Assembly: GCA_946629065.1 (NCBI GenBank) | Contig: CAMOXK010000003.1 | Coordinates: forward strand, 1 to 57,367 | Reading direction: 5' to 3' | Source of the DNA: an uncultured Clostridia bacterium | GTDB taxonomy: Bacteria; Bacillota; Clostridia; Oscillospirales; Oscillospiraceae | Length of the DNA: 57,367 nt | Shown here: positions 1-57,367 of the stretch, piece by piece | Position numbering within the stretch: the stretch's first letter is position 1 | Layout: each line of letters opens with the position of its first letter | Notes under the pieces: generated by a model | Database searches by the model: none | What the model saw: the letters and a program-made list of their open reading frames with translations, nothing else | Told to the model about the DNA's origin: nothing | Program-made: the position numbers and the translations under genes

Positions 1-53
1 TGGGTGTAGCTCAGCCTTTCGGCTTCGCTACCCCAACATTTATTATAGAACCA

Positions 54-84
54 GACTTTAAAGATTTCTATTTGAAAGTAGTAT
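54..84. repeat. End of a MITE/IS-like element
   Basis: These 31 bases occur again, inverted and identical, at 50179-50209, where they form one end of a 160-bp element with terminal inverted repeats. The outer 16 bases read TATTTGAAAGTAGTAT. The rest of the element would lie to the left, and bases 1-34 contain a small TAGC...GCTA hairpin that is not shared with the other copy. No transposase is visible, so this may be the end of an insertion sequence truncated by the window edge or of a non-autonomous relative. Confidence 0.6.
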
Positions 85-90
85 CAAGTC

Positions 91-285
91 TTATTTCTTT
101 TTGCGATACCAGGGGCAGCGGGTGCCGTCCTTGGGCTCGGGCAGCTTCTCGCCCTTGATGGCGGCGATGATGAGCTTGCGGTGGACAAAGACCATGTAGG
201 TCACAAAGCAGCAGAGAGCGGCGAGCAGTGCCCAGAGCAGGAACTTACCCACCTTCATCCAGGCGTTTTTCAGCTTTTCTTTCAT
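91..285 (-). CDS. Small single-pass membrane protein
   Basis: The product is 64 residues with one clear membrane helix (about 15-35, rich in Leu, Ala and Phe) between a Lys-rich start and a basic tail ending in RKKK. The start has a good ribosome binding site (GGAGG, 8 bases upstream) and its own promoter, so this is a real gene although I do not recognise the family. It ends 7 bases before a mobile-element end. The positive termini suggest an N-in or tail-anchored arrangement, but the function is unknown. It may be co-transcribed with the long operon upstream as well as from its own promoter. Confidence 0.7.
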   Translation of the reverse strand: MKEKLKNAWMKVGKFLLWALLAALCCFVTYMVFVHRKLIIAAIKGEKLPEPKDGTRCPWYRKKK

Positions 286-317
286 AGGTCAGTCCTCCAA
301 ATCGTTTTGATAAAACC

Positions 318-346
318 AGTATAGCACAAGGATCGGCGCATTTGAA
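318..346 (-). promoter_or_regulatory. Promoter for the small membrane protein gene
   Basis: On the minus strand, TTCAAA and TATACT are separated by 17 bases and lie about 30 bases upstream of the GGAGG site of the 64-residue protein. Four of six -35 bases and five of six -10 bases match the sigma-A consensus. Confidence 0.6.
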
Positions 347-379
347 GAGGGAAGAGGGAGTTTTTGAAAGATCCTCCCA

Positions 380-1045
380 TCAGCGGCAGGCTTTGCGCAC
401 ATGTCCGTCCGGGTCTTCCCGCAGGGCAGAGGGATCCAGCCCCCGCCTTTTGGCAAGCTGCGCGGCTTTGGTCCGCTGCTTGGCGCAGCGGGAACCTGCC
501 AGCAGCGCATAGAGCTCCGTAGGGCGGGAATCCTCGTAATGGTCCAGAAGGATATCCGCTACGATTTCCTGCCGCAGGCAGGTCCCTTCCCGATGAAACA
601 AGTCCCTCAGATACCGATAGTTCTCCTCGGTGGCCTCCAGGCGAAACAGCAGCTTTCCCTGGTCGTGAAGCAGCGCGTAGTGCTCCGCAACTGCCGCTTT
701 CATGGCCTGTTCCGGGCAGGGGAGCCTGTGTTCCTCAATGATCTCCAGCGCAGCCAACACAAAGGAAGGATCGTCGGACTGAAGCTGCTGCACAGCGTAG
801 GATGAAAGATCTGCGGCGTAAGGGCTGCGGAAGATCACCCGGAAAGCATACAGGCGGCGCCAGCGGTCCGACACATCCAGCTGTGCAGCGAGGAGACGGA
901 AGGCTCCCTCGTCAGTCCGCTGGGACAGGGCTTCACAGGCGAGACAATAACGCTGCATTTGCTTGTCCCGCAGCATCTCTTCCAGCTCCGGCAAAGGCGC
1001 GTCATAGGGGATCGGCTCCCCATTTAGCAGTTGTTTTTTCTCCAT
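380..1045 (-). CDS. HEAT-like repeat protein (hypothetical)
   Basis: The product is a 221-residue soluble, mostly helical protein with no signal peptide. Alternating hydrophobic helices (for example around residues 25-110, with segments such as YAVQQLQSDDPSFVLAALEI) look like HEAT or Armadillo-type repeats. It lies 7 bases after the stop of the next HEAT-like gene and has AGGAG before the ATG, so it is probably translated with it. It is the distal large gene of the operon that carries the DUF4132 giant protein. The specific function is unknown; a protein-binding scaffold is the most that can be inferred. Confidence 0.7.
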   Translation of the reverse strand: MEKKQLLNGEPIPYDAPLPELEEMLRDKQMQRYCLACEALSQRTDEGAFRLLAAQLDVSDRWRRLYAFRVIFRSPYAADLSSYAVQQLQSDDPSFVLAALEIIEEHRLPCPEQAMKAAVAEHYALLHDQGKLLFRLEATEENYRYLRDLFHREGTCLRQEIVADILLDHYEDSRPTELYALLAGSRCAKQRTKAAQLAKRRGLDPSALREDPDGHVRKACR

Positions 1046-1052
1046 ACTGCTC

Positions 1053-2339
1053 CTATGGCAAAACGAATTGCCAGCCCCGGCTCTGCCGCAGGTCCTCCAT
1101 CACGTCCTCCAAAATGGCCCGCTCCACCGGATCTCCCTGCTGCCACTGGGCATAGAAGCGATCCTTGACCTCCGATTCCACAAGCGGCGCCTTTTTGTGC
1201 AGCACCCCCATGACACCCAGAGCCTGGAGCACCGTCATCCGCACGGAGGATTTCGGGTGTTGGGAAAGCTCCATCAAAAGCCCATAGGCATAGCGCAGCT
1301 CCGGGGGATTTTCCGCGTCCCGACCGAGACTGTAGATCACAGCCTCCAGTTCCCTGTAGAAGGCCTCGTCCTCATCGACCCCTACCCGGGCGAGCAGCCG
1401 GTCGATCTTTTCGGTATCAAAGCCGTTGACCGGAGCGGTGTCCTTCTTTTCCGGGGCCTCGTCCTTGATATAGACCTGCCCCACGCCCACGTTACCAAAC
1501 CTGATCTTGCTCACCCTACAGTACAGACTCATCCCCTTCGGCGCCTCCCCGGCCAGGAGCTGCCTCAAATCCAGGTTTTCCGCCGGGGCAAAAGGCTTTT
1601 GAAAGTCCTTTTTGTATCCCTCCAAAAGCAGCCTCCAGCCGTTCCAGCCGGCAGGATAGAGCTTGGCGTAGAGCCCCTCGGGAACCGGAACGGTCCCAAT
1701 CTTCCGGAAGGCAGAAGGGGCAAGAAATTCCTTCGCATAGAAGGAACTGATCAGGCCCAGCTTTTCCGGGAGCGGGTCCAGGGCAGAGAGCTCCTCCCGC
1801 GTAAAGCTTCTTTGCAGAACACAGCAGAAAAGCTGATCCCCAAAGTCGTAAGGCCAGCCGATGCGGTCCAGCACGATCAGCACCCGCTGTCCCTCCGGCG
1901 CCTTGTAGGCCAGCACATCTCCCGGATCCAGGTCCGGCAGCTCCCGCTCCTTGGGCGCGGGGTGCCGCTTCCGGGGCTTTTCTTTGGGCTTTTGCAGCGA
2001 ATCCCAGAACGCGGCCAGCTTCTTTTTCCTCTCGGCAAGGTCCCGCTCATTGGCGCCCAGCTCCCGGTAGAAATCCAGGTTCGACCCACTCTCGATGATG
2101 CTGCGCACCCGTTCCAGGATCTCCGGTGACTGCTCGCAGCAGATCCATCCCGCCTTGGCCAGAGCGAAGTATACATCGTGGAGGATGGGATCCTCCAGAT
2201 CGAATTCCCGGGAGTAGTCGGAAAGGATAGCTTCCCGGATGGCGGAGACCGCCGCTCCTTCGTCGTAGCGCTCCATGAAGTCCTCATAGACCTGGCAATA
2301 ATCGTCGCTTTGGGTGAGCCCCATGCCCCAGCAGCCCAT
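1053..2339 (-). CDS. Hypothetical protein, MGCWGMG-type N terminus plus HEAT-like C terminus
   Basis: The product has 428 residues. It begins MGCWGMGLTQSDDYC, an N-terminal pattern reminiscent of DUF4259-like proteins (MGxWGxG followed by an acidic helix); this link is by eye only. The middle contains a charged Lys/Arg/Pro linker near residue 120 and a globular domain around 140-270. The last 100 residues look like HEAT repeats (SSVRMTVLQALGVMG). AAGGAGG precedes the ATG. It sits 12 bases after the DUF4132 gene and so belongs to the same transcript. No enzymatic motif is visible. An immunity-type or scaffold role would fit the context but is not shown. Confidence 0.7.
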   Translation of the reverse strand: MGCWGMGLTQSDDYCQVYEDFMERYDEGAAVSAIREAILSDYSREFDLEDPILHDVYFALAKAGWICCEQSPEILERVRSIIESGSNLDFYRELGANERDLAERKKKLAAFWDSLQKPKEKPRKRHPAPKERELPDLDPGDVLAYKAPEGQRVLIVLDRIGWPYDFGDQLFCCVLQRSFTREELSALDPLPEKLGLISSFYAKEFLAPSAFRKIGTVPVPEGLYAKLYPAGWNGWRLLLEGYKKDFQKPFAPAENLDLRQLLAGEAPKGMSLYCRVSKIRFGNVGVGQVYIKDEAPEKKDTAPVNGFDTEKIDRLLARVGVDEDEAFYRELEAVIYSLGRDAENPPELRYAYGLLMELSQHPKSSVRMTVLQALGVMGVLHKKAPLVESEVKDRFYAQWQQGDPVERAILEDVMEDLRQSRGWQFVLP

Positions 2340-2351
2340 ACGGATCCCTCC

Positions 2352-5300
2352 TTATACTTGACTCAAAATGCCCGGGTCCTTGATTTTGGTATCTTCCGCC
2401 AGCAGCAGGATCTTGGAAAGGATCTCCGCGGTCTTGGGGTCGTCGTCAGCGAAGGGCAGGAAGATGCGGCCCCGTGCCTGGGAGTGGACCGGCAGAATGA
2501 CCACACTGCCCTTGCCCTGGGCGTGGACCACGCCGGAGCCCATGTGCACCGACCAGGAGGCCAGCTTTCCCTGGATCCGGGCGTGAGAGCCCACAAAGCT
2601 CACGTTGGAGACGTGCAGCAGGCGCAGCAGCTCCTCCGCCAGGGCCAGGCGCAGCTCCACGGTGGAGTGACTGGCCTCGGGATCCACGCCGCCCACGTAG
2701 GCCACGCTCACCACCAGATCCAGATCCCGCATGGTCTCGGAAAACAGGATGGGCGGAATCTCCTCCAGAGCCACGTGCTCTCCGGTTTCGCGGCTGAAAA
2801 ACTCGACCGTCTCCAACGTCGGCGCCTCGATATCCGCCGGACTGAACCAGTCCGCCAGGGCAAACATCCGCACCACCAGATCTTCCTTGTAAAAGACCTT
2901 CTGCAGCCCTTCCTCGTAGTCCACGGTCCAGCCCCGGCCTTTCAACAGCGCCAGGGTGCGGCGAGGCTGCACCTGGTAGCCCGCGTAGCGGCGGGACACC
3001 GTGCGCTCCTGCCGCTCGTCCTCGGTAAGGGGGTAATACTCCCGAAAGACCTGCTTGAAGGGCTGCACGATCTTTTGGTCGTAGAGAAGGTGCATCCAGT
3101 CCGCCCAGATCCCGGCGCTTTTCAGGTCGTGGGGATGGGCCGGACGGAGTCTTTCGCCGCAGGGGGAGGAGAGGGCGCTGACATCCTGCAGCAGGAGGCC
3201 CTGCTCACCGGAGACCGGGAAGCCGATCCGCCCCTCGCTGTACCAGAGCAGCTTTTCCACCATGGGGGCGAGGACGGGGCTCCGCAGCAGATTTTGAAGC
3301 TCCTCTGCGAGAAACTCGGTCTGCTCCGTCATGGCCCGTTCCAGACTCTCCCGGGCCCGGCGTTTTTGCTCCTTGAGCTCCTTCGCGCTTTCCTTTCGCT
3401 CCAAATAGATTTCGCTCTTTGCCAGAGCTTTGGGCAGCGTCTTGAGCGCCTTTCCGCCTTTTTCAACGGCAACAGAGGCATCGCCCTCGTCATCGATCTT
3501 CAAGGAAACAGTATAGCCGTCGACATCCACCGGTTCCATCAACGGCCGGAGCTCCTCGGTTTTCGCCGTCTCCATCTGCCAGGTGAGCCGGTCCACATCG
3601 CCATAGCCCGTGGTGATGGCCAGGTTCTCCAAGGCAACGGAAGCGGCCTTTTTCTCGCTCTCCCGGCGCTGTGCGCCAAACTGCCTGCTCTCCTTCAAGA
3701 ACTGTTGGATGAACTCATAGCGGCGCAGGGCCTCCCGGGTGTCGCCCGGGTCCATGGGCAGCAGCGGATAGCAGCGCAGCTTTTCCTGGTTGCGCTTTTC
3801 CCGGATCTCCTGCTGCAGGGTCTCCTTGTCCAATCTTCCCAACACGGCGTCGCTGTAGAGCTGGGAGCGGCGGTGCAGGCTGGAGCCGGTGGTGATATAT
3901 TTGGCGGATTTGTAAAGGGTCTGGAAGCGCATCTCGCCCAGTTTCCCATAGGCGTCCAGAAACCAGTGCTTGTCAAAGGCCCCGTCGTTGAAGCGCTGGG
4001 GGGAAATGGGGGAGTAAAACGCCACCTCCGTCTCCTTCTCGGCGGAGAAGTTTTCGTTGATATGGGCGTGGAAGAACCACACCGCGCTTTTGAGCCCCGG
4101 CCAGTTCAGCACCTGCTCGGCAAGGCCCGCCCACTGGGGGGCGTACATCACCGCCTCGGCCAGGCGCTTGTCGCTGATGTCGGTGGCCTTCAAAAGCTCC
4201 CGCAGAAGCTCCGGCGTGTCGTCCTTCGCCGGATAGCAGCGCTTGAGCAGGCGGCTCAGCACCGAGCGCTTATCCGTGGCCCAGGAGTATTCATAGCCCC
4301 GGTAGAAATTGTCCTTGCCCAGGGCGGCCAGCAGGCGGCAGAAGTGCCCGGCTCCCTCCACGCGCAGCAGATCGATGCAGTGCGGGGTCAGCTCCGTGGG
4401 CAGCTCGCCCCGCTTTTCCTCCACGGAGACGATCCGGTCAAGCACCGGGCGGGCCAGCTCCATGGCCTGGGGGAAGCGGGCGTGAAACTGCCGCCCCGGA
4501 TAGCCGCGGGGATCGCTGAGGACCGTCATCTTGTGCCGCAGATCGCGGGTCGGGTCCAGCAGCCATTCGATCAGCACGTCCTGCCCGATGAGACCCAGGG
4601 AATGGGCACGGAAGAGATCCTCAACGGAAAGCGCATAGCTTACAAAGGCTCCGCCAAGCTGCTCATAGCGGTATTCCAGGGGGAACCACAGAGCAAAATC
4701 CGCATCCGAGAGGGAAAGAAAGTAGATCAGCCCCCGCCAGAGGGCAAGATACCGGTGATTGATGGCGGTCCGGGGCGAATTGATGCTGTGCAGATAGACC
4801 ATGAGGTCGGGCGGCTCCTTGCCCTTGCGCAGCACAGTGGATTCGCCCAGGCGCTGCTCCCCAATGAGCTGTATCGTGCTGCGATAGAGCTTCAGGGCAA
4901 GGGAGAAGACCGTATGGACGTCAAACTCTCTCGGCAGGGCCCGCAGGATCCCCTGCAGCGTAGACTTCCGCTCCGTCCTGACGTCGTTCCAGTAGTCGGG
5001 GACCAGCTGCTTGGCTTGGAGGGGCACAAACCAGGGGGCGATCGTGCTGTGCTCCTGATAGTCATTCACATAAAAGGGCCTGCAGAGGGCATAGAGGGCC
5101 AGGGCCTTGCCGGGATCCTTCCCATAGTCACCCAGGGCCTCCTGAAATTCCTCGTAAAAGGGCAGCAGGCGCAGGCTTGCCCCCTCCTGGCGGAGGTCAT
5201 GGAAGCCGCAGCCCGCGGGCAGAGGCATCCAGTAGTAGTCCGCCAGATCTCCGAACAGGCGCTTTTGCCGCTCGCCGGAGGAGAGCTCGAAGCAGTATTC

Positions 5301-7388
5301 GTAATCCGCATGGCGGACAAACACGGCGTTCAGCCGCTCCAGGATCCGCTCCAGCTCCTTCTTCGAGGGAAAGAGACTGCGGATCTCCTGCTCGCTCATA
5401 CAGTCTCCGCCCGTCTTGCCCAGAAGCTTCTGCAGCAGGCCGGGCTTTTCCGCCGCCAGACGCTCGTCCAGCTCCTGCCGATAGGCGCGAACTTTGGCGG
5501 GGTCATAGAGACCGAAGCCGTTTTCCCGGGTATAGACTTCTTCTGTCTTCCGGGGAAGAAGCTGATCCAGCAAAAAAGTCGTCTGGGTGGAGAGCTTCCG
5601 CTGTCGAAGGGCGTCAAGCTCACTGCGGTACCGCTCCGGCAGGGCGGGATCGGCGTCCTTCTGCTCCAGCAGCAGCTCGATGGCGGCCTGATTCCGGGTT
5701 TCCTCGCTGCTCTGCAGCATCTCGGAGATCAGGGGCAGCAACAGCTCCCGCGGCTGGCCGCGGAGAGCGGAAAGGATCGCGCCACGCAGGCTGCTGCTTT
5801 TGCTGCGCAGGGCGTCCGCCAGCTCCCGCAGCTCCTCCGCTGACAAGGCGGTGGCGGACAGGGCTTTCACGGCCTGTTCCTTCACCTCCACGCTCCGGTC
5901 CGAGAGCAGGGAGCGCAGCACCTCCCGGTCCGCGAGGCTGGAGGCGGGGTGGAGAAAAGAATAGATCAGGGTCAGCTTTTGATCCGCGCTCATCCAGGGA
6001 CTGAGCTCCGGCAGCTGCCGGGTCAGCGTGTCGTCCATCTCGTAAGCGGCGAGACTCATCATGCAGGAAATGACAGGCTCATTGGAGAGCGCAGCCGTGT
6101 TCCCCGGAAAAGGCAAATCGGAAAAGCGGCGCTTTTTGTTGCCGATGAAGGCGGCAAGCTCCCTGAGGGCGGCAAAGACCCGGCGCCGCTCCTCCCGGTC
6201 CCGGGGGAGAGCGGGATTGGGAAAGCTCTTGCCTTTGTACTGCTCATATGAGATCCGGACCAGTTGATGTGACCGGACCAGGCAGCCGGTGAGCCAGGCC
6301 AGGACCTCCTCGTTCCGCTCATCCAGATGGCGGCAGGCCAGGGCCATGCCATAGGCGGCCATGTCCGTACTGCGCACAAAGTACCAGCCCAAGACCCGGC
6401 GGCTGGGCTTTTCGTCCCGCAGCAGGGTTTCCACCTGAGCCTTGGTTTCGGTGAGCTCGCAGCAGGCCTGGCCCCAGAGGGCAAAGTACACCTGCAACAG
6501 ATCCTCACTCTGCAGCAATTCCTTCCGCTTTTCCGCATCCGTCAGCGCGGCATAGGCCAGTTCTCCGCTGCGGCGGGCCCGGGCGGGGCGGGCGTCGTCC
6601 GTTGGCAGCCCCGTCCACACGTCCAGGGCGCGGATGGCGCTGCTGTAGCGGAAGAGCTCATGATCCAGGCAACATTTCAGGATCCGGGCGAGGGTTTGTG
6701 CACTGCCCTTGTCCGCGCTCTCCAGAATCTGCTGGCGCAGCCCCTCCTGGAGTCCGGCCGTCAGCAGCAGCTGCATCAGATCCGCCAGCAGGTCCTCCCG
6801 GCCGCTGATGATGATGGCTTCGATGCCCTTGCGGCTGAGCTTGATCTGACTGCTGTCGCCGAAGATGGCCTCCCGCAGGGCGGCGGAAAGCCGCTCGTCC
6901 CCCTGCCGCAGGGCCAGGGCCAGCTGGTATTCGTAGCCGATCAGGCTCTCCTGCCCGGTGAAGAGCTTGTCGTAGAGGCTGCCGGAGAAATAGTAGCCAT
7001 GCACCAGCCCCGCCAGCAGCTTGATCCACTCCGGCAGATAGACGTGGAGGCCTGCGCTGTGATAGCTGCGCCGCAGGTAGGAGGCGGAAAACTGCCCCTC
7101 CGCCCGCAGCATCAGCAGGGCGGGGATCCGGGATTCATAGTCTTTGTCGGTCAGCTCCCGCAGGAGCCGGGAAAGCTCCGGGGTGTAAAACTGTTCCAGG
7201 CTTTGGAAGTCCTCGGGCTTTTGCAGCAGGGGGCGGGCCAGCGCATCATACAGGGTGTTCCAGGCGGCCCCGTCATAGCTGTGCTCGCCCAGATCGAAGA
7301 GCGCCTGGGCGGTTTTGCCCAGCTTTTGTGCCTTTTTCCGGGCGGTGCTCCAGCCCCGGACGTCAAAATCCACTTGCTTATGCTCCAT
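2352..7388 (-). CDS. Giant DUF5724/DUF4132-type protein
   Basis: The product has 1678 residues, is cytosolic, and has no signal peptide or membrane span. The C-terminal ~250 residues (GWTVDYEEGL..., then a core with ...VSNVSFVGSHARIQGK... and a short strand-rich end) match my recollection of the DUF4132 domain, also found in E. coli YehI and MolR relatives. The long N-terminal part is an alpha-helical solenoid with HEAT-like pairs around residues 470-600 and looks like DUF5724. The family function is unknown. The gene starts 1 base after the stop of the 139-residue gene, and GGGAGG lies upstream of the ATG. It is the largest gene of the window and the probable core of its operon. No frameshift was seen. 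Confidence 0.85.
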   Translation of the reverse strand: MEHKQVDFDVRGWSTARKKAQKLGKTAQALFDLGEHSYDGAAWNTLYDALARPLLQKPEDFQSLEQFYTPELSRLLRELTDKDYESRIPALLMLRAEGQFSASYLRRSYHSAGLHVYLPEWIKLLAGLVHGYYFSGSLYDKLFTGQESLIGYEYQLALALRQGDERLSAALREAIFGDSSQIKLSRKGIEAIIISGREDLLADLMQLLLTAGLQEGLRQQILESADKGSAQTLARILKCCLDHELFRYSSAIRALDVWTGLPTDDARPARARRSGELAYAALTDAEKRKELLQSEDLLQVYFALWGQACCELTETKAQVETLLRDEKPSRRVLGWYFVRSTDMAAYGMALACRHLDERNEEVLAWLTGCLVRSHQLVRISYEQYKGKSFPNPALPRDREERRRVFAALRELAAFIGNKKRRFSDLPFPGNTAALSNEPVISCMMSLAAYEMDDTLTRQLPELSPWMSADQKLTLIYSFLHPASSLADREVLRSLLSDRSVEVKEQAVKALSATALSAEELRELADALRSKSSSLRGAILSALRGQPRELLLPLISEMLQSSEETRNQAAIELLLEQKDADPALPERYRSELDALRQRKLSTQTTFLLDQLLPRKTEEVYTRENGFGLYDPAKVRAYRQELDERLAAEKPGLLQKLLGKTGGDCMSEQEIRSLFPSKKELERILERLNAVFVRHADYEYCFELSSGERQKRLFGDLADYYWMPLPAGCGFHDLRQEGASLRLLPFYEEFQEALGDYGKDPGKALALYALCRPFYVNDYQEHSTIAPWFVPLQAKQLVPDYWNDVRTERKSTLQGILRALPREFDVHTVFSLALKLYRSTIQLIGEQRLGESTVLRKGKEPPDLMVYLHSINSPRTAINHRYLALWRGLIYFLSLSDADFALWFPLEYRYEQLGGAFVSYALSVEDLFRAHSLGLIGQDVLIEWLLDPTRDLRHKMTVLSDPRGYPGRQFHARFPQAMELARPVLDRIVSVEEKRGELPTELTPHCIDLLRVEGAGHFCRLLAALGKDNFYRGYEYSWATDKRSVLSRLLKRCYPAKDDTPELLRELLKATDISDKRLAEAVMYAPQWAGLAEQVLNWPGLKSAVWFFHAHINENFSAEKETEVAFYSPISPQRFNDGAFDKHWFLDAYGKLGEMRFQTLYKSAKYITTGSSLHRRSQLYSDAVLGRLDKETLQQEIREKRNQEKLRCYPLLPMDPGDTREALRRYEFIQQFLKESRQFGAQRRESEKKAASVALENLAITTGYGDVDRLTWQMETAKTEELRPLMEPVDVDGYTVSLKIDDEGDASVAVEKGGKALKTLPKALAKSEIYLERKESAKELKEQKRRARESLERAMTEQTEFLAEELQNLLRSPVLAPMVEKLLWYSEGRIGFPVSGEQGLLLQDVSALSSPCGERLRPAHPHDLKSAGIWADWMHLLYDQKIVQPFKQVFREYYPLTEDERQERTVSRRYAGYQVQPRRTLALLKGRGWTVDYEEGLQKVFYKEDLVVRMFALADWFSPADIEAPTLETVEFFSRETGEHVALEEIPPILFSETMRDLDLVVSVAYVGGVDPEASHSTVELRLALAEELLRLLHVSNVSFVGSHARIQGKLASWSVHMGSGVVHAQGKGSVVILPVHSQARGRIFLPFADDDPKTAEILSKILLLAEDTKIKDPGILSQV

Positions 7389-7389
7389 G

Positions 7390-7809
7390 TCACCACATCC
7401 TCCCGGCCAAAAAGGTCAGACGCACAAAGGTAAACACCGCGCCCTCACGCACGGCCAGCGGCGCGTCCAGCTCCGTGAGCTCTGTCTCGTCCATCAGCAC
7501 GCGCACGAGCCCGTCCTGAAAGGCCCGGACGGCAGTCTCCGCCGCTTTGGCCCTGTCCGCCTTCCGGTCGGACCAAAGTCGGCCGAAGCCCACCTTGCCG
7601 GAGGCAGCCCGGGCTTCGATCTCCTCCGCCGAGAGAAAGGAGAGCAGCGGCGCGTCCGTGCCCTTGCCGTTATAGCGCTCGACCTCAGCCTCCACAAAGG
7701 CGATGAGCAGCTGGCGCAGACTGCCGATGCCCTCCGGCAGCTCATAGGGCTTCGGGGGCAGCACATCCCTGCGCTTGCCCAGCGCCTTGATTTTCACATA
7801 GACCTGCAA
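7390..7809 (-). CDS. Conserved small protein coupled to the DUF4132 gene
   Basis: The product has 139 residues, soluble. It starts QVYVKIKALGKR and ends FTFVRLTFLAGRMW, a strand-helix-strand layout with a hydrophobic C-terminal end. The start is TTG at 7809, chosen because AAAGGAG lies 9 bases upstream and no ATG is available. Its stop is 1 base from the ATG of the DUF4132 giant, so the two are likely translated in a fixed ratio and may form a complex. I recall similar small proteins beside DUF4132 genes in clostridia but cannot name the family. Confidence 0.75.
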   Translation of the reverse strand: MQVYVKIKALGKRRDVLPPKPYELPEGIGSLRQLLIAFVEAEVERYNGKGTDAPLLSFLSAEEIEARAASGKVGFGRLWSDRKADRAKAAETAVRAFQDGLVRVLMDETELTELDAPLAVREGAVFTFVRLTFLAGRMW

Positions 7810-7850
7810 ACGACTCAGCTCCTTTGTTCGATCCGCATTCGATTGCTTTT

Positions 7851-8159
7851 TCAGATATAGTCACAGTCTTGCCTGTACCCGTATACCGTGACGATGTTGT
7901 CCTGGATCTCGCCCGGAACATGGATCCGTTTCAGCGCATCCAGCACGAAGGGCCTGTTTTCATCTGAAAGCTGTATCTGCAGCCACTCAAGATCTTTCCA
8001 CCACGGAAACTGTGAGCCGAAGAGCTCCCACTCATTCGACCAACAGGAGATGTCCCCGCTGCGTTCTTTCGTTCGATAGAAAACGGCAAGACTTTTGTCG
8101 CCTTTCCCGTCATTTTCATAAAACGCGCGAAAGAGTTCATTCCATTTCGTGTTGTTCAT
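7851..8159 (-). CDS. DUF6678 family protein
   Basis: The product has 102 residues. It begins NNTKWNELFRAFY and has a central SCWSNEWELFGSQFPWW segment and an end region VLDALKRIHVPGEIQDNIVTVYGYR. This layout, with tryptophan-rich strands and the IHVPG motif, fits my recollection of DUF6678, a small uncharacterised family often carried among immunity-type genes. A ribosome binding site (AAAGGAG) precedes the ATG by 8 bases after GGAG. It lies in the middle of the DUF4132 operon with 39-41 base gaps on both sides. Confidence 0.7.
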   Translation of the reverse strand: MNNTKWNELFRAFYENDGKGDKSLAVFYRTKERSGDISCWSNEWELFGSQFPWWKDLEWLQIQLSDENRPFVLDALKRIHVPGEIQDNIVTVYGYRQDCDYI

Positions 8160-8198
8160 CCCTTAGGCTCCTTTTCCAGCGACATATGTTGTCTGTCC

Positions 8199-9152
8199 TC
8201 AGATCCCCAGGAAATAGAATCCGTTGTATTTGGCCGCGGCCTTTTCCAGCCAGGGGATCAGGATATCGCAATCTTCTGGCTTGGTTGCCTTGATTTGCTC
8301 CAGCATTTGTGACGTGCGATCTTTGGTGTAGTAGTTGATCCCGTAATAGCAGAAGGTGCTGCTGCCGTCGGGCGATTCCGGGTGTTCCAGGAAAGGAAGA
8401 TAGGCCTCCATCAGCCGCTCCTGATCGTCGATATACACGATAAGGGAATCCGGCATCCAATGCTGCTGCGGGTGATCCAGGAGTTTTTTGAGGGGAGCTT
8501 CGGTTTTGCAGTACTGAAACTCAAACCAGGCTGTGCCCCACCGGACCCGACCGGGAAGAAAAAGCGCGTTGGGACGGGCATTGGCAAGACCTTCCCCAGG
8601 CTCGCGGCGGATCTTCCGCCTTCTCCTTTTGAAAAAGAAGGACCGGATCCGCGCGGGAAGCGTGTTTTGCTGCAGCTTTCGGCGCTGCGCATCCAGGGGG
8701 TCGAATACCTCTCCGGATGAAAGCAGCTTTCGGAAGCTTTCCAGAAAGGCCCCGCGGGGAAGAAGGCGAGCTTCGATATCGTCATACCAGTCGCTCATCA
8801 GATACAGGGCGTTCCAGGGATCCTCCGTCCACCAGCCGGAGAGCCAGGCCACCCCCATTTTGCGTGTGAGCTGCTCCAGAGCCTCCGGGCTTTGCTCATA
8901 GCGAGCCCGGAAATCCTCCGCCACCAGGGAAAACACAGCATCCTTGTCGATCTGCTCCTTCGGAACAGAGAGAACAAACTCGTTCAGAATATGGATCTGC
9001 TCGTTCCGATCTCCGCCGCAGGTGGAGAGGGCCAGTGTCAGCTCGCTCAGCGGGTCTTCCTGCTCCAGAAGCTCGTCCAGCTCCGCATCAAAGCGCTCGG
9101 TCAGCCCGACCTCCAGCATCAGCTTGTGATAATAGGCTCGCTCAACCGTCAT
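8199..9152 (-). CDS. Hypothetical two-domain protein with Arg-rich linker
   Basis: The product has 317 residues. The N-terminal ~160 residues are helical and acidic (LTERFDAELDELLEQEDPLSE). A strongly basic stretch, SFFFKRRRRKIRREPGEG, joins it to a mixed domain (FEFQYCKTEAPLKKLL..., ending YNGFYFLGI). The start was set at ATG 9152, 9 bases after AAGGAG; an ATG at 9161 touches that site and is less likely. The gene overlaps the end of the upstream gene by 11 bases. The family is not recognised. The basic linker could bind nucleic acid or simply be a hinge. The motif FQYCKT recurs in the LRR protein of the same operon. Confidence 0.65.
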   Translation of the reverse strand: MTVERAYYHKLMLEVGLTERFDAELDELLEQEDPLSELTLALSTCGGDRNEQIHILNEFVLSVPKEQIDKDAVFSLVAEDFRARYEQSPEALEQLTRKMGVAWLSGWWTEDPWNALYLMSDWYDDIEARLLPRGAFLESFRKLLSSGEVFDPLDAQRRKLQQNTLPARIRSFFFKRRRRKIRREPGEGLANARPNALFLPGRVRWGTAWFEFQYCKTEAPLKKLLDHPQQHWMPDSLIVYIDDQERLMEAYLPFLEHPESPDGSSTFCYYGINYYTKDRTSQMLEQIKATKPEDCDILIPWLEKAAAKYNGFYFLGI

Positions 9153-9675
9153 CGTCCGCATCTCCTTGCATGAACGCTAAATATTCCGCATATTCCACTG
9201 CTTCCATGATCCTGTCGGCGGCCTGCTCACCTTCACGGCTGAAGAAGTGGATCTCTGCCCCCTCATCAAAACCGTACAGATGAAGAATAGCCCCGTTGCG
9301 GGTGCTGCCGCGCTTGATCTCCCGAATACCGGCCAGAGGCGTCGAGTATTCCAGCATGGGCTTTTTGTCCAGACTCAATATGGTAAGACTGTCCTCAAAC
9401 AGATATAGTCGCGCCCCGCGTGTTTCCGCGCCTAAATAAACTACGCCTTCACACTTGAAAACTGGCGCTTGGGTAAAGCGTGCTTCTGCCTGCCGATAGC
9501 GCTTCTCCTCAAAATGTAAAATGATTTGCACGATGGCAGAGAGCAGGATCGTAACAATGAGCCCGGCAGGGATGGCCAGCAATTCGTCCTCGGGATACGT
9601 AAAGTGCAGAAAAAACCAGGCAACCAGGCCGCAGAACGCGCCGAATATCAAGCTGAATACTTTAAAATCCATCAT
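9142..9675 (-). CDS. Membrane protein with cytosolic PH/GRAM-like domain
   Basis: The product has 177 residues counted from ATG 9675, which follows the stop of the upstream gene by 1 base. The longer open frame is not needed. Two hydrophobic helices (about 6-26 and 34-54) form a hairpin. They are followed by a strand-rich domain (VFKCEGVVYLG...RLYLFEDSLTILS...EIKRGSTRNGAILHLYG) that looks like a small PH or GRAM-type fold, and an acidic tail. It is probably an inner-membrane protein with its globular part in the cytosol. It is translationally coupled on both sides within the DUF4132 operon. Function unknown. Confidence 0.65.
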   Translation of the reverse strand: MMDFKVFSLIFGAFCGLVAWFFLHFTYPEDELLAIPAGLIVTILLSAIVQIILHFEEKRYRQAEARFTQAPVFKCEGVVYLGAETRGARLYLFEDSLTILSLDKKPMLEYSTPLAGIREIKRGSTRNGAILHLYGFDEGAEIHFFSREGEQAADRIMEAVEYAEYLAFMQGDADDDG

Positions 9676-9676
9676 T

Positions 9677-10105
9677 TTACTGAAAATACAGCCGGTAGTC
9701 ACCGTGCGCTTTGCTTTCTATATCTTCTTTCGAGGTAAAGGCAACCGATATTTTGCGGTTTTTCAAAACTGCTTTCAACTCTTCCGCCTCCTTTTGATTG
9801 CCGCGGATCGTGATTTTTCCAAAGGATAGCGGTTTAGGGACTTCAAATGCTTGCACAGGGTATCCATGATCTTTCAGGTGCTGGACGGTGGCGCGCCTGA
9901 TTCTTTCACACAGGCCGGATGCCTGCGCTTCTGCCAGATCGGAATCCCGGTCAAACAAATACCAAATGACAAGATACTGAGGCGCGATCTCGATTGCTCC
10001 ACAGAAAAAGTGCTCAACGATTTTCGGTAAGGATGTCGAATACTCGCTTACTGTTTCCTCGATGGACTTTTTGATTTTCTTTTCCAGTCTTGCTTTGAAC
10101 ATCAT
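9677..10105 (-). CDS. Hypothetical protein, immunity-like
   Basis: The product has 142 residues, soluble. An N-terminal basic amphipathic helix (KARLEKKIKKSIEETVSEY) is followed by an alpha/beta domain with APQYLVIWYLFDRDSDL and a final half around VPKPLSFGKITIRGNQKEAEELKAVL. No catalytic motif is evident. The start codon directly follows the TAA of the DUF3885 gene, which indicates coupling. Codon use is more AT-rich than in the housekeeping genes, as for several operon neighbours, suggesting accessory origin. The family is not recognised. Confidence 0.65.
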   Translation of the reverse strand: MMFKARLEKKIKKSIEETVSEYSTSLPKIVEHFFCGAIEIAPQYLVIWYLFDRDSDLAEAQASGLCERIRRATVQHLKDHGYPVQAFEVPKPLSFGKITIRGNQKEAEELKAVLKNRKISVAFTSKEDIESKAHGDYRLYFQ

Positions 10106-10789
10106 TTATCCCTGCTTTCTGTTCTGAAGCCGTCTTTCCATTTCTGCCAAATCATAGGCAAGAAAAAAAGGACTAAGAGCGGGATAAAAGGACTTCATTT
10201 TCTCGTAAGTCATAAACACGATGTCGCAGCCCCTGTCATCATAGACAGATAAAATACATTCATTTTCAAACGATATAAGGCTGATCTCCGGGCTGTCACC
10301 ATCGCTGAGCTGCTTTTCGATCAGCTCACGGTCGTCAAAACCGATTCCGTCGGAATAACAGACGATCCGATGCCGACGCCGCAAATCGTAATCCGGATCG
10401 CCCGGCTCATCGTAGGTTTTGAGATCCTTGACCGCCGCGTGGCGGTATTTCATCATGCACTCCGAAAGAAAGCGGAGGGAATCGGATTCCGCCTGAATTC
10501 TGCGGTCAACGGTCTCTGCAGCGATTTCTTCGCTTTCCCAGGACTTTCCTTCGGCATCTCCCGAGTCAGACCAATCGTTGATCCAGTAATTGAAAATGAT
10601 CGCATCGGCACCATGGGGAAACAGAATATCATAAATCGCATTGGCCCGCTGCCGTGCCAGGCCCATGTATTCTTCCGTGGTCTCTCCGATCCCCAGCTCA
10701 CAGCGCAGGGCATAGGGATTGTTATAAAAATAGGGCTGGAGATAATCAAAATCCCGGCGCAGGATCTGTTCTTCCACTTTGCTGCTCAT
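10106..10789 (-). CDS. DUF3885 family protein
   Basis: The product has 227 residues. It shows the DUF3885 hallmarks I recall: an early FYNNPYALRCELGIGE strand region, a run of RANAIYDILFP, and a late VYDDRGCDIVFMTYEKMKSFYPAL block just before the C-terminal helix. Members are small soluble proteins of unknown function, frequent in Firmicutes and often near polymorphic-toxin immunity genes. Its ATG overlaps the stop of the LRR gene as ATGA, so the two are coupled. No signal peptide or membrane span. Confidence 0.8.
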   Translation of the reverse strand: MSSKVEEQILRRDFDYLQPYFYNNPYALRCELGIGETTEEYMGLARQRANAIYDILFPHGADAIIFNYWINDWSDSGDAEGKSWESEEIAAETVDRRIQAESDSLRFLSECMMKYRHAAVKDLKTYDEPGDPDYDLRRRHRIVCYSDGIGFDDRELIEKQLSDGDSPEISLISFENECILSVYDDRGCDIVFMTYEKMKSFYPALSPFFLAYDLAEMERRLQNRKQG

Positions 10790-11601
10790 ACTTCGTCTCC
10801 TGGTACTTTGTCAGATTGATAGGTGATTTGAGAAACATTCGCGGCAAAGTCGGATCCCCAAGCTGCGGGAGCCTGGCTTCTTCCGCATATTGCCAGATGA
10901 AGTCTGGTACAATTGCAAAATGCGGAATACCCAATCTGTTGGACAGACGCAGGGACATAGAGACGTTCCAGACTGTCACAGCCCCAAAAAGCCTCATGAC
11001 CGATTTCCAACAAGCCTGACGGAAGATTGATTTCTTTCAGTTCCGGCAAATCAAAAAAGCTTCGGGGTCCAATTCGTTTTAAACTGCTTGGAAGAAGCAC
11101 CCTTTGCATTCCTGTGGTGGAGAGAAGCGGATTGATATCTCGATACTGGATCTCTTCTGTTCCTTCCGGAACGACGAGCCTGCCATTTTTCAAACGATAT
11201 CCTGCTTGCTTGTATTCACCGACGGGAATCCCAACGCCCGTTTCCAATGCGTTTTTAAGCTCGGAGGAGAATTCCTCCAGATGTTCTGCGTACTGTTCCG
11301 GGACCGGTATTCCATGATGAATATACGCTTGCTCGGAGCAATAGCTTTCCGTTATTGTTATTCTATATTCTTTTCGCTGCTCCAAATACAGAATATTCAG
11401 ACTGATTGAGTCATTATAGAAGCTGAAAGCAAAATAGGGGCCGTAAAACAGAAGCTTTCCATTTTCATCAACATAGTTTCCCAGATCAGTTTTGCAGTAT
11501 TGAAATCCGTAAACATCAACTAAAAATCCAAATTGCTGCATGAGAAGCTCTTCTGTTTCGTCCATGCGCGAGAATAGTTGGTCAAAGAATGACTTCAACA
11601 T
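10786..11601 (-). CDS. Protein with C-terminal BspA-type leucine-rich repeats
   Basis: The product has 271 residues. The first ~150 form a novel mixed domain (DVYGFQYCKTDLGNYVDENGK...). Residues about 155-245 carry three or four LRR_5 (BspA-type) units such as LLPSSLKRIGPRSFFDLPELKEINLP and LLEIGHEAFWGCDSLERLYVP, usually used for protein recognition. There is no signal peptide, so unlike many BspA proteins it should stay in the cytosol. AAGGAGG lies 7 bases before the ATG. It is the second gene of the DUF4132 operon. Confidence 0.75.
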   Translation of the reverse strand: MLKSFFDQLFSRMDETEELLMQQFGFLVDVYGFQYCKTDLGNYVDENGKLLFYGPYFAFSFYNDSISLNILYLEQRKEYRITITESYCSEQAYIHHGIPVPEQYAEHLEEFSSELKNALETGVGIPVGEYKQAGYRLKNGRLVVPEGTEEIQYRDINPLLSTTGMQRVLLPSSLKRIGPRSFFDLPELKEINLPSGLLEIGHEAFWGCDSLERLYVPASVQQIGYSAFCNCTRLHLAICGRSQAPAAWGSDFAANVSQITYQSDKVPGDEV

Positions 11602-11620
11602 TTCTGCACCTCCTTCACGG

Positions 11621-13021
11621 TTACAGCTTCTCGACGAATTTCCGAATCTCCAGATAGCAGTCCCGGCGGCATTCCTCCCGCAGCTCCTGCGTCAGCAGAC
11701 CGCGGGGCTCCATCAGTTCCAGCAGATAGAGCCGGCAGCAGGAGCAGTAGTTCTCCCGCAGCATATAGGGCAGCAGCGCCGCCGAGAGCTCCCGGTCCGC
11801 CGCCGGATCCCGGTGGATCAGCTCCCGCACCACACTGAAAACGCCGTGCCAGGCGCCGCGGTTTTCATCGAGAGAAACGGCCTTCACCAGCGGGATCAGG
11901 CGTTCACCGTCGCCGGGGCGGAAATTGTTGAGCAGCATATAGAGCGCGTCCACGTCCTTCCACCGGCGCTTGAGGCGGGAGAGGGCATAGTCCCGCACCT
12001 GCGGGGCCCGCAGTTCCACCAGCACCCGCAGCGCCTCCTCCCGGAGAGGGCGGTTTTTGCTCTCCGCGTCCAAAAGCAGGCGAGAGATCCCGGCGTCGTC
12101 AAAGGTGGAAATGCAGGCTTCCGTTCGGAAGAGGCGCAGGATCGCATGGCGCAGATCCTCCTTTTCCTCTGCCGCGTAGAGCCGCGCAAGGCTCGTGACC
12201 TCTTCAAGGCCCTGCTGCTCCATACGGCGCAGCAGGAAGAGGGGAAGGTCTTTCCCGGGGACGGCTCCATCCCGGAGCTTGCGATAGAGACTCTGGGCGC
12301 TCTCCGCCTCTGCCTGCTGCCGTGCCTGGGCCTGATAGGCCTCCCGGCTCGCCTGCAGACGGCGGCGGTTTTCCAGATACCGGGCGATATCGGGATCGTC
12401 CCCGGCCTCCCGCAGCAGCTCCCGCACCCGGTCGGCGCCAAGGGTGTCCTCCGCCACAGAGTCAAACCACTCGTCCTCCGCATGTCCGCCCAGATCCGGC
12501 TTTCGCACCAGGATCCTGCCGTAGTCAGCGAGAACGCGCAGATAAAAGGCCTCCCGCTCCGCCTGGGCCTGCAGCGCGTTTGTGAGCAGGGACACGCACA
12601 CACGGCTGAAATTGTCCATTGCGGGCCAGATGCCGGTTCGGGAGGGGCGGCCGCGGCGAATCGCGCCCAGCAGCAGGGCGTAAAGCTCCTCCAGCGTCTC
12701 CCGGGCGGGGGCGTAAGCGTCCCCGGCCATCAGAGCAAGCAGCTCCGCAAAGTGGAAAAAGCGCCAGCCCCGATCCTTGAGATTGCGTTTCGCGCCGGCG
12801 GCGATGAGGGCGTGAAAGTCCGTCCAGTCGTCAAAGAGCCAGAGCATGTCATAGTAGTAGATCGCCCTTGTTCCCTCGCACTGGGCGTCATAGGCCAGAG
12901 CGTGCTGCAGACCCCAGAGCAAGTCCTCCCGGTAGTCCTCCACATTGGCGCAGCGCTCCAGCTCCAGTGGACAGCTGCCAAGGCCCCGGCGCAGATCGTG
13001 GCGAAATTGCGTTTTCGTCAT
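11621..13021 (-). CDS. HEAT-like repeat protein, first gene of the operon
   Basis: The product has 466 residues from ATG 13021, which lies 6 bases after AAAGGA; an ATG two codons earlier touches that site. The protein is almost wholly helical. Residues 1-200 are rich in aromatic and acidic residues (YYYDMLWLFDDWTDFHAL). The middle has an Ala/Gln/Arg-rich helix (SREAYQAQARQQAEAESAQ), and the last 200 residues are HEAT-like (LREEALRVLVELRAPQVRDYALSRL). It is led by a well-formed promoter and probably sets transcription of the whole 12-13 kb operon. Function unknown; a scaffold partner of the DUF4132 giant is a guess. Confidence 0.7.
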   Translation of the reverse strand: MTKTQFRHDLRRGLGSCPLELERCANVEDYREDLLWGLQHALAYDAQCEGTRAIYYYDMLWLFDDWTDFHALIAAGAKRNLKDRGWRFFHFAELLALMAGDAYAPARETLEELYALLLGAIRRGRPSRTGIWPAMDNFSRVCVSLLTNALQAQAEREAFYLRVLADYGRILVRKPDLGGHAEDEWFDSVAEDTLGADRVRELLREAGDDPDIARYLENRRRLQASREAYQAQARQQAEAESAQSLYRKLRDGAVPGKDLPLFLLRRMEQQGLEEVTSLARLYAAEEKEDLRHAILRLFRTEACISTFDDAGISRLLLDAESKNRPLREEALRVLVELRAPQVRDYALSRLKRRWKDVDALYMLLNNFRPGDGERLIPLVKAVSLDENRGAWHGVFSVVRELIHRDPAADRELSAALLPYMLRENYCSCCRLYLLELMEPRGLLTQELREECRRDCYLEIRKFVEKL

Positions 13022-13069
13022 GTTCATTCCTTTCCCGGCGGAAACATGATGGGATTCTCTTTCTTTTTC

Positions 13070-13098
13070 AGTATAACATGAGCGCTTTTGTCCGTAAA
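13070..13098 (-). promoter_or_regulatory. Promoter of the DUF4132 operon
   Basis: On the minus strand, TTTACG and TATACT are separated by 17 bases and end about 50 bases before the first gene's ATG. It lies between that gene and an upstream terminator, so it is well placed to drive the whole operon. Confidence 0.65.
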
Positions 13099-13173
13099 GA
13101 AAAACCCGGACACTGCCGGGGTCCTTTCGGTCGTTTTCTCTGACAGAATAACGTTTGAGCGGGCCAAAAGGTT

Positions 13174-13205
13174 TCAAAAAAAGAAAAAGCCGTCCCGAGG
13201 ACGGC
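13174..13205 (-). terminator. Rho-independent terminator (minus)
   Basis: A 7-bp stem (GCCGTCC/GGACGGC at 13189-13195 and 13199-13205) with a 3-base loop is followed on the minus strand by a T-rich run. It separates the sigma-factor unit from the operon promoter. A second weaker hairpin, CCCGG...CCGGG followed by TTTTT, lies about 70 bases further on near 13103-13120. Confidence 0.75.
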
Positions 13206-13263
13206 AAAGGGGCGGCATGGGACGGCGCGAGGGGAGCATTGCCCTGCGCGAAGAAGAGAAGAA

Positions 13264-13660
13264 GGCGACCGCCGGTCGCCCCTACGACGGGGCCCCCCTC
13301 AGTCAAGCGGCGGAGCGTGACACGCCGCTTGACAGCTCCCCCCGGAGGGGGAGCCAAGAGCAGCCGTCCGGCTCTCCGCCCTGCCGTAGGGGCTGGCGTC
13401 CTCGACAGCCCGTCGTGCTTCCCCCAGCGGGGGAAGCTCCCGCGAAGCGGGTGATGAGGGAGAATACCGGATCACAACAAGCGGATAAAAAAGTTGCATC
13501 CAGCAATCTCCTCCCTCACCTGTCAGCTTTGCTGACATCCTCCCCAGCTGGGGGAGGAACAAGCCTTGACGCTCCCGCTTTTGCTGCAGGGATGATTTGT
13601 CGTCCGCCCGATTGCCGGGGCAGACGAATCGGAGAGCGGGCGACCGATGGTTGTCCCTAC
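13264..13660. repeat. Cluster of small interspersed palindromic repeats
   Basis: This gene-free stretch is a mosaic of short repeats found elsewhere in the window. Type B (GGCGACC...GGTCGCCCCTAC) is at 13264-13285 and 13636-13660. Type A (CCCTC-AG, a variable hairpin, then AGCTCCC...GGGAGCC) is at 13293-13358, 13418-13462 and 13508-13557. Type C (GCCGTAGGGGCTGGCGTCCT and 10 more bases) is at 13383-13412. None encodes a protein, spacing is irregular, and units differ, so this is not a CRISPR array. Confidence 0.75.
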
Positions 13661-13671
13661 AGCCGGACAGC

Positions 13672-14949
13672 TCACAAAATATGGTCGGTGATGCAGTCGT
13701 ACCAGTGGACGTAAGTCTCCCCGTTTACGGTGATGCGCTCGTTTTCCGGCAGCAGCTCGCTCCAGGGGCGGCCGTAGCGCGCGATGGCCCAGTCGTCCCG
13801 GTTGAAGCGGCGCCAGAGGACGGTGCGGCCCTCCTTGTCCAGAAACTGCTCGGTGGCCACGCCGCCGTCATAGGTCTCGATATCCATGACGCAGATGGTG
13901 TCATAGCGCTTGCCGCCGATCGCAACGGTGTAACGGCCCACCACGTCCAGCAGGAAGGGCTTGTCCGCGGCGGTCACCGCGCTGCCCTCCCGGCGGATAT
14001 CACCCCGGGGCGCGATCTGGACGGCATTGCCGCAGTTATCCTCCCCAAAGCCCCAGTTATCCAGAAAATCGCCGCCGTCCAGGAAGGTGTAGAGCTTACG
14101 GACACCGTCCTCCACATGGCTCTCGGCAAGGATCCGGCAGTGGGTCTCGGTGAGCTGGGCCACGAAGCGGCGCTCGGACTTGTCCGTGTCTCCGATGCGG
14201 TTGCATTCCATGGGCTCATACTCCACGGCGCGGATCTCCACCCCCTGGATGCCGTGGACCTCCGCCCTGCCAAGGACCTCCATGTCGCACTGCTCGGTGC
14301 GTTTCCGCTCCGGGAAATCGTACATGGCCCAGGAGAGCTTTTCGCCCGGCTTTGGCACGATGAACCAGCCCATCATCTCCTCCCAGCGGACCGGGAAGGG
14401 CGCAAGTTCGGATTGTATGATCGTGTATTCCGGCAGATAGTCCGGCATTTTTTTCATGTTCGTTTCTCCTTTCTCCCGATAGGGCCAGCGCTCCCGAAAG
14501 CGGGCGCGGGCATTGTACAGACGGCTTTTCACCGTGCCCAGGGGGATCTGCAGCCGCGCTGCGATCTCCGCCTGGGGCAGCTCCCGGAAGTAGGTGAGGT
14601 ACAGGATCTGCTGATCCGTGTCGCCCAGCTGCTCCAGGGTGTCCCGCACCGCGCTTTTTACGGTGCGGCCTCGGATGCCAACGGCCAGCACCGCCTCGTT
14701 CAGCTCCTCCAGGGGAAGTTCCATGCGCCTGGCCTGTTCCCGGAAATAGTCATTGCACTTATTCCGGGCGATGCCCAGCAGCCAGGGCTTGAAGGAACCC
14801 TGGTCCCGCAGACTCCCGAAGTGACGCCAGGCGGCAAGGCAGGTCTCCTGCAGTACGTCCTCCGCGTCCCGGGCGCTGCCGATGCGGAACTTCACAAAGC
14901 GCTCCAGCGCGGGCAGCTCCGCCTGCAGCAGTTCTTCAAATTCCGGCAC
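13672..14949 (-). CDS. ECF-type sigma-70 factor with C-terminal extension
   Basis: The product has 425 residues from GTG 14949, 8 bases after AGGAGG; earlier GTG/ATG codons touch that site. Residues 1-70 form sigma region 2 (AEDVLQETCLAAWRHFGS). Residues about 95-150 form region 4 (LGDTDQQILYLTYFRELPQAEIAARLQIPLGTVKSRLYNARARF). ECF factors usually stop near 180 residues; here about 260 more residues follow (from KKMPDYLPEYTI), a strand-rich domain of a type I recall fused to such factors in Firmicutes. No anti-sigma gene adjoins, so the extension may sense a ligand and control the factor in cis. It lies alone between tRNA-Leu and the repeat cluster. Confidence 0.85.
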   Translation of the reverse strand: MPEFEELLQAELPALERFVKFRIGSARDAEDVLQETCLAAWRHFGSLRDQGSFKPWLLGIARNKCNDYFREQARRMELPLEELNEAVLAVGIRGRTVKSAVRDTLEQLGDTDQQILYLTYFRELPQAEIAARLQIPLGTVKSRLYNARARFRERWPYREKGETNMKKMPDYLPEYTIIQSELAPFPVRWEEMMGWFIVPKPGEKLSWAMYDFPERKRTEQCDMEVLGRAEVHGIQGVEIRAVEYEPMECNRIGDTDKSERRFVAQLTETHCRILAESHVEDGVRKLYTFLDGGDFLDNWGFGEDNCGNAVQIAPRGDIRREGSAVTAADKPFLLDVVGRYTVAIGGKRYDTICVMDIETYDGGVATEQFLDKEGRTVLWRRFNRDDWAIARYGRPWSELLPENERITVNGETYVHWYDCITDHIL

Positions 14950-15086
14950 GGACATCACCTCCTGTCATAAAACCGGTTTCACTTACTTAGTCGCGGAAAA
15001 CAGCGAAAAGGTTCATCGGGGGAAAATTTTTGCGGCGATTTTGGGAAGAGGAGCATCGGCAGCCCGGGAAGAGATAAACCGCGAAT

Positions 15087-15177
15087 TGACCGGACTCGAC
15101 GCCCTTCGGGCACTAGGCCCAGCCCTTCGGGCTGTGCCGTCGCCGGGGCCGGATTCGAGGTCGGGGTCATCGGCACC
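15087..15177. other. tRNA-Leu 3'-half-like fragments in a gene-free stretch
   Basis: The ~400 bases between the sigma factor and aconitase X hold no protein gene besides the tRNA. At 15151-15177 the plus strand reads like the T-arm and acceptor end of the neighbouring tRNA-Leu (GATTCGAGG...CGGCACCA) in inverted orientation, with several mismatches. At 15087-15102 a shorter stretch resembles the T-arm in the same orientation as the tRNA. Together with the terminator they make a palindrome centred near 15194. Confidence 0.4.
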
Positions 15178-15212
15178 AAAAAAGAGGCATCCAAAAGGAT
15201 GCCTCTTTTTTG
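15178..15212 (-). terminator. Terminator after tRNA-Leu (bidirectional)
   Basis: A 9-bp GC-rich stem (GAGGCATCC/GGATGCCTC) with an AAAA loop is flanked by A-run and T-run, so it works in both directions. It directly abuts the tRNA 3' end. Confidence 0.85.
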
Positions 15213-15296
15213 GTGCCGGTGACCGGACTCGAACCGGTACGCGGTTGCCCGCAAGGGATTTTAAGTCCCTGGTGTCTACCATTCCACCACACCGGC
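15211..15296 (-). tRNA. tRNA-Leu (anticodon UAA), CCA encoded
   Basis: The full cloverleaf can be folded by eye: acceptor GCCGGTG pairs with CACCGGC, the discriminator is A, and CCA is encoded. The anticodon arm is AGGGA-CTTAAAA-TCCCT, giving UAA, and the T-arm contains GGTTCGAGTCC. The 86-base length and extra arm (TGCGGGCAACCGCG) fit a class II leucine tRNA. It has its own promoter and terminator. Confidence 0.95.
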
Positions 15297-15307
15297 GCGG
15301 CGCAAAT

Positions 15308-15336
15308 ACTGTATCACGCGCGGCGGGCGGTGTCAA
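15308..15336 (-). promoter_or_regulatory. Promoter of tRNA-Leu
   Basis: TTGACA and TACAGT are separated by 17 bases on the minus strand, placing the transcription start about 5 bases before the mature tRNA. Confidence 0.75.
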
Positions 15337-15375
15337 GGGAGCGGGGACCTGATTTTTTTGGGGAGCGGGCGGCGC

Positions 15376-15816
15376 TTATTCCACGGTGACGAGGCCGTTT
15401 TCCTCCACGGTGATGCTCATGCCGTCCTGCACATAGGCGAGGAATTCTTCTCCCAGATTGTCCACCACGGGCATCTTGGACTCGGTCCACACGTCCGCCA
15501 GGATGGCGCCGGAGGCGGCCAGAGAGTCGATGGGCTTGGAGAAGAGCATGCAGGCGGGCTGCTTGTTGTAGGAGCAGACGGTGAAGAGCACCATGCCGCC
15601 GGTGGTGGAGCCGATGGTCTGGGGCAGGCACAGGGCCTTGCCCAGCATGGATTTCTTGTAGAGGTCAGGGTTGTTCTGGTCGCCGCATTTCACGGCCTTA
15701 TCCCCGAACATCAGGGCCATCTGGTAACTGGCCAGGGTGTTGAAGCCGCCATGGCTCACCAGGGCCTCGGCCTTGCAGGCGCCGGGGACCACGACGCGTC
15801 CTTGAAACTGTCTCAT
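15376..15816 (-). CDS. Aconitase X small (swivelling) subunit, DUF126 family
   Basis: The product has 146 residues. It carries the beta-barrel swivelling domain of aconitase X (starting FQGRVVVPGACKAEALVSHGGFN, with a TIGSTTGGMVLF motif). It completes the active site of the large subunit encoded just upstream, overlapping its stop as ATGA. Two-subunit aconitase X enzymes are cis-3-hydroxy-L-proline dehydratases in some bacteria and mevalonate-5-phosphate dehydratases in archaea. Here the bacterial dehydratase role is more likely, but no proline-pathway neighbour confirms it. Confidence 0.85.
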   Translation of the reverse strand: MRQFQGRVVVPGACKAEALVSHGGFNTLASYQMALMFGDKAVKCGDQNNPDLYKKSMLGKALCLPQTIGSTTGGMVLFTVCSYNKQPACMLFSKPIDSLAASGAILADVWTESKMPVVDNLGEEFLAYVQDGMSITVEENGLVTVE

Positions 15817-17087
15817 TTGGCACCTCCCGTGATGATCTCCAGAATCTCCGCCTCGGTATAGTAGCGGGCGCTGGTGTAGGTGCGGAGCTTGTTGGAGGAG
15901 GTGATGACCGCCTTCTTCTTGCAGAGGGGATTGTTCATGTACATGAGGGGGCAGATGTAAGAGAGTACCACGCCGCTCTGCTTGAGATAATAGGCGTCCA
16001 TGGTCTGCTCAAACTCCTTGATGACCGGTATGGGCGCGGTGAACACCGTGGGCACCGCCACCTTCCTGAGGCCGTTTTTCTCCAGACCCTCCTGCACGGC
16101 TTTGGACCAGTCCTTCAATTGCTGCAGGCTCATGTGAGGGCAGCCCACGAAGCAGAGCTCGGGCTTGGCGTCGGGCTTTTTCCAGATGACGGGGTAGTTG
16201 TCCTTCACCCGCTGGAGCTCAGCGTCGTCGATGACATAGACCTGGGCATTTTCGGCGATCAGGCTCTCGCCCAGCTCCTTGGCCTCGGGGGTCAGATTCT
16301 CGATGTGGTAGAGGCCGACCGCGCCGTTGGAGGCGGTGGCCGCGCCGAAGTCCTTCAGATAGGCTTTGGCCTCGTCGTTCAGCTCCGTCCCCAGCCATTT
16401 GTCCAGACCCCGGACATAGGGTACCTCCTCCATCACCTTCATGCCGATGGCGGAGCCCAGCAGCTGGGCTTCGGGCCGCTGTTCGCATTTGAGCTCGATG
16501 ATCCAGGTAGCCTTGCGGCCCTCGTCGGTGAGGAGACCGAACTCCGGCACGAAGCCCGCGATGCTGCCCATCAGCTCCAGCATGCCGGAGTTGCGGTTGC
16601 AGCGGGCGCCCAGGACGGAGTTGGCGTAGACCACGGCGGAGGATTCCGCCCAGGAGAGGACGTCGCCCTTCTGGGGGACGTTACCCACCTGGTCCAGGTA
16701 GCAGGCGCAGGTGTAGTCGTCATCGTTGGTGATGCCCAGCTTGCGCATCTGCTCCTCATAGCGCTTCTGCTGGGTGTACATGATCTTTTTGAACACCAGA
16801 TCGTCCAGCAGGGAAGAGGGGACCTTGGGATCCAGGGGCTTGGGATCGGCGGTGAACTTCTGCCCCTCGGGAAGGCCCGCCTCGATGAGCTTGTCGTAGA
16901 GATCGTACACCGGCTTCATGACCTCCAGACCGAAGGAGATCACGGTGTGGCCGTATTTGCTTGTGACAGGCACCATGCGCTCCGCGCCGAAGGCGTCGCC
17001 GTACATGACCAGGGTCTTCACGATCTTGGCCATGATCTCGCCTTCCTTGCCGTCCAGCAGGGCCTGCTGCTCGGGGGTGAGGATCAT
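15813..17087 (-). CDS. Aconitase X large catalytic subunit (DUF521)
   Basis: The product has 424 residues, the usual size for the catalytic chain of aconitase X. Recognisable segments are ILTPEQQALLDGKEG at the start, a cysteine-bearing DDDYTCACYLDQVGNVP region near residue 120, a NSVLGARCNRN motif near 155 and LCFVGCPHMS near 320; these cysteines are candidates for Fe-S or metal binding. With the small subunit it probably dehydrates cis-3-hydroxy-L-proline or a related acid in the cytosol. The start is ATG 17087, behind AGGAAG. Its own strong promoter lies ~35 bases upstream. It forms a two-gene operon with the small subunit. Confidence 0.85.
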   Translation of the reverse strand: MILTPEQQALLDGKEGEIMAKIVKTLVMYGDAFGAERMVPVTSKYGHTVISFGLEVMKPVYDLYDKLIEAGLPEGQKFTADPKPLDPKVPSSLLDDLVFKKIMYTQQKRYEEQMRKLGITNDDDYTCACYLDQVGNVPQKGDVLSWAESSAVVYANSVLGARCNRNSGMLELMGSIAGFVPEFGLLTDEGRKATWIIELKCEQRPEAQLLGSAIGMKVMEEVPYVRGLDKWLGTELNDEAKAYLKDFGAATASNGAVGLYHIENLTPEAKELGESLIAENAQVYVIDDAELQRVKDNYPVIWKKPDAKPELCFVGCPHMSLQQLKDWSKAVQEGLEKNGLRKVAVPTVFTAPIPVIKEFEQTMDAYYLKQSGVVLSYICPLMYMNNPLCKKKAVITSSNKLRTYTSARYYTEAEILEIITGGAK

Positions 17088-17120
17088 GGGAAACCACTTC
17101 CTTCTTTTTTTGATACTGTT

Positions 17121-17149
17121 ATTTTAGCACCCTAAAGCAGGCAAGTCAA
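17121..17149 (-). promoter_or_regulatory. Promoter of the aconitase X operon
   Basis: TTGACT and TAAAAT are separated by 17 bases on the minus strand, five of six matches at each box. Confidence 0.75.
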
Positions 17150-17224
17150 TGCGGGAGCGGGAGCGAGAAAGGAAGGAATGAAGGAGTGAACGCAGGACCC
17201 TTACGACGGAGAGGATGGTTGACA

Positions 17225-17414
17225 CCTCATCCGCCCCAGTGTGAGCACTGGGGGGCTTCTCCAAAAGGAGAAGGCATGCGTGCGGTGTGTGTGTCCACTG
17301 GATTGCAGGGATCCCAGCTGGCGCCGTCCGGATCCTTCGCCAAGGCTCTGGATGACAAGGCGGCAGCCCAGGCTCCGCATCCACGCCGTAGGGGCTGGCG
17401 TCCTCGACAGCCCG
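17225..17414. repeat. Type A and type C interspersed repeats
   Basis: The 420 bases between aconitase X and asd carry no gene besides a promoter and a terminator. A type A palindromic repeat lies at 17225-17274 (CCTCATCCGCC...GGAGAAGG). A type C copy at 17385-17414 is identical over 30 bases to the one at 13383-13412. Confidence 0.7.
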
Positions 17415-17443
17415 CCAAAGCCTTCTCTGCGGCCTGCTGCGTC

Positions 17444-17474
17444 AAAAACACCCCGAGGGCTTTCCCTCGGGGTG
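17444..17474 (-). terminator. Terminator of asd
   Basis: An 11-bp stem (CACCCCGAGGG/CCCTCGGGGTG) with a 4-base loop is followed on the minus strand by TTTTT, 34 bases after the asd stop. Confidence 0.85.
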
Positions 17475-17507
17475 CTGTGGGAAGGGGGGGCAAAGGATTG
17501 GATGGGA

Positions 17508-18512
17508 TCATTCCGCGATGAGCTTCTGCAGAATCTGCACGGCGTTGCTGGCCGCGCCCTTGCGGATCTGGTCGCCGCAGCACCAGAGGGTCAGGCCCTT
17601 CTCGTCGGTGAGATCTTCGCGGATGCGGCCCACCCAGACGAGATCCTGATCCGAGGTGTCCAGCGGGGTGGGGTAGCAGCGGCCCTCGTAGTCCTCAATG
17701 AGCCGCACGCCGGGGAAGGCGGCCACGGCTGCCTTTGCCTCCTCCACGGTGACCTTGCGCTGGGTGCGCAGGGTGACGGCGATGGAGTGGGAGCGCATGA
17801 CCGGCACGCGCACGCAGGTGCAGTTGACCTTCAGTTCGGGGCTGTGGAGGATGCGGCGGCCCTCGTTCTGCATCTTCATCTCTTCCTTGGTGTAGTCGTT
17901 GCCGTAGGGCGCGTCAATGAAGGGGATGACGTTCATGGCGATCTGGGCGGCAAAGGTTTTGACCTCCGGTTTTTCCCCGGCGGCCAGCGCCTTCATCTGC
18001 GCGTCCAGCTCCGCGATGCCCGCCTGGCCCGCGCCGGAGACGGCCTGGTAGGTGCAGACGACCATGCTTTGGATGGGGGAGAGCTTTGCGATGCCGGCCA
18101 CGGCCATCAGGGCGATGATGGTGCAGCAGTTGGGGTTTGCGATGAGGCCGTGATTTTCCAGGGCGTCAGCCCCGTTGATCTCGGGCACCACCAGGGGCAC
18201 CGCGGGATCCAGGCGGAAGGCGGAGCTGTTGTCGATGTACACAGCGCCGCTCTTTTTAATGGCGGGGGCAAAGCGGCGGGACATGTCGCCCTCCACGGCA
18301 CCCAGCACGAAGTCACAGCCCGAAAAGCTCTCGTCGGTGGCCTCCTGAATCGTGACCGCCCGGCCCCGGAAGGGGAGGGTACTCCCGGCGCTGCGGGCGC
18401 TGGCCAGCAGCCGCAGCTCCTTCACGGGGACCTGGTACTCCTCCAGGACCTTGCGCATCTCACAGCCCACGGCGCCGGTGGCGCCGAGAATGGCGACGGT
18501 GTATTCTTTCAT
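17508..18512 (-). CDS. asd: Aspartate-semialdehyde dehydrogenase
   Basis: The product has 334 residues. The enzyme reduces aspartyl-4-phosphate to aspartate semialdehyde with NADPH, the branch point to lysine/diaminopimelate, threonine and methionine. The NADP loop GATGAVG is at residues 10-16, the catalytic cysteine is in NPNCC near 129-130, and the conserved RVPVMRSHS histidine region is near 230. The start was set at ATG 18512 because AAGGAGG lies just upstream; the open frame runs 17 codons further without a site. A strong terminator follows. The remains of what may be an aspartokinase lie directly upstream. Confidence 0.95.
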   Translation of the reverse strand: MKEYTVAILGATGAVGCEMRKVLEEYQVPVKELRLLASARSAGSTLPFRGRAVTIQEATDESFSGCDFVLGAVEGDMSRRFAPAIKKSGAVYIDNSSAFRLDPAVPLVVPEINGADALENHGLIANPNCCTIIALMAVAGIAKLSPIQSMVVCTYQAVSGAGQAGIAELDAQMKALAAGEKPEVKTFAAQIAMNVIPFIDAPYGNDYTKEEMKMQNEGRRILHSPELKVNCTCVRVPVMRSHSIAVTLRTQRKVTVEEAKAAVAAFPGVRLIEDYEGRCYPTPLDTSDQDLVWVGRIREDLTDEKGLTLWCCGDQIRKGAASNAVQILQKLIAE

Positions 18513-18569
18513 GATGGGTCCCTCCTTGTGTTGAAGCTCCGCAAAAGCGGAAACGCTTTTCATTTCGTA

Positions 18570-18764
18570 TCAGCCGGTGAAGCTGTCGTACAGGACGCGG
18601 ATCGCGGTTTCGAACTGCTCGTTCTGCACGCCCACGGTGATGCTCAGCTCGTCGACGGACAGATCCCGGGAGAGCCGCGCGCAGCCTGTCGAGACCCTTT
18701 CTGTCTCGCAGCGCAGACAGAGACTGTCCCGGAACTCAAGAAGACGCTGTTCTATCGTATGCAT
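18570..18764 (-). pseudogene. Possible aspartokinase C-terminal remnant
   Basis: The open frame has 64 codons. The last 30 residues (LSVDELSITVGVQNEQFETAIRVLYDSFTG, quoted in part: DELSITVGVQNEQFE) follow the pattern of the final ACT domain of aspartokinases (SxxEIxISVxxxxxxxxxAVRALHxxF). The first half is not recognisable and no kinase domain lies upstream in any frame I could follow. It ends 57 bases before asd, where lysC is often found. The simplest reading is the 3' end of a degraded lysC; a genuine small ACT-like protein is the alternative. Confidence 0.4.
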
Positions 18765-18929
18765 GCGGGACAGAAGATGGCACCCTGTCCTGTGTTTTTT
18801 TGACTTTGTCCGGGCGAATCAACCATTACGCTAAATCATTCTGATCTAAGGCAACACCGCACAATTTTTCCGGGAGGCGCCGAAGGCAAATTGTCTAAAA
18901 CCACAGGCCTATCAAGAGCGGGATGCAGG

Positions 18930-18962
18930 AAAAACACCCCGAAGACTTTCGCCCTCGGGGTG
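18930..18962 (-). terminator. Terminator of the 307-residue orphan gene
   Basis: CACCCCGA...TCGGGGTG forms an imperfect stem followed on the minus strand by TTTTT, about 60 bases after the stop codon. It closely resembles the asd terminator. Confidence 0.7.
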
Positions 18963-19023
18963 CCGAGCCAGACATGAAATGATGTCAAGTCTTGTGGGCA
19001 GGGAAACTGCCCGTTGTCTCATT

Positions 19024-19947
19024 CTATTTGTCTATGGAAAGCGAGGGCAGTTTTTTCCGAATTTGCTGCATCATCTTTTCGCGTTCAGCAGCAATGCTTT
19101 CTTCCCACAAGCCATAGTCTTTCTCTTGCATAACGCGGAGAAGAAGAGCAGAACGTTCGCTTTGATAAGCAAAGTATTTGGGATTCCGTTTTTTCGCCGG
19201 GCAATTCTCCTCCAGGACTCGCGTACAGCGAGTATGAGTCGCTTTCAGAGAATCCATCACATATGGGTAGAACTCTTCGTCACGCACTGCCACACACTCA
19301 TCTGCAAATGCAGTGGAAAACTCCTCTCTCAAATAGTACTCACGTGCGCCCTCCTCTTTTTTCTGCTGCAAAGCCTTGGCGTACTGAGCCTGGGACTGAT
19401 ATCTCTCTATCGCACATCGGCATTCCAGATGAAAACGATAGATGTCCTCAACACTTTTTATACCAGACAACAGCGGAAACGCAATTTCATCCAGTATTTC
19501 CGCTCCTCGCCGCTCGCTGACAAGCATTAGCAGGCGTTTTCCGCACGGCAAACCTGTGATCAGGCCCGGAGTACAATAAGACTTCCTTTTCAGCGGACCA
19601 ATCCTTTTCTCGATATAGTCCAGATATTCCCTGTGTTCCGTCCGAATTCGAATAAAACGATCTGATGAATACGTCCAAGGATTATCTTGCAGCGGCATAC
19701 GCATCGGGATCTCGTCCCACACGTAGAGAGGCAATACGCAGATTCCGGGCTCCAGTGCGATAAAGTAGCTCATCGTTCCGTGGATGGGGAAATGAACGCT
19801 GTATACCAGATCGTTCTCAACCTTATACCAGTCGAAATAGCTGTTTTCACAGGAAACAAAGCCTTCCTTCTCCAATGGTTCTGCATAATACTCTTGAAGA
19901 AATCGGTTCAAATCAGCCATAATAATGGATTTTTTGATTGCCTGCAT
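19024..19947 (-). CDS. Orphan hypothetical protein, AT-richer than neighbours
   Basis: The product has 307 residues, soluble. The N-terminal third (LNRFLQEYYAEPLEKEGFVSCENSYFDWYKVENDLVYSVHF) has a helix-then-strands form loosely like DUF4304-type proteins. The C-terminal half is charged and helical (ALQQKKEEGAREYYLREEF) and may form a coiled coil. AAGGAGG lies 7 bases before ATG 19947, and it has its own promoter and terminator, so it is a single-gene unit. Codon use is clearly more AT-rich than in the surrounding genes, suggesting acquisition. No function can be assigned. Confidence 0.7.
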   Translation of the reverse strand: MQAIKKSIIMADLNRFLQEYYAEPLEKEGFVSCENSYFDWYKVENDLVYSVHFPIHGTMSYFIALEPGICVLPLYVWDEIPMRMPLQDNPWTYSSDRFIRIRTEHREYLDYIEKRIGPLKRKSYCTPGLITGLPCGKRLLMLVSERRGAEILDEIAFPLLSGIKSVEDIYRFHLECRCAIERYQSQAQYAKALQQKKEEGAREYYLREEFSTAFADECVAVRDEEFYPYVMDSLKATHTRCTRVLEENCPAKKRNPKYFAYQSERSALLLRVMQEKDYGLWEESIAAEREKMMQQIRKKLPSLSIDK

Positions 19948-20045
19948 TGTGTGCCTCCTTCGCAGCTGCCCGGTTCATGGAACGGCTCTCGGGCCCGTTC
20001 TCGTCTGCCTGCATCGTACGCGACCCGCGGAGCATGGTCAATTTC

Positions 20046-20074
20046 AGTATATCGTAAAACGGCGGATTCTGCAA
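20046..20074 (-). promoter_or_regulatory. Promoter of the orphan gene
   Basis: TTGCAG and TATACT are separated by 17 bases on the minus strand, about 100 bases upstream of the ATG at 19947. Confidence 0.55.
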
Positions 20075-20150
20075 TCCATGGATCCGTCAAAATCGCCCGG
20101 GGACTTTACAGCGCATCCCGAAAGTTTCTGCGAGACAGGGAGAAAACGAC

Positions 20151-20348
20151 TCCCTCCCTCATCCGGCGGGCGTGACACGCCGGATGACAAACCCAAGGCC
20201 CTCAGAGAGGGAGACGCTATCGGCTCCCTCTTTGAGGGAGCTGTCACGGCAGCTCGCTGACGTGACTGAGGGAGTGCCGCGAAGGATCGTTCTTTCAACG
20301 CCGGGACAGGAAGATTTGCGGGCTGTCGGGGACGCCAGCCCCTACAGC
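20151..20348. repeat. Two type A repeats and an inverted type C repeat
   Basis: In the 600-base gene-free stretch before htpG, type A palindromes occupy 20151-20213 and 20222-20274 (GGCTCCCTCTTTGAGGGAGC followed by a second hairpin). A type C copy lies in reverse orientation at 20319-20348 with two mismatches to the copies at 13383 and 17385. The rest is the htpG promoter and leader. Confidence 0.7.
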
Positions 20349-20444
20349 GGAACCGGAAGTCTCCGCAAGCTCTCTCCCTGCCTGCGGCGGGGTGAGGCAA
20401 GGGAAGAACAATTTGTGAATCTTTCTTAAGACCGTCTCTCAGTG

Positions 20445-20517
20445 TTGAAATTTGGAAGATTTGTGTTATACTGTATCTTTGTAAAACTACCGGCCGGTCC
20501 CCAAACCGGACCGGTCG
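20445..20517 (+). promoter_or_regulatory. htpG promoter and leader hairpin
   Basis: TTGAAA (20445-20450) and TATACT (20467-20472) are 16 bases apart. The transcribed leader contains a GC-rich hairpin, CCGGTCC...GGACCGG, around 20496-20516, just before the ribosome binding site. No CIRCE (HrcA) inverted repeat is present, so heat-shock control would need another route. Confidence 0.65.
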
Positions 20518-20545
20518 CAGAAGCATTGGAGGCAAACAAAACGTC

Positions 20546-22456
20546 ATGAGCAAAAAGCAGTTCAAGGCCGAAAGCAAGCGTTTGCTCGACCTGATGATCA
20601 ATTCCATTTACACCAACAAGGAGATCTTCCTCCGGGAGATCATCTCCAACGCGTCCGACGCCATCGACAAGCTCTGTTACCTGTCCCTGACCGACGACAG
20701 CGTGGGTCTCAGCCGGGAAGACTTCAAGATCGACATCCTTGTGAATAAAGACGAGCGCACCATCACCGTGCGGGACAACGGCATCGGCATGACCCTGGAG
20801 GAGGCCGAGAACAACCTTGGCGTCATCGCCAAGTCCGGCTCCTACCAGTTCAAGGGCGAGATGGACGGCAGCAAGGCCGAGGATCTGAGCATCATCGGTC
20901 AGTTCGGCGTGGGCTTCTACTCCGCCTTCATGGTGGCCGACCAGGTCACCGTCCGCTCCCGCAAGTTCGGCGAGGAGCAGGGCGTGGAGTGGAAGAGCAC
21001 CGGCGCCGACGGCTACACCGTGACCCCCATCCAGAAGGATACCGTAGGTACCGACGTGATCATGCACCTGAAGGCCGATACCGACGATGAGATCTACGGC
21101 TCCTACCTGGAGGTCTGGAAGCTGAAGGCCCTGATCCGCAAGTACTCCGACTATGTCCGCTGGCCCATCAAGATGGACGTGCAGCACCAGGAGCGCTTCG
21201 AGACCGGGGAGAAGAACGACGACGGCTCTCCCAAATATGAGTACAAGATGGTCACCGAAAACGAGACCATCAACAGCATGATCCCCATCTGGCAGCGCTC
21301 CAAGAGCGAGGTCACCGATGACGACTGCATCCAGTGGTACAAGGAAAAGAACCGGGACCGCAAGGATCCCTGCGCCCTGGTGCGCATCAACGCCGAAGGC
21401 ACCGTGAGCTACAAGGCCATGCTTTTTGTGCCCGGCGAGGAGAATGAAAACGCCTTTTCCGGCGACAATAAGGGTGGCATCACCCTCTACTCCAACGGCG
21501 TCATGATCATGGAGAAGTGCGACAAGCTGGTCCACGATTACTTTGACTTTGTCAAGGGCGTGGTGGACTCTCCGGATCTGAGCCTGAACATCTCCCGCGA
21601 GATCCTGCAGCACGACCGGCAGCTGCGCATCATCGGCCAGAACCTGGAAAAGCGCATCAAGGGCGAGCTGGAGAAGCTTCTCAAGGAGGACAAGCCCAAG
21701 TATCAGGAGTTCTACAAGAACTTTGGCAACGATCTGAAGGTGGGCGTATGCGACGAGTACGGCCGCTACAAGGACTTCCTGCGGGATCTGCTGATCTTCT
21801 ATACCTCGGAGGATCGCCAGATCACCCTGAAGGAGTATGTGGAGGCCATGCCCGAGAGCCAGAAGGTCATCTACTACGCCACCGCCGCCAGCGTGAAGCA
21901 GGCCATGAGCCTGCCCCAGTGCGAGCAGGTGCGCAGCCGCGGCTTCGAGCTCATTTACCTCACAAGCCCTCTGGAAGAGATGGTGCTGGAGAACCTCCAC
22001 GACCAGGACGGCAAGACCTTCTGCAACGTGGTCACCGACGACCTGGGCTTTGAGACCGAGGAGGAGAAGAAGGCCGCCGAGGAGCGGGACATCGAGAACA
22101 AGGAGCTGCTGGACTTCGTGAAGGAGTCCGTGGGCGAGGAGCTCAGCAAGGTGCGCCTCAGCCGCAAGCTCACCACCCAGGCCTGCTGCCTCACCAGCGA
22201 AGGCCCCCTGACCCTGGAGATGGAGCGTTACTTCCGCCACGGCCCCAGCGAGGAAATGCGCAAGGTCCGCGCCACCCGTGTGCTGGAGCTGAACCCGGAG
22301 CACCGCGCCTTCCAGGTGCTGAAGGAAGCCTGGGACAGCGACAAGGAGAAGGCCGGAAAGCTCTCCCAGATCCTCTATGTCCTGGCGGAAATGACCGCCG
22401 GCATGGACGTGGAGGACCCCAACCGCTTTGCCGAACAGGTAGCGGAACTATTCTGA
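20546..22456 (+). CDS. htpG: Molecular chaperone HtpG (Hsp90)
   Basis: The product has 636 residues, full length for bacterial Hsp90. It is a cytosolic ATP-dependent dimeric chaperone. The GHKL ATPase domain (residues 1-~215) shows NASDAIDKL near 36, DNGIGM near 80 and GQFGVGFYS near 118. The middle domain carries SREILQHDR near 350, and the C-terminal dimerisation domain ends with the usual helical segment. GGAGG lies 13 bases before the ATG, a rather long spacing. It has its own promoter. The long minus-strand open frame over this gene is a codon-bias shadow. Confidence 0.97.
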   Translation: MSKKQFKAESKRLLDLMINSIYTNKEIFLREIISNASDAIDKLCYLSLTDDSVGLSREDFKIDILVNKDERTITVRDNGIGMTLEEAENNLGVIAKSGSYQFKGEMDGSKAEDLSIIGQFGVGFYSAFMVADQVTVRSRKFGEEQGVEWKSTGADGYTVTPIQKDTVGTDVIMHLKADTDDEIYGSYLEVWKLKALIRKYSDYVRWPIKMDVQHQERFETGEKNDDGSPKYEYKMVTENETINSMIPIWQRSKSEVTDDDCIQWYKEKNRDRKDPCALVRINAEGTVSYKAMLFVPGEENENAFSGDNKGGITLYSNGVMIMEKCDKLVHDYFDFVKGVVDSPDLSLNISREILQHDRQLRIIGQNLEKRIKGELEKLLKEDKPKYQEFYKNFGNDLKVGVCDEYGRYKDFLRDLLIFYTSEDRQITLKEYVEAMPESQKVIYYATAASVKQAMSLPQCEQVRSRGFELIYLTSPLEEMVLENLHDQDGKTFCNVVTDDLGFETEEEKKAAEERDIENKELLDFVKESVGEELSKVRLSRKLTTQACCLTSEGPLTLEMERYFRHGPSEEMRKVRATRVLELNPEHRAFQVLKEAWDSDKEKAGKLSQILYVLAEMTAGMDVEDPNRFAEQVAELF

Positions 22457-22463
22457 TTCAATC

Positions 22464-22542
22464 TGTAGGGGCGACCCTTGCGGTCGCCCGGAAAGAAAAG
22501 ATCTTACCGTAAAAGCGGGCGACCGCAAGGGTCGCCCCTACA
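22464..22542. repeat. Perfect 27-bp inverted pair of type B repeats
   Basis: The segment at 22464-22490 (TGTAGGGGCGACCCTTGCGG...) is repeated exactly in reverse at 22516-22542 with a 25-base loop. It lies between htpG and hemW. The RNA would form a very stable hairpin, but no T-run follows, so it is not a typical terminator. Confidence 0.8.
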
Positions 22543-22564
22543 AGCTTGTTCTGGAGAAATCATT

Positions 22565-23932
22565 ATGTCAAAGCCACGTCTGGGCATTTATATCCATATC
22601 CCCTTCTGCGCCAGCAAGTGCAGCTACTGCGACTTCTATTCCCTGGCCGGATGCGAGCAGCAGATGCCCGACTATCACCGGGCGCTGATCGCCCATCTGG
22701 CGGAGTCCGCCCGGGGGATCCGCAACTACGAGGTGGACTCGGTCTACTTCGGCGGCGGCACCCCAAGCTACTACGGGGCCGAGCACCTGATGGAAATCTT
22801 CGATGTGCTCAAGCGCAACGGCAACGTCCGGCTGGACGCCGAGGTCACTGTGGAGTGCAACCCCGACAGCATGACCTACAAGGACCTGAAGCTGCTGCGC
22901 TCCGAGGGCGTCACCCGGCTTTCCGTGGGCGTGCAGGCCACCAACAACGATCTGCTCAAGCTCATCGGCCGGCGGCACAGCTTCCAGCAGGCGGAGCTGG
23001 CCTTTTCCGCGGCGCGCAAGGCAGGCTTTGACAACATCAGCCTGGATTTGATCTACGGACTGCCCAGCCAGACCAAGAGCGACTGGGCGGAGTCTTTGGC
23101 CAAGATCGTGGAGATGCACCCGGAGCATATCAGCTGCTATGGCCTGAAGCTGGAGGAGGGGACCCCCATGTACCGGGAGTACAAGGATTCCCCGGTGCTC
23201 CCTTCGGAGGACGAACAGGCGGACATGTATTCCTATGCCGCCGAGATGCTGGAGCGCTACGGCTATAAGCAGTATGAGATCTCCAACTTCTGCGCTCCGG
23301 GCTTCGAGTCCCTGCACAACCTGAAATACTGGAATCTGGACGATTACATGGGCTTCGGCCCGGGCGCCCACTCCTGCGTGGGCAATCTCCGCTACAGCTT
23401 TGTGAAGGACCTGAAGCGCTACATCACCGGGGTGGAGAAAAAGGTCAGCATCATCGACGAGTACCAGCTGGTGGACCCCATGGAGCGCTCGGTGGAATAC
23501 CTGATGCTGGCCATGCGTACCAACCGGGGCATCTCTGAGCAGGATTACCGGGTGCGCACCCAGTCGGACTGGAAGCCCATCCTCCACGCGCTGCTGGCCT
23601 TCCAGGAAAAGGGCTGGGCGGAAAAAACCGGGGACCGCTGGCACTTCACGGTGCCGGGCTTCCTCATTTCCAATACCCTCATCGGCATCCTGCTGGAGGC
23701 CCAGGCCAGCGGCCGGGCGGACAGTGTCCCCTGGATGGACCGGGTGGACCGGGAGGAGCGGAAGATCGTGCTGCCCAAGGGCGAGGAGGAGCTCTTTGCC
23801 GAGCTCTACGAGGAGAGACTGCGCAAACGCGATACGGAGAAGGAAGAGACAGAGGACGCCGAGCCTTGGGACGAAGAGCCCGCAGAGAAAGAAGAAATTG
23901 AGGACCAGGAGTCCTTGTGGATCACAGAGTGA
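22565..23932 (+). CDS. hemW: HemW-like radical SAM protein
   Basis: The product has 455 residues from ATG 22565, preceded by GGAG; the upstream extension of the frame runs through the type B repeat and is rejected. The radical SAM motif is CASKCSYC, with cysteines at 15, 19 and 22, followed by GGGTPSYY near 67. The C-terminal HemN-type domain follows. HemW binds haem and is thought to insert it, and is often misannotated as coproporphyrinogen dehydrogenase. The last ~40 residues are an acidic, Glu-rich tail (EKEETEDAEPWDEEPAEKEE) that is unusual for the family. It is followed by vanW-type and metG genes in one apparent operon. Confidence 0.9.
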   Translation: MSKPRLGIYIHIPFCASKCSYCDFYSLAGCEQQMPDYHRALIAHLAESARGIRNYEVDSVYFGGGTPSYYGAEHLMEIFDVLKRNGNVRLDAEVTVECNPDSMTYKDLKLLRSEGVTRLSVGVQATNNDLLKLIGRRHSFQQAELAFSAARKAGFDNISLDLIYGLPSQTKSDWAESLAKIVEMHPEHISCYGLKLEEGTPMYREYKDSPVLPSEDEQADMYSYAAEMLERYGYKQYEISNFCAPGFESLHNLKYWNLDDYMGFGPGAHSCVGNLRYSFVKDLKRYITGVEKKVSIIDEYQLVDPMERSVEYLMLAMRTNRGISEQDYRVRTQSDWKPILHALLAFQEKGWAEKTGDRWHFTVPGFLISNTLIGILLEAQASGRADSVPWMDRVDREERKIVLPKGEEELFAELYEERLRKRDTEKEETEDAEPWDEEPAEKEEIEDQESLWITE

Positions 23933-23942
23933 GGGATATTAG

Positions 23943-25934
23943 GTGGCAAGTCATTTCAGAGAGAATACAAACGAGAGAAATACCCGGGACGCCGCATCGG
24001 TGAACCCCAACTCCCGCGCTGCCATCCGCGCCCGGAAGGAAGCGGAGGAGCGGGAAAAGCAGGAGTGGATCGCCCGGCGCAAACGGGAGGAGAAGGCTGC
24101 GGCGGAGGCTGAGGCCAAGGAAAAGGCCGCCTGGATCGCCGAGCGCAGGCGCCAGGAGAAGGCCGCCGAGGAACAGCTCAGGGCCAGAGAAAAGGCCGCG
24201 AGAGAGGCCGAGCGCAAGCGCAAGGCCGAGATTCGCGCCGAGAAGGCCAGAAAGGTGATGCGCGGGGTGAAGATCGCGCTGCTGGTGCTGGTCAGCCTTG
24301 CGGTGCTGGCCGGCGGCGCGGGACTGTATGCCGCGTTTCGCATCTCCAACAGCGAGACCAACTTCCCCAACGTCTATGTGAACGGCATCGACGTGGGCGG
24401 CCTCACCAAAGAGGAGACCGAGAAAAAGCTGACGGAGGAAGGCTGGGGCAGCATTGAAAACCCGACCCTGAGCGTTCAGCTGCCCATGGACGTGAGCATC
24501 GAGCTGGACCGCGTGGAGGCGGGCCTTGCCATGGACAAGAGCGCCGCGGTGGAGGCTGCCTTCCGCTACGGCCATGACCGGGATCTGCTGGACTGTGTGA
24601 AGACCTATTTCACCTCCAGACTCCACAAGGTGGAGGTGGGACCCGAGGCCCCCGAGCTGGACAAGACCTATATCCGGGCCAAAACGGATGAGGCTGTGGC
24701 CGCTTTCCGGGAGAAGACGGCGGGCGAGCCCTATTCCATCGACACAGAAAAGAAAGTGATGCACTTTGTCAAGGGCGCCGGCCAGATGGACCTGGACCCG
24801 GAGAAGCTCTATACCGCGGTGTACGAGGCCATGCAGGCCGGCGAGAGCGAGATGAGCTATGACGAGGTCGAAGGGGAAGTCACCATGCCGGACTTCGACG
24901 CCCTGTATAAGGAGCTGAACGTGGAGCCGGTGGACGCCCACTTCGCGGACAAGAACTTTGAGGTCATCGAGGGCAAGCCCGGCGTCACCTTTGACGTGAA
25001 GCAGGCCAAGAAGCTCTGGGAGAAAGCCGGACCCATGGAGGAGCTGCTGATCCCCCTGAAGATCGTGGAGCCCAAGATCACCGCTGAGAAGCTGAAAGCG
25101 GAGCTGTTCAAGGATATGCTTGGCAGCCAGACCAGTTCCTTTGGCGGCAGCACCCGCGCCCGGGTCAACAACATCAACCTTGCCGTGGACAAGATCAACG
25201 GCACCATCCTGATGCCCGGCCAGTCCTTCTCCTATAACGAGACGGTGGGCGAGCGCACCTATGCCAACGGCTTTGAGGAGGCCGCGGCCTATTCCAATGG
25301 CGAAGTGGTCCAGGAGGTGGGCGGCGGCATCTGCCAGGTGTCCTCCACCCTGTACTGCGCCACGCTCTATGCCCGCATGACCACCGTGAGCCGCACCAAC
25401 CACTATTTCCGGGTCAGCTATCTGCCCCTGGGACAGGACGCCACGGTGAGCTGGCCCCAGCCGGACTTCAAGTTCCGCAACGACCGGGAGTATCCGGTGA
25501 AGATCGTGGCCTACTGCGACAACGAGTCCATGGAGCTGACCATTGAGATCTGGGGCACCGACACCGATGGCATCTGGGTCAGCCTCTCCTACGATCAGTA
25601 CGCCGTGCATGACGAGGAGTTCCCCGATGTAGTCATCGGCTCCAACGTGTATCTCTGGATCACCTATCATGACAAGGACGGCAAGGTCCTGGAGGTCAAG
25701 GAGGGCTCTGCCAGCACCTATTATCGCCACGACTACGAGATCGATTGGCCCCCCGAGAAGTACAACAAGCCCAGCGAGGGCGGCTCTGGCGGCGGCAGCG
25801 CCGAGATCATTGATGACGGCGGCGGTTCCGGCGGCGGCAGCGGTGACGAGGGCGGCTCCGGCGGCGGAGGCGGCGACGATGGCGGCGACGATGGCGGCGG
25901 CGATATCGGCGAAGTCATCATCGAAGATCCCTGA
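23943..25934 (+). CDS. VanW-family membrane-anchored cell-wall protein
   Basis: The product has 663 residues from GTG 23943, behind GAGGG. Residues 1-~105 are a cytosolic Lys/Glu/Ala/Arg-rich helix. One membrane helix spans about 107-130. The outside part has a peptidoglycan-binding-like (PG_binding_4) region to about residue 370, then a VanW domain about 390-540 (SFGGSTRARVNNINLAVDK, MPGQSFSYNETVGERT, VGGGICQVSSTLY). The last 50 residues are a Gly/Ser/Asp-rich disordered tail. VanW is found in vancomycin clusters but most homologues are chromosomal with unknown envelope roles. The gene lies 10 bases after hemW. Confidence 0.88.
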   Translation: MASHFRENTNERNTRDAASVNPNSRAAIRARKEAEEREKQEWIARRKREEKAAAEAEAKEKAAWIAERRRQEKAAEEQLRAREKAAREAERKRKAEIRAEKARKVMRGVKIALLVLVSLAVLAGGAGLYAAFRISNSETNFPNVYVNGIDVGGLTKEETEKKLTEEGWGSIENPTLSVQLPMDVSIELDRVEAGLAMDKSAAVEAAFRYGHDRDLLDCVKTYFTSRLHKVEVGPEAPELDKTYIRAKTDEAVAAFREKTAGEPYSIDTEKKVMHFVKGAGQMDLDPEKLYTAVYEAMQAGESEMSYDEVEGEVTMPDFDALYKELNVEPVDAHFADKNFEVIEGKPGVTFDVKQAKKLWEKAGPMEELLIPLKIVEPKITAEKLKAELFKDMLGSQTSSFGGSTRARVNNINLAVDKINGTILMPGQSFSYNETVGERTYANGFEEAAAYSNGEVVQEVGGGICQVSSTLYCATLYARMTTVSRTNHYFRVSYLPLGQDATVSWPQPDFKFRNDREYPVKIVAYCDNESMELTIEIWGTDTDGIWVSLSYDQYAVHDEEFPDVVIGSNVYLWITYHDKDGKVLEVKEGSASTYYRHDYEIDWPPEKYNKPSEGGSGGGSAEIIDDGGGSGGGSGDEGGSGGGGGDDGGDDGGGDIGEVIIEDP

Positions 25935-25963
25935 TTAGGAAAGCAACAGGAGAGAAGAAGAGA

Positions 25964-27916
25964 ATGGATAAGAAGACCTTTTATATCACCACCCCCATCT
26001 ATTACCCCTCGGACAATCTGCACATCGGCCACACCTACTGCACCGTGGCCACCGATGCCATCGCCCGCTATAAGCGGCTGCGCGGCTATGATGTGATGTT
26101 CCTTACCGGCACCGACGAGCACGGCCAGAAGATCGAGGAAAAGGCCAAGGCCGCCGGCGTCACCCCCCAGCAGTTCGTGGATAAGATCGTCACCGGCGAA
26201 AAGGGTGTACAGGACCTCTGGAAGCTGATGAACATCTCCAACGACCGCTTCATCCGCACTACCGACGATTACCATGTGGCCTCCATCCAGCGCATCTTCA
26301 AAAAGATGTACGAGAAGGGCGACATTTACAAGGGCGCTTACAAGGGCAAGTACTGCACCCCCTGTGAGAGCTTCTGGACCGAGAGCCAGCTGAAGGACGG
26401 TAAGTGCCCCGACTGCGGCCGCGAGGTCCACGACGCGGAGGAGGAGGCCTACTTCTTCCGCCTCTCCAAGTACGCAAAGCCCGTGCAGGAGCTGCTGGAG
26501 ACCGGCACCTTCCTGGAGCCTGCCAGCCGCGTCAATGAGATGATCAACAACTTCATCAAGCCCGGCCTGGAGGACCTGTGTGTCTCCCGCACCAGCTTTA
26601 CCTGGGGCGTGCCAGTGGACTTTGACCCGGGCCATGTGGTCTATGTCTGGGTGGACGCACTGTTTAACTACTGCACCGCCCTGGGCTTCCTCAACGACCG
26701 CTATGACGATTTTGACAAGTTCTGGCCTGCGGATGTGCACATTGTGGGCAAGGAGATCGTCCGCTTCCACTCCATCATCTGGCCCGCCATGCTCATGAGC
26801 ATGGAGCTTCCCCTCCCCAAGAAGGTCTACGGCCACGGCTGGCTGAACTTCAACGGCGACAAGATGTCCAAGTCCAAGGGCAACGTGGTGGATCCCTACA
26901 TCCTGGCGGACAAGTTCGGCGTGGACGCCCTGCGCTTCTTCCTGCTGCGCACCTTCCCCTTCGGCTCCGACGGCAACTTTACCAACGAGCTGCTGATCTC
27001 CACCATCAACACGGACCTGGCCAACGACCTGGGCAACCTGGTCTCCCGCACCACCGCCATGGTGGAGAAGTACTTCGGCGGCAAGCTGATCCCGGAGCGG
27101 GAGGCGGAGCCCCTGGACGAGGAACTGATCGGCATGATCCGGAGCGCCAGCGAGCGCTATGCCGCCCAGATGGAGAAGTTCCAGCTGCACCAGGGCCTGG
27201 ACGAGGCCTTCCGCCTCATCCAGCGGGCCAACAAGTACATCGACGAGACCATGCCCTGGAAGCTGGCTAAGGAAGAGGACAAGAAACCCCGCCTTGCCAG
27301 CGTGATGTACAATCTGCTGGAGGCCCTGCGGGTCTCCCTGATCCTGCTGACGCCCTTCATCCCCGAAAGCTGCACCAAGGCCTTTGACCAGATCGGCGCC
27401 GACGAGGCCGCCCGTACCTGGGACGCCGCCTGCGCATACGGCGTGCTGCCCGCGGACGTGGCCGTGCGCAAGGGCGAGACCCTCTTCCCCCGCATCGACG
27501 CCGCCACAATGCTGGGCGAACTGGAGGAGGCCGAGAAGGACGCCAAGGGCCCCCAGGTGAAGGTGGAGCCGGTGCTCCCCGACGTGGACATCGAGGACTT
27601 TGCCAAGTGCGACATGCGGGTGTGCAAGGTGCTGGGCTGCGAGGCCGTGAAGAAGTCCAAGAAGCTGCTGCGCTTCGAGCTGGACGATGGCTCCGGCACC
27701 AAGCGGCAGATCCTCTCTGGCATCCGGGAATTCTACGAGCCAGAGCAGCTCATCGGCAAGACCGTGGTGGCCATTCTGAATCTGCCGCCCCGGAAGATGA
27801 TGGGCCTGGAGTCCTGCGGTATGCTGCTCTCCGCCGTACGCAAGGTGGACGGCAAGGAGGAGCTGCACCTGCTGATGCTGGACGATTCCGTCCCCGCAGG
27901 CAGCCGTCTCTGCTGA
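25964..27916 (+). CDS. metG: Methionyl-tRNA synthetase
   Basis: The product has 650 residues. It charges tRNA-Met with methionine in the cytosol. The class I HIGH motif is at residues 20-23 and KMSKS at about 300-304. A four-cysteine zinc knuckle (CTPC...CPDC) lies near 130-150. The anticodon-binding helical domain spans about 370-520, and the C-terminal EMAP/OB-fold tRNA-binding domain (from VDIEDFAKCDMRVCKV) completes it, giving the usual dimeric form. It is last in the hemW-vanW-metG unit and ends at a strong terminator. Confidence 0.97.
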   Translation: MDKKTFYITTPIYYPSDNLHIGHTYCTVATDAIARYKRLRGYDVMFLTGTDEHGQKIEEKAKAAGVTPQQFVDKIVTGEKGVQDLWKLMNISNDRFIRTTDDYHVASIQRIFKKMYEKGDIYKGAYKGKYCTPCESFWTESQLKDGKCPDCGREVHDAEEEAYFFRLSKYAKPVQELLETGTFLEPASRVNEMINNFIKPGLEDLCVSRTSFTWGVPVDFDPGHVVYVWVDALFNYCTALGFLNDRYDDFDKFWPADVHIVGKEIVRFHSIIWPAMLMSMELPLPKKVYGHGWLNFNGDKMSKSKGNVVDPYILADKFGVDALRFFLLRTFPFGSDGNFTNELLISTINTDLANDLGNLVSRTTAMVEKYFGGKLIPEREAEPLDEELIGMIRSASERYAAQMEKFQLHQGLDEAFRLIQRANKYIDETMPWKLAKEEDKKPRLASVMYNLLEALRVSLILLTPFIPESCTKAFDQIGADEAARTWDAACAYGVLPADVAVRKGETLFPRIDAATMLGELEEAEKDAKGPQVKVEPVLPDVDIEDFAKCDMRVCKVLGCEAVKKSKKLLRFELDDGSGTKRQILSGIREFYEPEQLIGKTVVAILNLPPRKMMGLESCGMLLSAVRKVDGKEELHLLMLDDSVPAGSRLC

Positions 27917-27929
27917 GTCAGCCTTTCGA

Positions 27930-27976
27930 GAAGAAAATGGGAACTTTTTTAAAAAGTTCCCATTTTCTTCATTTTT
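27930..27976 (+). terminator. Terminator of metG
   Basis: A long stem (GAAGAAAATGGGAACTTTT and its complement) is followed by a T-rich run; it can work in both directions. Confidence 0.85.
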
Positions 27977-28003
27977 TGCCCCTGGAAGGGAAGGAACGGA
28001 TAC

Positions 28004-28032
28004 TTGTAAGAAGCAAAGAATTGTGCTATACT
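28004..28032 (+). promoter_or_regulatory. Promoter of the two CobW-type genes
   Basis: TTGTAA and TATACT are separated by 17 bases, about 40 bases before the first ATG. I did not see a convincing Zur box around it. Confidence 0.7.
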
Positions 28033-28070
28033 AACTTGTTGGAAAATCTGTCATTTGGAGGAAAAAGAAC

Positions 28071-29228
28071 ATGACAAAGATCGATATATTCTCCGGCTTT
28101 CTGGGCGCCGGCAAGACCACGCTGATCCGCAAGCTCATCGCCGAGGGTTACCAGGGCGAGAAGCTGGTGCTGATCGAAAACGAGTTCGGCGAGATCGCCA
28201 TCGACGGCGGCTTTCTGAAGGACGCGGGCGTGGAGATCAATGAGATGAACTCCGGCTGCATCTGCTGCACCCTGGTGGGCGACTTCACCAAGGCCCTGAA
28301 GAAGGTCATGGACGACTTTGCTCCCGACCGCATCCTCATTGAGCCCTCCGGCGTTGGCAAGCTCTCTGACGTAGCCAAGGCCGTGGAGCGGGTGGAAGGC
28401 GCCCACATCGGCGCCAAGGTCACCGTGGTGGACGCCGGCAAGGCCAAAATGTATATGCGCAACTTCGGCGAGTTTTTCAATGACCAGGTCCAGAACGCCG
28501 ACCTGATCGTCCTCAGCCGTACCGACTCTGCCAACAGCACCAAGGTGATGCTGGCCGCCGAGCTGCTGAAGGGGCTGAACGACCACGCCGGGCTCATCAC
28601 CACTCCCTGGGACCAGATCGACGGCAGCCTGATCCGCGCCGCCATGGACGAGAACGGGCTCAAGGCGGAGATGGAGAAGCTCAAGGAGGAGCAGGAGCAC
28701 CATCATCATCACGATCACGACGATGAGGATGAGGAGCATGAGCACCATCACCACGAGGATGGGGAAGCATGCGACGATCCGGAGTGCGAGTGCCACCACC
28801 ATCACGATCACGACGATGAGGATGAGGATGAGGAGCACGAGCATCATCACCACCATCATCACGAGGATGGGGAGGAGTGCGATGATCCGGAGTGCGAGTG
28901 CCACCATCACCACGACCATGACCACGAGCATCACCATCATCACCACGCTGACGAGGTCTTTGCCAGCTGGGGCATGGAGACCCCGCGCAAGTTCAGCGAG
29001 GAAGAGCTTAAGGAGATCCTGGGCCAGCTGAACGACGCCGTGCAGTACGGCATCGTGCTGCGGGCCAAGGGCATCCTGGACGCCAGCGACGGCGAATGGC
29101 TGTACTTTGACTATGTTCCCGGCGAGATGGAGATCCGCCGCGGCGCCCCCGCGGTCACCGGCCGCTTCTGCGTGATCGGCTCCCACATCCGGGAGGACGC
29201 CCTGAAGGAGTTGTTTACCGGTGAATGA
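28071..29228 (+). CDS. COG0523 (CobW-type) GTPase with His/Cys-rich metal cassettes
   Basis: The product has 385 residues. Walker A GFLGAGKTT is at 9-17, ENEFGE at 36-41 and the metal motif CICC at 63-66, as in COG0523 metallochaperones. A CobW_C-type domain closes the protein (from about 295). Between them, residues about 207-293 form a stretch of His, Asp and Glu in two near-copies, each ending CDDPECEC, plus a final His run. Such regions bind zinc, nickel or cobalt. The protein probably handles metal in the cytosol with GTP hydrolysis. It overlaps the next gene by 8 bases. Confidence 0.9.
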   Translation: MTKIDIFSGFLGAGKTTLIRKLIAEGYQGEKLVLIENEFGEIAIDGGFLKDAGVEINEMNSGCICCTLVGDFTKALKKVMDDFAPDRILIEPSGVGKLSDVAKAVERVEGAHIGAKVTVVDAGKAKMYMRNFGEFFNDQVQNADLIVLSRTDSANSTKVMLAAELLKGLNDHAGLITTPWDQIDGSLIRAAMDENGLKAEMEKLKEEQEHHHHHDHDDEDEEHEHHHHEDGEACDDPECECHHHHDHDDEDEDEEHEHHHHHHHEDGEECDDPECECHHHHDHDHEHHHHHHADEVFASWGMETPRKFSEEELKEILGQLNDAVQYGIVLRAKGILDASDGEWLYFDYVPGEMEIRRGAPAVTGRFCVIGSHIREDALKELFTGE

Positions 29229-30174
29229 GAATCGCGATGTGCCTGTATATCTCTTTACGGGCTTTCTGGAAGCGGGCAAGACCAAGTTCATCCAGGAGAC
29301 CCTGGAGGACAAGCGCTTCTGCAACGGGGAGCGCACCCTGCTGCTGATCTGCGAGGAGGGCGAGGAGGAATACGCCCCCGAGCAGTTTGCCGACCCCAAT
29401 GTGGTGCTGGCTGTGGTGGAGGACCAGGCGGATCTCACCGAGGAGAATCTGAAAGCCTGGCTGCATGACTCCCGGGCCGAGCGGGTGGTGGTGGAGTATA
29501 ACGGCATGTGGATGCTGGACCTGCTCTACCAGGCCATGCCGGAAAACTGGGCCGTGTACCAGGAGTTCATGTTTGCCGATGCCACCACCTTTCTGACTTA
29601 CAACAACAATATGCGCCAGCTGGTCTATGACAAGCTCAAGAGCTGCGAGCTGGTGGTTTTCAACCGCTTCAAGCCCGACATGGACAAGATGGCCTTCCAC
29701 AAGATCGTCCGGGGCGCCTCCCGCCGCTCGGATATCGCCTATGAGTACGCAAACGGCAAGGTGGTCTACGACGATATCCAGGATCCTCTGCCTTTTGATG
29801 TGAACGCGCCGGTGATTCAGATCAACGACGAGGACTATGCCCTCTGGTATCGGGACATGTCCGAGGAGCCCAAGAAGTACGAGGGCAAGACCGTGAAGTT
29901 CAAGTGCCGGGCGCTCAAGCGGGGCAAGCTGCCCAAGGGCTGCTTCGTGGTGGGCCGGCATGTGATGACCTGCTGCGTGGAGGACATCCAGTTTGCGGGC
30001 CTGGTTTGCCAGTGGGACAAGGCGGATCTTGTGCAGGACGAGAGCTGGATGATCCTTACGGCGAAGATCAACTACAAGTTCCACCGGGCCTACGGCAAGC
30101 GGGGACCGGTGCTGACCTACCTGGACAGCGCCCTCACCTCCGCCCCCGCCCAGGACGTGGCGACTTTTTATTAA
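29221..30174 (+). CDS. CobW-type GTPase domain fused to a YcgQ/DUF1980-like domain
   Basis: The product has 317 residues from GTG 29221. Walker A GFLEAGKT is at 14-21, and a CobW-type NTPase domain runs to about 210, but the CxCC metal motif is missing (the region reads LLLICEEGEEEY). In place of CobW_C, residues about 219-317 (GKTVKFKCRALKRGKLPKG, then FVVGRHVMTCCVED, and the final APAQDVATFY) look like the C-terminal domain of YcgQ (DUF1980, TIGR03943), a zinc-regulated protein family. The fusion joins two parts normally encoded by separate genes in zinc-response loci. Overlap with the first CobW gene implies joint function. Confidence 0.75.
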   Translation: MNENRDVPVYLFTGFLEAGKTKFIQETLEDKRFCNGERTLLLICEEGEEEYAPEQFADPNVVLAVVEDQADLTEENLKAWLHDSRAERVVVEYNGMWMLDLLYQAMPENWAVYQEFMFADATTFLTYNNNMRQLVYDKLKSCELVVFNRFKPDMDKMAFHKIVRGASRRSDIAYEYANGKVVYDDIQDPLPFDVNAPVIQINDEDYALWYRDMSEEPKKYEGKTVKFKCRALKRGKLPKGCFVVGRHVMTCCVEDIQFAGLVCQWDKADLVQDESWMILTAKINYKFHRAYGKRGPVLTYLDSALTSAPAQDVATFY

Positions 30175-30206
30175 ATCCGGCTTCGCAAACGATACGACTG
30201 GAAGAC

Positions 30207-30266
30207 CCCTCCGTCATCCGCCTTGCGTGAGACGGCGGATGCCACCTCCCCTTAGGCAGGGGAGGC
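30207..30266. repeat. Type A interspersed repeat
   Basis: Two consecutive hairpins (CATCCGCC...GGCGGATG and CCTCCCC...GGGGAGG) lie between the CobW pair and the HAD gene, in the pattern of the other type A copies. Confidence 0.65.
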
Positions 30267-30280
30267 TACAAGGAAAAGAA

Positions 30281-30931
30281 ATGAGATACAAATGCCTGGT
30301 CTTTGACCATGACGACACGGTGGTGAACAGCACCGCCACCATTCATTATCCCAGTTTTGTGGCCTTTCTGGAGAAGTATTTCCCGGATAAAAGCTGCAGC
30401 CTGGAGCACTATTTTCTGAAAAACTTCGACCCGGGCTTCCTCCCCATGTGCAAGGGCGAGTACGGCATGACGGACGCTGACCTGGAGGTGGAATACCGCT
30501 TCTGGCAGGATTTCGTCCGTACCCGGATCCCCCGGGCCTATCCCGGCATCCGGGAGATCATGGAGCGGCACAAGGCCGAAGGGGGCCTTCTCTGTGTGGT
30601 CTCCCACTCGGTGGACAAGAGCATCCTGCGGGATTACCGGGAGAACAAGCTGCCGGAGCCGGACCTGGTTTTCGGCTGGGAGCAGCCGGTGGAGCGGCGC
30701 AAGCCCGATCCCTGGCCTCTGCGGGAGATCATGCGCCGCTTGGATCTGGCGCCATCCGAGCTGCTGATGATCGACGATCTGAAGCCGGGCTATGACATGG
30801 CCCTGGCAGCCGGGGTGGACTTTGCCGCCGTTGGCTGGGCCAACGACATCCCGGAGATCGAAGCCTTTATGCGCCGCAATTGCCGCCTCTACTGCAAAAC
30901 GGTGGAGGAGCTGGCCGCCATTTTAGTTTGA
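30281..30931 (+). CDS. HAD-superfamily phosphatase
   Basis: The product has 216 residues from ATG 30281, behind AAGGAAAAG; the frame upstream runs through a repeat and is rejected. HAD motif I is DHDDT (residues 9-13), motif II is VSHS near 107, a lysine lies near 147 (RRKPDP), and motif III/IV is IDDLKPG near 166. A C1-type cap lies between I and II. It resembles phosphoglycolate phosphatase-type enzymes; the substrate is not known. It precedes two glycosylation genes by 19 bases and could serve that pathway. Confidence 0.85.
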   Translation: MRYKCLVFDHDDTVVNSTATIHYPSFVAFLEKYFPDKSCSLEHYFLKNFDPGFLPMCKGEYGMTDADLEVEYRFWQDFVRTRIPRAYPGIREIMERHKAEGGLLCVVSHSVDKSILRDYRENKLPEPDLVFGWEQPVERRKPDPWPLREIMRRLDLAPSELLMIDDLKPGYDMALAAGVDFAAVGWANDIPEIEAFMRRNCRLYCKTVEELAAILV

Positions 30932-30950
30932 GAGAAGGGGGATCCCACCC

Positions 30951-32465
30951 ATGCACAAGCTGCTGTCCGCAGCCGCCTCCTGGCCTGAGAAGCTCCCGGA
31001 GCGTTTACGGCCCTTCCGTTTGCCCTTTTTCAGCGCTCTGCTGGCGGGGCTGCTTGCCCACGGCTTCGCGTTTGCCAATAAGCTCCCGAATGCGGATGAG
31101 CTCAGTTCTCTCTATGGCAAGGGGATGACTCTTGGCTCGGGCCGCTGGGGTCTGGAGCTGAGCAAATACCTGATCCCCAGCATTTCCACCCCATGGATCT
31201 TCGGCCTGCTGAGCCTCTTGCTGCTTTCTGCTGCCGCCTGTTTGCTGGTGCGGATCTTTCGCCTCCGCTCGCCGCTCCTGATCGCGGTCCTTTCCGGGCT
31301 GCTGACGGTGTTTCCCGCCCAAACCGCAACCTTCAGCTATATGTTCACCGCGCCAAGCTACGCACTGGCCCTTCTGTTGGTGTTCGCTGCGGTTTGGTTT
31401 TCCCAGCGGGAGACTTTGGCCTCCTGGCTTCTGAGCCTTGTGCTGCTGCTTCTGGGCATCAGCATTTATCAGGGATATATCGCCTTTGCCAGCAGCTTTT
31501 TTGTTGTCCTGATGCTGCAAAAGCTTCTCCGGGGCGAAGGCAGCGCAAGAGAGGTCTTTCTGTTCGGCCTCAAGCGCCTTGCGCTTCTGGCCTGCGCCCT
31601 GCTGCTGTATCTGGGCTCCATTCCCATCTCCCTGCAGTTTTACAGCGGCGATTTTGTGGATTACGGTCTGGAAGAGGAGCGCTCCGTCTTCTTCCGGGCC
31701 CTGGTGGCGTACAGCGCCTTCCTTCACACCCTGACCCGGGACTATTTCGATTATGTTCACGGCGTCTTTTCCCGGATCCTGCACGTGCTTGCCCTCCTGC
31801 CACCGGCGTACGTCAGCCTTCGCTGGCTTTTCCGCTGCAGGGATTGGGAGAAGATCCTGCTCTTTCTGCTGTGCCTGCTGCTGCTTCCGCTGAGCATGTA
31901 CTGCATCTATCTGATCGCCCAGACCGGCATTATCCATTCCATGGTGCTCTTCAGCTTCATTTCCCTCTATGTCTTTGCCGTCGTTGCGGCGGAGGAGCTG
32001 CGGGGTGAGGCTGCACCGCTGCTGCGGCAGCTGGTGGCACTGAGTCTGGCGCTGGTGGTGGCGGGAAATGTGTTTTACGCCAACGCGTTTTACCTCAAGC
32101 TCCACCTTCGCTATGAGCACAGCTATGCGCTTTACACCGGGATCGCCGCGCAGGTGCGGCAAACACCCGGATTTGATGCCAATACCAAGATCGCGATCCT
32201 GGGCGAGGCAGAGAGCGGGCTCTATACGATCCCGGAGATGGCGGACTTCGATCTGATCTGGCCTGCGGATGATTTGACCAACGCCTATACCCGGGAGTAC
32301 TTCGTTGAGCGTTATGTGGGCTTCGATGTACTCTTTGCGAGCTGGAAGGAAAAACTGGCCTTGAATGAGGATCCTCGCGTTCAGGCGATGCCGATTTATC
32401 CGGCTTACGGTTCGGTGCAGATGATCGACGATTTCCTGGTGGTACGCCTGGGAGAATGGACGTGA
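30951..32465 (+). CDS. GtrII-type polytopic glucosyltransferase
   Basis: The product has 504 residues with about 10-11 membrane helices and a final ~110-residue outside domain. An acidic NADE motif near residue 46, just after the first helix, and LLGISIYQGYIAF near 165 fit the Glucos_trans_II family, GT-C enzymes that move a lipid-linked sugar onto an extracellular glycan. It is followed at 19 bases by a GtrB-type enzyme that would make the polyprenyl-phosphate sugar donor. The gene also has a good Shine-Dalgarno sequence (AAGGGGG). The acceptor is probably a surface polysaccharide or teichoic acid. Confidence 0.8.
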   Translation: MHKLLSAAASWPEKLPERLRPFRLPFFSALLAGLLAHGFAFANKLPNADELSSLYGKGMTLGSGRWGLELSKYLIPSISTPWIFGLLSLLLLSAAACLLVRIFRLRSPLLIAVLSGLLTVFPAQTATFSYMFTAPSYALALLLVFAAVWFSQRETLASWLLSLVLLLLGISIYQGYIAFASSFFVVLMLQKLLRGEGSAREVFLFGLKRLALLACALLLYLGSIPISLQFYSGDFVDYGLEEERSVFFRALVAYSAFLHTLTRDYFDYVHGVFSRILHVLALLPPAYVSLRWLFRCRDWEKILLFLLCLLLLPLSMYCIYLIAQTGIIHSMVLFSFISLYVFAVVAAEELRGEAAPLLRQLVALSLALVVAGNVFYANAFYLKLHLRYEHSYALYTGIAAQVRQTPGFDANTKIAILGEAESGLYTIPEMADFDLIWPADDLTNAYTREYFVERYVGFDVLFASWKEKLALNEDPRVQAMPIYPAYGSVQMIDDFLVVRLGEWT

Positions 32466-32484
32466 CTTTGAGAAGGAGGACGCT

Positions 32485-33438
32485 ATGAACCCTGTTTTGT
32501 ATATCGTTATTCCCTGTTACAACGAGCAGGAGGTCCTGCCCATCACCGCGCCCATGTTCCTGAAAAAGCTGCAGGATCTCTCCGCCGCAGGCAAGATCTC
32601 CGACGAGAGTCGGGTCCTCTTTGTAAACGACGGCAGCCGTGACCGGACCTGGGAGATCATCAAGGAACTGGCGGCCGCCGATCCCCATTATCTCGGTATC
32701 TGCCAGAGCCGGAACCGGGGGCACCAGAACGCGGTGCTGGCGGGCCTGATGGAGGCCAAGGACCGCTGCGATATCACCATCTCCATCGACTGCGACGGAC
32801 AGGACGACATCAACGCCATGGACGCCATGGTGGACGCCTACCGGGACGGCTGTGAGGTGGTCTACGGCGTCCGCTCCAGCCGGGAGACGGACACCTTCTT
32901 CAAGCGCTTTACCGCCCAGAGCTTTTACAAGTTCCTCAGCGCCATGGGCGCGGAGGTGGTCTATAACCATGCCGACTACCGGCTCATTTCCAGCCGGGTC
33001 CTTCAGGAGTTTGCCAATTTCAAGGAAGTCAACCTCTTCCTCCGGGGTTTGGTCCCGCTGGTGGGCTTTAAGAGCACTACCGTGGAATACGCCCGGGCGG
33101 AGCGGATCGCCGGGGTGAGCCACTATCCCTTGAAGAAGATGATCGCCCTGGCGGTGGACGGCATCACCAGCCTTTCGGTAAAGCCCCTGCGGCTCATCAC
33201 AGGCTTTGGCATTTTCGTGGCGCTGGTGAGCTTCCTGGGCTGCCTCTGGGCGCTGATCACCGCGCTTTGCGGCAAATCGGTGGCAGGCTGGGCCAGCATG
33301 ACCTGCATCATTTGCTTTGTCAGCGGGGTGCAGCTCATCTCCCTTGGCATCATCGGAGAGTATATCGGCAAAATCTATCTGGAATCCAAGGCCCGGCCGC
33401 GCTATATCATCAGCGAGCGCACCTGGAAGGAGAATTGA
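32485..33438 (+). CDS. GtrB-like polyprenyl-phosphate glycosyltransferase (GT2)
   Basis: The product has 317 residues. The N-terminal GT2 domain has YIVIPCYNEQEV at the start, VNDGSRDRT near 49, and the catalytic DCDGQDD near 100. Two C-terminal membrane helices (about 232-255 and 266-290) anchor it. This is the GtrB/DPM1 layout, in which a nucleotide sugar is joined to undecaprenyl phosphate on the cytosolic face. It pairs with the upstream GtrII-type transferase. A flippase (GtrA) is not visible in the window. Confidence 0.88.
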   Translation: MNPVLYIVIPCYNEQEVLPITAPMFLKKLQDLSAAGKISDESRVLFVNDGSRDRTWEIIKELAAADPHYLGICQSRNRGHQNAVLAGLMEAKDRCDITISIDCDGQDDINAMDAMVDAYRDGCEVVYGVRSSRETDTFFKRFTAQSFYKFLSAMGAEVVYNHADYRLISSRVLQEFANFKEVNLFLRGLVPLVGFKSTTVEYARAERIAGVSHYPLKKMIALAVDGITSLSVKPLRLITGFGIFVALVSFLGCLWALITALCGKSVAGWASMTCIICFVSGVQLISLGIIGEYIGKIYLESKARPRYIISERTWKEN

Positions 33439-33560
33439 TCGAGGGTACGGAATGCGCGTCCATGGGGTCGTCCTCCCGGAAAAACTTCTTAATTTTTGTG
33501 AAGAGTGGGGAAAATTCCCTGTTTTTTCCCGGTTTTGAGGGCACCGGGGCGCGGCGACAC

Positions 33561-33589
33561 TTGACGAACCGGCAAAATCGGTGTAATAT
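33561..33589 (+). promoter_or_regulatory. Promoter of the zinc-ribbon/Ig-like protein
   Basis: TTGACG and TAATAT are separated by 17 bases, about 50 bases before the ATG. The 120 bases between gtrB and this promoter contain nothing else I recognise. Confidence 0.7.
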
Positions 33590-33639
33590 GTACCGTAGTA
33601 TCTCTGTACTTTCTATTCCTAAAGAACGGAGGAACCAGC

Positions 33640-34302
33640 ATGAGCGTTATTCCTGAAGTAAAATGCCGCCGCTGCGGTCAGAGCTTTTCCGCACTGCGCA
33701 GCCGCTGCCCCAATTGCGGCACTCGCCGTGTGGCTCAGAGCGGCCGTACCCCCGCCGCTACCCCCGGCACTGTGAAAGGTACCGCCGCCTATGAGCGGGC
33801 AGAGACCAATACCAAGTGGCAGATGATTTTTGGCCTGATCCTGGTGGTCGCCGTGATCCTGGCGGTCATCGTTATGGTCACCGTCCGCCCCGATGGGCTG
33901 GACAATCCCGGCACCACGGGCCAGGGCACCATTACTGCCCCCACCCCCACGCCGACGCCTGGCATCGACCAGACCATCATTGCCCAGCCGCCCACGCCGT
34001 CTCCCACTCCCATCCCCGTGCCGGAGTCTGTAAAGGTCTTCTTCTTCGAGGATGAGAAGGACGAGTTCACCGAGAAGGTCGGTGAAGCGGTCAAGCTGAA
34101 GGCTGTGGCCTACCCTGTGGACCAGTTCCCCAATGCCACCTTCAAGTGGAGCGTCAACGATGAGAGCGTCATCAAGCTCACCATCAGCGAGGACACCAAA
34201 GAGTGCGAGGTCTTGTGCCTCAAACACCAGCCCGGCGGCGTCACCCTGACTGTGGAGTGCAACGGCGTCACCAAGGACGTGCACGTCTATACCAAGAACT
34301 GA
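33640..34302 (+). CDS. Zinc-ribbon, membrane-anchored Ig-like protein
   Basis: The product has 220 residues. A zinc ribbon (CRRC...CPNC, residues 9-26) is followed by one membrane helix (about 62-84), a Pro/Thr-rich stalk (APTPTPTPG, PPTPSPTPIPVP), and a domain from ~130 that looks like a bacterial Ig-like (Big_2) fold (KWSVNDESVIKLTISED). The zinc ribbon would be inside and the Ig-like domain outside. Proteins of this layout are common in clostridia and of unknown role. It has its own promoter and a terminator and stands alone. Confidence 0.8.
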   Translation: MSVIPEVKCRRCGQSFSALRSRCPNCGTRRVAQSGRTPAATPGTVKGTAAYERAETNTKWQMIFGLILVVAVILAVIVMVTVRPDGLDNPGTTGQGTITAPTPTPTPGIDQTIIAQPPTPSPTPIPVPESVKVFFFEDEKDEFTEKVGEAVKLKAVAYPVDQFPNATFKWSVNDESVIKLTISEDTKECEVLCLKHQPGGVTLTVECNGVTKDVHVYTKN

Positions 34303-34316
34303 TCAACCGTACACAG

Positions 34317-34350
34317 AAAAAACCGGAGTCGCCTTGACTCCGGTTTTTTC
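34317..34350 (+). terminator. Terminator before the metalloprotease gene
   Basis: AAAACCGGAGTC/GACTCCGGTTTT with a 5-base loop and T-run. The next gene starts directly after it, so that gene depends on read-through or an unseen promoter. Confidence 0.85.
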
Positions 34351-34362
34351 ATGGAGGAAAAG

Positions 34363-34911
34363 ATGGAATACGAACTGATCCGCAGCCGCCGCAGGTCTCT
34401 GGCGCTGCAGATGAAGCCGGACGGGACCGTTCAGGTCCGTGCCCCGCTGCGCGTGCCCAAATGGCAGATCGAGGCCTTCCTGCGCCAGCACTGGGACTGG
34501 GTGGAGCGTCAGCGGGCCAGGCAGGCGGCCCTGCCCAAAGCGGAAAAGCTCAGCGAGGAGGAGCTGGCGGAGCTCAAAAAGCGAGCGCGGCGCATCTTCC
34601 TGGCCAGGGCCGCCTATTATGCCCCGGTGGTGGGGGTGGACTACAGCCGCATCAGCATCCGCAGCCAGCGAAGCAAATGGGGCAGCTGCTCGGCCAAGGG
34701 CGGACTCAACTTCAATTGCCTGCTGCTCCTGGCTCCAGGCGAGGTGCTGGATTATGTGGTGGTCCATGAGCTCTGCCACCGGCTGGAGATGAACCACTCG
34801 CCCCGCTTCTGGGCGGAGGTGGAGCGGGTCCTTCCGGACTATGCCGCCTCTCGCAAATGGCTGCGCCAAAACGGCGAAAGTCTGATGGCGCGCCTGCCGG
34901 AGGGAAGATAG
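34363..34911 (+). CDS. YgjP-type (M48/WLM-like) metallopeptidase
   Basis: The product has 182 residues from ATG 34363, preceded by GGAGG at 5 bases; an ATG at 34351 overlaps that site. The conserved SQRSKWGSCSAKGGLNFNCLLL block (near 109) is typical of the DUF45/YgjP family, and the zinc-binding motif HELCH near 145 is followed by a third ligand region (NHSPRFW). These proteins are cytosolic, and their substrates are poorly known. It follows a strong terminator by only 12 bases, so its expression signal is unclear. Confidence 0.9.
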   Translation: MEYELIRSRRRSLALQMKPDGTVQVRAPLRVPKWQIEAFLRQHWDWVERQRARQAALPKAEKLSEEELAELKKRARRIFLARAAYYAPVVGVDYSRISIRSQRSKWGSCSAKGGLNFNCLLLLAPGEVLDYVVVHELCHRLEMNHSPRFWAEVERVLPDYAASRKWLRQNGESLMARLPEGR

Positions 34912-34950
34912 TTTTTAGTTTTTAGAAAATAGACCAGAAACTAAAAACTG

Positions 34951-34998
34951 AAAAACATCACCCGGAAGAAATCTGGATTTCTTCCGGGTGGTGTTTTT
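34951..34998 (-). terminator. Terminator of malQ (bidirectional)
   Basis: A 16-17 bp stem (CACCCGGAAGAAATC and its complement) flanked by AAAAA and TTTTT separates malQ from the converging metalloprotease gene. Confidence 0.88.
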
Positions 34999-36479
34999 CA
35001 CAGCCGGCGGTAGGTTTCGGTGAGCTTGCGGATCTTTCGAGCCAGCTTCTTATCAACAGCGTCCGGGCGCATGCGCCATTGCCAGTTGTTCCCCAGAACG
35101 CCGGGGGTGTTGATGCGGCTCTCCTCGCCCAGCTCCAGGATGTCCTGCATCTGCATGACAAAGAGCTTGGAGGCGGTGGACATGCCAGTGCGGAGCATGG
35201 CCTCGCACCAGCTCTCGTCCTCGCCGATGTGCATGTATTCCTTCGCATAGCGGAGAGTGGCCTTGTCGGTGTGGCGGATCCAGCCGTTCACCACCTCGTT
35301 GTCGTGGGTGCCCACATAGCAGATGCTGTTGTTCACGCAGTTGTGGGGCATATAGTCCGACTCGCCCTTGGGGTCGAAGCCGAATTCCAGGATCTTCATG
35401 CCAGGGAGCTTGGAGTCCTTCAGCAGCTTTTCCACCTCCGGGGTGGTGTAGCCCAGATCCTCGGCAATGAAGCTCAGATCGTGGAACCAGGAGGTGAGCA
35501 CGCCGACCAGGGCCATGCCCGGGCCGGGACGCCAGCGGCCGATCTTGGCGGTGGTGTTGCCGAAGGGAACGGCCCAGTAGCTCTCAAAGCCGCGGAAATG
35601 GTCGATGCGGATCATGTCAAAGAGGCGGCCCGCGCCCTCAATGCGGCGGATCCACCAGCCGAAGCCGTCCGCCTTCATCACATCGTAGTCATAGAGCGGG
35701 TTGCCCCAGAGCTGGCCGTCCTCGGTGAAAGCGTCGGGCGGCACGCCGGCCACCTCTTTGGGCACGCCGTCGCTGTCCAGCTGGAAGTATTTGGGCTCGG
35801 CCCAGACGTCGGCGGAGTCCAGGGCCACATAAATGGGCACGTCTCCGATGAACTGGATGCCCTGCTCGTGGGCGTAAGAGCGCAGCTCCTTCCACTGGCG
35901 GAAGAACAGGAACTGGCAAAAGACCCAGAAGTCGATCTCCTCGGCGTACTGCCGGCGATAGCGCTCCACCGCCTCCGGCTTGTGCAGGCGGATCTCCCGG
36001 TCCGGCCACTCGGTCCAGCTCACCATGCCGAAGCTGGCCTTCAACGCCATATAGAGGGCGTAGTTTTCAAGCCAGGCCGCATTTTCCCGGCGGAAGTCCC
36101 CGATCTCCCGGGCGTAGCGCTCTTTGCCCCGCTGGAAGGCCAGGCGCAGCACCGGGAAGCGGTTTTCAAAGATCCTGGCGTAGTCGATCCGATCCGGGTC
36201 GCTGCCCCAGTCCCGATTCTTGACCTCGGAGGAGCGCAGGAGCTTGTCCTTGATGAGCAGGTCCAGGTCGATAAAATAGGGATTGCCCGCAAAGCTGGAG
36301 AAGGAGGAATAGGGGCTGTCCCCGAAGCTGGTGGGGCCGAGAGGCAGGACCTGCCAGTATTTCTGGCCGGCGGCCTTGAGAAAATCAACAAACTGATAGG
36401 CGCTCTTTCCCATGGTACCGATCCCGTAGGGAGAGGGGAGAGAGCTCATAGGCAATAGAATACCGCTTTTGCGTTCCAT
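34998..36479 (-). CDS. malQ: 4-alpha-glucanotransferase (amylomaltase)
   Basis: The product has 493 residues, the normal size of GH77. It transfers alpha-1,4-glucan segments between maltodextrins in the cytosol. Typical segments are GILLPMSSLPSPYGIGTMG at the start, FIGDVPIYVALDSADVWA near 215, the nucleophile region MIRIDHFRGFESYW near 290, and EDLGYTTPEV near 340. It is last in a MATE-PfkB-malQ unit, 28 bases after the kinase gene, which suggests a role in glycogen or maltodextrin use. Confidence 0.95.
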   Translation of the reverse strand: MERKSGILLPMSSLPSPYGIGTMGKSAYQFVDFLKAAGQKYWQVLPLGPTSFGDSPYSSFSSFAGNPYFIDLDLLIKDKLLRSSEVKNRDWGSDPDRIDYARIFENRFPVLRLAFQRGKERYAREIGDFRRENAAWLENYALYMALKASFGMVSWTEWPDREIRLHKPEAVERYRRQYAEEIDFWVFCQFLFFRQWKELRSYAHEQGIQFIGDVPIYVALDSADVWAEPKYFQLDSDGVPKEVAGVPPDAFTEDGQLWGNPLYDYDVMKADGFGWWIRRIEGAGRLFDMIRIDHFRGFESYWAVPFGNTTAKIGRWRPGPGMALVGVLTSWFHDLSFIAEDLGYTTPEVEKLLKDSKLPGMKILEFGFDPKGESDYMPHNCVNNSICYVGTHDNEVVNGWIRHTDKATLRYAKEYMHIGEDESWCEAMLRTGMSTASKLFVMQMQDILELGEESRINTPGVLGNNWQWRMRPDAVDKKLARKIRKLTETYRRL

Positions 36480-36507
36480 GGAACGATCCTTCTTTCTTCC
36501 TGTGTAC

Positions 36508-37440
36508 TTATTCGTTCACGTCCACGTCCAGACCCAACTCCTGTGGCAGGAAACGCGGACAGGTGTTTTCCGAAATGGTGATGACGGAGGAGGCAAGGCG
36601 CGCGCCGATCTCGCAGGATTCCAGCATGGTCTTGCCATAGGTCAGGCCAATGGCCACCCCCGCGCAGAAGGCGTCTCCCGCACCGGTGGTGTCCCGCACG
36701 CGGACGGTGTTGGGCGGGCAGAAGCCGCAGTTGCCCTCGGCGTCGGCGTAAATGGCGCCGCGGGAGCCCATGGTAACCACCATGGAGGGGATCCGGGCGT
36801 TCTGCAGCCGCTCCACCATCTCCTGTTCCAGCTCCTCCGGCGTCAGATCCTCGAAATCCGCGGCGAAGAGGATCCCCGCCTCCTGGACGTTGCAGACAAA
36901 GCAATCGATGGACTGGAGAAAGTCCCGCCGCAGGGAGGCGATGGACATGTTGGCCACCACCGCGTAGACCCGCTTTTCATACTTCTGGGCGAAGGAGAGG
37001 ACCTTTTTGATGATCTCCTTGTCCATGTCGATCTCCACGATGATGCTGTCCGCGTCGGCGAAGATCTCGTCTCCGTGCTGCTCCAGCAGCTCCAGCATGG
37101 CGTCCATCTTGGGCCGCTTGGAGATGGAGCTGATGATGTCGCCGGTGGTGTCGAACACCGCCAGCCACATGCCCATGCCGTCGGGCACGGAGGCCACAAA
37201 GCGGGTGTCCACCTTGTGGTTTTTGAGCTTGCGGATCACCTCCGCCCCTTCGGCGGTGTCGTCCACCATGCTCACAAAGCGGGGGCGCAGCTCCACATTG
37301 GCGATATCCTCCACCACGTTGCGGCCCACGCCGCCGTGGACGATCTCCACAGAGCCGGCGTTGCGCCCGGCGGGGATATATTTGTTGTCGGGAAATCCCT
37401 TGATGTCCACAAATACATTACCGACGACGACGATAGGCAT
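36508..37440 (-). CDS. PfkB-family sugar/nucleoside kinase
   Basis: The product has 310 residues. The signature DTTGAGDAFCAG near 250 provides the catalytic aspartate and anion hole, and GGVGRNVVEDIA near 36 is the substrate-side motif. It phosphorylates a sugar or nucleoside; the sequence GGVGRNVVEDIANVELRP recalls pseudouridine or adenosine kinase-like members, but the substrate cannot be fixed from sequence. It lies between MATE and malQ genes. Confidence 0.88.
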   Translation of the reverse strand: MPIVVVGNVFVDIKGFPDNKYIPAGRNAGSVEIVHGGVGRNVVEDIANVELRPRFVSMVDDTAEGAEVIRKLKNHKVDTRFVASVPDGMGMWLAVFDTTGDIISSISKRPKMDAMLELLEQHGDEIFADADSIIVEIDMDKEIIKKVLSFAQKYEKRVYAVVANMSIASLRRDFLQSIDCFVCNVQEAGILFAADFEDLTPEELEQEMVERLQNARIPSMVVTMGSRGAIYADAEGNCGFCPPNTVRVRDTTGAGDAFCAGVAIGLTYGKTMLESCEIGARLASSVITISENTCPRFLPQELGLDVDVNE

Positions 37441-37483
37441 AGATCGAACCTCCTTCTTTCAGGCAGGGAGCGGAGTCCCGGCT

Positions 37484-38839
37484 TCAGGCGTTTTGTCTTT
37501 CAAAGGTATGGATCCAGTCGGCCCGCCAGTAATAGAGGCCGAGAAAAATCGTGCTCAGGGCCCAGGTCAGGGGATAGACCCAGTTGACGGTGGCGATGGT
37601 ATGGTAGATGGGCACCATGAAGTGCAGGAAGGTCACCCGAATCACGCACCAAAAGGCCAGCATGGAGATCATGGGGATCACCGCCTTGCCGGCGCCGCGG
37701 AGCACCGCGGCCAGACCGTGGCTGGCCGCCAGGAGACAGAAGAACACCGAGCAGATCCTGCCCTTGTCCACGCCGTAGGCGATGGCCTCCGGCTCCCGCG
37801 TAAAGGCGCCGATGACCGCCGGGGCCGTTGCATAGAGCAGCACGCCGATGAGCTCCGCCGAGAGGATGGCGCACCAGAGGCCGAAGCGGGCGCCCTTTCT
37901 GGCCCGGTCGTACTCCTTCGCGCCAAGGTTCTGACCCACGAAGGTGGTGAGGGAGATGGTGAAGCTGGTGATGGGCAGGAAGGCAAAGCCCTCCACCTTG
38001 GAATAGGCGCCGCAGCCGGCCACGGCCATGGTGCCGAATTCGTTGATGTTGGCCTGGACCACCACGTTGGCGATGGCGATCACCGAGTTCTGGATGCCGG
38101 AGGGCAGACCGTAGCGCACGATGAGCTTCAGAGTGGGCCAGTGGAAGCGGATCTTTTTGAGTTCTACCCGGTATTCCGCATCGGTCATCAGAAGCCTGCG
38201 CAGGCAGAGCAGACCGCTGAGAAACTGGGAGATGATGGTGGCAAGGGCGGCACCGCCCACGCCGGTGTGGAACAGGCCGATGAAGGCGATGTCCAGCACC
38301 ACGTTCAGCACCGAGCAGAAGATCAGATACTTGAGGGGGTTCTTCCCGTCGCCCACCGCCTGCATCACGCCGCGCAGGCCGTTATAGAGCACAAGACCGA
38401 TGCTTCCGGCAAAGAAGGTGCGGATATAGGTGGCGGAGAGGTCCATCACATCCTCCGGGGTGCCCATGGCCTTGAGCATCCAGGGGGTGAAGAGCACACC
38501 GAAAATCGTCATGAGGACGCCCGCCGCCAGGCTGAAGGCCACGTTGGTGTGGATGGCCTTTTCCAGCTTGTCATAGTCCTGGGCGCCGAAGTAGCGGGAG
38601 ATGAGCACGCTGGAGCCCGCCGCGATGCCCACGAACAGGCTGATGACCAGAAAGACCAGGGTGCCCGTGGCGCTCACCGCGGCCAGGGCGTCGTTTCCAA
38701 GCATGTTGCCCACGATCAGGGCATCCGCCGTGTTATAGAGCTGCTGAAACAGATTTCCCAGAAAGAGCGGAGCCGCGAATCGAAGGATCTGCCCCGGAAT
38801 GGAGCCCTCCGTCATGCGCATGGCGTCCTGATGATGCAT
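37484..38839 (-). CDS. MATE-family efflux transporter
   Basis: The product has 451 residues with about 12 membrane helices in two MatE repeats. Typical features are an N-terminal RFAAPLFLGNLFQQLYNTADALIVGNMLG and a second repeat starting KLIVRYGLPSGIQNSVIA near 210. It exports cationic compounds using a Na+ or H+ gradient; the substrate is unknown. It is the first gene of a three-gene unit and has a consensus promoter. Confidence 0.93.
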   Translation of the reverse strand: MHHQDAMRMTEGSIPGQILRFAAPLFLGNLFQQLYNTADALIVGNMLGNDALAAVSATGTLVFLVISLFVGIAAGSSVLISRYFGAQDYDKLEKAIHTNVAFSLAAGVLMTIFGVLFTPWMLKAMGTPEDVMDLSATYIRTFFAGSIGLVLYNGLRGVMQAVGDGKNPLKYLIFCSVLNVVLDIAFIGLFHTGVGGAALATIISQFLSGLLCLRRLLMTDAEYRVELKKIRFHWPTLKLIVRYGLPSGIQNSVIAIANVVVQANINEFGTMAVAGCGAYSKVEGFAFLPITSFTISLTTFVGQNLGAKEYDRARKGARFGLWCAILSAELIGVLLYATAPAVIGAFTREPEAIAYGVDKGRICSVFFCLLAASHGLAAVLRGAGKAVIPMISMLAFWCVIRVTFLHFMVPIYHTIATVNWVYPLTWALSTIFLGLYYWRADWIHTFERQNA

Positions 38840-38894
38840 CTTGCGCCTCCCGATTGAGAAATGGTCTGATTGAATGGACTGTCATTTCTTTCAT

Positions 38895-38923
38895 ATTATA
38901 ATGAGCCGGGGGAAGACTGTCAA
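38895..38923 (-). promoter_or_regulatory. Consensus promoter of the MATE-PfkB-malQ unit
   Basis: TTGACA and TATAAT match the sigma-A consensus fully, with a 17-base spacer on the minus strand. Confidence 0.9.
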
Positions 38924-38956
38924 TGCGCGAATACGACAAGAATCGTCCGACTAGCG

Positions 38957-38999
38957 GAAAACGATGCCGCGGGACTTCGGCCCCGGGGCATCATTTTTC
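38957..38999 (-). terminator. Terminator of the DUF364-GT-thioesterase unit
   Basis: GATGCC...GGCATC encloses an inner GC-rich stem. On the minus strand it is followed by GTTTTCC, and on the plus strand by ATTTTTCT, so it may act both ways. Confidence 0.75.
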
Positions 39000-39004
39000 T
39001 TTCG

Positions 39005-39694
39005 TTACAGATAGCGCAGATTCATGCGGAAGGCGGGGCTGCCGTTGTTGCTGCCGCTGATGACGAAGAGACCGTCCTCCCCGCTCCACTCGAGAAGCAG
39101 CGTGTCGCCTTCCCGGGCCTCGGCGCTGTATTCTACCAGGGCCTCCCGCAGAGGCTTGCCCCGGGTGCCCAGGAGCTGCTCCGCCAGGTCGTAGTAACGG
39201 GTGTTATTCATATGGCGGTTCTCGTCCAGCACCTCCTCGGAGACGGTGTATTCCGCCTGCGAGCTCCCCTCCCGCCTCAGGGGTGCGCCAGGGCGGCGGC
39301 TCTCCAGGCCGGTGACCAGGGGCTCGATGGCGATGCCGTAGGCCTCGGGGACCACCATTTTGCGGCTCTCCCGGCCCACCACCGACCAGATGGCGCAGCC
39401 GGTGATAAGCAGTTCACCGCTTTCGCTCTCGATGCGGTAGTAGCGGGGGCACATGCCGTGGCGGGTGGCACCGGGCCAGGTTCTGGCCAGCAGCCTTTCC
39501 CCCGGCTCCGGCCAGCGGAGGACATTTACGCCGTGGCGGGTGATGACCCACATCAGACCCTTTTCCTCCATGACGGGCTCCCCATAGCCGATCTCACGGC
39601 AGTGATCACCGGAGACCTTCTGCATCAGGCGGAACAGATCGCCGGTGCAGAGTCCCTCCGGGGAAACGGTATAGCGTTCGCAATAGATCTCCAT
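39005..39694 (-). CDS. Acyl-ACP thioesterase
   Basis: The product has 229 residues. It has the double hotdog fold: EIYCERYTVSPEGLCTGDLFRLMQ leads the first domain, and the second contains the expected EVLDENRHMNNTRYYDLAEQLL (catalytic Asn/His region, near 170). Such enzymes release free fatty acids from acyl-ACP in the cytosol. Its start is 2 bases after the stop of the GT-C glycosyltransferase gene, so they are coupled, which suggests an envelope-lipid context. Confidence 0.9.
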   Translation of the reverse strand: MEIYCERYTVSPEGLCTGDLFRLMQKVSGDHCREIGYGEPVMEEKGLMWVITRHGVNVLRWPEPGERLLARTWPGATRHGMCPRYYRIESESGELLITGCAIWSVVGRESRKMVVPEAYGIAIEPLVTGLESRRPGAPLRREGSSQAEYTVSEEVLDENRHMNNTRYYDLAEQLLGTRGKPLREALVEYSAEAREGDTLLLEWSGEDGLFVISGSNNGSPAFRMNLRYL

Positions 39695-39696
39695 GT

Positions 39697-41385
39697 TCAG
39701 CCTCCGGTGTAATACAAGATGGAATAGTCGTCAAACTGCTCCGTGACCCAGCCCTCCGGCAGCGCCGGGGGGAGAGAAGCGGTTTTCAGCACCCAGCAGC
39801 TGCCCGATACGGGGTAGACCAGGTCCTGGGGTGTGAGATTGCGGTAGGAAAAGCGCTCCCGGTAAGGGATGGGATCGCTCTGCTCGCCCCGGTAGTATTC
39901 AGCGTCTACATCCAGCGCGAAGAGCGTCAGGATCTCGCTGACCTGGCGGCTGCCGGTGAACTGGGTATCCGGGGTAATGATGAGCCTTTCAAAGTCCCGT
40001 TCCCCGGCGGTCTCCACCGCAGTGAGGAAGTCCTCATAGAAGAGATCGCTGATCCGCTCCGACCAGGAGCCGAAGTAGCTGTGGAAGAAGAGCCCGGCAC
40101 AGAGCAGATAACAGGCCAGCAGCGGCAGGGCGGTGAAGCGATGAAAGCGCAGCAGCTCCTCCAGGGCGATCACGATGAAAAGCACATGGGCGTAGAAGAG
40201 AAGGTTCAGCCGGTTCACGTTCACGCTGTTCACGCAGAGCCCGGTGAAGAGAGCGCAGAGCCAGAAAAGCAGCAGCAGCGCGCAGCCCAGGCGGCGTCGG
40301 GGATCGGCGTCCCGAAAGACGCGGACGAGGCAGAGGATCAGCCCAAAGGCCAGCAGCGGCCAGGAGCAGAGGTAGACGGTGCCGAAGCCGTCGATGGCGT
40401 TCCAGGGCAGGTCGTGCCCCTGGAGGAAGCCCACGTTCCAGAGGGCCTTTGCGTTCACCGCCAGCTGCCGCAGGGGCTCGGCGGAATAGAAGATCATGTC
40501 GTTGGCCCGGACGCTGTCCGGGAAATAGGGCATGGTCACAAAGGGCAGCTTCACCGTCTCCCAGCCCATGGCGTTTATGAGCATGGTGCCGTAGATGGGG
40601 AAGGACAGCCCAAAATAGAGGAGCGCGCAAAGAAGCGCCTGCCAGAGGCGGATCCGCTTTTGCGCCAGCAGCAAGATACAGGCCAGCAGCAAAAACAGCG
40701 GCACTGAGAGGAAGGCCACGCCATAGCTGTACATACAGAGAGCGAAGAAGACCATGGAGCCGAAGAGGGCGGCGGGTTTTTCCGCTCCGCGGTACAGCAG
40801 AGCCAGGCCCAGGAGGAAGGCGTGGGGAAAGACGTTGCAGTCCAGGGCCCATCGGCTCTGCATGAAGTGCCAGGGGCAGATGCAGAGAAACAGAAGCCCC
40901 AGCAGGGCCGCCCGCCGGTTCAGAAGCCGCCGCAGAAAGCCGTAGGCCGCGGCCATACCGGCAAAGCTCCAGAGCAGCATGGGAAGCCGCGCTGTCACGG
41001 CGTTCATGCCGAAAAGGCGGAAGAAGGGGACCATGCAGTAGCTCAGCAGCACGCTCATTTGCCCGTAGCCCCAGGCGGTGAAATGGGCCGGGAGCCAGGT
41101 CCCGAAGCGGTCTGTACCGTGATTGGTAAGGGCCAGCGCGTCCACCGCCGCCATGGCGCCGTCCTGGTTGAAGCCGCCGGGGACGCTGCCGAAGCGGTAG
41201 AGCCGGAGCAGGGTGAAAAACAAAATTAAGGCCCAATACACCAGTGCCCGGTCCGGGGTGATCGGCTCCTCTTTCTCCCGGCGCAGCAGCCGGGAAAAGC
41301 CTTTTTTCCGCCGGGCCGTGCCGATCAGAAAGCAGCCGATCAGCACCAGCAGCAGACAGGAGAGGATCAGGTTCAGCTTTTCCAT
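39697..41385 (-). CDS. GT-C fold membrane glycosyltransferase (GT39/ArnT-like)
   Basis: The product has 562 residues with about 11-12 membrane helices and a C-terminal soluble domain of ~120 residues. The first external loop holds NQDGAMAAVDA near 75, where GT-C enzymes carry catalytic acidic residues. FLCICPWHFMQSRWALDCNVF near 170 recalls dolichol-phosphate mannosyltransferase-like proteins. It probably moves a lipid-linked sugar to a surface acceptor. It is coupled to the DUF364 gene (1 base gap) and the thioesterase gene. Confidence 0.82.
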   Translation of the reverse strand: MEKLNLILSCLLLVLIGCFLIGTARRKKGFSRLLRREKEEPITPDRALVYWALILFFTLLRLYRFGSVPGGFNQDGAMAAVDALALTNHGTDRFGTWLPAHFTAWGYGQMSVLLSYCMVPFFRLFGMNAVTARLPMLLWSFAGMAAAYGFLRRLLNRRAALLGLLFLCICPWHFMQSRWALDCNVFPHAFLLGLALLYRGAEKPAALFGSMVFFALCMYSYGVAFLSVPLFLLLACILLLAQKRIRLWQALLCALLYFGLSFPIYGTMLINAMGWETVKLPFVTMPYFPDSVRANDMIFYSAEPLRQLAVNAKALWNVGFLQGHDLPWNAIDGFGTVYLCSWPLLAFGLILCLVRVFRDADPRRRLGCALLLLFWLCALFTGLCVNSVNVNRLNLLFYAHVLFIVIALEELLRFHRFTALPLLACYLLCAGLFFHSYFGSWSERISDLFYEDFLTAVETAGERDFERLIITPDTQFTGSRQVSEILTLFALDVDAEYYRGEQSDPIPYRERFSYRNLTPQDLVYPVSGSCWVLKTASLPPALPEGWVTEQFDDYSILYYTGG

Positions 41386-41386
41386 C

Positions 41387-42121
41387 TTATTCTCCCAGGG
41401 TGAAATAGCGGCTGTAGGCGCTTACGGAAGATCGCTCCTGCACGATGCGCTGCAGCAGCCCTTTGCCGTCCAGCACCACGGATCCGTTGAGCCTTTGGAT
41501 GCCCAGATCCAGCAGGGCGGGGCAGAGGGGCACCGTGGGGCCGGTGAGCACGATCCTGGCGCCCTTGGCCAGCTCCAGCAGACGGGGCATGGTCTTGTTC
41601 ACCGAGGCGCTGCCGGTGATGAGCACCACGTCGCAGTCCGGCAGCAGGTATTCACAGGCGCTGTCCGGATAGTCCCCGGGCCGGGGCTCCCGCTCCAGGA
41701 TCACCACCTCTTTCGCAACAGAGAGCATCTGCTCCGTGAGGCCGCCGTGGTGGACCAGATGGCCCACCAGCCCCACCTTTTTGCCGCTGAGGTCCACGCC
41801 CTCCAGGGAGCTTGCGGTGTAGCGGCAGCCCAGGGACTCCAGCCGCGCCTGGGTGTTGAAGCAAGCGTTCAGCACCGCCATGCCCTCGCCGGCCTCCTCA
41901 AAATTCCAGGAGAGGGCGGCCCGGGCGGCCTCCCCGGCGGAGAGCCCCTCCAGGGAGGGGAACATCCGGGGCCTGGTCTCGCCCGTCGTGTGCATGGCAA
42001 CGCCCACCTGACCGTTTTGGAGCACCGCGGCGGTCCAGGCTACGCCATGGACGATGCGCTCCACCCGGAGGTCCTTGTTGGGCTGCTCTTGCAGCAAAAT
42101 CTCATAAAAAGCAGGGATCAC
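41387..42121 (-). CDS. DUF4213/DUF364 Rossmann-like protein
   Basis: The product has 244 residues from GTG 42121, 8 bases after GGAGG. The N-terminal part matches DUF4213 (AWTAAVLQNGQVGVAMHTTGE). The C-terminal half is a Rossmann-like DUF364 domain (KVGLVGHLVHHGGLT, LILITGSASVNKT-type motif near 185), a family proposed to bind or chelate metals. Function is otherwise unknown. It leads a three-gene unit. Confidence 0.82.
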   Translation of the reverse strand: MIPAFYEILLQEQPNKDLRVERIVHGVAWTAAVLQNGQVGVAMHTTGETRPRMFPSLEGLSAGEAARAALSWNFEEAGEGMAVLNACFNTQARLESLGCRYTASSLEGVDLSGKKVGLVGHLVHHGGLTEQMLSVAKEVVILEREPRPGDYPDSACEYLLPDCDVVLITGSASVNKTMPRLLELAKGARIVLTGPTVPLCPALLDLGIQRLNGSVVLDGKGLLQRIVQERSSVSAYSRYFTLGE

Positions 42122-42142
42122 GTTCCTATCCTCCGGAAAAGA

Positions 42143-42180
42143 ATCATATTTTTTATTTTATCGCAGCCTTCCGGGAAAGT
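42143..42180 (-). promoter_or_regulatory. Promoter of the DUF364 unit
   Basis: TTTACT and TAAAAT are separated by 17 bases on the minus strand, just upstream of the GTG start. Confidence 0.6.
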
Positions 42181-42224
42181 AAAGTGGACGTGTTGCAAAA
42201 TAAGCGCTTAGCTCTGTCAGCACC

Positions 42225-42368
42225 GTAGGGGAGGGGCTCGCCCCTCCCGGCATTTTGGAGCATGAATTCAAGAAAATGTTCGGCGAATTCGCAGATTGTA
42301 CGAATTCGCCGAACTTTTTATCACAATACAGCCAGGTTCCGCCGGGAGGGCACAAGGCCCTCCCCTAC
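42225..42368. repeat. Type B inverted pair enclosing a terminator-like hairpin
   Basis: GTAGGGGAGGG at 42225 and CCCTCCCCTAC at 42358-42368 are exact inverted ends. Inside, GTTCGGCGAATTCG at 42278-42291 pairs with 42301-42314 (14 bp), followed by TTTTTATC on the plus strand and ATTTTCTTG on the minus strand. The unit sits downstream of trpB2 and may serve as its terminator. It could be a small mobile element. Confidence 0.65.
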
Positions 42369-42429
42369 GTTATGATCAGAGGTTTGTGCTCTTCTTCGTG
42401 TTTTGCAACAGCCCCAAAGGAAGATACGC

Positions 42430-43809
42430 TTATTCCTCCGGGACCTTTGGCAGAGCGACGATGCTGCGGGCCAGGTCCTCATCCGTGGGGACGGTGTCGG
42501 TCATGAGACCGTCGTTGAACTGCTGGTAGGCGGTGAGGTCAAAGTAGCCGGTGCCGGTGAGGCCGAAGAGGATGGTCTTCTCCTCGCCGGTCTCCCTGCA
42601 GCGGAGCGCCTCGTCGATGGCGGCGCGGATGGCGTGGCTGCTCTCCGGGGCGGGCAGGATGCCCTCGCAGCGGGCAAACTGCTCCGCCGCCTGGAACACG
42701 CTGGTCTGCTCCACCGCCCGGGCCTCCATCAGCCCGTCGTGGTACAGCTGGCTCAGGATGGTGGACATCCCGTGGAAGCGCAGGCCGCCCGCGTGGTTTG
42801 CCGAGGGGATGAAGGAACTGCCCAGGGTGTACATCTTGGCCAGGGGGCAGATCATGCCCGTGTCGCAGAAGTCATAGGCGAAGACGCCCCGGGTGAAGCT
42901 GGGGCAGGAGGCGGGCTCCACGGCGATGAAGCGGTAGTCCTCCTCCCCCCGAAGCTTTTCGCCCATGAAGGGGGCGATGAGACCGCCCAGGTTGGAGCCG
43001 CCGCCGGCGCAGCCGATGATCACATCCGGCTTTACGCCGATTTTCTCGAAAGCGGCCTTAGCCTCCAGGCCGATGACGCTCTGGTGCAGCAGAACCTGGT
43101 TCAGCACGCTGCCCAGCACATAGCGGTAGCCCGGATTCTTCACCGCCGCCTCCACGGCTTCCGAGATGGCGCAGCCCAGAGAGCCGGTGGTGCCGGGGAA
43201 CTCCTCCAGGATCCTGCGGCCCACCTCCGTCTCCATGGAGGGAGAGGGGGTGACGCTGGCGCCGTAGGTGCGCATGACCTCCCGGCGGAAGGGCTTCTGC
43301 TCGTAGCTCACCTTCACCATGAAGACCTTGAGATCCAGGCCCAGGTAGGCGCAGGCCATCGAGAGGGCTGTGCCCCACTGGCCGGCGCCGGTCTCGGTGG
43401 TGACGCCCTTGAGCCCCTGCTGCTTGGCGTAGTAGGCCTGGGCGATGGCGGAATTCAGCTTGTGGCTGCCGGAGGTGTTGTTGCCCTCAAACTTGTAGTA
43501 GATCTTTGCCGGGGTGTCCAGCACCTTCTCCAGACAGTAGGCCCGCACCAGGGGGGAGGGGCGATACATCTTGTAAAAGTCCCGGATCTCGTCGGGGATG
43601 GGGAAGAAGGCCGTGTCGTTGTCCAGCTCCTGCCGCACCAGCTCCTCACAGAAGATGGGCGTCAGCTCCTGGGCCGTCAGGGGCTTGCCCGTGCCCGGGT
43701 TCAGCAGGGGAGCGGGCTTCGTCTTCATGTCGGCGCGGAGATTGTACCAGGCCGTGGGCAGCTCCTGCTCGGTGAGATAGGTTTTGTAGGGGATTTCCTG
43801 GTTTTTCAT
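42430..43809 (-). CDS. trpB: TrpB2-type tryptophan synthase beta chain
   Basis: The product has 459 residues, the size of the TrpB2 class, about 60 longer than standard TrpB. The PLP lysine lies in NNTSGSHKLNSA near 115, followed by ETGAGQWGTALS, and the phosphate loop GCAGGGSNLGG lies near 265. It makes tryptophan from indole and serine. No trpA or other trp gene is near, as is usual for TrpB2, suggesting indole salvage. It is controlled by a T-box with a UGG specifier, directly confirming the tryptophan link. Confidence 0.95.
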   Translation of the reverse strand: MKNQEIPYKTYLTEQELPTAWYNLRADMKTKPAPLLNPGTGKPLTAQELTPIFCEELVRQELDNDTAFFPIPDEIRDFYKMYRPSPLVRAYCLEKVLDTPAKIYYKFEGNNTSGSHKLNSAIAQAYYAKQQGLKGVTTETGAGQWGTALSMACAYLGLDLKVFMVKVSYEQKPFRREVMRTYGASVTPSPSMETEVGRRILEEFPGTTGSLGCAISEAVEAAVKNPGYRYVLGSVLNQVLLHQSVIGLEAKAAFEKIGVKPDVIIGCAGGGSNLGGLIAPFMGEKLRGEEDYRFIAVEPASCPSFTRGVFAYDFCDTGMICPLAKMYTLGSSFIPSANHAGGLRFHGMSTILSQLYHDGLMEARAVEQTSVFQAAEQFARCEGILPAPESSHAIRAAIDEALRCRETGEEKTILFGLTGTGYFDLTAYQQFNDGLMTDTVPTDEDLARSIVALPKVPEE

Positions 43810-43842
43810 GGGGATTCGCTCCTTTTCTCGGTGTCAGAGACA

Positions 43843-44127
43843 AAGAAAAACGCCCTTGTCTCTGCAAAATCTTGCAGGGACAAGAGCGGAAAGCTCCTGC
43901 GGTACCACCCGGCTTGGCGCAGACTGCGCCCTCTCTTGCGTGCCAACACACGCCGGCCCTATGATAACGGATCGCCGGCTCCGTCGCCCATACTGGGGCT
44001 TTCGCCCGTTCTGTTTGCCCTCGCGGGTCCATTCCTCCGCCTGTCTCCTGCCGCCTCGCACCGCCCGGCGGCTCTCTGAAAGGAAACCTGCTGCGGAGTA
44101 CTCCTCCCGCTCTTCGGTTTACGGGAG
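43843..44127 (-). promoter_or_regulatory. T-box riboswitch, tRNA-Trp specific
   Basis: The leader of trpB2 carries the T-box sequence GGGTGGTACCGC at 43899-43910. Stem I can be drawn: GCGGG pairs with CCCGC, an AGGAGTA/GAATGGA internal loop holds the specifier, and CTCCGC pairs with GCGGAG. The specifier GAA-TGG-A places UGG (Trp) at 44029-44031. A terminator (16-bp stem, 43852-43887, then TTTTTCTTT) follows. Uncharged tRNA-Trp should stabilise the antiterminator and turn on trpB2. Confidence 0.92.
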
Positions 44128-44129
44128 GC

Positions 44130-44158
44130 ATCGTAACGCTAAAGAAATAAAATGTCAA
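44130..44158 (-). promoter_or_regulatory. Promoter of the T-box/trpB2 transcript
   Basis: TTGACA and TACGAT are separated by 17 bases on the minus strand, just before stem I. Confidence 0.8.
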
Positions 44159-44188
44159 CCTGTATTTTGTATCATCCCTTCCCGCCTC

Positions 44189-44217
44189 TTGCGTCCGGGG
44201 CGGCGCTGTGCTACACT
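44189..44217 (+). promoter_or_regulatory. Possible promoter of msrA
   Basis: TTGCGT and TACACT with a 17-base spacer lie ~30 bases before the ATG; the -35 match is weak. Confidence 0.45.
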
Positions 44218-44248
44218 GCGGGAGAGAAAAACGACAGGAGGCGCTTGT

Positions 44249-44746
44249 ATGTCCGTCAAAATCATCTATCTGGCCGGGGGCTGCTTCTGGGGCACCCAGA
44301 AGTTTTTCGATCAATTCGCGGGCGTTCTGGAAACCCAGGTGGGCTATGCCAACGGGCCCACGGAAAACCCCAGCTATCAGGAGGTCTGCCGCAGCAGCGG
44401 CCACGCCGAGACCGTCCGCATCGTCTATGACCCGGAGGTCGTGAGCCTGACTCAGCTGCTGGACTGGTACTTTCTCACCGTGGACCCCACCTCCTACCAT
44501 CGCCAGGGGGGCGACATGGGCGTCCAGTACCGTACCGGCATCTACTACACCGAGCCGGAGCAGCTGCCGGAGATCGAAGCCCGCTACGCCCTGGAGCAGC
44601 AGAAATACAAGGCGTCGCTCCTGGTGGAAGTGCAGCCCATCGAGAACTTCTACCCCGCGGAGGAATACCACCAGAAGTATCTGGACAAAAACCCCGGCGG
44701 CTACTGCCACATCTCCCAGGACCTGCTGCACCTGGCAGGAAAGTAG
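44249..44746 (+). CDS. msrA: Peptide methionine-(S)-S-oxide reductase
   Basis: The product has 165 residues from ATG 44249, 7 bases after AGGAGG; the frame continues upstream through the divergent T-box region and is rejected. The catalytic motif GGCFWG has its cysteine at residue 12, followed by VGYANGPTENPSY and the HAETVRIVYDP block. It repairs oxidised methionine in proteins in the cytosol. There is no fused MsrB and no resolving cysteine pair is obvious beyond residue 155 (GGYCHIS), which may fill that role. Confidence 0.95.
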   Translation: MSVKIIYLAGGCFWGTQKFFDQFAGVLETQVGYANGPTENPSYQEVCRSSGHAETVRIVYDPEVVSLTQLLDWYFLTVDPTSYHRQGGDMGVQYRTGIYYTEPEQLPEIEARYALEQQKYKASLLVEVQPIENFYPAEEYHQKYLDKNPGGYCHISQDLLHLAGK

Positions 44747-44782
44747 AGCTCCGGCCTCGACAGCCTTGGCTGCTCAGGATGC

Positions 44783-44844
44783 CACCTCATCCGCCATCCG
44801 CCTTGCGGGGGACGGCGGATGACACCTTCTCCTCAAGGAGAAGG
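44783..44844. repeat. Type A interspersed repeat
   Basis: CATCCGCC...GGCGGATG followed by CCTTCTCC...GGAGAAGG, the same two-hairpin plan as the copy at 30207. The 200 bases between msrA and the aminotransferase hold only this and a terminator. Confidence 0.65.
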
Positions 44845-44908
44845 CATTGGGCGGGCAAGTCGTGAATCGCCCTACGCTGAGATGCACCGCAGGGCCCGTT
44901 CATATCAC

Positions 44909-44943
44909 AAAAGCGCCCCGCTCGATTTGAGCGGGGCGCTTCT
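44909..44943 (-). terminator. Terminator of the aminotransferase gene
   Basis: A 13-bp stem (AAGCGCCCCGCTC and its complement) with a 5-base loop and a short T-run on the minus strand. Confidence 0.85.
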
Positions 44944-44956
44944 GTTGGCTTTGACC

Positions 44957-46234
44957 TCATTCGGCCAGGAGCTTTTCCAGGGCGGCAAGCTTCATGCTGG
45001 TGCAGTAGATCTCCATGGCCTGCTCCAACTGCTCAATGGGTGGCAGGGAGGGGGCCACGCGCATGTTGCTGTCCCGGGGATCCCGACCGTAGGGGAAGGT
45101 GGCGCCGGCGCCGGTCATGGTGAGGCCGGCCTCCTTGCAGAGCTTCCAGGTGGCCTTGGCGATGCCGGGCATGGTGTTCACGCTGACAAAGTAGCCGCCC
45201 TTGGGGCGCTGCCAGCCGGCGATGCCCAGCGGCGCGATCTCCTTTTCCAGGGTGTCCAGCACGCAGCGGAACTTGGGTCCCAGAATCTGGGCGTGGCGCT
45301 TCATCAGGGCCAGCACATGCTCCTTGTCCTGGAGGTAGCGGACGTGGCGCAGCTGATTGACCTTGTCATAGGAGATGATCTGGGCGTTCAGCAGCTTCTT
45401 CATGTAAGCCATATTCCGCTCGCTGCAGGCAAAAACAGAGATGCCCGCGCCGGGGAAGGTGATCTTGGAGGTGGAGGCAAATTCGAAGACCATGTCCTCG
45501 TTGCCGTATTTGGCGCACTCCTTCAAAATGTCCGGGAAGGGGACATAGTCGCCCTCAAACTCGTGCACGCAGTAGGCATTATCCCACATCAGCAGGAAAT
45601 CCGGCGCGGCGTGCTGCAGGGAGGCGATGCGGCGGATGGTCTCCTCACTGTAGATGATGCCGTCGGGATTGGAGTACTTGGGCACACACCACATGCCCTT
45701 CACCTCCGGGTCCCGGGCCAGAGCTTCCACCACGTCCATGTCCGGGCCTTCCGCCGTCATGGGCACGGTGATCATCTCCATACCGAAGCTCTCGGAAATG
45801 CCGAAGTGCCGGTCGTAGCCGGGGGCGGGGCAGAGGAACTTGACCCGGTCAAGCTTGGCCCAGGGAGTGGGGCCCATGACCCGGCCGTGGGTGTAGGCCT
45901 TGGCGATGGTGTCGTACATCAGCTGCAGGGAGGCGCTGCCGCCCACAAAGACGTTCTCGGGCTTCACGTCCAGCAGTTCCGCAAACAGAGCGCGGCAGGA
46001 GGGCAGCCCCTCCAGATTGCCGTAGTTACGCACATCGATGCCGTCGCAGAAATAGTCGCTCTCGGAATTGAGCAGGTCCATCATGGGCCCGTTCATGTCA
46101 AGCTGCTCCTTGCCCGGCTTGCCCCGGGCCATGTTCAGGCTGAGGCCCTTGGCTTTCAGCTCCTCATACCGGGCGCGGACCTGCTCCAGCTCCGCCCGGA
46201 GCTCTTCCTTGGTCATTTCGGTGTACTTTTTCAT
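44957..46234 (-). CDS. Type Ic aspartate aminotransferase
   Basis: The product has 425 residues from ATG 46234, behind AAAGGA; 54 extra codons in the open frame lack a site. It is a fold-type I PLP aminotransferase of the PF12897 (Asp_aminotransf) type, recognised by LSLNMARGKPGKEQLDM near 38 and YGNLEGLPSCRALFAELL. The PLP lysine is in FASTSKITFPGAG near 260, and RVAPSLPP near 395 gives the substrate arginine. It should interconvert aspartate and oxaloacetate. An Asp/Glu racemase and a dicarboxylate transporter lie next to it, on the other strand. Confidence 0.9.
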   Translation of the reverse strand: MKKYTEMTKEELRAELEQVRARYEELKAKGLSLNMARGKPGKEQLDMNGPMMDLLNSESDYFCDGIDVRNYGNLEGLPSCRALFAELLDVKPENVFVGGSASLQLMYDTIAKAYTHGRVMGPTPWAKLDRVKFLCPAPGYDRHFGISESFGMEMITVPMTAEGPDMDVVEALARDPEVKGMWCVPKYSNPDGIIYSEETIRRIASLQHAAPDFLLMWDNAYCVHEFEGDYVPFPDILKECAKYGNEDMVFEFASTSKITFPGAGISVFACSERNMAYMKKLLNAQIISYDKVNQLRHVRYLQDKEHVLALMKRHAQILGPKFRCVLDTLEKEIAPLGIAGWQRPKGGYFVSVNTMPGIAKATWKLCKEAGLTMTGAGATFPYGRDPRDSNMRVAPSLPPIEQLEQAMEIYCTSMKLAALEKLLAE

Positions 46235-46404
46235 GATAAACGATCCTTTCCGTTTTCCGGCTTTGCCGGATCCTGGTATTTCACGCTTTTTGATGAAAAT
46301 GAGGAAAACCGGAACCGTCCGGCCGGTAACCCTCCACTTTAGACCATCATAGCATAAAGTGCCGGGACATTCAAGGCGGCAGATGTTTTTTCCCAAAATG
46401 ACTC

Positions 46405-46433
46405 TTTCCCTTTGCCGAAAGCTGTGCTATGAT
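46405..46433 (+). promoter_or_regulatory. Possible promoter of the TauE/SafE gene
   Basis: TTTCCC and TATGAT with 17 bases between; the -10 is good, the -35 weak. Confidence 0.4.
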
Positions 46434-46467
46434 AAATTCAACCATTTAATGAAACGGAGTAAGGAAG

Positions 46468-47247
46468 ATGCGTGCAATGTGGATGCCCATGGAGCTGACG
46501 CTGCCCATGGTGCTGATCGTGGCGGTGGGAGTGTTTCTGGCCTCCTTTATGGACGGGATCGCCGGGGGCGGCGGCATCATCTCGGTGCCCACCTATTTCC
46601 TGGCGGGCTTGCCCGCCCATCTGGCTCTCGGCACCAACAAGCTCTCCTCCTGCATCGGCACGGCGGTGTCCACAGGTCGATTTATCCGCAGCGGCTATGT
46701 GAACTGGAAGCTGGGGATCCCTTCCATCGTGCTGGCCCTGGTGGGGGCGGCCCTGGGAACAAGACTGCAGCTCATGGTGAGCGAGCGGGCGCTGCAGATC
46801 CTGCTGCTGGCAGTGCTGCCGGTGGTGGCGGTGGTGGTGCTGCGGCAGCGAAAGCTGCCGGAGGAGCCGGGGGACATTGCCCCGGGGAAGCAGGCCTTCA
46901 TCGTTCTCCTGGCGGCGCTGATCGTGGGGGCCTATGACGGCTTCTACGGTCCCGGCACCGGCACCTTCCTGATCCTGATTTTCTGCACCCTGGGCAAGCT
47001 GGACCTGCGCACCGCCTCCGGCAACGTGAAGCTTGTGAACCTCTCCAGCAACATCGGGGCCCTGGCTACGTCTTTGCTGCACGGCAAGGTCTTCCTGGCC
47101 CTGGGGCTTATCGGCGCGGTGGCCTCCGTGGCGGGGCATTGGCTGGGCTCCGGCCTTGCCATCAAGGACGGCTCCAAAATCGTCCGGCCAGCCATCCTGG
47201 TGGTGCTGGTGCTGCTGGCCATCAAGGTTCTGACGGATATGATCTGA
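46468..47247 (+). CDS. TauE/SafE-family permease (TSUP)
   Basis: The product has 259 residues with about 8 membrane helices in two repeats. The repeat motif is visible as FMDGIAGGGGIISVPTYFLAG (residues ~28-48) and again as GAYDGFYGPGTGTFLILIF near 153. Such proteins export or import sulfite, organosulfonates or other small acids. It is followed by a racemase at 21 bases with a strong site, so it may be in an amino-acid transport unit. Substrate unknown. Confidence 0.88.
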   Translation: MRAMWMPMELTLPMVLIVAVGVFLASFMDGIAGGGGIISVPTYFLAGLPAHLALGTNKLSSCIGTAVSTGRFIRSGYVNWKLGIPSIVLALVGAALGTRLQLMVSERALQILLLAVLPVVAVVVLRQRKLPEEPGDIAPGKQAFIVLLAALIVGAYDGFYGPGTGTFLILIFCTLGKLDLRTASGNVKLVNLSSNIGALATSLLHGKVFLALGLIGAVASVAGHWLGSGLAIKDGSKIVRPAILVVLVLLAIKVLTDMI

Positions 47248-47268
47248 CAGTTCGATAGGAGGGATCCT

Positions 47269-48072
47269 GTGAAAAAAACCATCGGCATCCTGGGGGGCAT
47301 GGGCCCCCTGGCCACGGCGGATCTGCTCATCAAGATCACCATGGCCACCCGGGCGGACAGCGACAGGGAACACATCCGCGTCTACATCGACAGCGACGCC
47401 GCCATCCCCGACCGCACCGCCGCCATCCTGGCGGGGGGCGAGGACCCGGTGCCGGAGATGACGTCTGCTCTTCGCAATCTGGAGCGCTGCGGCGCGGACT
47501 GCGTCGTCATGGCCTGCAACACCGCCCACTACTTCCTGCCCCGGCTGCGGGAGCTGACGGAGACCCCTATCCTGGATATGCTGGAGATCACCGCCAAGAG
47601 CTGCGTCCGGCTCTATCCCGGAAAGAAGGCGGCGGTCCTGGCTACCACCGGCACCCTGCGCACCGGGCTCTATGACCGGGCGCTCCAAAAGGAGGGGGTG
47701 GCCTTCCTTCTGCCGGACGAGAAGCAGCAGGCCTTCCTCATGCACCTGATCTATGATGTGGTGAAGGCATCCCGACCCATGCAGCCGGCGGAGGCGGGCT
47801 GGGCCAATCTCCTGCGGGAGCTCAGAGAGCGGGGCGCGGATTACTTCATCTTGGCCTGTACGGAGCTGCCCATCGTGGCCAACACCCTGCCGGACGAGGG
47901 GCCCTTCGTGGATCCCACGGAGGAGCTGGCGAAAGCGGCGGTGCTCTACTGCGGCTATGAGCTGAAGGAAGCACCGGAGCCGCCGGGCCCCACGGACGAC
48001 GATACAACAGAACAGCGGCCCCGGGCACAGGAAGTGCCGGACGGGGCGGAAGACGGATCACCCAAAGGGTGA
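47269..48072 (+). CDS. Aspartate/glutamate racemase family protein
   Basis: The product has 267 residues from GTG 47269, behind AGGAGG. The two catalytic cysteines lie in VMACNTAH (C83) and LACTELP (C197). GILGGMGPLAT at the start is typical of aspartate racemase. The expected ~235-residue domain is followed by a 30-residue Pro/Asp/Glu-rich tail that ends inside the terminator hairpin. It makes D-aspartate or D-glutamate for the cell wall or for use as nutrients, together with the nearby transaminase and transporter. Confidence 0.9.
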   Translation: MKKTIGILGGMGPLATADLLIKITMATRADSDREHIRVYIDSDAAIPDRTAAILAGGEDPVPEMTSALRNLERCGADCVVMACNTAHYFLPRLRELTETPILDMLEITAKSCVRLYPGKKAAVLATTGTLRTGLYDRALQKEGVAFLLPDEKQQAFLMHLIYDVVKASRPMQPAEAGWANLLRELRERGADYFILACTELPIVANTLPDEGPFVDPTEELAKAAVLYCGYELKEAPEPPGPTDDDTTEQRPRAQEVPDGAEDGSPKG

Positions 48073-48082
48073 TTTTTTTATT
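48057..48082 (+). terminator. Terminator overlapping the racemase stop codon
   Basis: ATCACCC-AAA-GGGTGAT followed by TTTTTTATT; the TGA stop (48070-48072) is in the 3' arm. Confidence 0.8.
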
Positions 48083-48099
48083 GGTATCATGCTTCACGA

Positions 48100-48208
48100 T
48101 TTAGCGTAATATATAAATAAAAATGAAGTAAAGATGAATGATAGTATCTTTTTCGTTTTAGCGTGATAAAAAATTCCACTATACTTCTAGAATTTAATGT
48201 AATATACT
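48100..48208 (+). promoter_or_regulatory. AT-rich control region of the dicarboxylate symporter gene
   Basis: This AT-rich stretch has two copies of TTTAGCGTRATA (48100-48111, 48157-48168), of which the second overlaps a possible -35 (TTTAGC) 17 bases from TATACT (48180-48185). A further TATACT lies at 48203-48208. The repeats could be operator sites. The same core occurs inverted at 18825-18836 upstream of asd. Confidence 0.4.
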
Positions 48209-48269
48209 GTTAAACAAGGACCGGCATCGGACCGGAGTAAGAATAAAGAAAGGGAATAGGAGGGGTATT

Positions 48270-49583
48270 ATGGCAAGCACAGCACCCAAAAAGGGCGGCA
48301 TCTTTCAGGCCTATCTGAACTTCAACGTCCTGTACAAGATCCTCATCGGTCTCGTCATCGGCGCCATCGCCGGCATCATCCTGGCTGTTTCAGGAATCAC
48401 CGCACTTCCCCCATGGATCAGCATATTCGGCACCATCTTCACAAGGCTCCTGAAAATGATCATCATCCCGATGATCGTGGGCTCTCTGGTAGTCGGCGCG
48501 TCCTCTGTCTCCCCGGCCACCGTCGGCAAGGTGGGTATCCGGATCATTGTGATGTATCTGATCACCTCTGCCTTCGGCGTCATCATCGGCCTGCTGATGG
48601 GCAACATCTTCCAGCCCCACGCGGAATTGGCCCAGGTCACGGAGATGGCCGCAGAAGCTGCCGGCAAGACTGCCGATACCAATGTCTGGGACGTCATTTC
48701 CAACATCATCCCCACCAGCGTGCTGACCTCCCTGGTCAACGAGACGGTGCTGCAGGTCATCTTCTTCTCCCTGGTCTTTGGCCTCTGCCTGTCCTACATG
48801 AAGGTCTCCGAGGATGAGCGCATCCGCCGCATCTCCGGCACCGTGTTCGACATTTTCGACTGCCTGACCGAGATCATGATGAAGGTCGTGCGCGGCATCA
48901 TGCAGTACGCCCCCATCGGCGTTGCCGTATTGATTTGCGAGGTCTTTGCCAAGAACGGCGCCAAGATCGCCGGCGCGCTGGTCACCGTCACCATCGCCTG
49001 CTTCCTGGGCTATGCCATCCACGTGGTCCTGGTTTACGGCGGCCTGCTGAAGATCTACAAGATCAAGATCGGCACCTTCTTCAAGGAAGCCCGCACCCCG
49101 TTCATCACCGCTTTCGTTACCCGTTCCTCCAACGGCACCCTGCCCACCACCATGGCGGCGGCTGAGAACCTGGGCGTGGATAAAGAGGTCTATGCCTTCT
49201 CCCTGCCCCTGGGCGCCACCATCAACATGGACGGCACCGCCATCTATCAGGGCGTCTGCGCCTTCTTCCTGGTCATGTCCTGCTTCGGCCGCGGCCTGAC
49301 CTTCGGTGAGATGGGTATGATCGTGCTGCTGGCCACCCTGGCCTCCATCGGCACCGCGGGCGTGCCCGGCGCCGGCGCCATCATGCTGGCCATGGTCATG
49401 CAGGGCATCAACCTGCCCATTGCCGAGGGCACCGTTCTGGCCGGCGCCTACGCCATGATCCTGGGCATCGACGCCATCCTGGATATGGGCCGTACCGCGC
49501 TGAACGTCTTCGGCGACCTGACCTGCACCTGCTGCGTTGCCAAGCGCATGAATTATCTCCAGGAAAACTCCGTCATCAAGTAA
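48270..49583 (+). CDS. Dicarboxylate/amino acid:cation symporter (DAACS, GltP-like)
   Basis: The product has 437 residues with 8 membrane helices and two re-entrant hairpins. Family motifs are RSSNGTLPTTM near 290 (HP1 serine-rich), NMDGTAIYQG near 322 (Na+ and substrate site), GVPGAG near 366 (HP2), and DMGRTALNVFGD near 408. It takes up glutamate, aspartate or C4 acids with Na+ or H+. Its neighbours (Asp/Glu racemase, type Ic aspartate aminotransferase) support aspartate or glutamate. Confidence 0.93.
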   Translation: MASTAPKKGGIFQAYLNFNVLYKILIGLVIGAIAGIILAVSGITALPPWISIFGTIFTRLLKMIIIPMIVGSLVVGASSVSPATVGKVGIRIIVMYLITSAFGVIIGLLMGNIFQPHAELAQVTEMAAEAAGKTADTNVWDVISNIIPTSVLTSLVNETVLQVIFFSLVFGLCLSYMKVSEDERIRRISGTVFDIFDCLTEIMMKVVRGIMQYAPIGVAVLICEVFAKNGAKIAGALVTVTIACFLGYAIHVVLVYGGLLKIYKIKIGTFFKEARTPFITAFVTRSSNGTLPTTMAAAENLGVDKEVYAFSLPLGATINMDGTAIYQGVCAFFLVMSCFGRGLTFGEMGMIVLLATLASIGTAGVPGAGAIMLAMVMQGINLPIAEGTVLAGAYAMILGIDAILDMGRTALNVFGDLTCTCCVAKRMNYLQENSVIK

Positions 49584-49586
49584 GGC

Positions 49587-49970
49587 ATGAACCGCAACGA
49601 CCTGGACAAACGCCTGCGGGAGCTGGGGATCTACAGCGACTTCTATATGCGCAGGGAGCTGAAGGCCCTGCCCCAGCTGCTGGAGGAGGGAGAGCAGCTC
49701 AACTGCATCCTCACCGGCGTCCACGAGGCGGAGCGCAAAATGCTGGCCGTGACGGACCGGCGGCTCATCGTAATCTTTGCCGCGGCCCTCTCCCCGGGCG
49801 CGATCAAGGTCATCCCCCGGGAGGCGGTGGGGGACTGGCACTTTGAGAAAAAACTGCTGTTCTCCTCGGCGACCTTCTCCACCAAAAGCGGTACAGAATT
49901 TACCTTCACCAATACCCAGGGCTCCCTGAAGGATCTCTTCGAGTGGGCCATGCAGCAGCCGGTACTGTGA
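49587..49970 (+). CDS. Bacterial PH-domain protein (YokE/bPH-like)
   Basis: The product has 127 residues, soluble. A short N-terminal helix is followed by strands with ILTGVHEAERKMLAVTDRRLIVIF, a typical bacterial PH/YokE-type pattern, then PREAVGDWHFEKKLLFSSATF and a C-terminal helix. Its ATG is 4 bases past the stop of the symporter gene, so it is coupled to it, which is an unusual pairing. A role in regulating or tethering the transporter is only a guess. Confidence 0.78.
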   Translation: MNRNDLDKRLRELGIYSDFYMRRELKALPQLLEEGEQLNCILTGVHEAERKMLAVTDRRLIVIFAAALSPGAIKVIPREAVGDWHFEKKLLFSSATFSTKSGTEFTFTNTQGSLKDLFEWAMQQPVL

Positions 49971-50073
49971 GCGGGAAGCTTCTGCGATCGCAGTTGCTGA
50001 AAAGCTTGGAAAGAGAATCCTGCAGGTAGATCCCAAATGCATTCAGCTGCATTGAACACACAATCAAATAGAG

Positions 50074-50112
50074 AAAAGCCCGGAAGTTCCATTTTCGAAC
50101 TTCTGGGCTTTT
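50074..50112 (+). terminator. Terminator of the symporter/PH unit
   Basis: AAAAGCCCGGAAGTTC and its near-complement (16-bp stem, one mismatch) with a 7-base loop, followed by TTTT. Confidence 0.85.
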
Positions 50113-50178
50113 GCGCTGTATATGCAGCCTAGTCTTCAAGAATATGGATGTCCTGCGCCTTGGCGCGGATAGCTGCTT

Positions 50179-50342
50179 ATACTACTTTCAAATAGAAATC
50201 TTTAAAGTCTTGTGGCCAGAATTGTGCCATACTTCGTTGAAGCCCTTGAACATATATCTCCATTATGCTCTGCGGCCTTTGCCTCGTCTGGCACAATTCT
50301 GTCTCGCAATCCTTTTTAAAGCTTCTTATTTGAAAGTAGTAT
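50179..50342. mobile_element. MITE-like element with terminal inverted repeats
   Basis: ATACTACTTTCAAATA at the left is the exact inverse of TATTTGAAAGTAGTAT at the right, 164 bases overall. The arms continue imperfectly inward, including AGAATTGTGCCA / TGGCACAATTCT. If the element proper begins at TACTAC (50180) and ends at GTAGTA (50341), it is flanked by TTA on both sides, a possible 3-bp target duplication. It has no coding capacity. One end is repeated at 54-84. Confidence 0.7.
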
Positions 50343-50366
50343 TACTTATTTGATTTCTAAACAGAT

Positions 50367-50759
50367 TTACGTCGCCTGTGGCTCCTTTTCGGAACCCAGG
50401 GTCGATTCCCGCTCAATCAGGTAGGTTTCCGTGTAAACGGTGCGGTAATCAAGAGATGGTTCACGGATGCGCGATAGCAGCAGCCGGGCGGCCTCGCAGG
50501 CCATGATCTGGGTGTGGATGTATACCGTGGTCAGCTCCGCGCCGAATTTGGCCTTGACGTCGGCCTTCAGATTGGCAAAGCAGGCCTGCAGGCCGGTATG
50601 CACCATGTCCATGGAGTAGGTCCAGACGCCGTTCACCAATAGGTTTTCCCACTCAAAATCACCCTGGGCGATGGGGATGTGTTTCCCGTCAATGAGAACG
50701 GCCTTGATGCGGGTCGAGCCCAGCTCGATACCGAGGACAGTCTTTTCTTAATCCATCAT
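50367..50759 (-). pseudogene. Broken sugar kinase (FGGY) fused to LacI-family C terminus
   Basis: Read from ATGATG at 50759, which overlaps the araA stop, the frame is M-M-D-stop and then [21 protein letters not shown], an FGGY kinase N terminus. It continues through [15 protein letters not shown] to about residue 75 (KAKFGAEL). From [19 protein letters not shown] to LIERESTLG the sequence is the end of a LacI-family regulator. So a nonsense codon kills the start and a deletion has joined two genes in frame near 50525-50540. The kinase would have been the L-ribulokinase-type partner of araA. A small protein from TTG 50639 is possible but unlikely to work. Confidence 0.8.
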
Positions 50760-52222
50760 TTTAACTTCCACACCAGATCCTTGACCAGCAGTTCCTCTTC
50801 CAGCTTCTCGGGCGTCGTGTCCGCGCCGATATGGACGAATTCAATGTCCATCATCCGAGCCCAGTCGCGCATCTGCTCAGCGGTCACGTCGTAGGAAAGC
50901 ACTGTGTGATGCGCACCGCCGGCTGTGATCCAGCACTCCACGCCGGTGGTGAGATCGGGCAGCGCCCGCCACATCACGCGCGCCACCGGCAGATTCGGCA
51001 TGGGCATAATGGGCTTCACGGCCTCGATGTCCTGCACGATGAGGCGCAGTCTGCCGCCCATGTCGATCAGGGAAACCACGATGCCCCTGCCGGCCTTGCC
51101 CTCGAACACCAGACGGGCGGGGTCTTTTTCGTTCATGCCGATGCCCAGATGATGGGTCTCAATCCGGGGCTTGTCCGCCGCCAGAGACGGGCAGACCTCC
51201 AGCATGTGGGCGCCGAGAGAATACTCCTGTCCCTCCACGAGGTGATAGGTATAGTCCTCCATGAAGCCGGAGGAACCGTTGCCGCCCTCGCCCATAGCCT
51301 TCAAAATGGCGGTCATGGCGCTGACCTTCCAGTCGCCCTCGCCGCCGTAGCCGTAGCCCTGGGCCATCAGGTGCTGGGAGGCCAGACCCGGCAGCTGCTC
51401 CATGCCATAGAGATCCTGGAAGGTGTTGGTGAAGGCGCGGCAGCCCTCGCGATCCAGCATCTTCTTCATGGCGATCTCTTCCTTCGCCTGGTAGCGGATG
51501 GCGGGGGTGTTGTCGGTATTGAGATCATAGCTTGCCAGATACTCTTTATAGAGCGCGTCCACTTCCTCATCCGTGACGGCGTTCATTTCTTTGACCAGAT
51601 CGCCCACGGCCCAGGTGTTCACCTGCCAGCCGAGCTTCGTCTGAACCTCGACCTTGTCGCCCTCGGTGACGGCCACCTCGCGCATGTTGTCGCCAAAGCG
51701 CATGACCTTCATCTGCTTGGAGACAGCCACGCCAACTGCGGCCTTCATCCAATCGGAGAGACGCTTGTGCACCTTCTCATCCTGCCAGTACCCGGCGATG
51801 ACCTTGCGCGGCATGCGGAGCCGGGCGCCGATAAACCCGTGCTCCCGGTCGCCATGCGCCGCCTGGTTCAGGTTCATGAAGTCCATGTCGATCTCGTCGT
51901 TCGGGATCTCCTTGTTATACTGCGTGGCGAAGTGGAGCCAGGGCTTTTGCAGGGCAGCCAGGCCGTTGATCCACATCTTGCTGGGAGAGAAGGTGTGGCA
52001 CCAGGTGACGATGCCGGCGCACTCATCGCGATAATTGGCCTCCTTGACCACATCGGTGATCTCCTTGTTGGTCTTGGCGGTCACCTTATACACCAGCGGA
52101 TAGGGCAGCACCTTCGAGAGCTCCGCCGCCATCTCTCTGGCGCGCACTTCCACCGTTTCCAGAACCTCAGGGCCATACAGGAACTGACTGCCGACCACAA
52201 ACCAGAATTCATATTGTTTCAT
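50756..52222 (-). CDS. araA: L-arabinose isomerase
   Basis: The product has 488 residues, the normal length. It converts L-arabinose to L-ribulose in the cytosol with Mn2+. Recognisable segments are FWFVVGSQFLYGPEVLE at the start, TWCHTFSPSKMWINGL near 75, GEGDWKVSAM and GFMEDYTYHL (catalytic glutamates near 305 and 330), LGAHMLEVCPSL (His), and ECWITAGGAHHTVLS near 445 (second His). A ribosome binding site (AGGAG) precedes the ATG. It is downstream of the GH2 and GH78 genes and is followed by the broken kinase gene, so arabinose catabolism must rely on a kinase elsewhere. Confidence 0.97.
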   Translation of the reverse strand: MKQYEFWFVVGSQFLYGPEVLETVEVRAREMAAELSKVLPYPLVYKVTAKTNKEITDVVKEANYRDECAGIVTWCHTFSPSKMWINGLAALQKPWLHFATQYNKEIPNDEIDMDFMNLNQAAHGDREHGFIGARLRMPRKVIAGYWQDEKVHKRLSDWMKAAVGVAVSKQMKVMRFGDNMREVAVTEGDKVEVQTKLGWQVNTWAVGDLVKEMNAVTDEEVDALYKEYLASYDLNTDNTPAIRYQAKEEIAMKKMLDREGCRAFTNTFQDLYGMEQLPGLASQHLMAQGYGYGGEGDWKVSAMTAILKAMGEGGNGSSGFMEDYTYHLVEGQEYSLGAHMLEVCPSLAADKPRIETHHLGIGMNEKDPARLVFEGKAGRGIVVSLIDMGGRLRLIVQDIEAVKPIMPMPNLPVARVMWRALPDLTTGVECWITAGGAHHTVLSYDVTAEQMRDWARMMDIEFVHIGADTTPEKLEEELLVKDLVWKLK

Positions 52223-52241
52223 CGTTTTTTTCTCCTGTTGT

Positions 52242-54818
52242 TCAAAACTGATATTTGCCAGCTGTCACATTTTCTGTTCTCCCGTCTGCCAGACGGATCT
52301 CTGCCGTGCAGTTGGAGGGGATAGTGATGCTGTACTGTATACCGTTTTCGGTCTTCTCCCAGCAGCTCTTGACCTCGCCGTAAAGACTTTGGTAGCTGGC
52401 CTCGGCGTGCGTCAGCGTACCGCCGGGGATGGGGGTGATTACGAAATGATTTTCCCCCTCCACACGGATCCCCGCGCAGGTATCGAACAGCCACTGACAG
52501 ACCGCGCCGGGAGAATAGTGGTTGAGGCTTCCGGAGTCGCCCTTGCCCGTGTAGCCCTCCCAGGTCTCCCAGACTGTAGTCGCGCCCTGCTCCACCTCAT
52601 AGAGCCAGCCGGGCTTTTCGGTGTTGAGAAGAAGCTTGTAGGCCGTCTCCGCGGCATCGGCTTTGGTCAGTTCGTCAAGCAGGAAGGGCGTGGAGAGGAA
52701 GCCCGTGCCGACCCGGTAGTTGAAATTTTCTGCTGCCTTGACAAGCCTTGCCTGGGCTTTTTTCTTTTCCTCACCGTCGAGCAATCCCAGCGCCAGTGGG
52801 CGCACCAGCTTGGCCTGCCGGTCGGTGTCCAGCTCGGAATATTTGGCATAGACTTCTTTTGCCTCTCCGGCGGCTTTTTGGTACTCGTCACAAGGCTCTC
52901 CCAGCAGAGAGGCGATCTCGGCCATAGTAGACATGGTGAGATACAGGTAGGCGGTGCACTCCTCCGGATGCTTGGCTTTCGCGCCGTAGACCTTGTCCCG
53001 GAACTCAAGCGGCTCCAGCCACTCGCCCAGGTGAACGCCCTTTTCGTAGTGCCCGTCCTTCTCCCGGTTCTTCAGCAGGTAGTCCGCATACTTTTTCATC
53101 ATCGGCCAGCACGAGCGCAGCAGCTCCTTGTCCCCGAAACGCTGGTAATAGCGGTACGGAACAAGATAAATGGCGTCGGCCCAGCCAACGGAAGAGCCGG
53201 TGGCCTTGTACATCATCTCGACCCCGTTATAGGGCAGCACCGCGGGGATCAGGCCATTTTTATACTGCCCGTCCTCCATATCTTGCAGCCACTTGCGGAA
53301 GAAGGACGCGGTGTTCATGAGATACGCACCCGTGTGGAAGAACACCTGTGCGTCGCCCGTCCAGCCCAGCCGCTCGCGGGTCGGGCAATCTGTCGGCACA
53401 TCGAGGAAATTCCCCTTCATGCTCCAGCGGGTGTTCTTCGCCAGCTGATTCACCCGCTCGTCGGAGCAGGAGAAGTCGCCGGTCTGCTCCAGATCGGAGT
53501 AGACCGCGATGGCGGTAAAGTCTTCGGGCTTGATGTCCACAGTCCCGAAAACCTGCGCGTAGCGGAAGCCAAAGACGGAGAAGGAGGTCTTATAGCTGTC
53601 CTCACCGCCGGAGCAAGTGAACAGGATCTCCTGCAGCGGCGTTTCGACGCTCTCGCCGCTGACCTTCTGCGTCATCAGTTTCTTGATCAGCTTCTGCTGC
53701 GTCCAGCCGGCGGCTGGCTTGGTCTCCGCGGCATTGCGTATGACAGTCTGTTCCTTCGCATCATATAGTTCTGTGCAGACGATGCGGATGCGCTGCCCCT
53801 TCTTTCCCTTGATACGGAAGCTGAGATAGCCCGCGATATTCTGACCGAAATCCAGCACCTTTCCGGGCAGGAGCGACGGGGTAAAGCGCTCGTGCTCCAT
53901 GACCGGCACGTTATCCGAGGCACAGAGCGCGACGCCCTTGGGAGCTGTCACGACTTGTGCCTTGCCGGAATAGCTCGGCCGCATCGTCGCGTTATACACC
54001 TCGCCGTCCTTGAGATCGGCAAAACGAATGGGGCCGTCGTTGGACCAGGCCCAGCTCTCATCGGTGCCGATCGTCTGCACTGTGCCATCGGCATGGGTCA
54101 GCTCCAGTTGGGCCAGCACGCTGGTCTGCATGCCGAAGACGTTAGTCACGCCGTAGGCTGCCACGCTGCCGCGGAACCAGCCATCGGCCAGGCGCAGCTC
54201 GACGGTGTTTGCTACCCCCTCAGCCGCTGGCGCGGCAGCTCCCCCGGAGGGGGAGCCAAGCAGCAGCGCGGTCACATCGTAGGTCTGCACCTGGATGCGC
54301 TTGCGGTAGTCCGTACTGCCCGGGGCAAGGAGAAAGCCCTCGATACGTCTGCCGTTGATCGTCACGTCATAGACGCCGCGGGCCGTGGCATAGAGGCGCG
54401 CCTTGACGACATCCTTTGCGGCAAATTCCTTTTTGAAGCAGTCCACCGGATAGCGCCGCTTGGGATCGGGCTTGTAATCGCCGCTGATCCACTTGGCCGT
54501 CCAGTCGCTTTCTTCCAGCAGACCCAGTTCGAAACGGCTTTCGCTTTTTTCTCCCGGTTCGCCGTTTTCGTCCCAGAGCTGCACGCTCCAGGTGACAGCG
54601 TCCCGGCTGCGCAGGGGCTGCCCGGCATAGCGGATGTGCGTCATAGAAGCGCTTTCCACCTTGCCGCTGTCCCATACGGTTTTACCCGCGCGGGTGCAGA
54701 CGATCTGATAGGCGCTTTGGGTGACACCATTCTCGCAGTTCCAGTAAAACCGGGGCTTCGGGTTGCCGAGGCCAAGCGGCTCGGTCAGATATTCGACTTG
54801 TAAATGCGTTGCTCTCAT
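52242..54818 (-). CDS. GH78 alpha-L-rhamnosidase
   Basis: The product has 858 residues with no signal peptide, so it acts on imported oligosaccharides. Domains: N-terminal Ig-like (1-~110), Bac_rhamnosid_N (~130-310), concanavalin-like (~310-430), the (alpha/alpha)6 catalytic barrel (~440-770) with DVPTDCPTRERLGWTGDAQ near 470, and a C-terminal beta domain. GH78 inverting enzymes release terminal L-rhamnose. Residues about 187-202 (GSPSGGAAAPAAEG) are encoded by a copy of the type A interspersed repeat and look like an in-frame insertion in a surface loop. The gene lies between GH2 and araA genes, 10 bases after the former. Confidence 0.92.
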   Translation of the reverse strand: MRATHLQVEYLTEPLGLGNPKPRFYWNCENGVTQSAYQIVCTRAGKTVWDSGKVESASMTHIRYAGQPLRSRDAVTWSVQLWDENGEPGEKSESRFELGLLEESDWTAKWISGDYKPDPKRRYPVDCFKKEFAAKDVVKARLYATARGVYDVTINGRRIEGFLLAPGSTDYRKRIQVQTYDVTALLLGSPSGGAAAPAAEGVANTVELRLADGWFRGSVAAYGVTNVFGMQTSVLAQLELTHADGTVQTIGTDESWAWSNDGPIRFADLKDGEVYNATMRPSYSGKAQVVTAPKGVALCASDNVPVMEHERFTPSLLPGKVLDFGQNIAGYLSFRIKGKKGQRIRIVCTELYDAKEQTVIRNAAETKPAAGWTQQKLIKKLMTQKVSGESVETPLQEILFTCSGGEDSYKTSFSVFGFRYAQVFGTVDIKPEDFTAIAVYSDLEQTGDFSCSDERVNQLAKNTRWSMKGNFLDVPTDCPTRERLGWTGDAQVFFHTGAYLMNTASFFRKWLQDMEDGQYKNGLIPAVLPYNGVEMMYKATGSSVGWADAIYLVPYRYYQRFGDKELLRSCWPMMKKYADYLLKNREKDGHYEKGVHLGEWLEPLEFRDKVYGAKAKHPEECTAYLYLTMSTMAEIASLLGEPCDEYQKAAGEAKEVYAKYSELDTDRQAKLVRPLALGLLDGEEKKKAQARLVKAAENFNYRVGTGFLSTPFLLDELTKADAAETAYKLLLNTEKPGWLYEVEQGATTVWETWEGYTGKGDSGSLNHYSPGAVCQWLFDTCAGIRVEGENHFVITPIPGGTLTHAEASYQSLYGEVKSCWEKTENGIQYSITIPSNCTAEIRLADGRTENVTAGKYQF
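54214..54260. repeat. Type A interspersed repeat inside the GH78 gene
   Basis: CCCCCTCAG, a short hairpin, then CAGCTCCCCC...GGGGGAGCCAAG. The last stretch matches the copy at 13334-13358 almost exactly. It is read in frame as Gly/Ala/Pro-rich residues. Confidence 0.75.
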
Positions 54819-54828
54819 CGGATTTTCC

Positions 54829-57129
54829 TCACTTGACCATGATTTCCGCTGTGCCGGTCATGGTGCCGTCGCTTGCTTTTATGCTTACCGTTCCGCTCTC
54901 GCCGGCCCGGACGATGGCAAGCGCACGTCCATAGTAGGTGGTGAAGCTGCCGGTGTGATACTGCTCCTCCGTGCAGGGGTTTGCACTGCCGAAGGCCAGC
55001 AGCTCGCCGCCCTCCACCGTGACCGTGAGTTTCCGGTCGGCGTTGGATTCCACGACGCCGTTTGCCCCCTCTATATTCACGGGAACATACACAATCTCGC
55101 CAGGCTTGGCATGACACTTCTCCGGCCGTACTGCGATCTTCAGCAGCGCGTCGGCGGATATAAGCTCACTGCGTCCAGTTTCACGACCGGACGCGTCATA
55201 GGCTACCGCCGTGACCGTGCCGGGCTGGTACTTGACCTTGAAAATCGCCTTGCATTCCTTGACCTTCTTCTGTCCGACACTCTTACCGTTAATCAGCAGT
55301 TCCACCTGCGCCTGATCGGAGTAGACCTCAACCTCAGCTTTGTTGCCCTTGCAGCCCGCCCAGCTCCAGGAAAGGATCGCGTTGGTGCCGCGCCAGACGG
55401 ATTTCGACGGGCGCACACCGGGGTGGTTCACCGGTTTTACCGCGATCACGGGATTTCCTTCCAGCCCCCAGACTGTGGAGGCGTATTTGCAGCTGCCGTC
55501 CGGAATGCCGAGAATGTCGATGACACCCGCTCCCGCGAGGATCCACGGATAAGGCCGGTTGAAGGGCATGCCGCCGGTATAGCTCCAGGCGCCGATGCCT
55601 GCTTCACCTAAGTAGTCCCAGCTCGTCCACATGAAGTCGCCGACAAGATAGGGATATTTCTTCACCATCTGCCAGTTCTTCCAGATATCCTGCGGGAAAG
55701 TCTCCGAGCCGAATACCACACGGTTCGGGTGCGCTTTCTCCTCCAGCGGATAGCGGCCGGAGCCGTAGTTGTAGCCCGCGATATCCAAGGCGTCCAAAAA
55801 TGGTGTTGTCAGTTCATCTACCTTTTTGGAGTTTCCGGCCTTGTTCATGCCGCTCCCGATGAAGGATGCCATGATGTTGAAGGCAAGGCTGGCGTTGCCG
55901 CCTTCCTTTTTCTTTTTCCCATCCCCGGCGGCGGTGTTGCTTTCTCCGTCCTGATAGATCCCGCTGCCCTTGGCATAGCGGGACATGATCATCAGGTTTG
56001 TGCCGCAGGTCACGGGGCGCGACGGGTCGAGACGGTGGCAGAGCTCGACCATCTTCCTGCCGTAGTCCAGTCCCTTGGCCTCGGCGGGCTCGCCCACCTC
56101 GTTGCCGATGGAGTAGAGAATGACGGAGGGATGGTTGAAGTCCCGCTCCACCATAGCCGCGGTGTCGCGCTCCCACCAGTCGTTGAAGTCCACGCCGTAG
56201 TCATGGGGGTTCTTGCGGTTGTACCACATGTCAAAGGTCTCGTCCATGACGTACATGCCGAACCTGTCGCAGGCGTCCAGCAGCGCCTTGGAGGCAGGGT
56301 TATGCGAAGAACGGATGGCGTTGAAGCCGTTCTCTTTGAGGATGCGCACCCGGCGCTCTTCGCTCTCGGCATAGGTCGCGGCGCCGAGGATGCCGCTGTC
56401 GTGGTGGACGCAGCCTCCCCGCAGCAGGATCTCTTTGCCGTTGATGAACAGGCCCTTGTTGGACCATGTGATCTGGCGGATACCGAAGGGAATCTCCACG
56501 CTGTCGCCCTCGCCTGCCGTGATCTTCGCAGTATAGAGGAAGGGCGTATCGTCGCTCCAGAGCTTCGCGTTCGGGATCGTCAGTTCAAAGCTCGTGCCCT
56601 CGCCGCTCATGCCACCCACATCCGCCTTGACGGAAACGGGGCTTTCGATCTTCACAACAGCAGGATCGATGGATACCGTACTGATCTTCACACACTCGGG
56701 ACGCAGGCCGCTCTTTTCACAGACGTGCAGCCACACCGGGCGGTAGATGCCGGAGCCGGAATACCAGCGGGAGTTGGGCAGTTTGGAGTTGTCCGCAACC
56801 ACCGTCAGCGTGTTCGACCCACCGTAAACGAGGTCTTTCAGCTCCACAAAGAAGCCGGTGTAGCCGTAGGGATGAAAGCAAAGCTCTTTCCCGTTCAGGC
56901 TGACGGCCGCGTTTTTATACACGCCCTCGAACTCGACGAGGACGTCCTTGCCTTCCCACTCCTGAGGAGCGGTGAAAGTCTTTTCATAGGTGTAGAGGCC
57001 GCCGGGAAAATAGCCGTGGCCGCCGTTGGAGATGTCCTTGCCGCGCTTCTCGCAGATCTGCGCGTCGTGCGGCAGGGTGACGGGCTTGCTGTTGCAAAGC
57101 CAGTTGTCGTTGAACGCAATCTGTTTCAT
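54829..57129 (-). CDS. Glycoside hydrolase family 2 enzyme
   Basis: The product has 766 residues, no signal peptide. Domains: GH2 sugar-binding (1-~150), Ig-like (~155-230), TIM barrel (~235-530) with acid/base Glu344 in SIGNEVGE and nucleophile Glu476 in FGSETFP, a DUF4982-like domain (~590-650) and a final Ig-like domain. GH2 enzymes are beta-galactosidases, beta-glucuronidases, beta-mannosidases or alpha-L-arabinopyranosidase-like; the specificity is not clear from the motifs. With the rhamnosidase it may take apart pectin side chains or plant glycosides. GGAAGGAG precedes the ATG. Confidence 0.92.
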   Translation of the reverse strand: MKQIAFNDNWLCNSKPVTLPHDAQICEKRGKDISNGGHGYFPGGLYTYEKTFTAPQEWEGKDVLVEFEGVYKNAAVSLNGKELCFHPYGYTGFFVELKDLVYGGSNTLTVVADNSKLPNSRWYSGSGIYRPVWLHVCEKSGLRPECVKISTVSIDPAVVKIESPVSVKADVGGMSGEGTSFELTIPNAKLWSDDTPFLYTAKITAGEGDSVEIPFGIRQITWSNKGLFINGKEILLRGGCVHHDSGILGAATYAESEERRVRILKENGFNAIRSSHNPASKALLDACDRFGMYVMDETFDMWYNRKNPHDYGVDFNDWWERDTAAMVERDFNHPSVILYSIGNEVGEPAEAKGLDYGRKMVELCHRLDPSRPVTCGTNLMIMSRYAKGSGIYQDGESNTAAGDGKKKKEGGNASLAFNIMASFIGSGMNKAGNSKKVDELTTPFLDALDIAGYNYGSGRYPLEEKAHPNRVVFGSETFPQDIWKNWQMVKKYPYLVGDFMWTSWDYLGEAGIGAWSYTGGMPFNRPYPWILAGAGVIDILGIPDGSCKYASTVWGLEGNPVIAVKPVNHPGVRPSKSVWRGTNAILSWSWAGCKGNKAEVEVYSDQAQVELLINGKSVGQKKVKECKAIFKVKYQPGTVTAVAYDASGRETGRSELISADALLKIAVRPEKCHAKPGEIVYVPVNIEGANGVVESNADRKLTVTVEGGELLAFGSANPCTEEQYHTGSFTTYYGRALAIVRAGESGTVSIKASDGTMTGTAEIMVK

Positions 57130-57157
57130 GGGTTCATTCTCCTTCCAAAATGCGCAG

Positions 57158-57184
57158 GGAGGCGGCGGCTCAGCCGCCGCCTCC
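57158..57184 (-). other. Strong intercistronic hairpin
   Basis: A perfect 12-bp stem (GGAGGCGGCGGC and its complement) with a 3-base loop lies between the transporter and GH2 genes. No T-run follows on the minus strand, so it may stabilise or partly end the transporter message. Confidence 0.65.
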
Positions 57185-57197
57185 GCGGTGTCAAGAA

Positions 57198-57367
57198 TTA
57201 TTCAGCTTTGGCTTCGCCGTGCTTGACGGCCAGGTCCGCGTTCATCTGCGGACGGATGCTGTCCACCTTGTACATCAAGCTCAGCACGAGCATGACACAG
57301 AAGAGGATCAGCGGCATGTAGTTGTACAGGAACACGATCGCGTTGTTGGCAGAAGCGGTCTGCACCT
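57198..57367 (-). CDS. C-terminal end of a GPH-type sugar symporter (partial)
   Basis: Only the last 56 codons are in the window: a final membrane helix (IVFLYNYMPLILFCVMLVLS, then LMYKVD) and a charged tail (SIRPQMNADLAVKHGEAKAE). This is the typical end of glycoside-pentoside-hexuronide:cation symporters (MFS-like). The gene runs off the window. It probably imports the plant oligosaccharides cut by the GH2 and GH78 enzymes encoded downstream. Confidence 0.75.
   Translation of the reverse strand, partial: VQTASANNAIVFLYNYMPLILFCVMLVLSLMYKVDSIRPQMNADLAVKHGEAKAE

Follow-up and report, generated by a model that had tools for sequence, protein, structure and literature searches.

MoaD and ThiS have MoaE and ThiG as their partners, and MoaD docks into MoaE. 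Among bacterial operons, those of Bub, Bil and CBASS are reported to be adjoined by DNA-damage-linked regulators in the available portion of one paper (PMC13373217). The accessible sections of PMC8533742 name the gene pair DRA0165-DRA0166 of Deinococcus radiodurans as a DdrO/IrrE target with a mitomycin C response and give no differential expression of moeA and moeB upon DdrO depletion. In the available part of a further study, DRA0165 is described as a stress-related small protein restricted to Deinococcus (PMC9650054). For polyimmunity loci, HEAT and LRR proteins are listed among the immunity types in the excerpt at hand of PMC3482391. DUF4132 giants are widespread, and in the literature searched their function is undescribed and DUF5724 is not named.

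The DNA analysed here (the window, 57,367 nucleotides from an uncultured Clostridia bacterium) carries a string of genes around such a giant, gene I. The main new point of this analysis is that the 139-aa partner of the giant, gene H, looks ubiquitin-like, which had gone unnoticed in an earlier examination of the letters and open reading frames (the sequence-only reading).

Gene layout of the string

Twelve packed ORFs (A to L) lie around the giant I on the minus strand, running from position 12997 to 91, with spacers from A to L of +19, -4, 0, -26, -20, +39, +41, +1, +12, +7 and +94 bases. The sequence-only reading had proposed about eleven tightly packed genes behind one promoter; the packing stands, the ORFs being on the same strand and some of them overlapping, and the count is twelve. 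The features are as follows:

13070..13098, minus strand: promoter-like site upstream of gene A (match 9/12)
11621..12997, minus strand: gene A, 458 aa, no family; opens the string
9677..11601, minus strand: variable block B-C-D (LRR_5 protein, DUF3885 protein, 142-aa protein), 46.6% GC
9142..9702, minus strand: gene E, 186 aa, N terminus hydrophobic by eye; no family
8199..9161, minus strand: gene F, 320 aa, no family; two frames in genome G043
7851..8159, minus strand: gene G, DUF6678, 102 aa (Pfam match)
7390..7809, minus strand: gene H, 139 aa, TTG start, tail LAGRMW; predicted MoaD/Urm1/ubiquitin-like beta-grasp protein
2352..7388, minus strand: gene I, 1678-aa giant with DUF5724, DUF4132 and DUF7737 (family matches)
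1053..2339, minus strand: gene J, 428 aa, weak HEAT match
380..1045, minus strand: gene K, 221 aa, weak HEAT match
91..285, minus strand: gene L, 64 aa, hydrophobic by eye
2354..8192, no strand assigned: G-H-I cassette, exactly missing from the string of genome G490

A promoter-like site does precede gene A. A single promoter is not established, because promoter-like sites exceed expectation (13 in the first 16 kb, both strands counted, vs 3.9 expected) and four of the 13 are minus-strand sites located between 13000 and 300. The 3' end of the operon is only 90 bases from the contig end, and the operon may therefore continue.

Family matches bore out the DUF6678 (3e-11), DUF3885 (1e-20) and LRR_5 (2e-15) assignments as well as the DUF5724/DUF4132-type giant, in which DUF5724 (6e-286), DUF4132 (6e-42) and the newly added DUF7737 (3e-32) are present in that order. 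Of the three proteins read as HEAT-like, J and K have sub-threshold HEAT matches only (E 0.02-0.03) and A has none, and the family search gave no support to the description of the membrane protein E as PH-like. The absence of a toxin gene from the string was upheld by a Pfam scan of 11 of the 12 proteins (all but L). A PADLOC scan of ten proteins (A to J) returned two weak matches only (E 0.017 and 0.019).

Variation of the string within the genus

The operon consists of cassettes strung together, and which of them occupy this one site differs within the genus, as in heterogeneous polyimmunity loci. In G490, a genome of the same genus, the string reads A-X-E-F-J-K-L with a clean empty site at the G-H-I position, and gene X (126 aa) occupies the place of B-C-D both there and in G043. 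Gene G (DUF6678) adjoins H-I in the window and in G043 and is missing together with H-I in G490; it was not found beside H-I in genome G012. Gene J is kept in G043 and G490, and genome G049 has its first part only. A related string in genome G015 carries Imm44, and D and part of C occur there in a different arrangement. String content differs among the window, G043, G490, G049 and G015. In the window the single strand, the small gaps and the lack of a toxin gene are traits of a polyimmunity locus, and the string holds no Imm-named family. In their behaviour the outer genes resemble a heterogeneous island of the polyimmunity type.

The sequence-only reading had taken conserved co-occurrence of the 139-residue and HEAT-like genes with the giant as the mark of a machine, and variable cargo as the mark of an island. 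Both marks were found, on different parts of the locus: the whole operon is variable cargo, in favour of an island and against an eleven-gene scaffold machine, and outside the window HEAT-like A, J and K were found close to the giant in G043 of the same genus only, whereas the giant and its 139-aa neighbour occur together almost without exception across several phyla, which supports a two-part machine.

The H-I pair and its small protein

The 139-residue partner exists as had been read, with a TTG start and one base between it and the giant. H was located directly upstream of I in 78/82 loci from several phyla, the remaining four being contigs that start inside I. Within the class H occurs in 6 of 391 genomes (the window's genome included), all six of which also carry I, and in each of the five plasmid records with H it immediately precedes I. 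In Planctomycetes H precedes a DUF4132 protein in 14 of the 15 fetched regions; this partner is mostly the DUF4132-DUF7737 part alone, and 12 of the 14 match the profile of the giant in its C-terminal part only. When the neighbours were clustered by BLAST, no other family was nearly as widely recurrent as H, and no E1, E2 or JAB was recognised beside H-I (neighbours not profile-scanned). As a two-gene module, H and I stand on their own: they are found in several phyla and have no other constant partner.

The DUF5724 part of the giant is mostly helical with weak HEAT matches, and the C-terminal part of the giant shows strong conservation from one phylum to another. For the last 709 residues a confident model was predicted (pLDDT 86), and since this fold has no PDB or BFVD match at E <= 0.001, an enzyme class for the giant cannot be named. 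A PDB sequence search with H and I gave no match with E < 0.3. A phage or virus origin was rejected: the giant had no match in phages, and none of 95 pattern-matched stretches of the viral contigs encodes a relative.

The predicted model of H, with the order strand-strand-helix-(helices)-strands and a moderate pLDDT of 71, suggests a beta-grasp, MoaD/Urm1/ubiquitin-like protein with a helical insertion. Foldseek matches to the PDB were weak (best E 0.044); 1wgk, which we take to be Urm1, ranked first, and MoaD, ubiquitin and SUMO were among many top matches. ThiS was the Pfam family matched by most A3 members of H (6/56, best E 0.065; not the H of the window), the ThiS model matched 0/17 A5 members, and on the window's genome it gave no match, so that H goes unseen by ThiS there. 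Alignment of H with ThiS/MoaD using hhalign yielded probabilities of just 1-14%, and an initial run gave 18.9 for an unrelated cluster, compared with 20.1 for ThiS and 17.5 for MoaD. Because five unrelated clusters are too small a control for hhalign, column shuffles were used; the hhalign scores exceeded those of all or most of the 150 shuffles (9/150 in one of the eight tests).

The H of the window ends in LAGRMW without a C-terminal diglycine. A LAG[R/G/S]xW tail is present in 50/76 other loci, none of the 76 complete H proteins from the genome_contigs set ends in diglycine, and G136 is invariant (56/56). H has a terminal diglycine in all four Deinococcus species and in 14/18 Planctomycete proteins, vs a terminal -GG in 3 of the 151 remaining ORFs in these Planctomycete regions. 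Four of the eight rows of the profile used to find the Planctomycete H are Deinococcus sequences ending in LAGG, a composition that may favour such tails.

DRA0165-DRA0166 is a homologous two-gene operon with the H-I order and a DUF4132 giant. A DdrO operator-like site was found upstream of H in 4/4 Deinococcus species, with no site as good in any of 386, 195, 183 and 305 control windows, contrary to the denial of an operator in the available part of one Deinococcus paper (PMC9650054). In Bacillales, LexA-like sites (<=2 mismatches) were found at 19/76 H-I loci vs 36/1003 controls, and at eight of these loci it is a common GTACATATGTAC-like site before H. LexA control in Bacillales is unproven: related species repeat sites, and the shared site is unlike the lexA boxes of two of those genomes that were examined.

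Proposed function and comparison with known systems

We give a probability of about 0.55 to the reading that the locus combines a cassette island with an H-I module that is an undescribed, stress-linked ubiquitin-like two-gene system, in which the tail of H docks into I. H would be a ubiquitin-like (MoaD/Urm1-type) beta-grasp protein, and by analogy with MoaD it may insert its flexible C-terminal LxG(G) tail at the DUF4132-DUF7737 end of the giant. Recruitment or clamping of a target could fall to the long helical stretch of I, a stretch missing from the short partners in Planctomycetes. The pair would serve as a stress-response device that DNA damage may switch on in Deinococcus. A diglycine-tailed H could be activated by a shared E1-like enzyme of the cell, and an LAGRxW-masked H would more likely be a non-covalent subunit. 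An extended version, which we consider possible but doubtful, is that H-DUF4132 is a new bacterial ubiquitin-like system in which H is a diglycine modifier in Deinococcus and Planctomycetes served by a shared E1, DUF4132-DUF7737 is the transfer or acceptor factor, DUF5724 picks targets after DNA damage, and LAGRxW marks either a precursor awaiting cleavage or a derived form that works non-covalently. That one branch of the DUF4132 giants goes with a protein predicted to be ubiquitin-like, which ends in diglycine in two phyla and is under damage control in Deinococcus, offers a concrete handle in a mutable tail, a partner for pull-down and a stress to apply; if the diglycine is used, there would be a ubiquitin-like pathway in bacteria beyond the E1-E2-JAB operons.

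H-I may instead be another immunity cassette of the island, which we regard as unlikely; I would then be a giant solenoid that binds proteins and disarms a toxin coming in from outside, and H would be its chaperone. The pair is embedded in a string that reshuffles and has DUF6678, DUF3885 and LRR genes around it, the related G015 string has Imm44, HEAT and LRR proteins are on the list of immunity types in the excerpt of PMC3482391, and the distribution is patchy (3/99 relatives, 9/391 in the class). Elsewhere, however, H-I has no constant neighbour, in Deinococcus the pair is DNA-damage regulated, and the strong conservation of the C-terminal part of I across phyla is unlike that expected of a fast-evolving immunity protein.

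Still less probable is that H carries sulfur as MoaD and ThiS do, with I as acceptor enzyme, given the diglycine end in none of the 76 complete genome_contigs H proteins, the unchanged moeA and moeB on DdrO depletion (in the accessible sections of PMC8533742), and the absence of H from the stretches read of the yeh region and of six other DUF4132 loci without DUF5724; what speaks for it is MolR as the old name of the E. coli DUF4132 proteins, the DUF4132 common to I and YehI, and the diglycine end of H in Deinococcus and most Planctomycetes. We consider it very improbable that A-L is one large scaffold machine. Its genes are on the same strand and overlap, but a conserved eleven-gene machine is unsupported because G-H-I and B-C-D are gained or lost, separately, at the same place in the genus, and it is contradicted by the empty site of G490, provided that the operon there is functional, and by the missing linkage elsewhere: G043 apart, the fetched H-I loci hold no homologue of A-G or J-L, and the distant A homologue of G012 is on a different contig from H-I.

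H resembles MoaD, ThiS and Urm1 in its predicted beta-grasp core and C-terminal strand, to which some relatives add an LxGG end; it differs in a helical insertion of ~50 residues, in the window's tail and in having a DUF4132 protein, not MoaE or ThiG, as partner. Bil, Bub and type II CBASS likewise have a ubiquitin-like protein in bacteria, but H-I has no recognised E1, E2 or JAB among its BLAST-clustered neighbours. The E. coli yehI-yehQ region (DUF4132, MoxR ATPase, VWA, SWIM) has the DUF4132 domain in common with I (BLASTP E 2e-4; annotation), whereas no H is present within the 22 kb read and H-I has no comparably constant neighbours. Polyimmunity loci, as described in the available part of PMC3482391, are tight, toxin-free, same-strand strings of unrelated genes that differ in close relatives, as is the window's string, which in contrast is without an Imm-named family and holds the H-I module. 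DRA0165-DRA0166 of the DdrO regulon differs from the window in that the small protein ends in diglycine, the pair stands alone and a DNA-damage operator lies upstream.

Gene string and its content among relatives

The string at 12997..91 (minus strand) consists of twelve ORFs, A to L, with gaps of -26 to +94 bases between them.

ORFs of the string, with matched families
A, 458 aa, minus strand
B, 271 aa, minus strand, LRR_5
C, 227 aa, minus strand, DUF3885
D, 142 aa, minus strand
E, 186 aa, minus strand
F, 320 aa, minus strand
G, 102 aa, minus strand, DUF6678
H, 139 aa, minus strand
I, 1678 aa, minus strand, DUF5724, DUF4132 and DUF7737
J, 428 aa, minus strand
K, 221 aa, minus strand
L, 64 aa, minus strand

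NCBIfam and PADLOC scans of ten window proteins each added nothing of weight. The GC content of B-C-D (window 9677-11601) was 46.6% vs 60.2% in 13101-57367, which suggests a recent arrival of this block. A 428-aa ORF (window 13672-14958), whose start appeared sigma-factor-like by eye, lies directly upstream of the string, and its DNA also adjoins the string in the genomes G490 and G043 of the same genus.

When J and A were used as queries against 101 genomes of the genus (the window's genome counted), J was matched in 5/101 and A in 6/101. The gene order in G490 is A-X-E-F-J-K-L, X being a gene of 126 aa. Because the DNA alignment of the window with G490 ends at 8193 and restarts at 2353, with three bases common in G490, the G-H-I block (~5.8 kb) is simply absent from this genome. 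G043 carries A-X-E-F-G-H-I on one contig, with F split over two frames, and I-J-K-L on a second. G-H-I is hence present or absent as a block within a variable string. The 13.4 kb read of the genome G049 contains E, and J without its last third. In G015 the string has A, D, part of C and genes resembling F and J, in an order that differs from the window, along with Imm44 (E 1e-25).

Pairing of H with I and its DUF4132-DUF7737 end

H and I belong together. DUF5724 was found in 3/99 relatives and in 9/391 genomes of the class, 8 of them above the cut-off. In a draw of 391 genomes of the same class H was present in 6 (partial and close to a contig end in G458), all 6 with I, and three genomes had I without H, namely G332 (stops in frame, where the contig ends), G106 (a frame of just 775 aa) and G287 (I match under the cut-off). 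Among the best 80 of at least 548 relatives from the genome_contigs scan and two plasmid loci, H was located directly before I in 78/82 loci; the remaining four (L038, L039, L045, L098) all start inside I. According to record titles the paired loci include Firmicutes, Bacteroidota, a deltaproteobacterium, a coriobacterium, Planctomycetes and Deinococcus. H is carried by five plasmid records, four from Deinococcus and one from Bacteroides, and in each of them I comes directly after it.

When neighbour recurrence was counted over group labels typed from record titles, I reached 35, H 27 and the next two families, resembling ABC-transporter and sensor proteins by eye, 11 and 10; in this comparison no neighbour family besides H recurred as widely with I. 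Homologues of A-G and J-L (E <= 0.01, best 15 listed) were found in none of the other examined H-I loci except G043. In the tree of the I C-terminal region the window grouped with L038 first and then with other Clostridia including Eisenbergiella.

H is associated with the DUF4132-DUF7737 end of I. In the phylum of one Planctomycetaceae genome 17/294 genomes have H, and 15 of 19 listed H places were fetched, in 14 of which H precedes a same-strand DUF4132 protein. Twelve of these 14 partners align with the giant's profile only towards its C terminus, starting at 1155 or, mostly, about 1301-1330; the giants of L230 and L231 are full-length. L225 has a broken frame: its recognisable DUF4132 part starts 907 bases further on, beyond an intervening related frame. 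A giant follows H at the unfetched L198 and L216, and at L202 (G819) the DUF4132 frame lies before H, not after. H was absent from six DUF4132 loci without DUF5724 (G052, G067; flanks <= 1.5 kb). G052, of the same genus, has five DUF4132 matches without DUF5724 (L129, L131-L134), spread over three contigs as 2, 2 and 1.

C-terminal tail and predicted fold of H

The tail is the most direct evidence for a ubiquitin-like H: in D. radiodurans, D. sp. D7000, D. psychrotolerans and D. ficus the frame closes with LAGG directly ahead of the stop codon. The 18 complete H proteins read from the Planctomycete phylum end with GG (14), GA (2), SG (1) or GRSW (1), found with a profile that contained LAGG rows and may favour such ends. 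GG ends occurred in 12/161 ORFs of the Planctomycete regions, nine of them H, so that 3/151 other ORFs have such an end. Among the 76 complete genome_contigs H proteins (from the best 80 of at least 548 relatives) none ends with GG, 70 end with L[A/S/T]G plus three residues and 50 fit LAG[R/G/S]xW. G136 of H is invariant (56/56). At L229 (G595, Planctomycete phylum; about 1810-2421, plus strand) an H-like protein with a VAGG end may be part of another ubiquitin-like system; a DUF4132 gene was not found in the 10 kb read.

The structure predicted for H (pLDDT 71, low confidence in tail and insertion) comprises two strands, a long helix, two more helices and strands. The top Foldseek matches were mouse 2900073H19RIK (1wgk), which we take to be Urm1, and Pyrococcus MoaD, followed by more chains of MoaD, ubiquitin and SUMO, among which stand a small number of other proteins, transcobalamin and PI3K included; none reached E 0.001. 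Pfam ThiS was matched by 6/56 H proteins of set A3, by 0/17 of set A5 and not by the window's H, and the ThiS model had no match in the window's genome. Probabilities from hhalign of H profiles with ThiS/MoaD were low; 150 column shuffles equalled the score in 1, 0, 2 and 1 cases (A3-based profiles) and in 9, 0, 1 and 0 (A5 and combined profile), and the best of five unrelated control clusters scored 18.9 vs 20.1 for ThiS and 17.5 for MoaD. By tail and predicted fold together, H looks ubiquitin-like.

Regulation, putative role and comparison with known systems

Sections of PMC8533742 list D. radiodurans DRA0165 with a DdrO motif and in a putative operon with DRA0166, whose tagged product increases after mitomycin C in the wild type, not in an irrE mutant. 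Sections of PMC9650054 deny a DdrO motif upstream of DRA0165, describe the protein as Deinococcus-only, show that it binds thioredoxin DRA0164, and report higher antioxidant activity upon deletion of DRA0165. Our scan located DdrO motifs with 1, 1, 1 and 2 mismatches upstream of H in four Deinococcus species (for D7000 with an H start longer than annotated), and no control window (386, 195, 183 and 305 per species) had one as good; on this motif PMC8533742 is therefore supported over PMC9650054, and operators precede H in these four species. A palindrome-like site (GTACATATGTAC type) recurs before H in eight Paenibacillus loci (L070, L074, L080, L081, L082, L088, L090, L100) and differs from the lexA boxes of two of those genomes.

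I is a long protein, predicted to be largely helical, that ends in a C-terminal domain for which there was no PDB match at E <= 0.001. We infer that H would be a ubiquitin-like subunit whose tail enters this domain, and that the pair may work in stress response. In the open-access text searched, three papers name DUF4132, two name DRA0165/DRA0166 and none names DUF5724, nor was a ubiquitin-like partner of DUF4132 reported there (ubiquitin-like and bacterial conjugation topics included; titles). The survey of beta-grasp proteins in prokaryotes from 2006, searched by term, did not return DRA0165.

E. coli YehI has the DUF4132 domain in common with I, but H is absent from the yeh region read, unlike in the H-I loci. 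DNA-damage-responsive regulators are also reported to adjoin Bub, Bil and CBASS operons (excerpts of PMC13373217). Heterogeneous polyimmunity loci, as described in excerpts of PMC3482391, lie on one strand with short gaps, lack a toxin gene inside, differ between close relatives and encode LRR and HEAT types among their proteins. The window's string resembles them in strand, gaps, missing toxin gene and differing content; since its own A-L genes include no Imm-named family, its membership among these loci is likely rather than proven.
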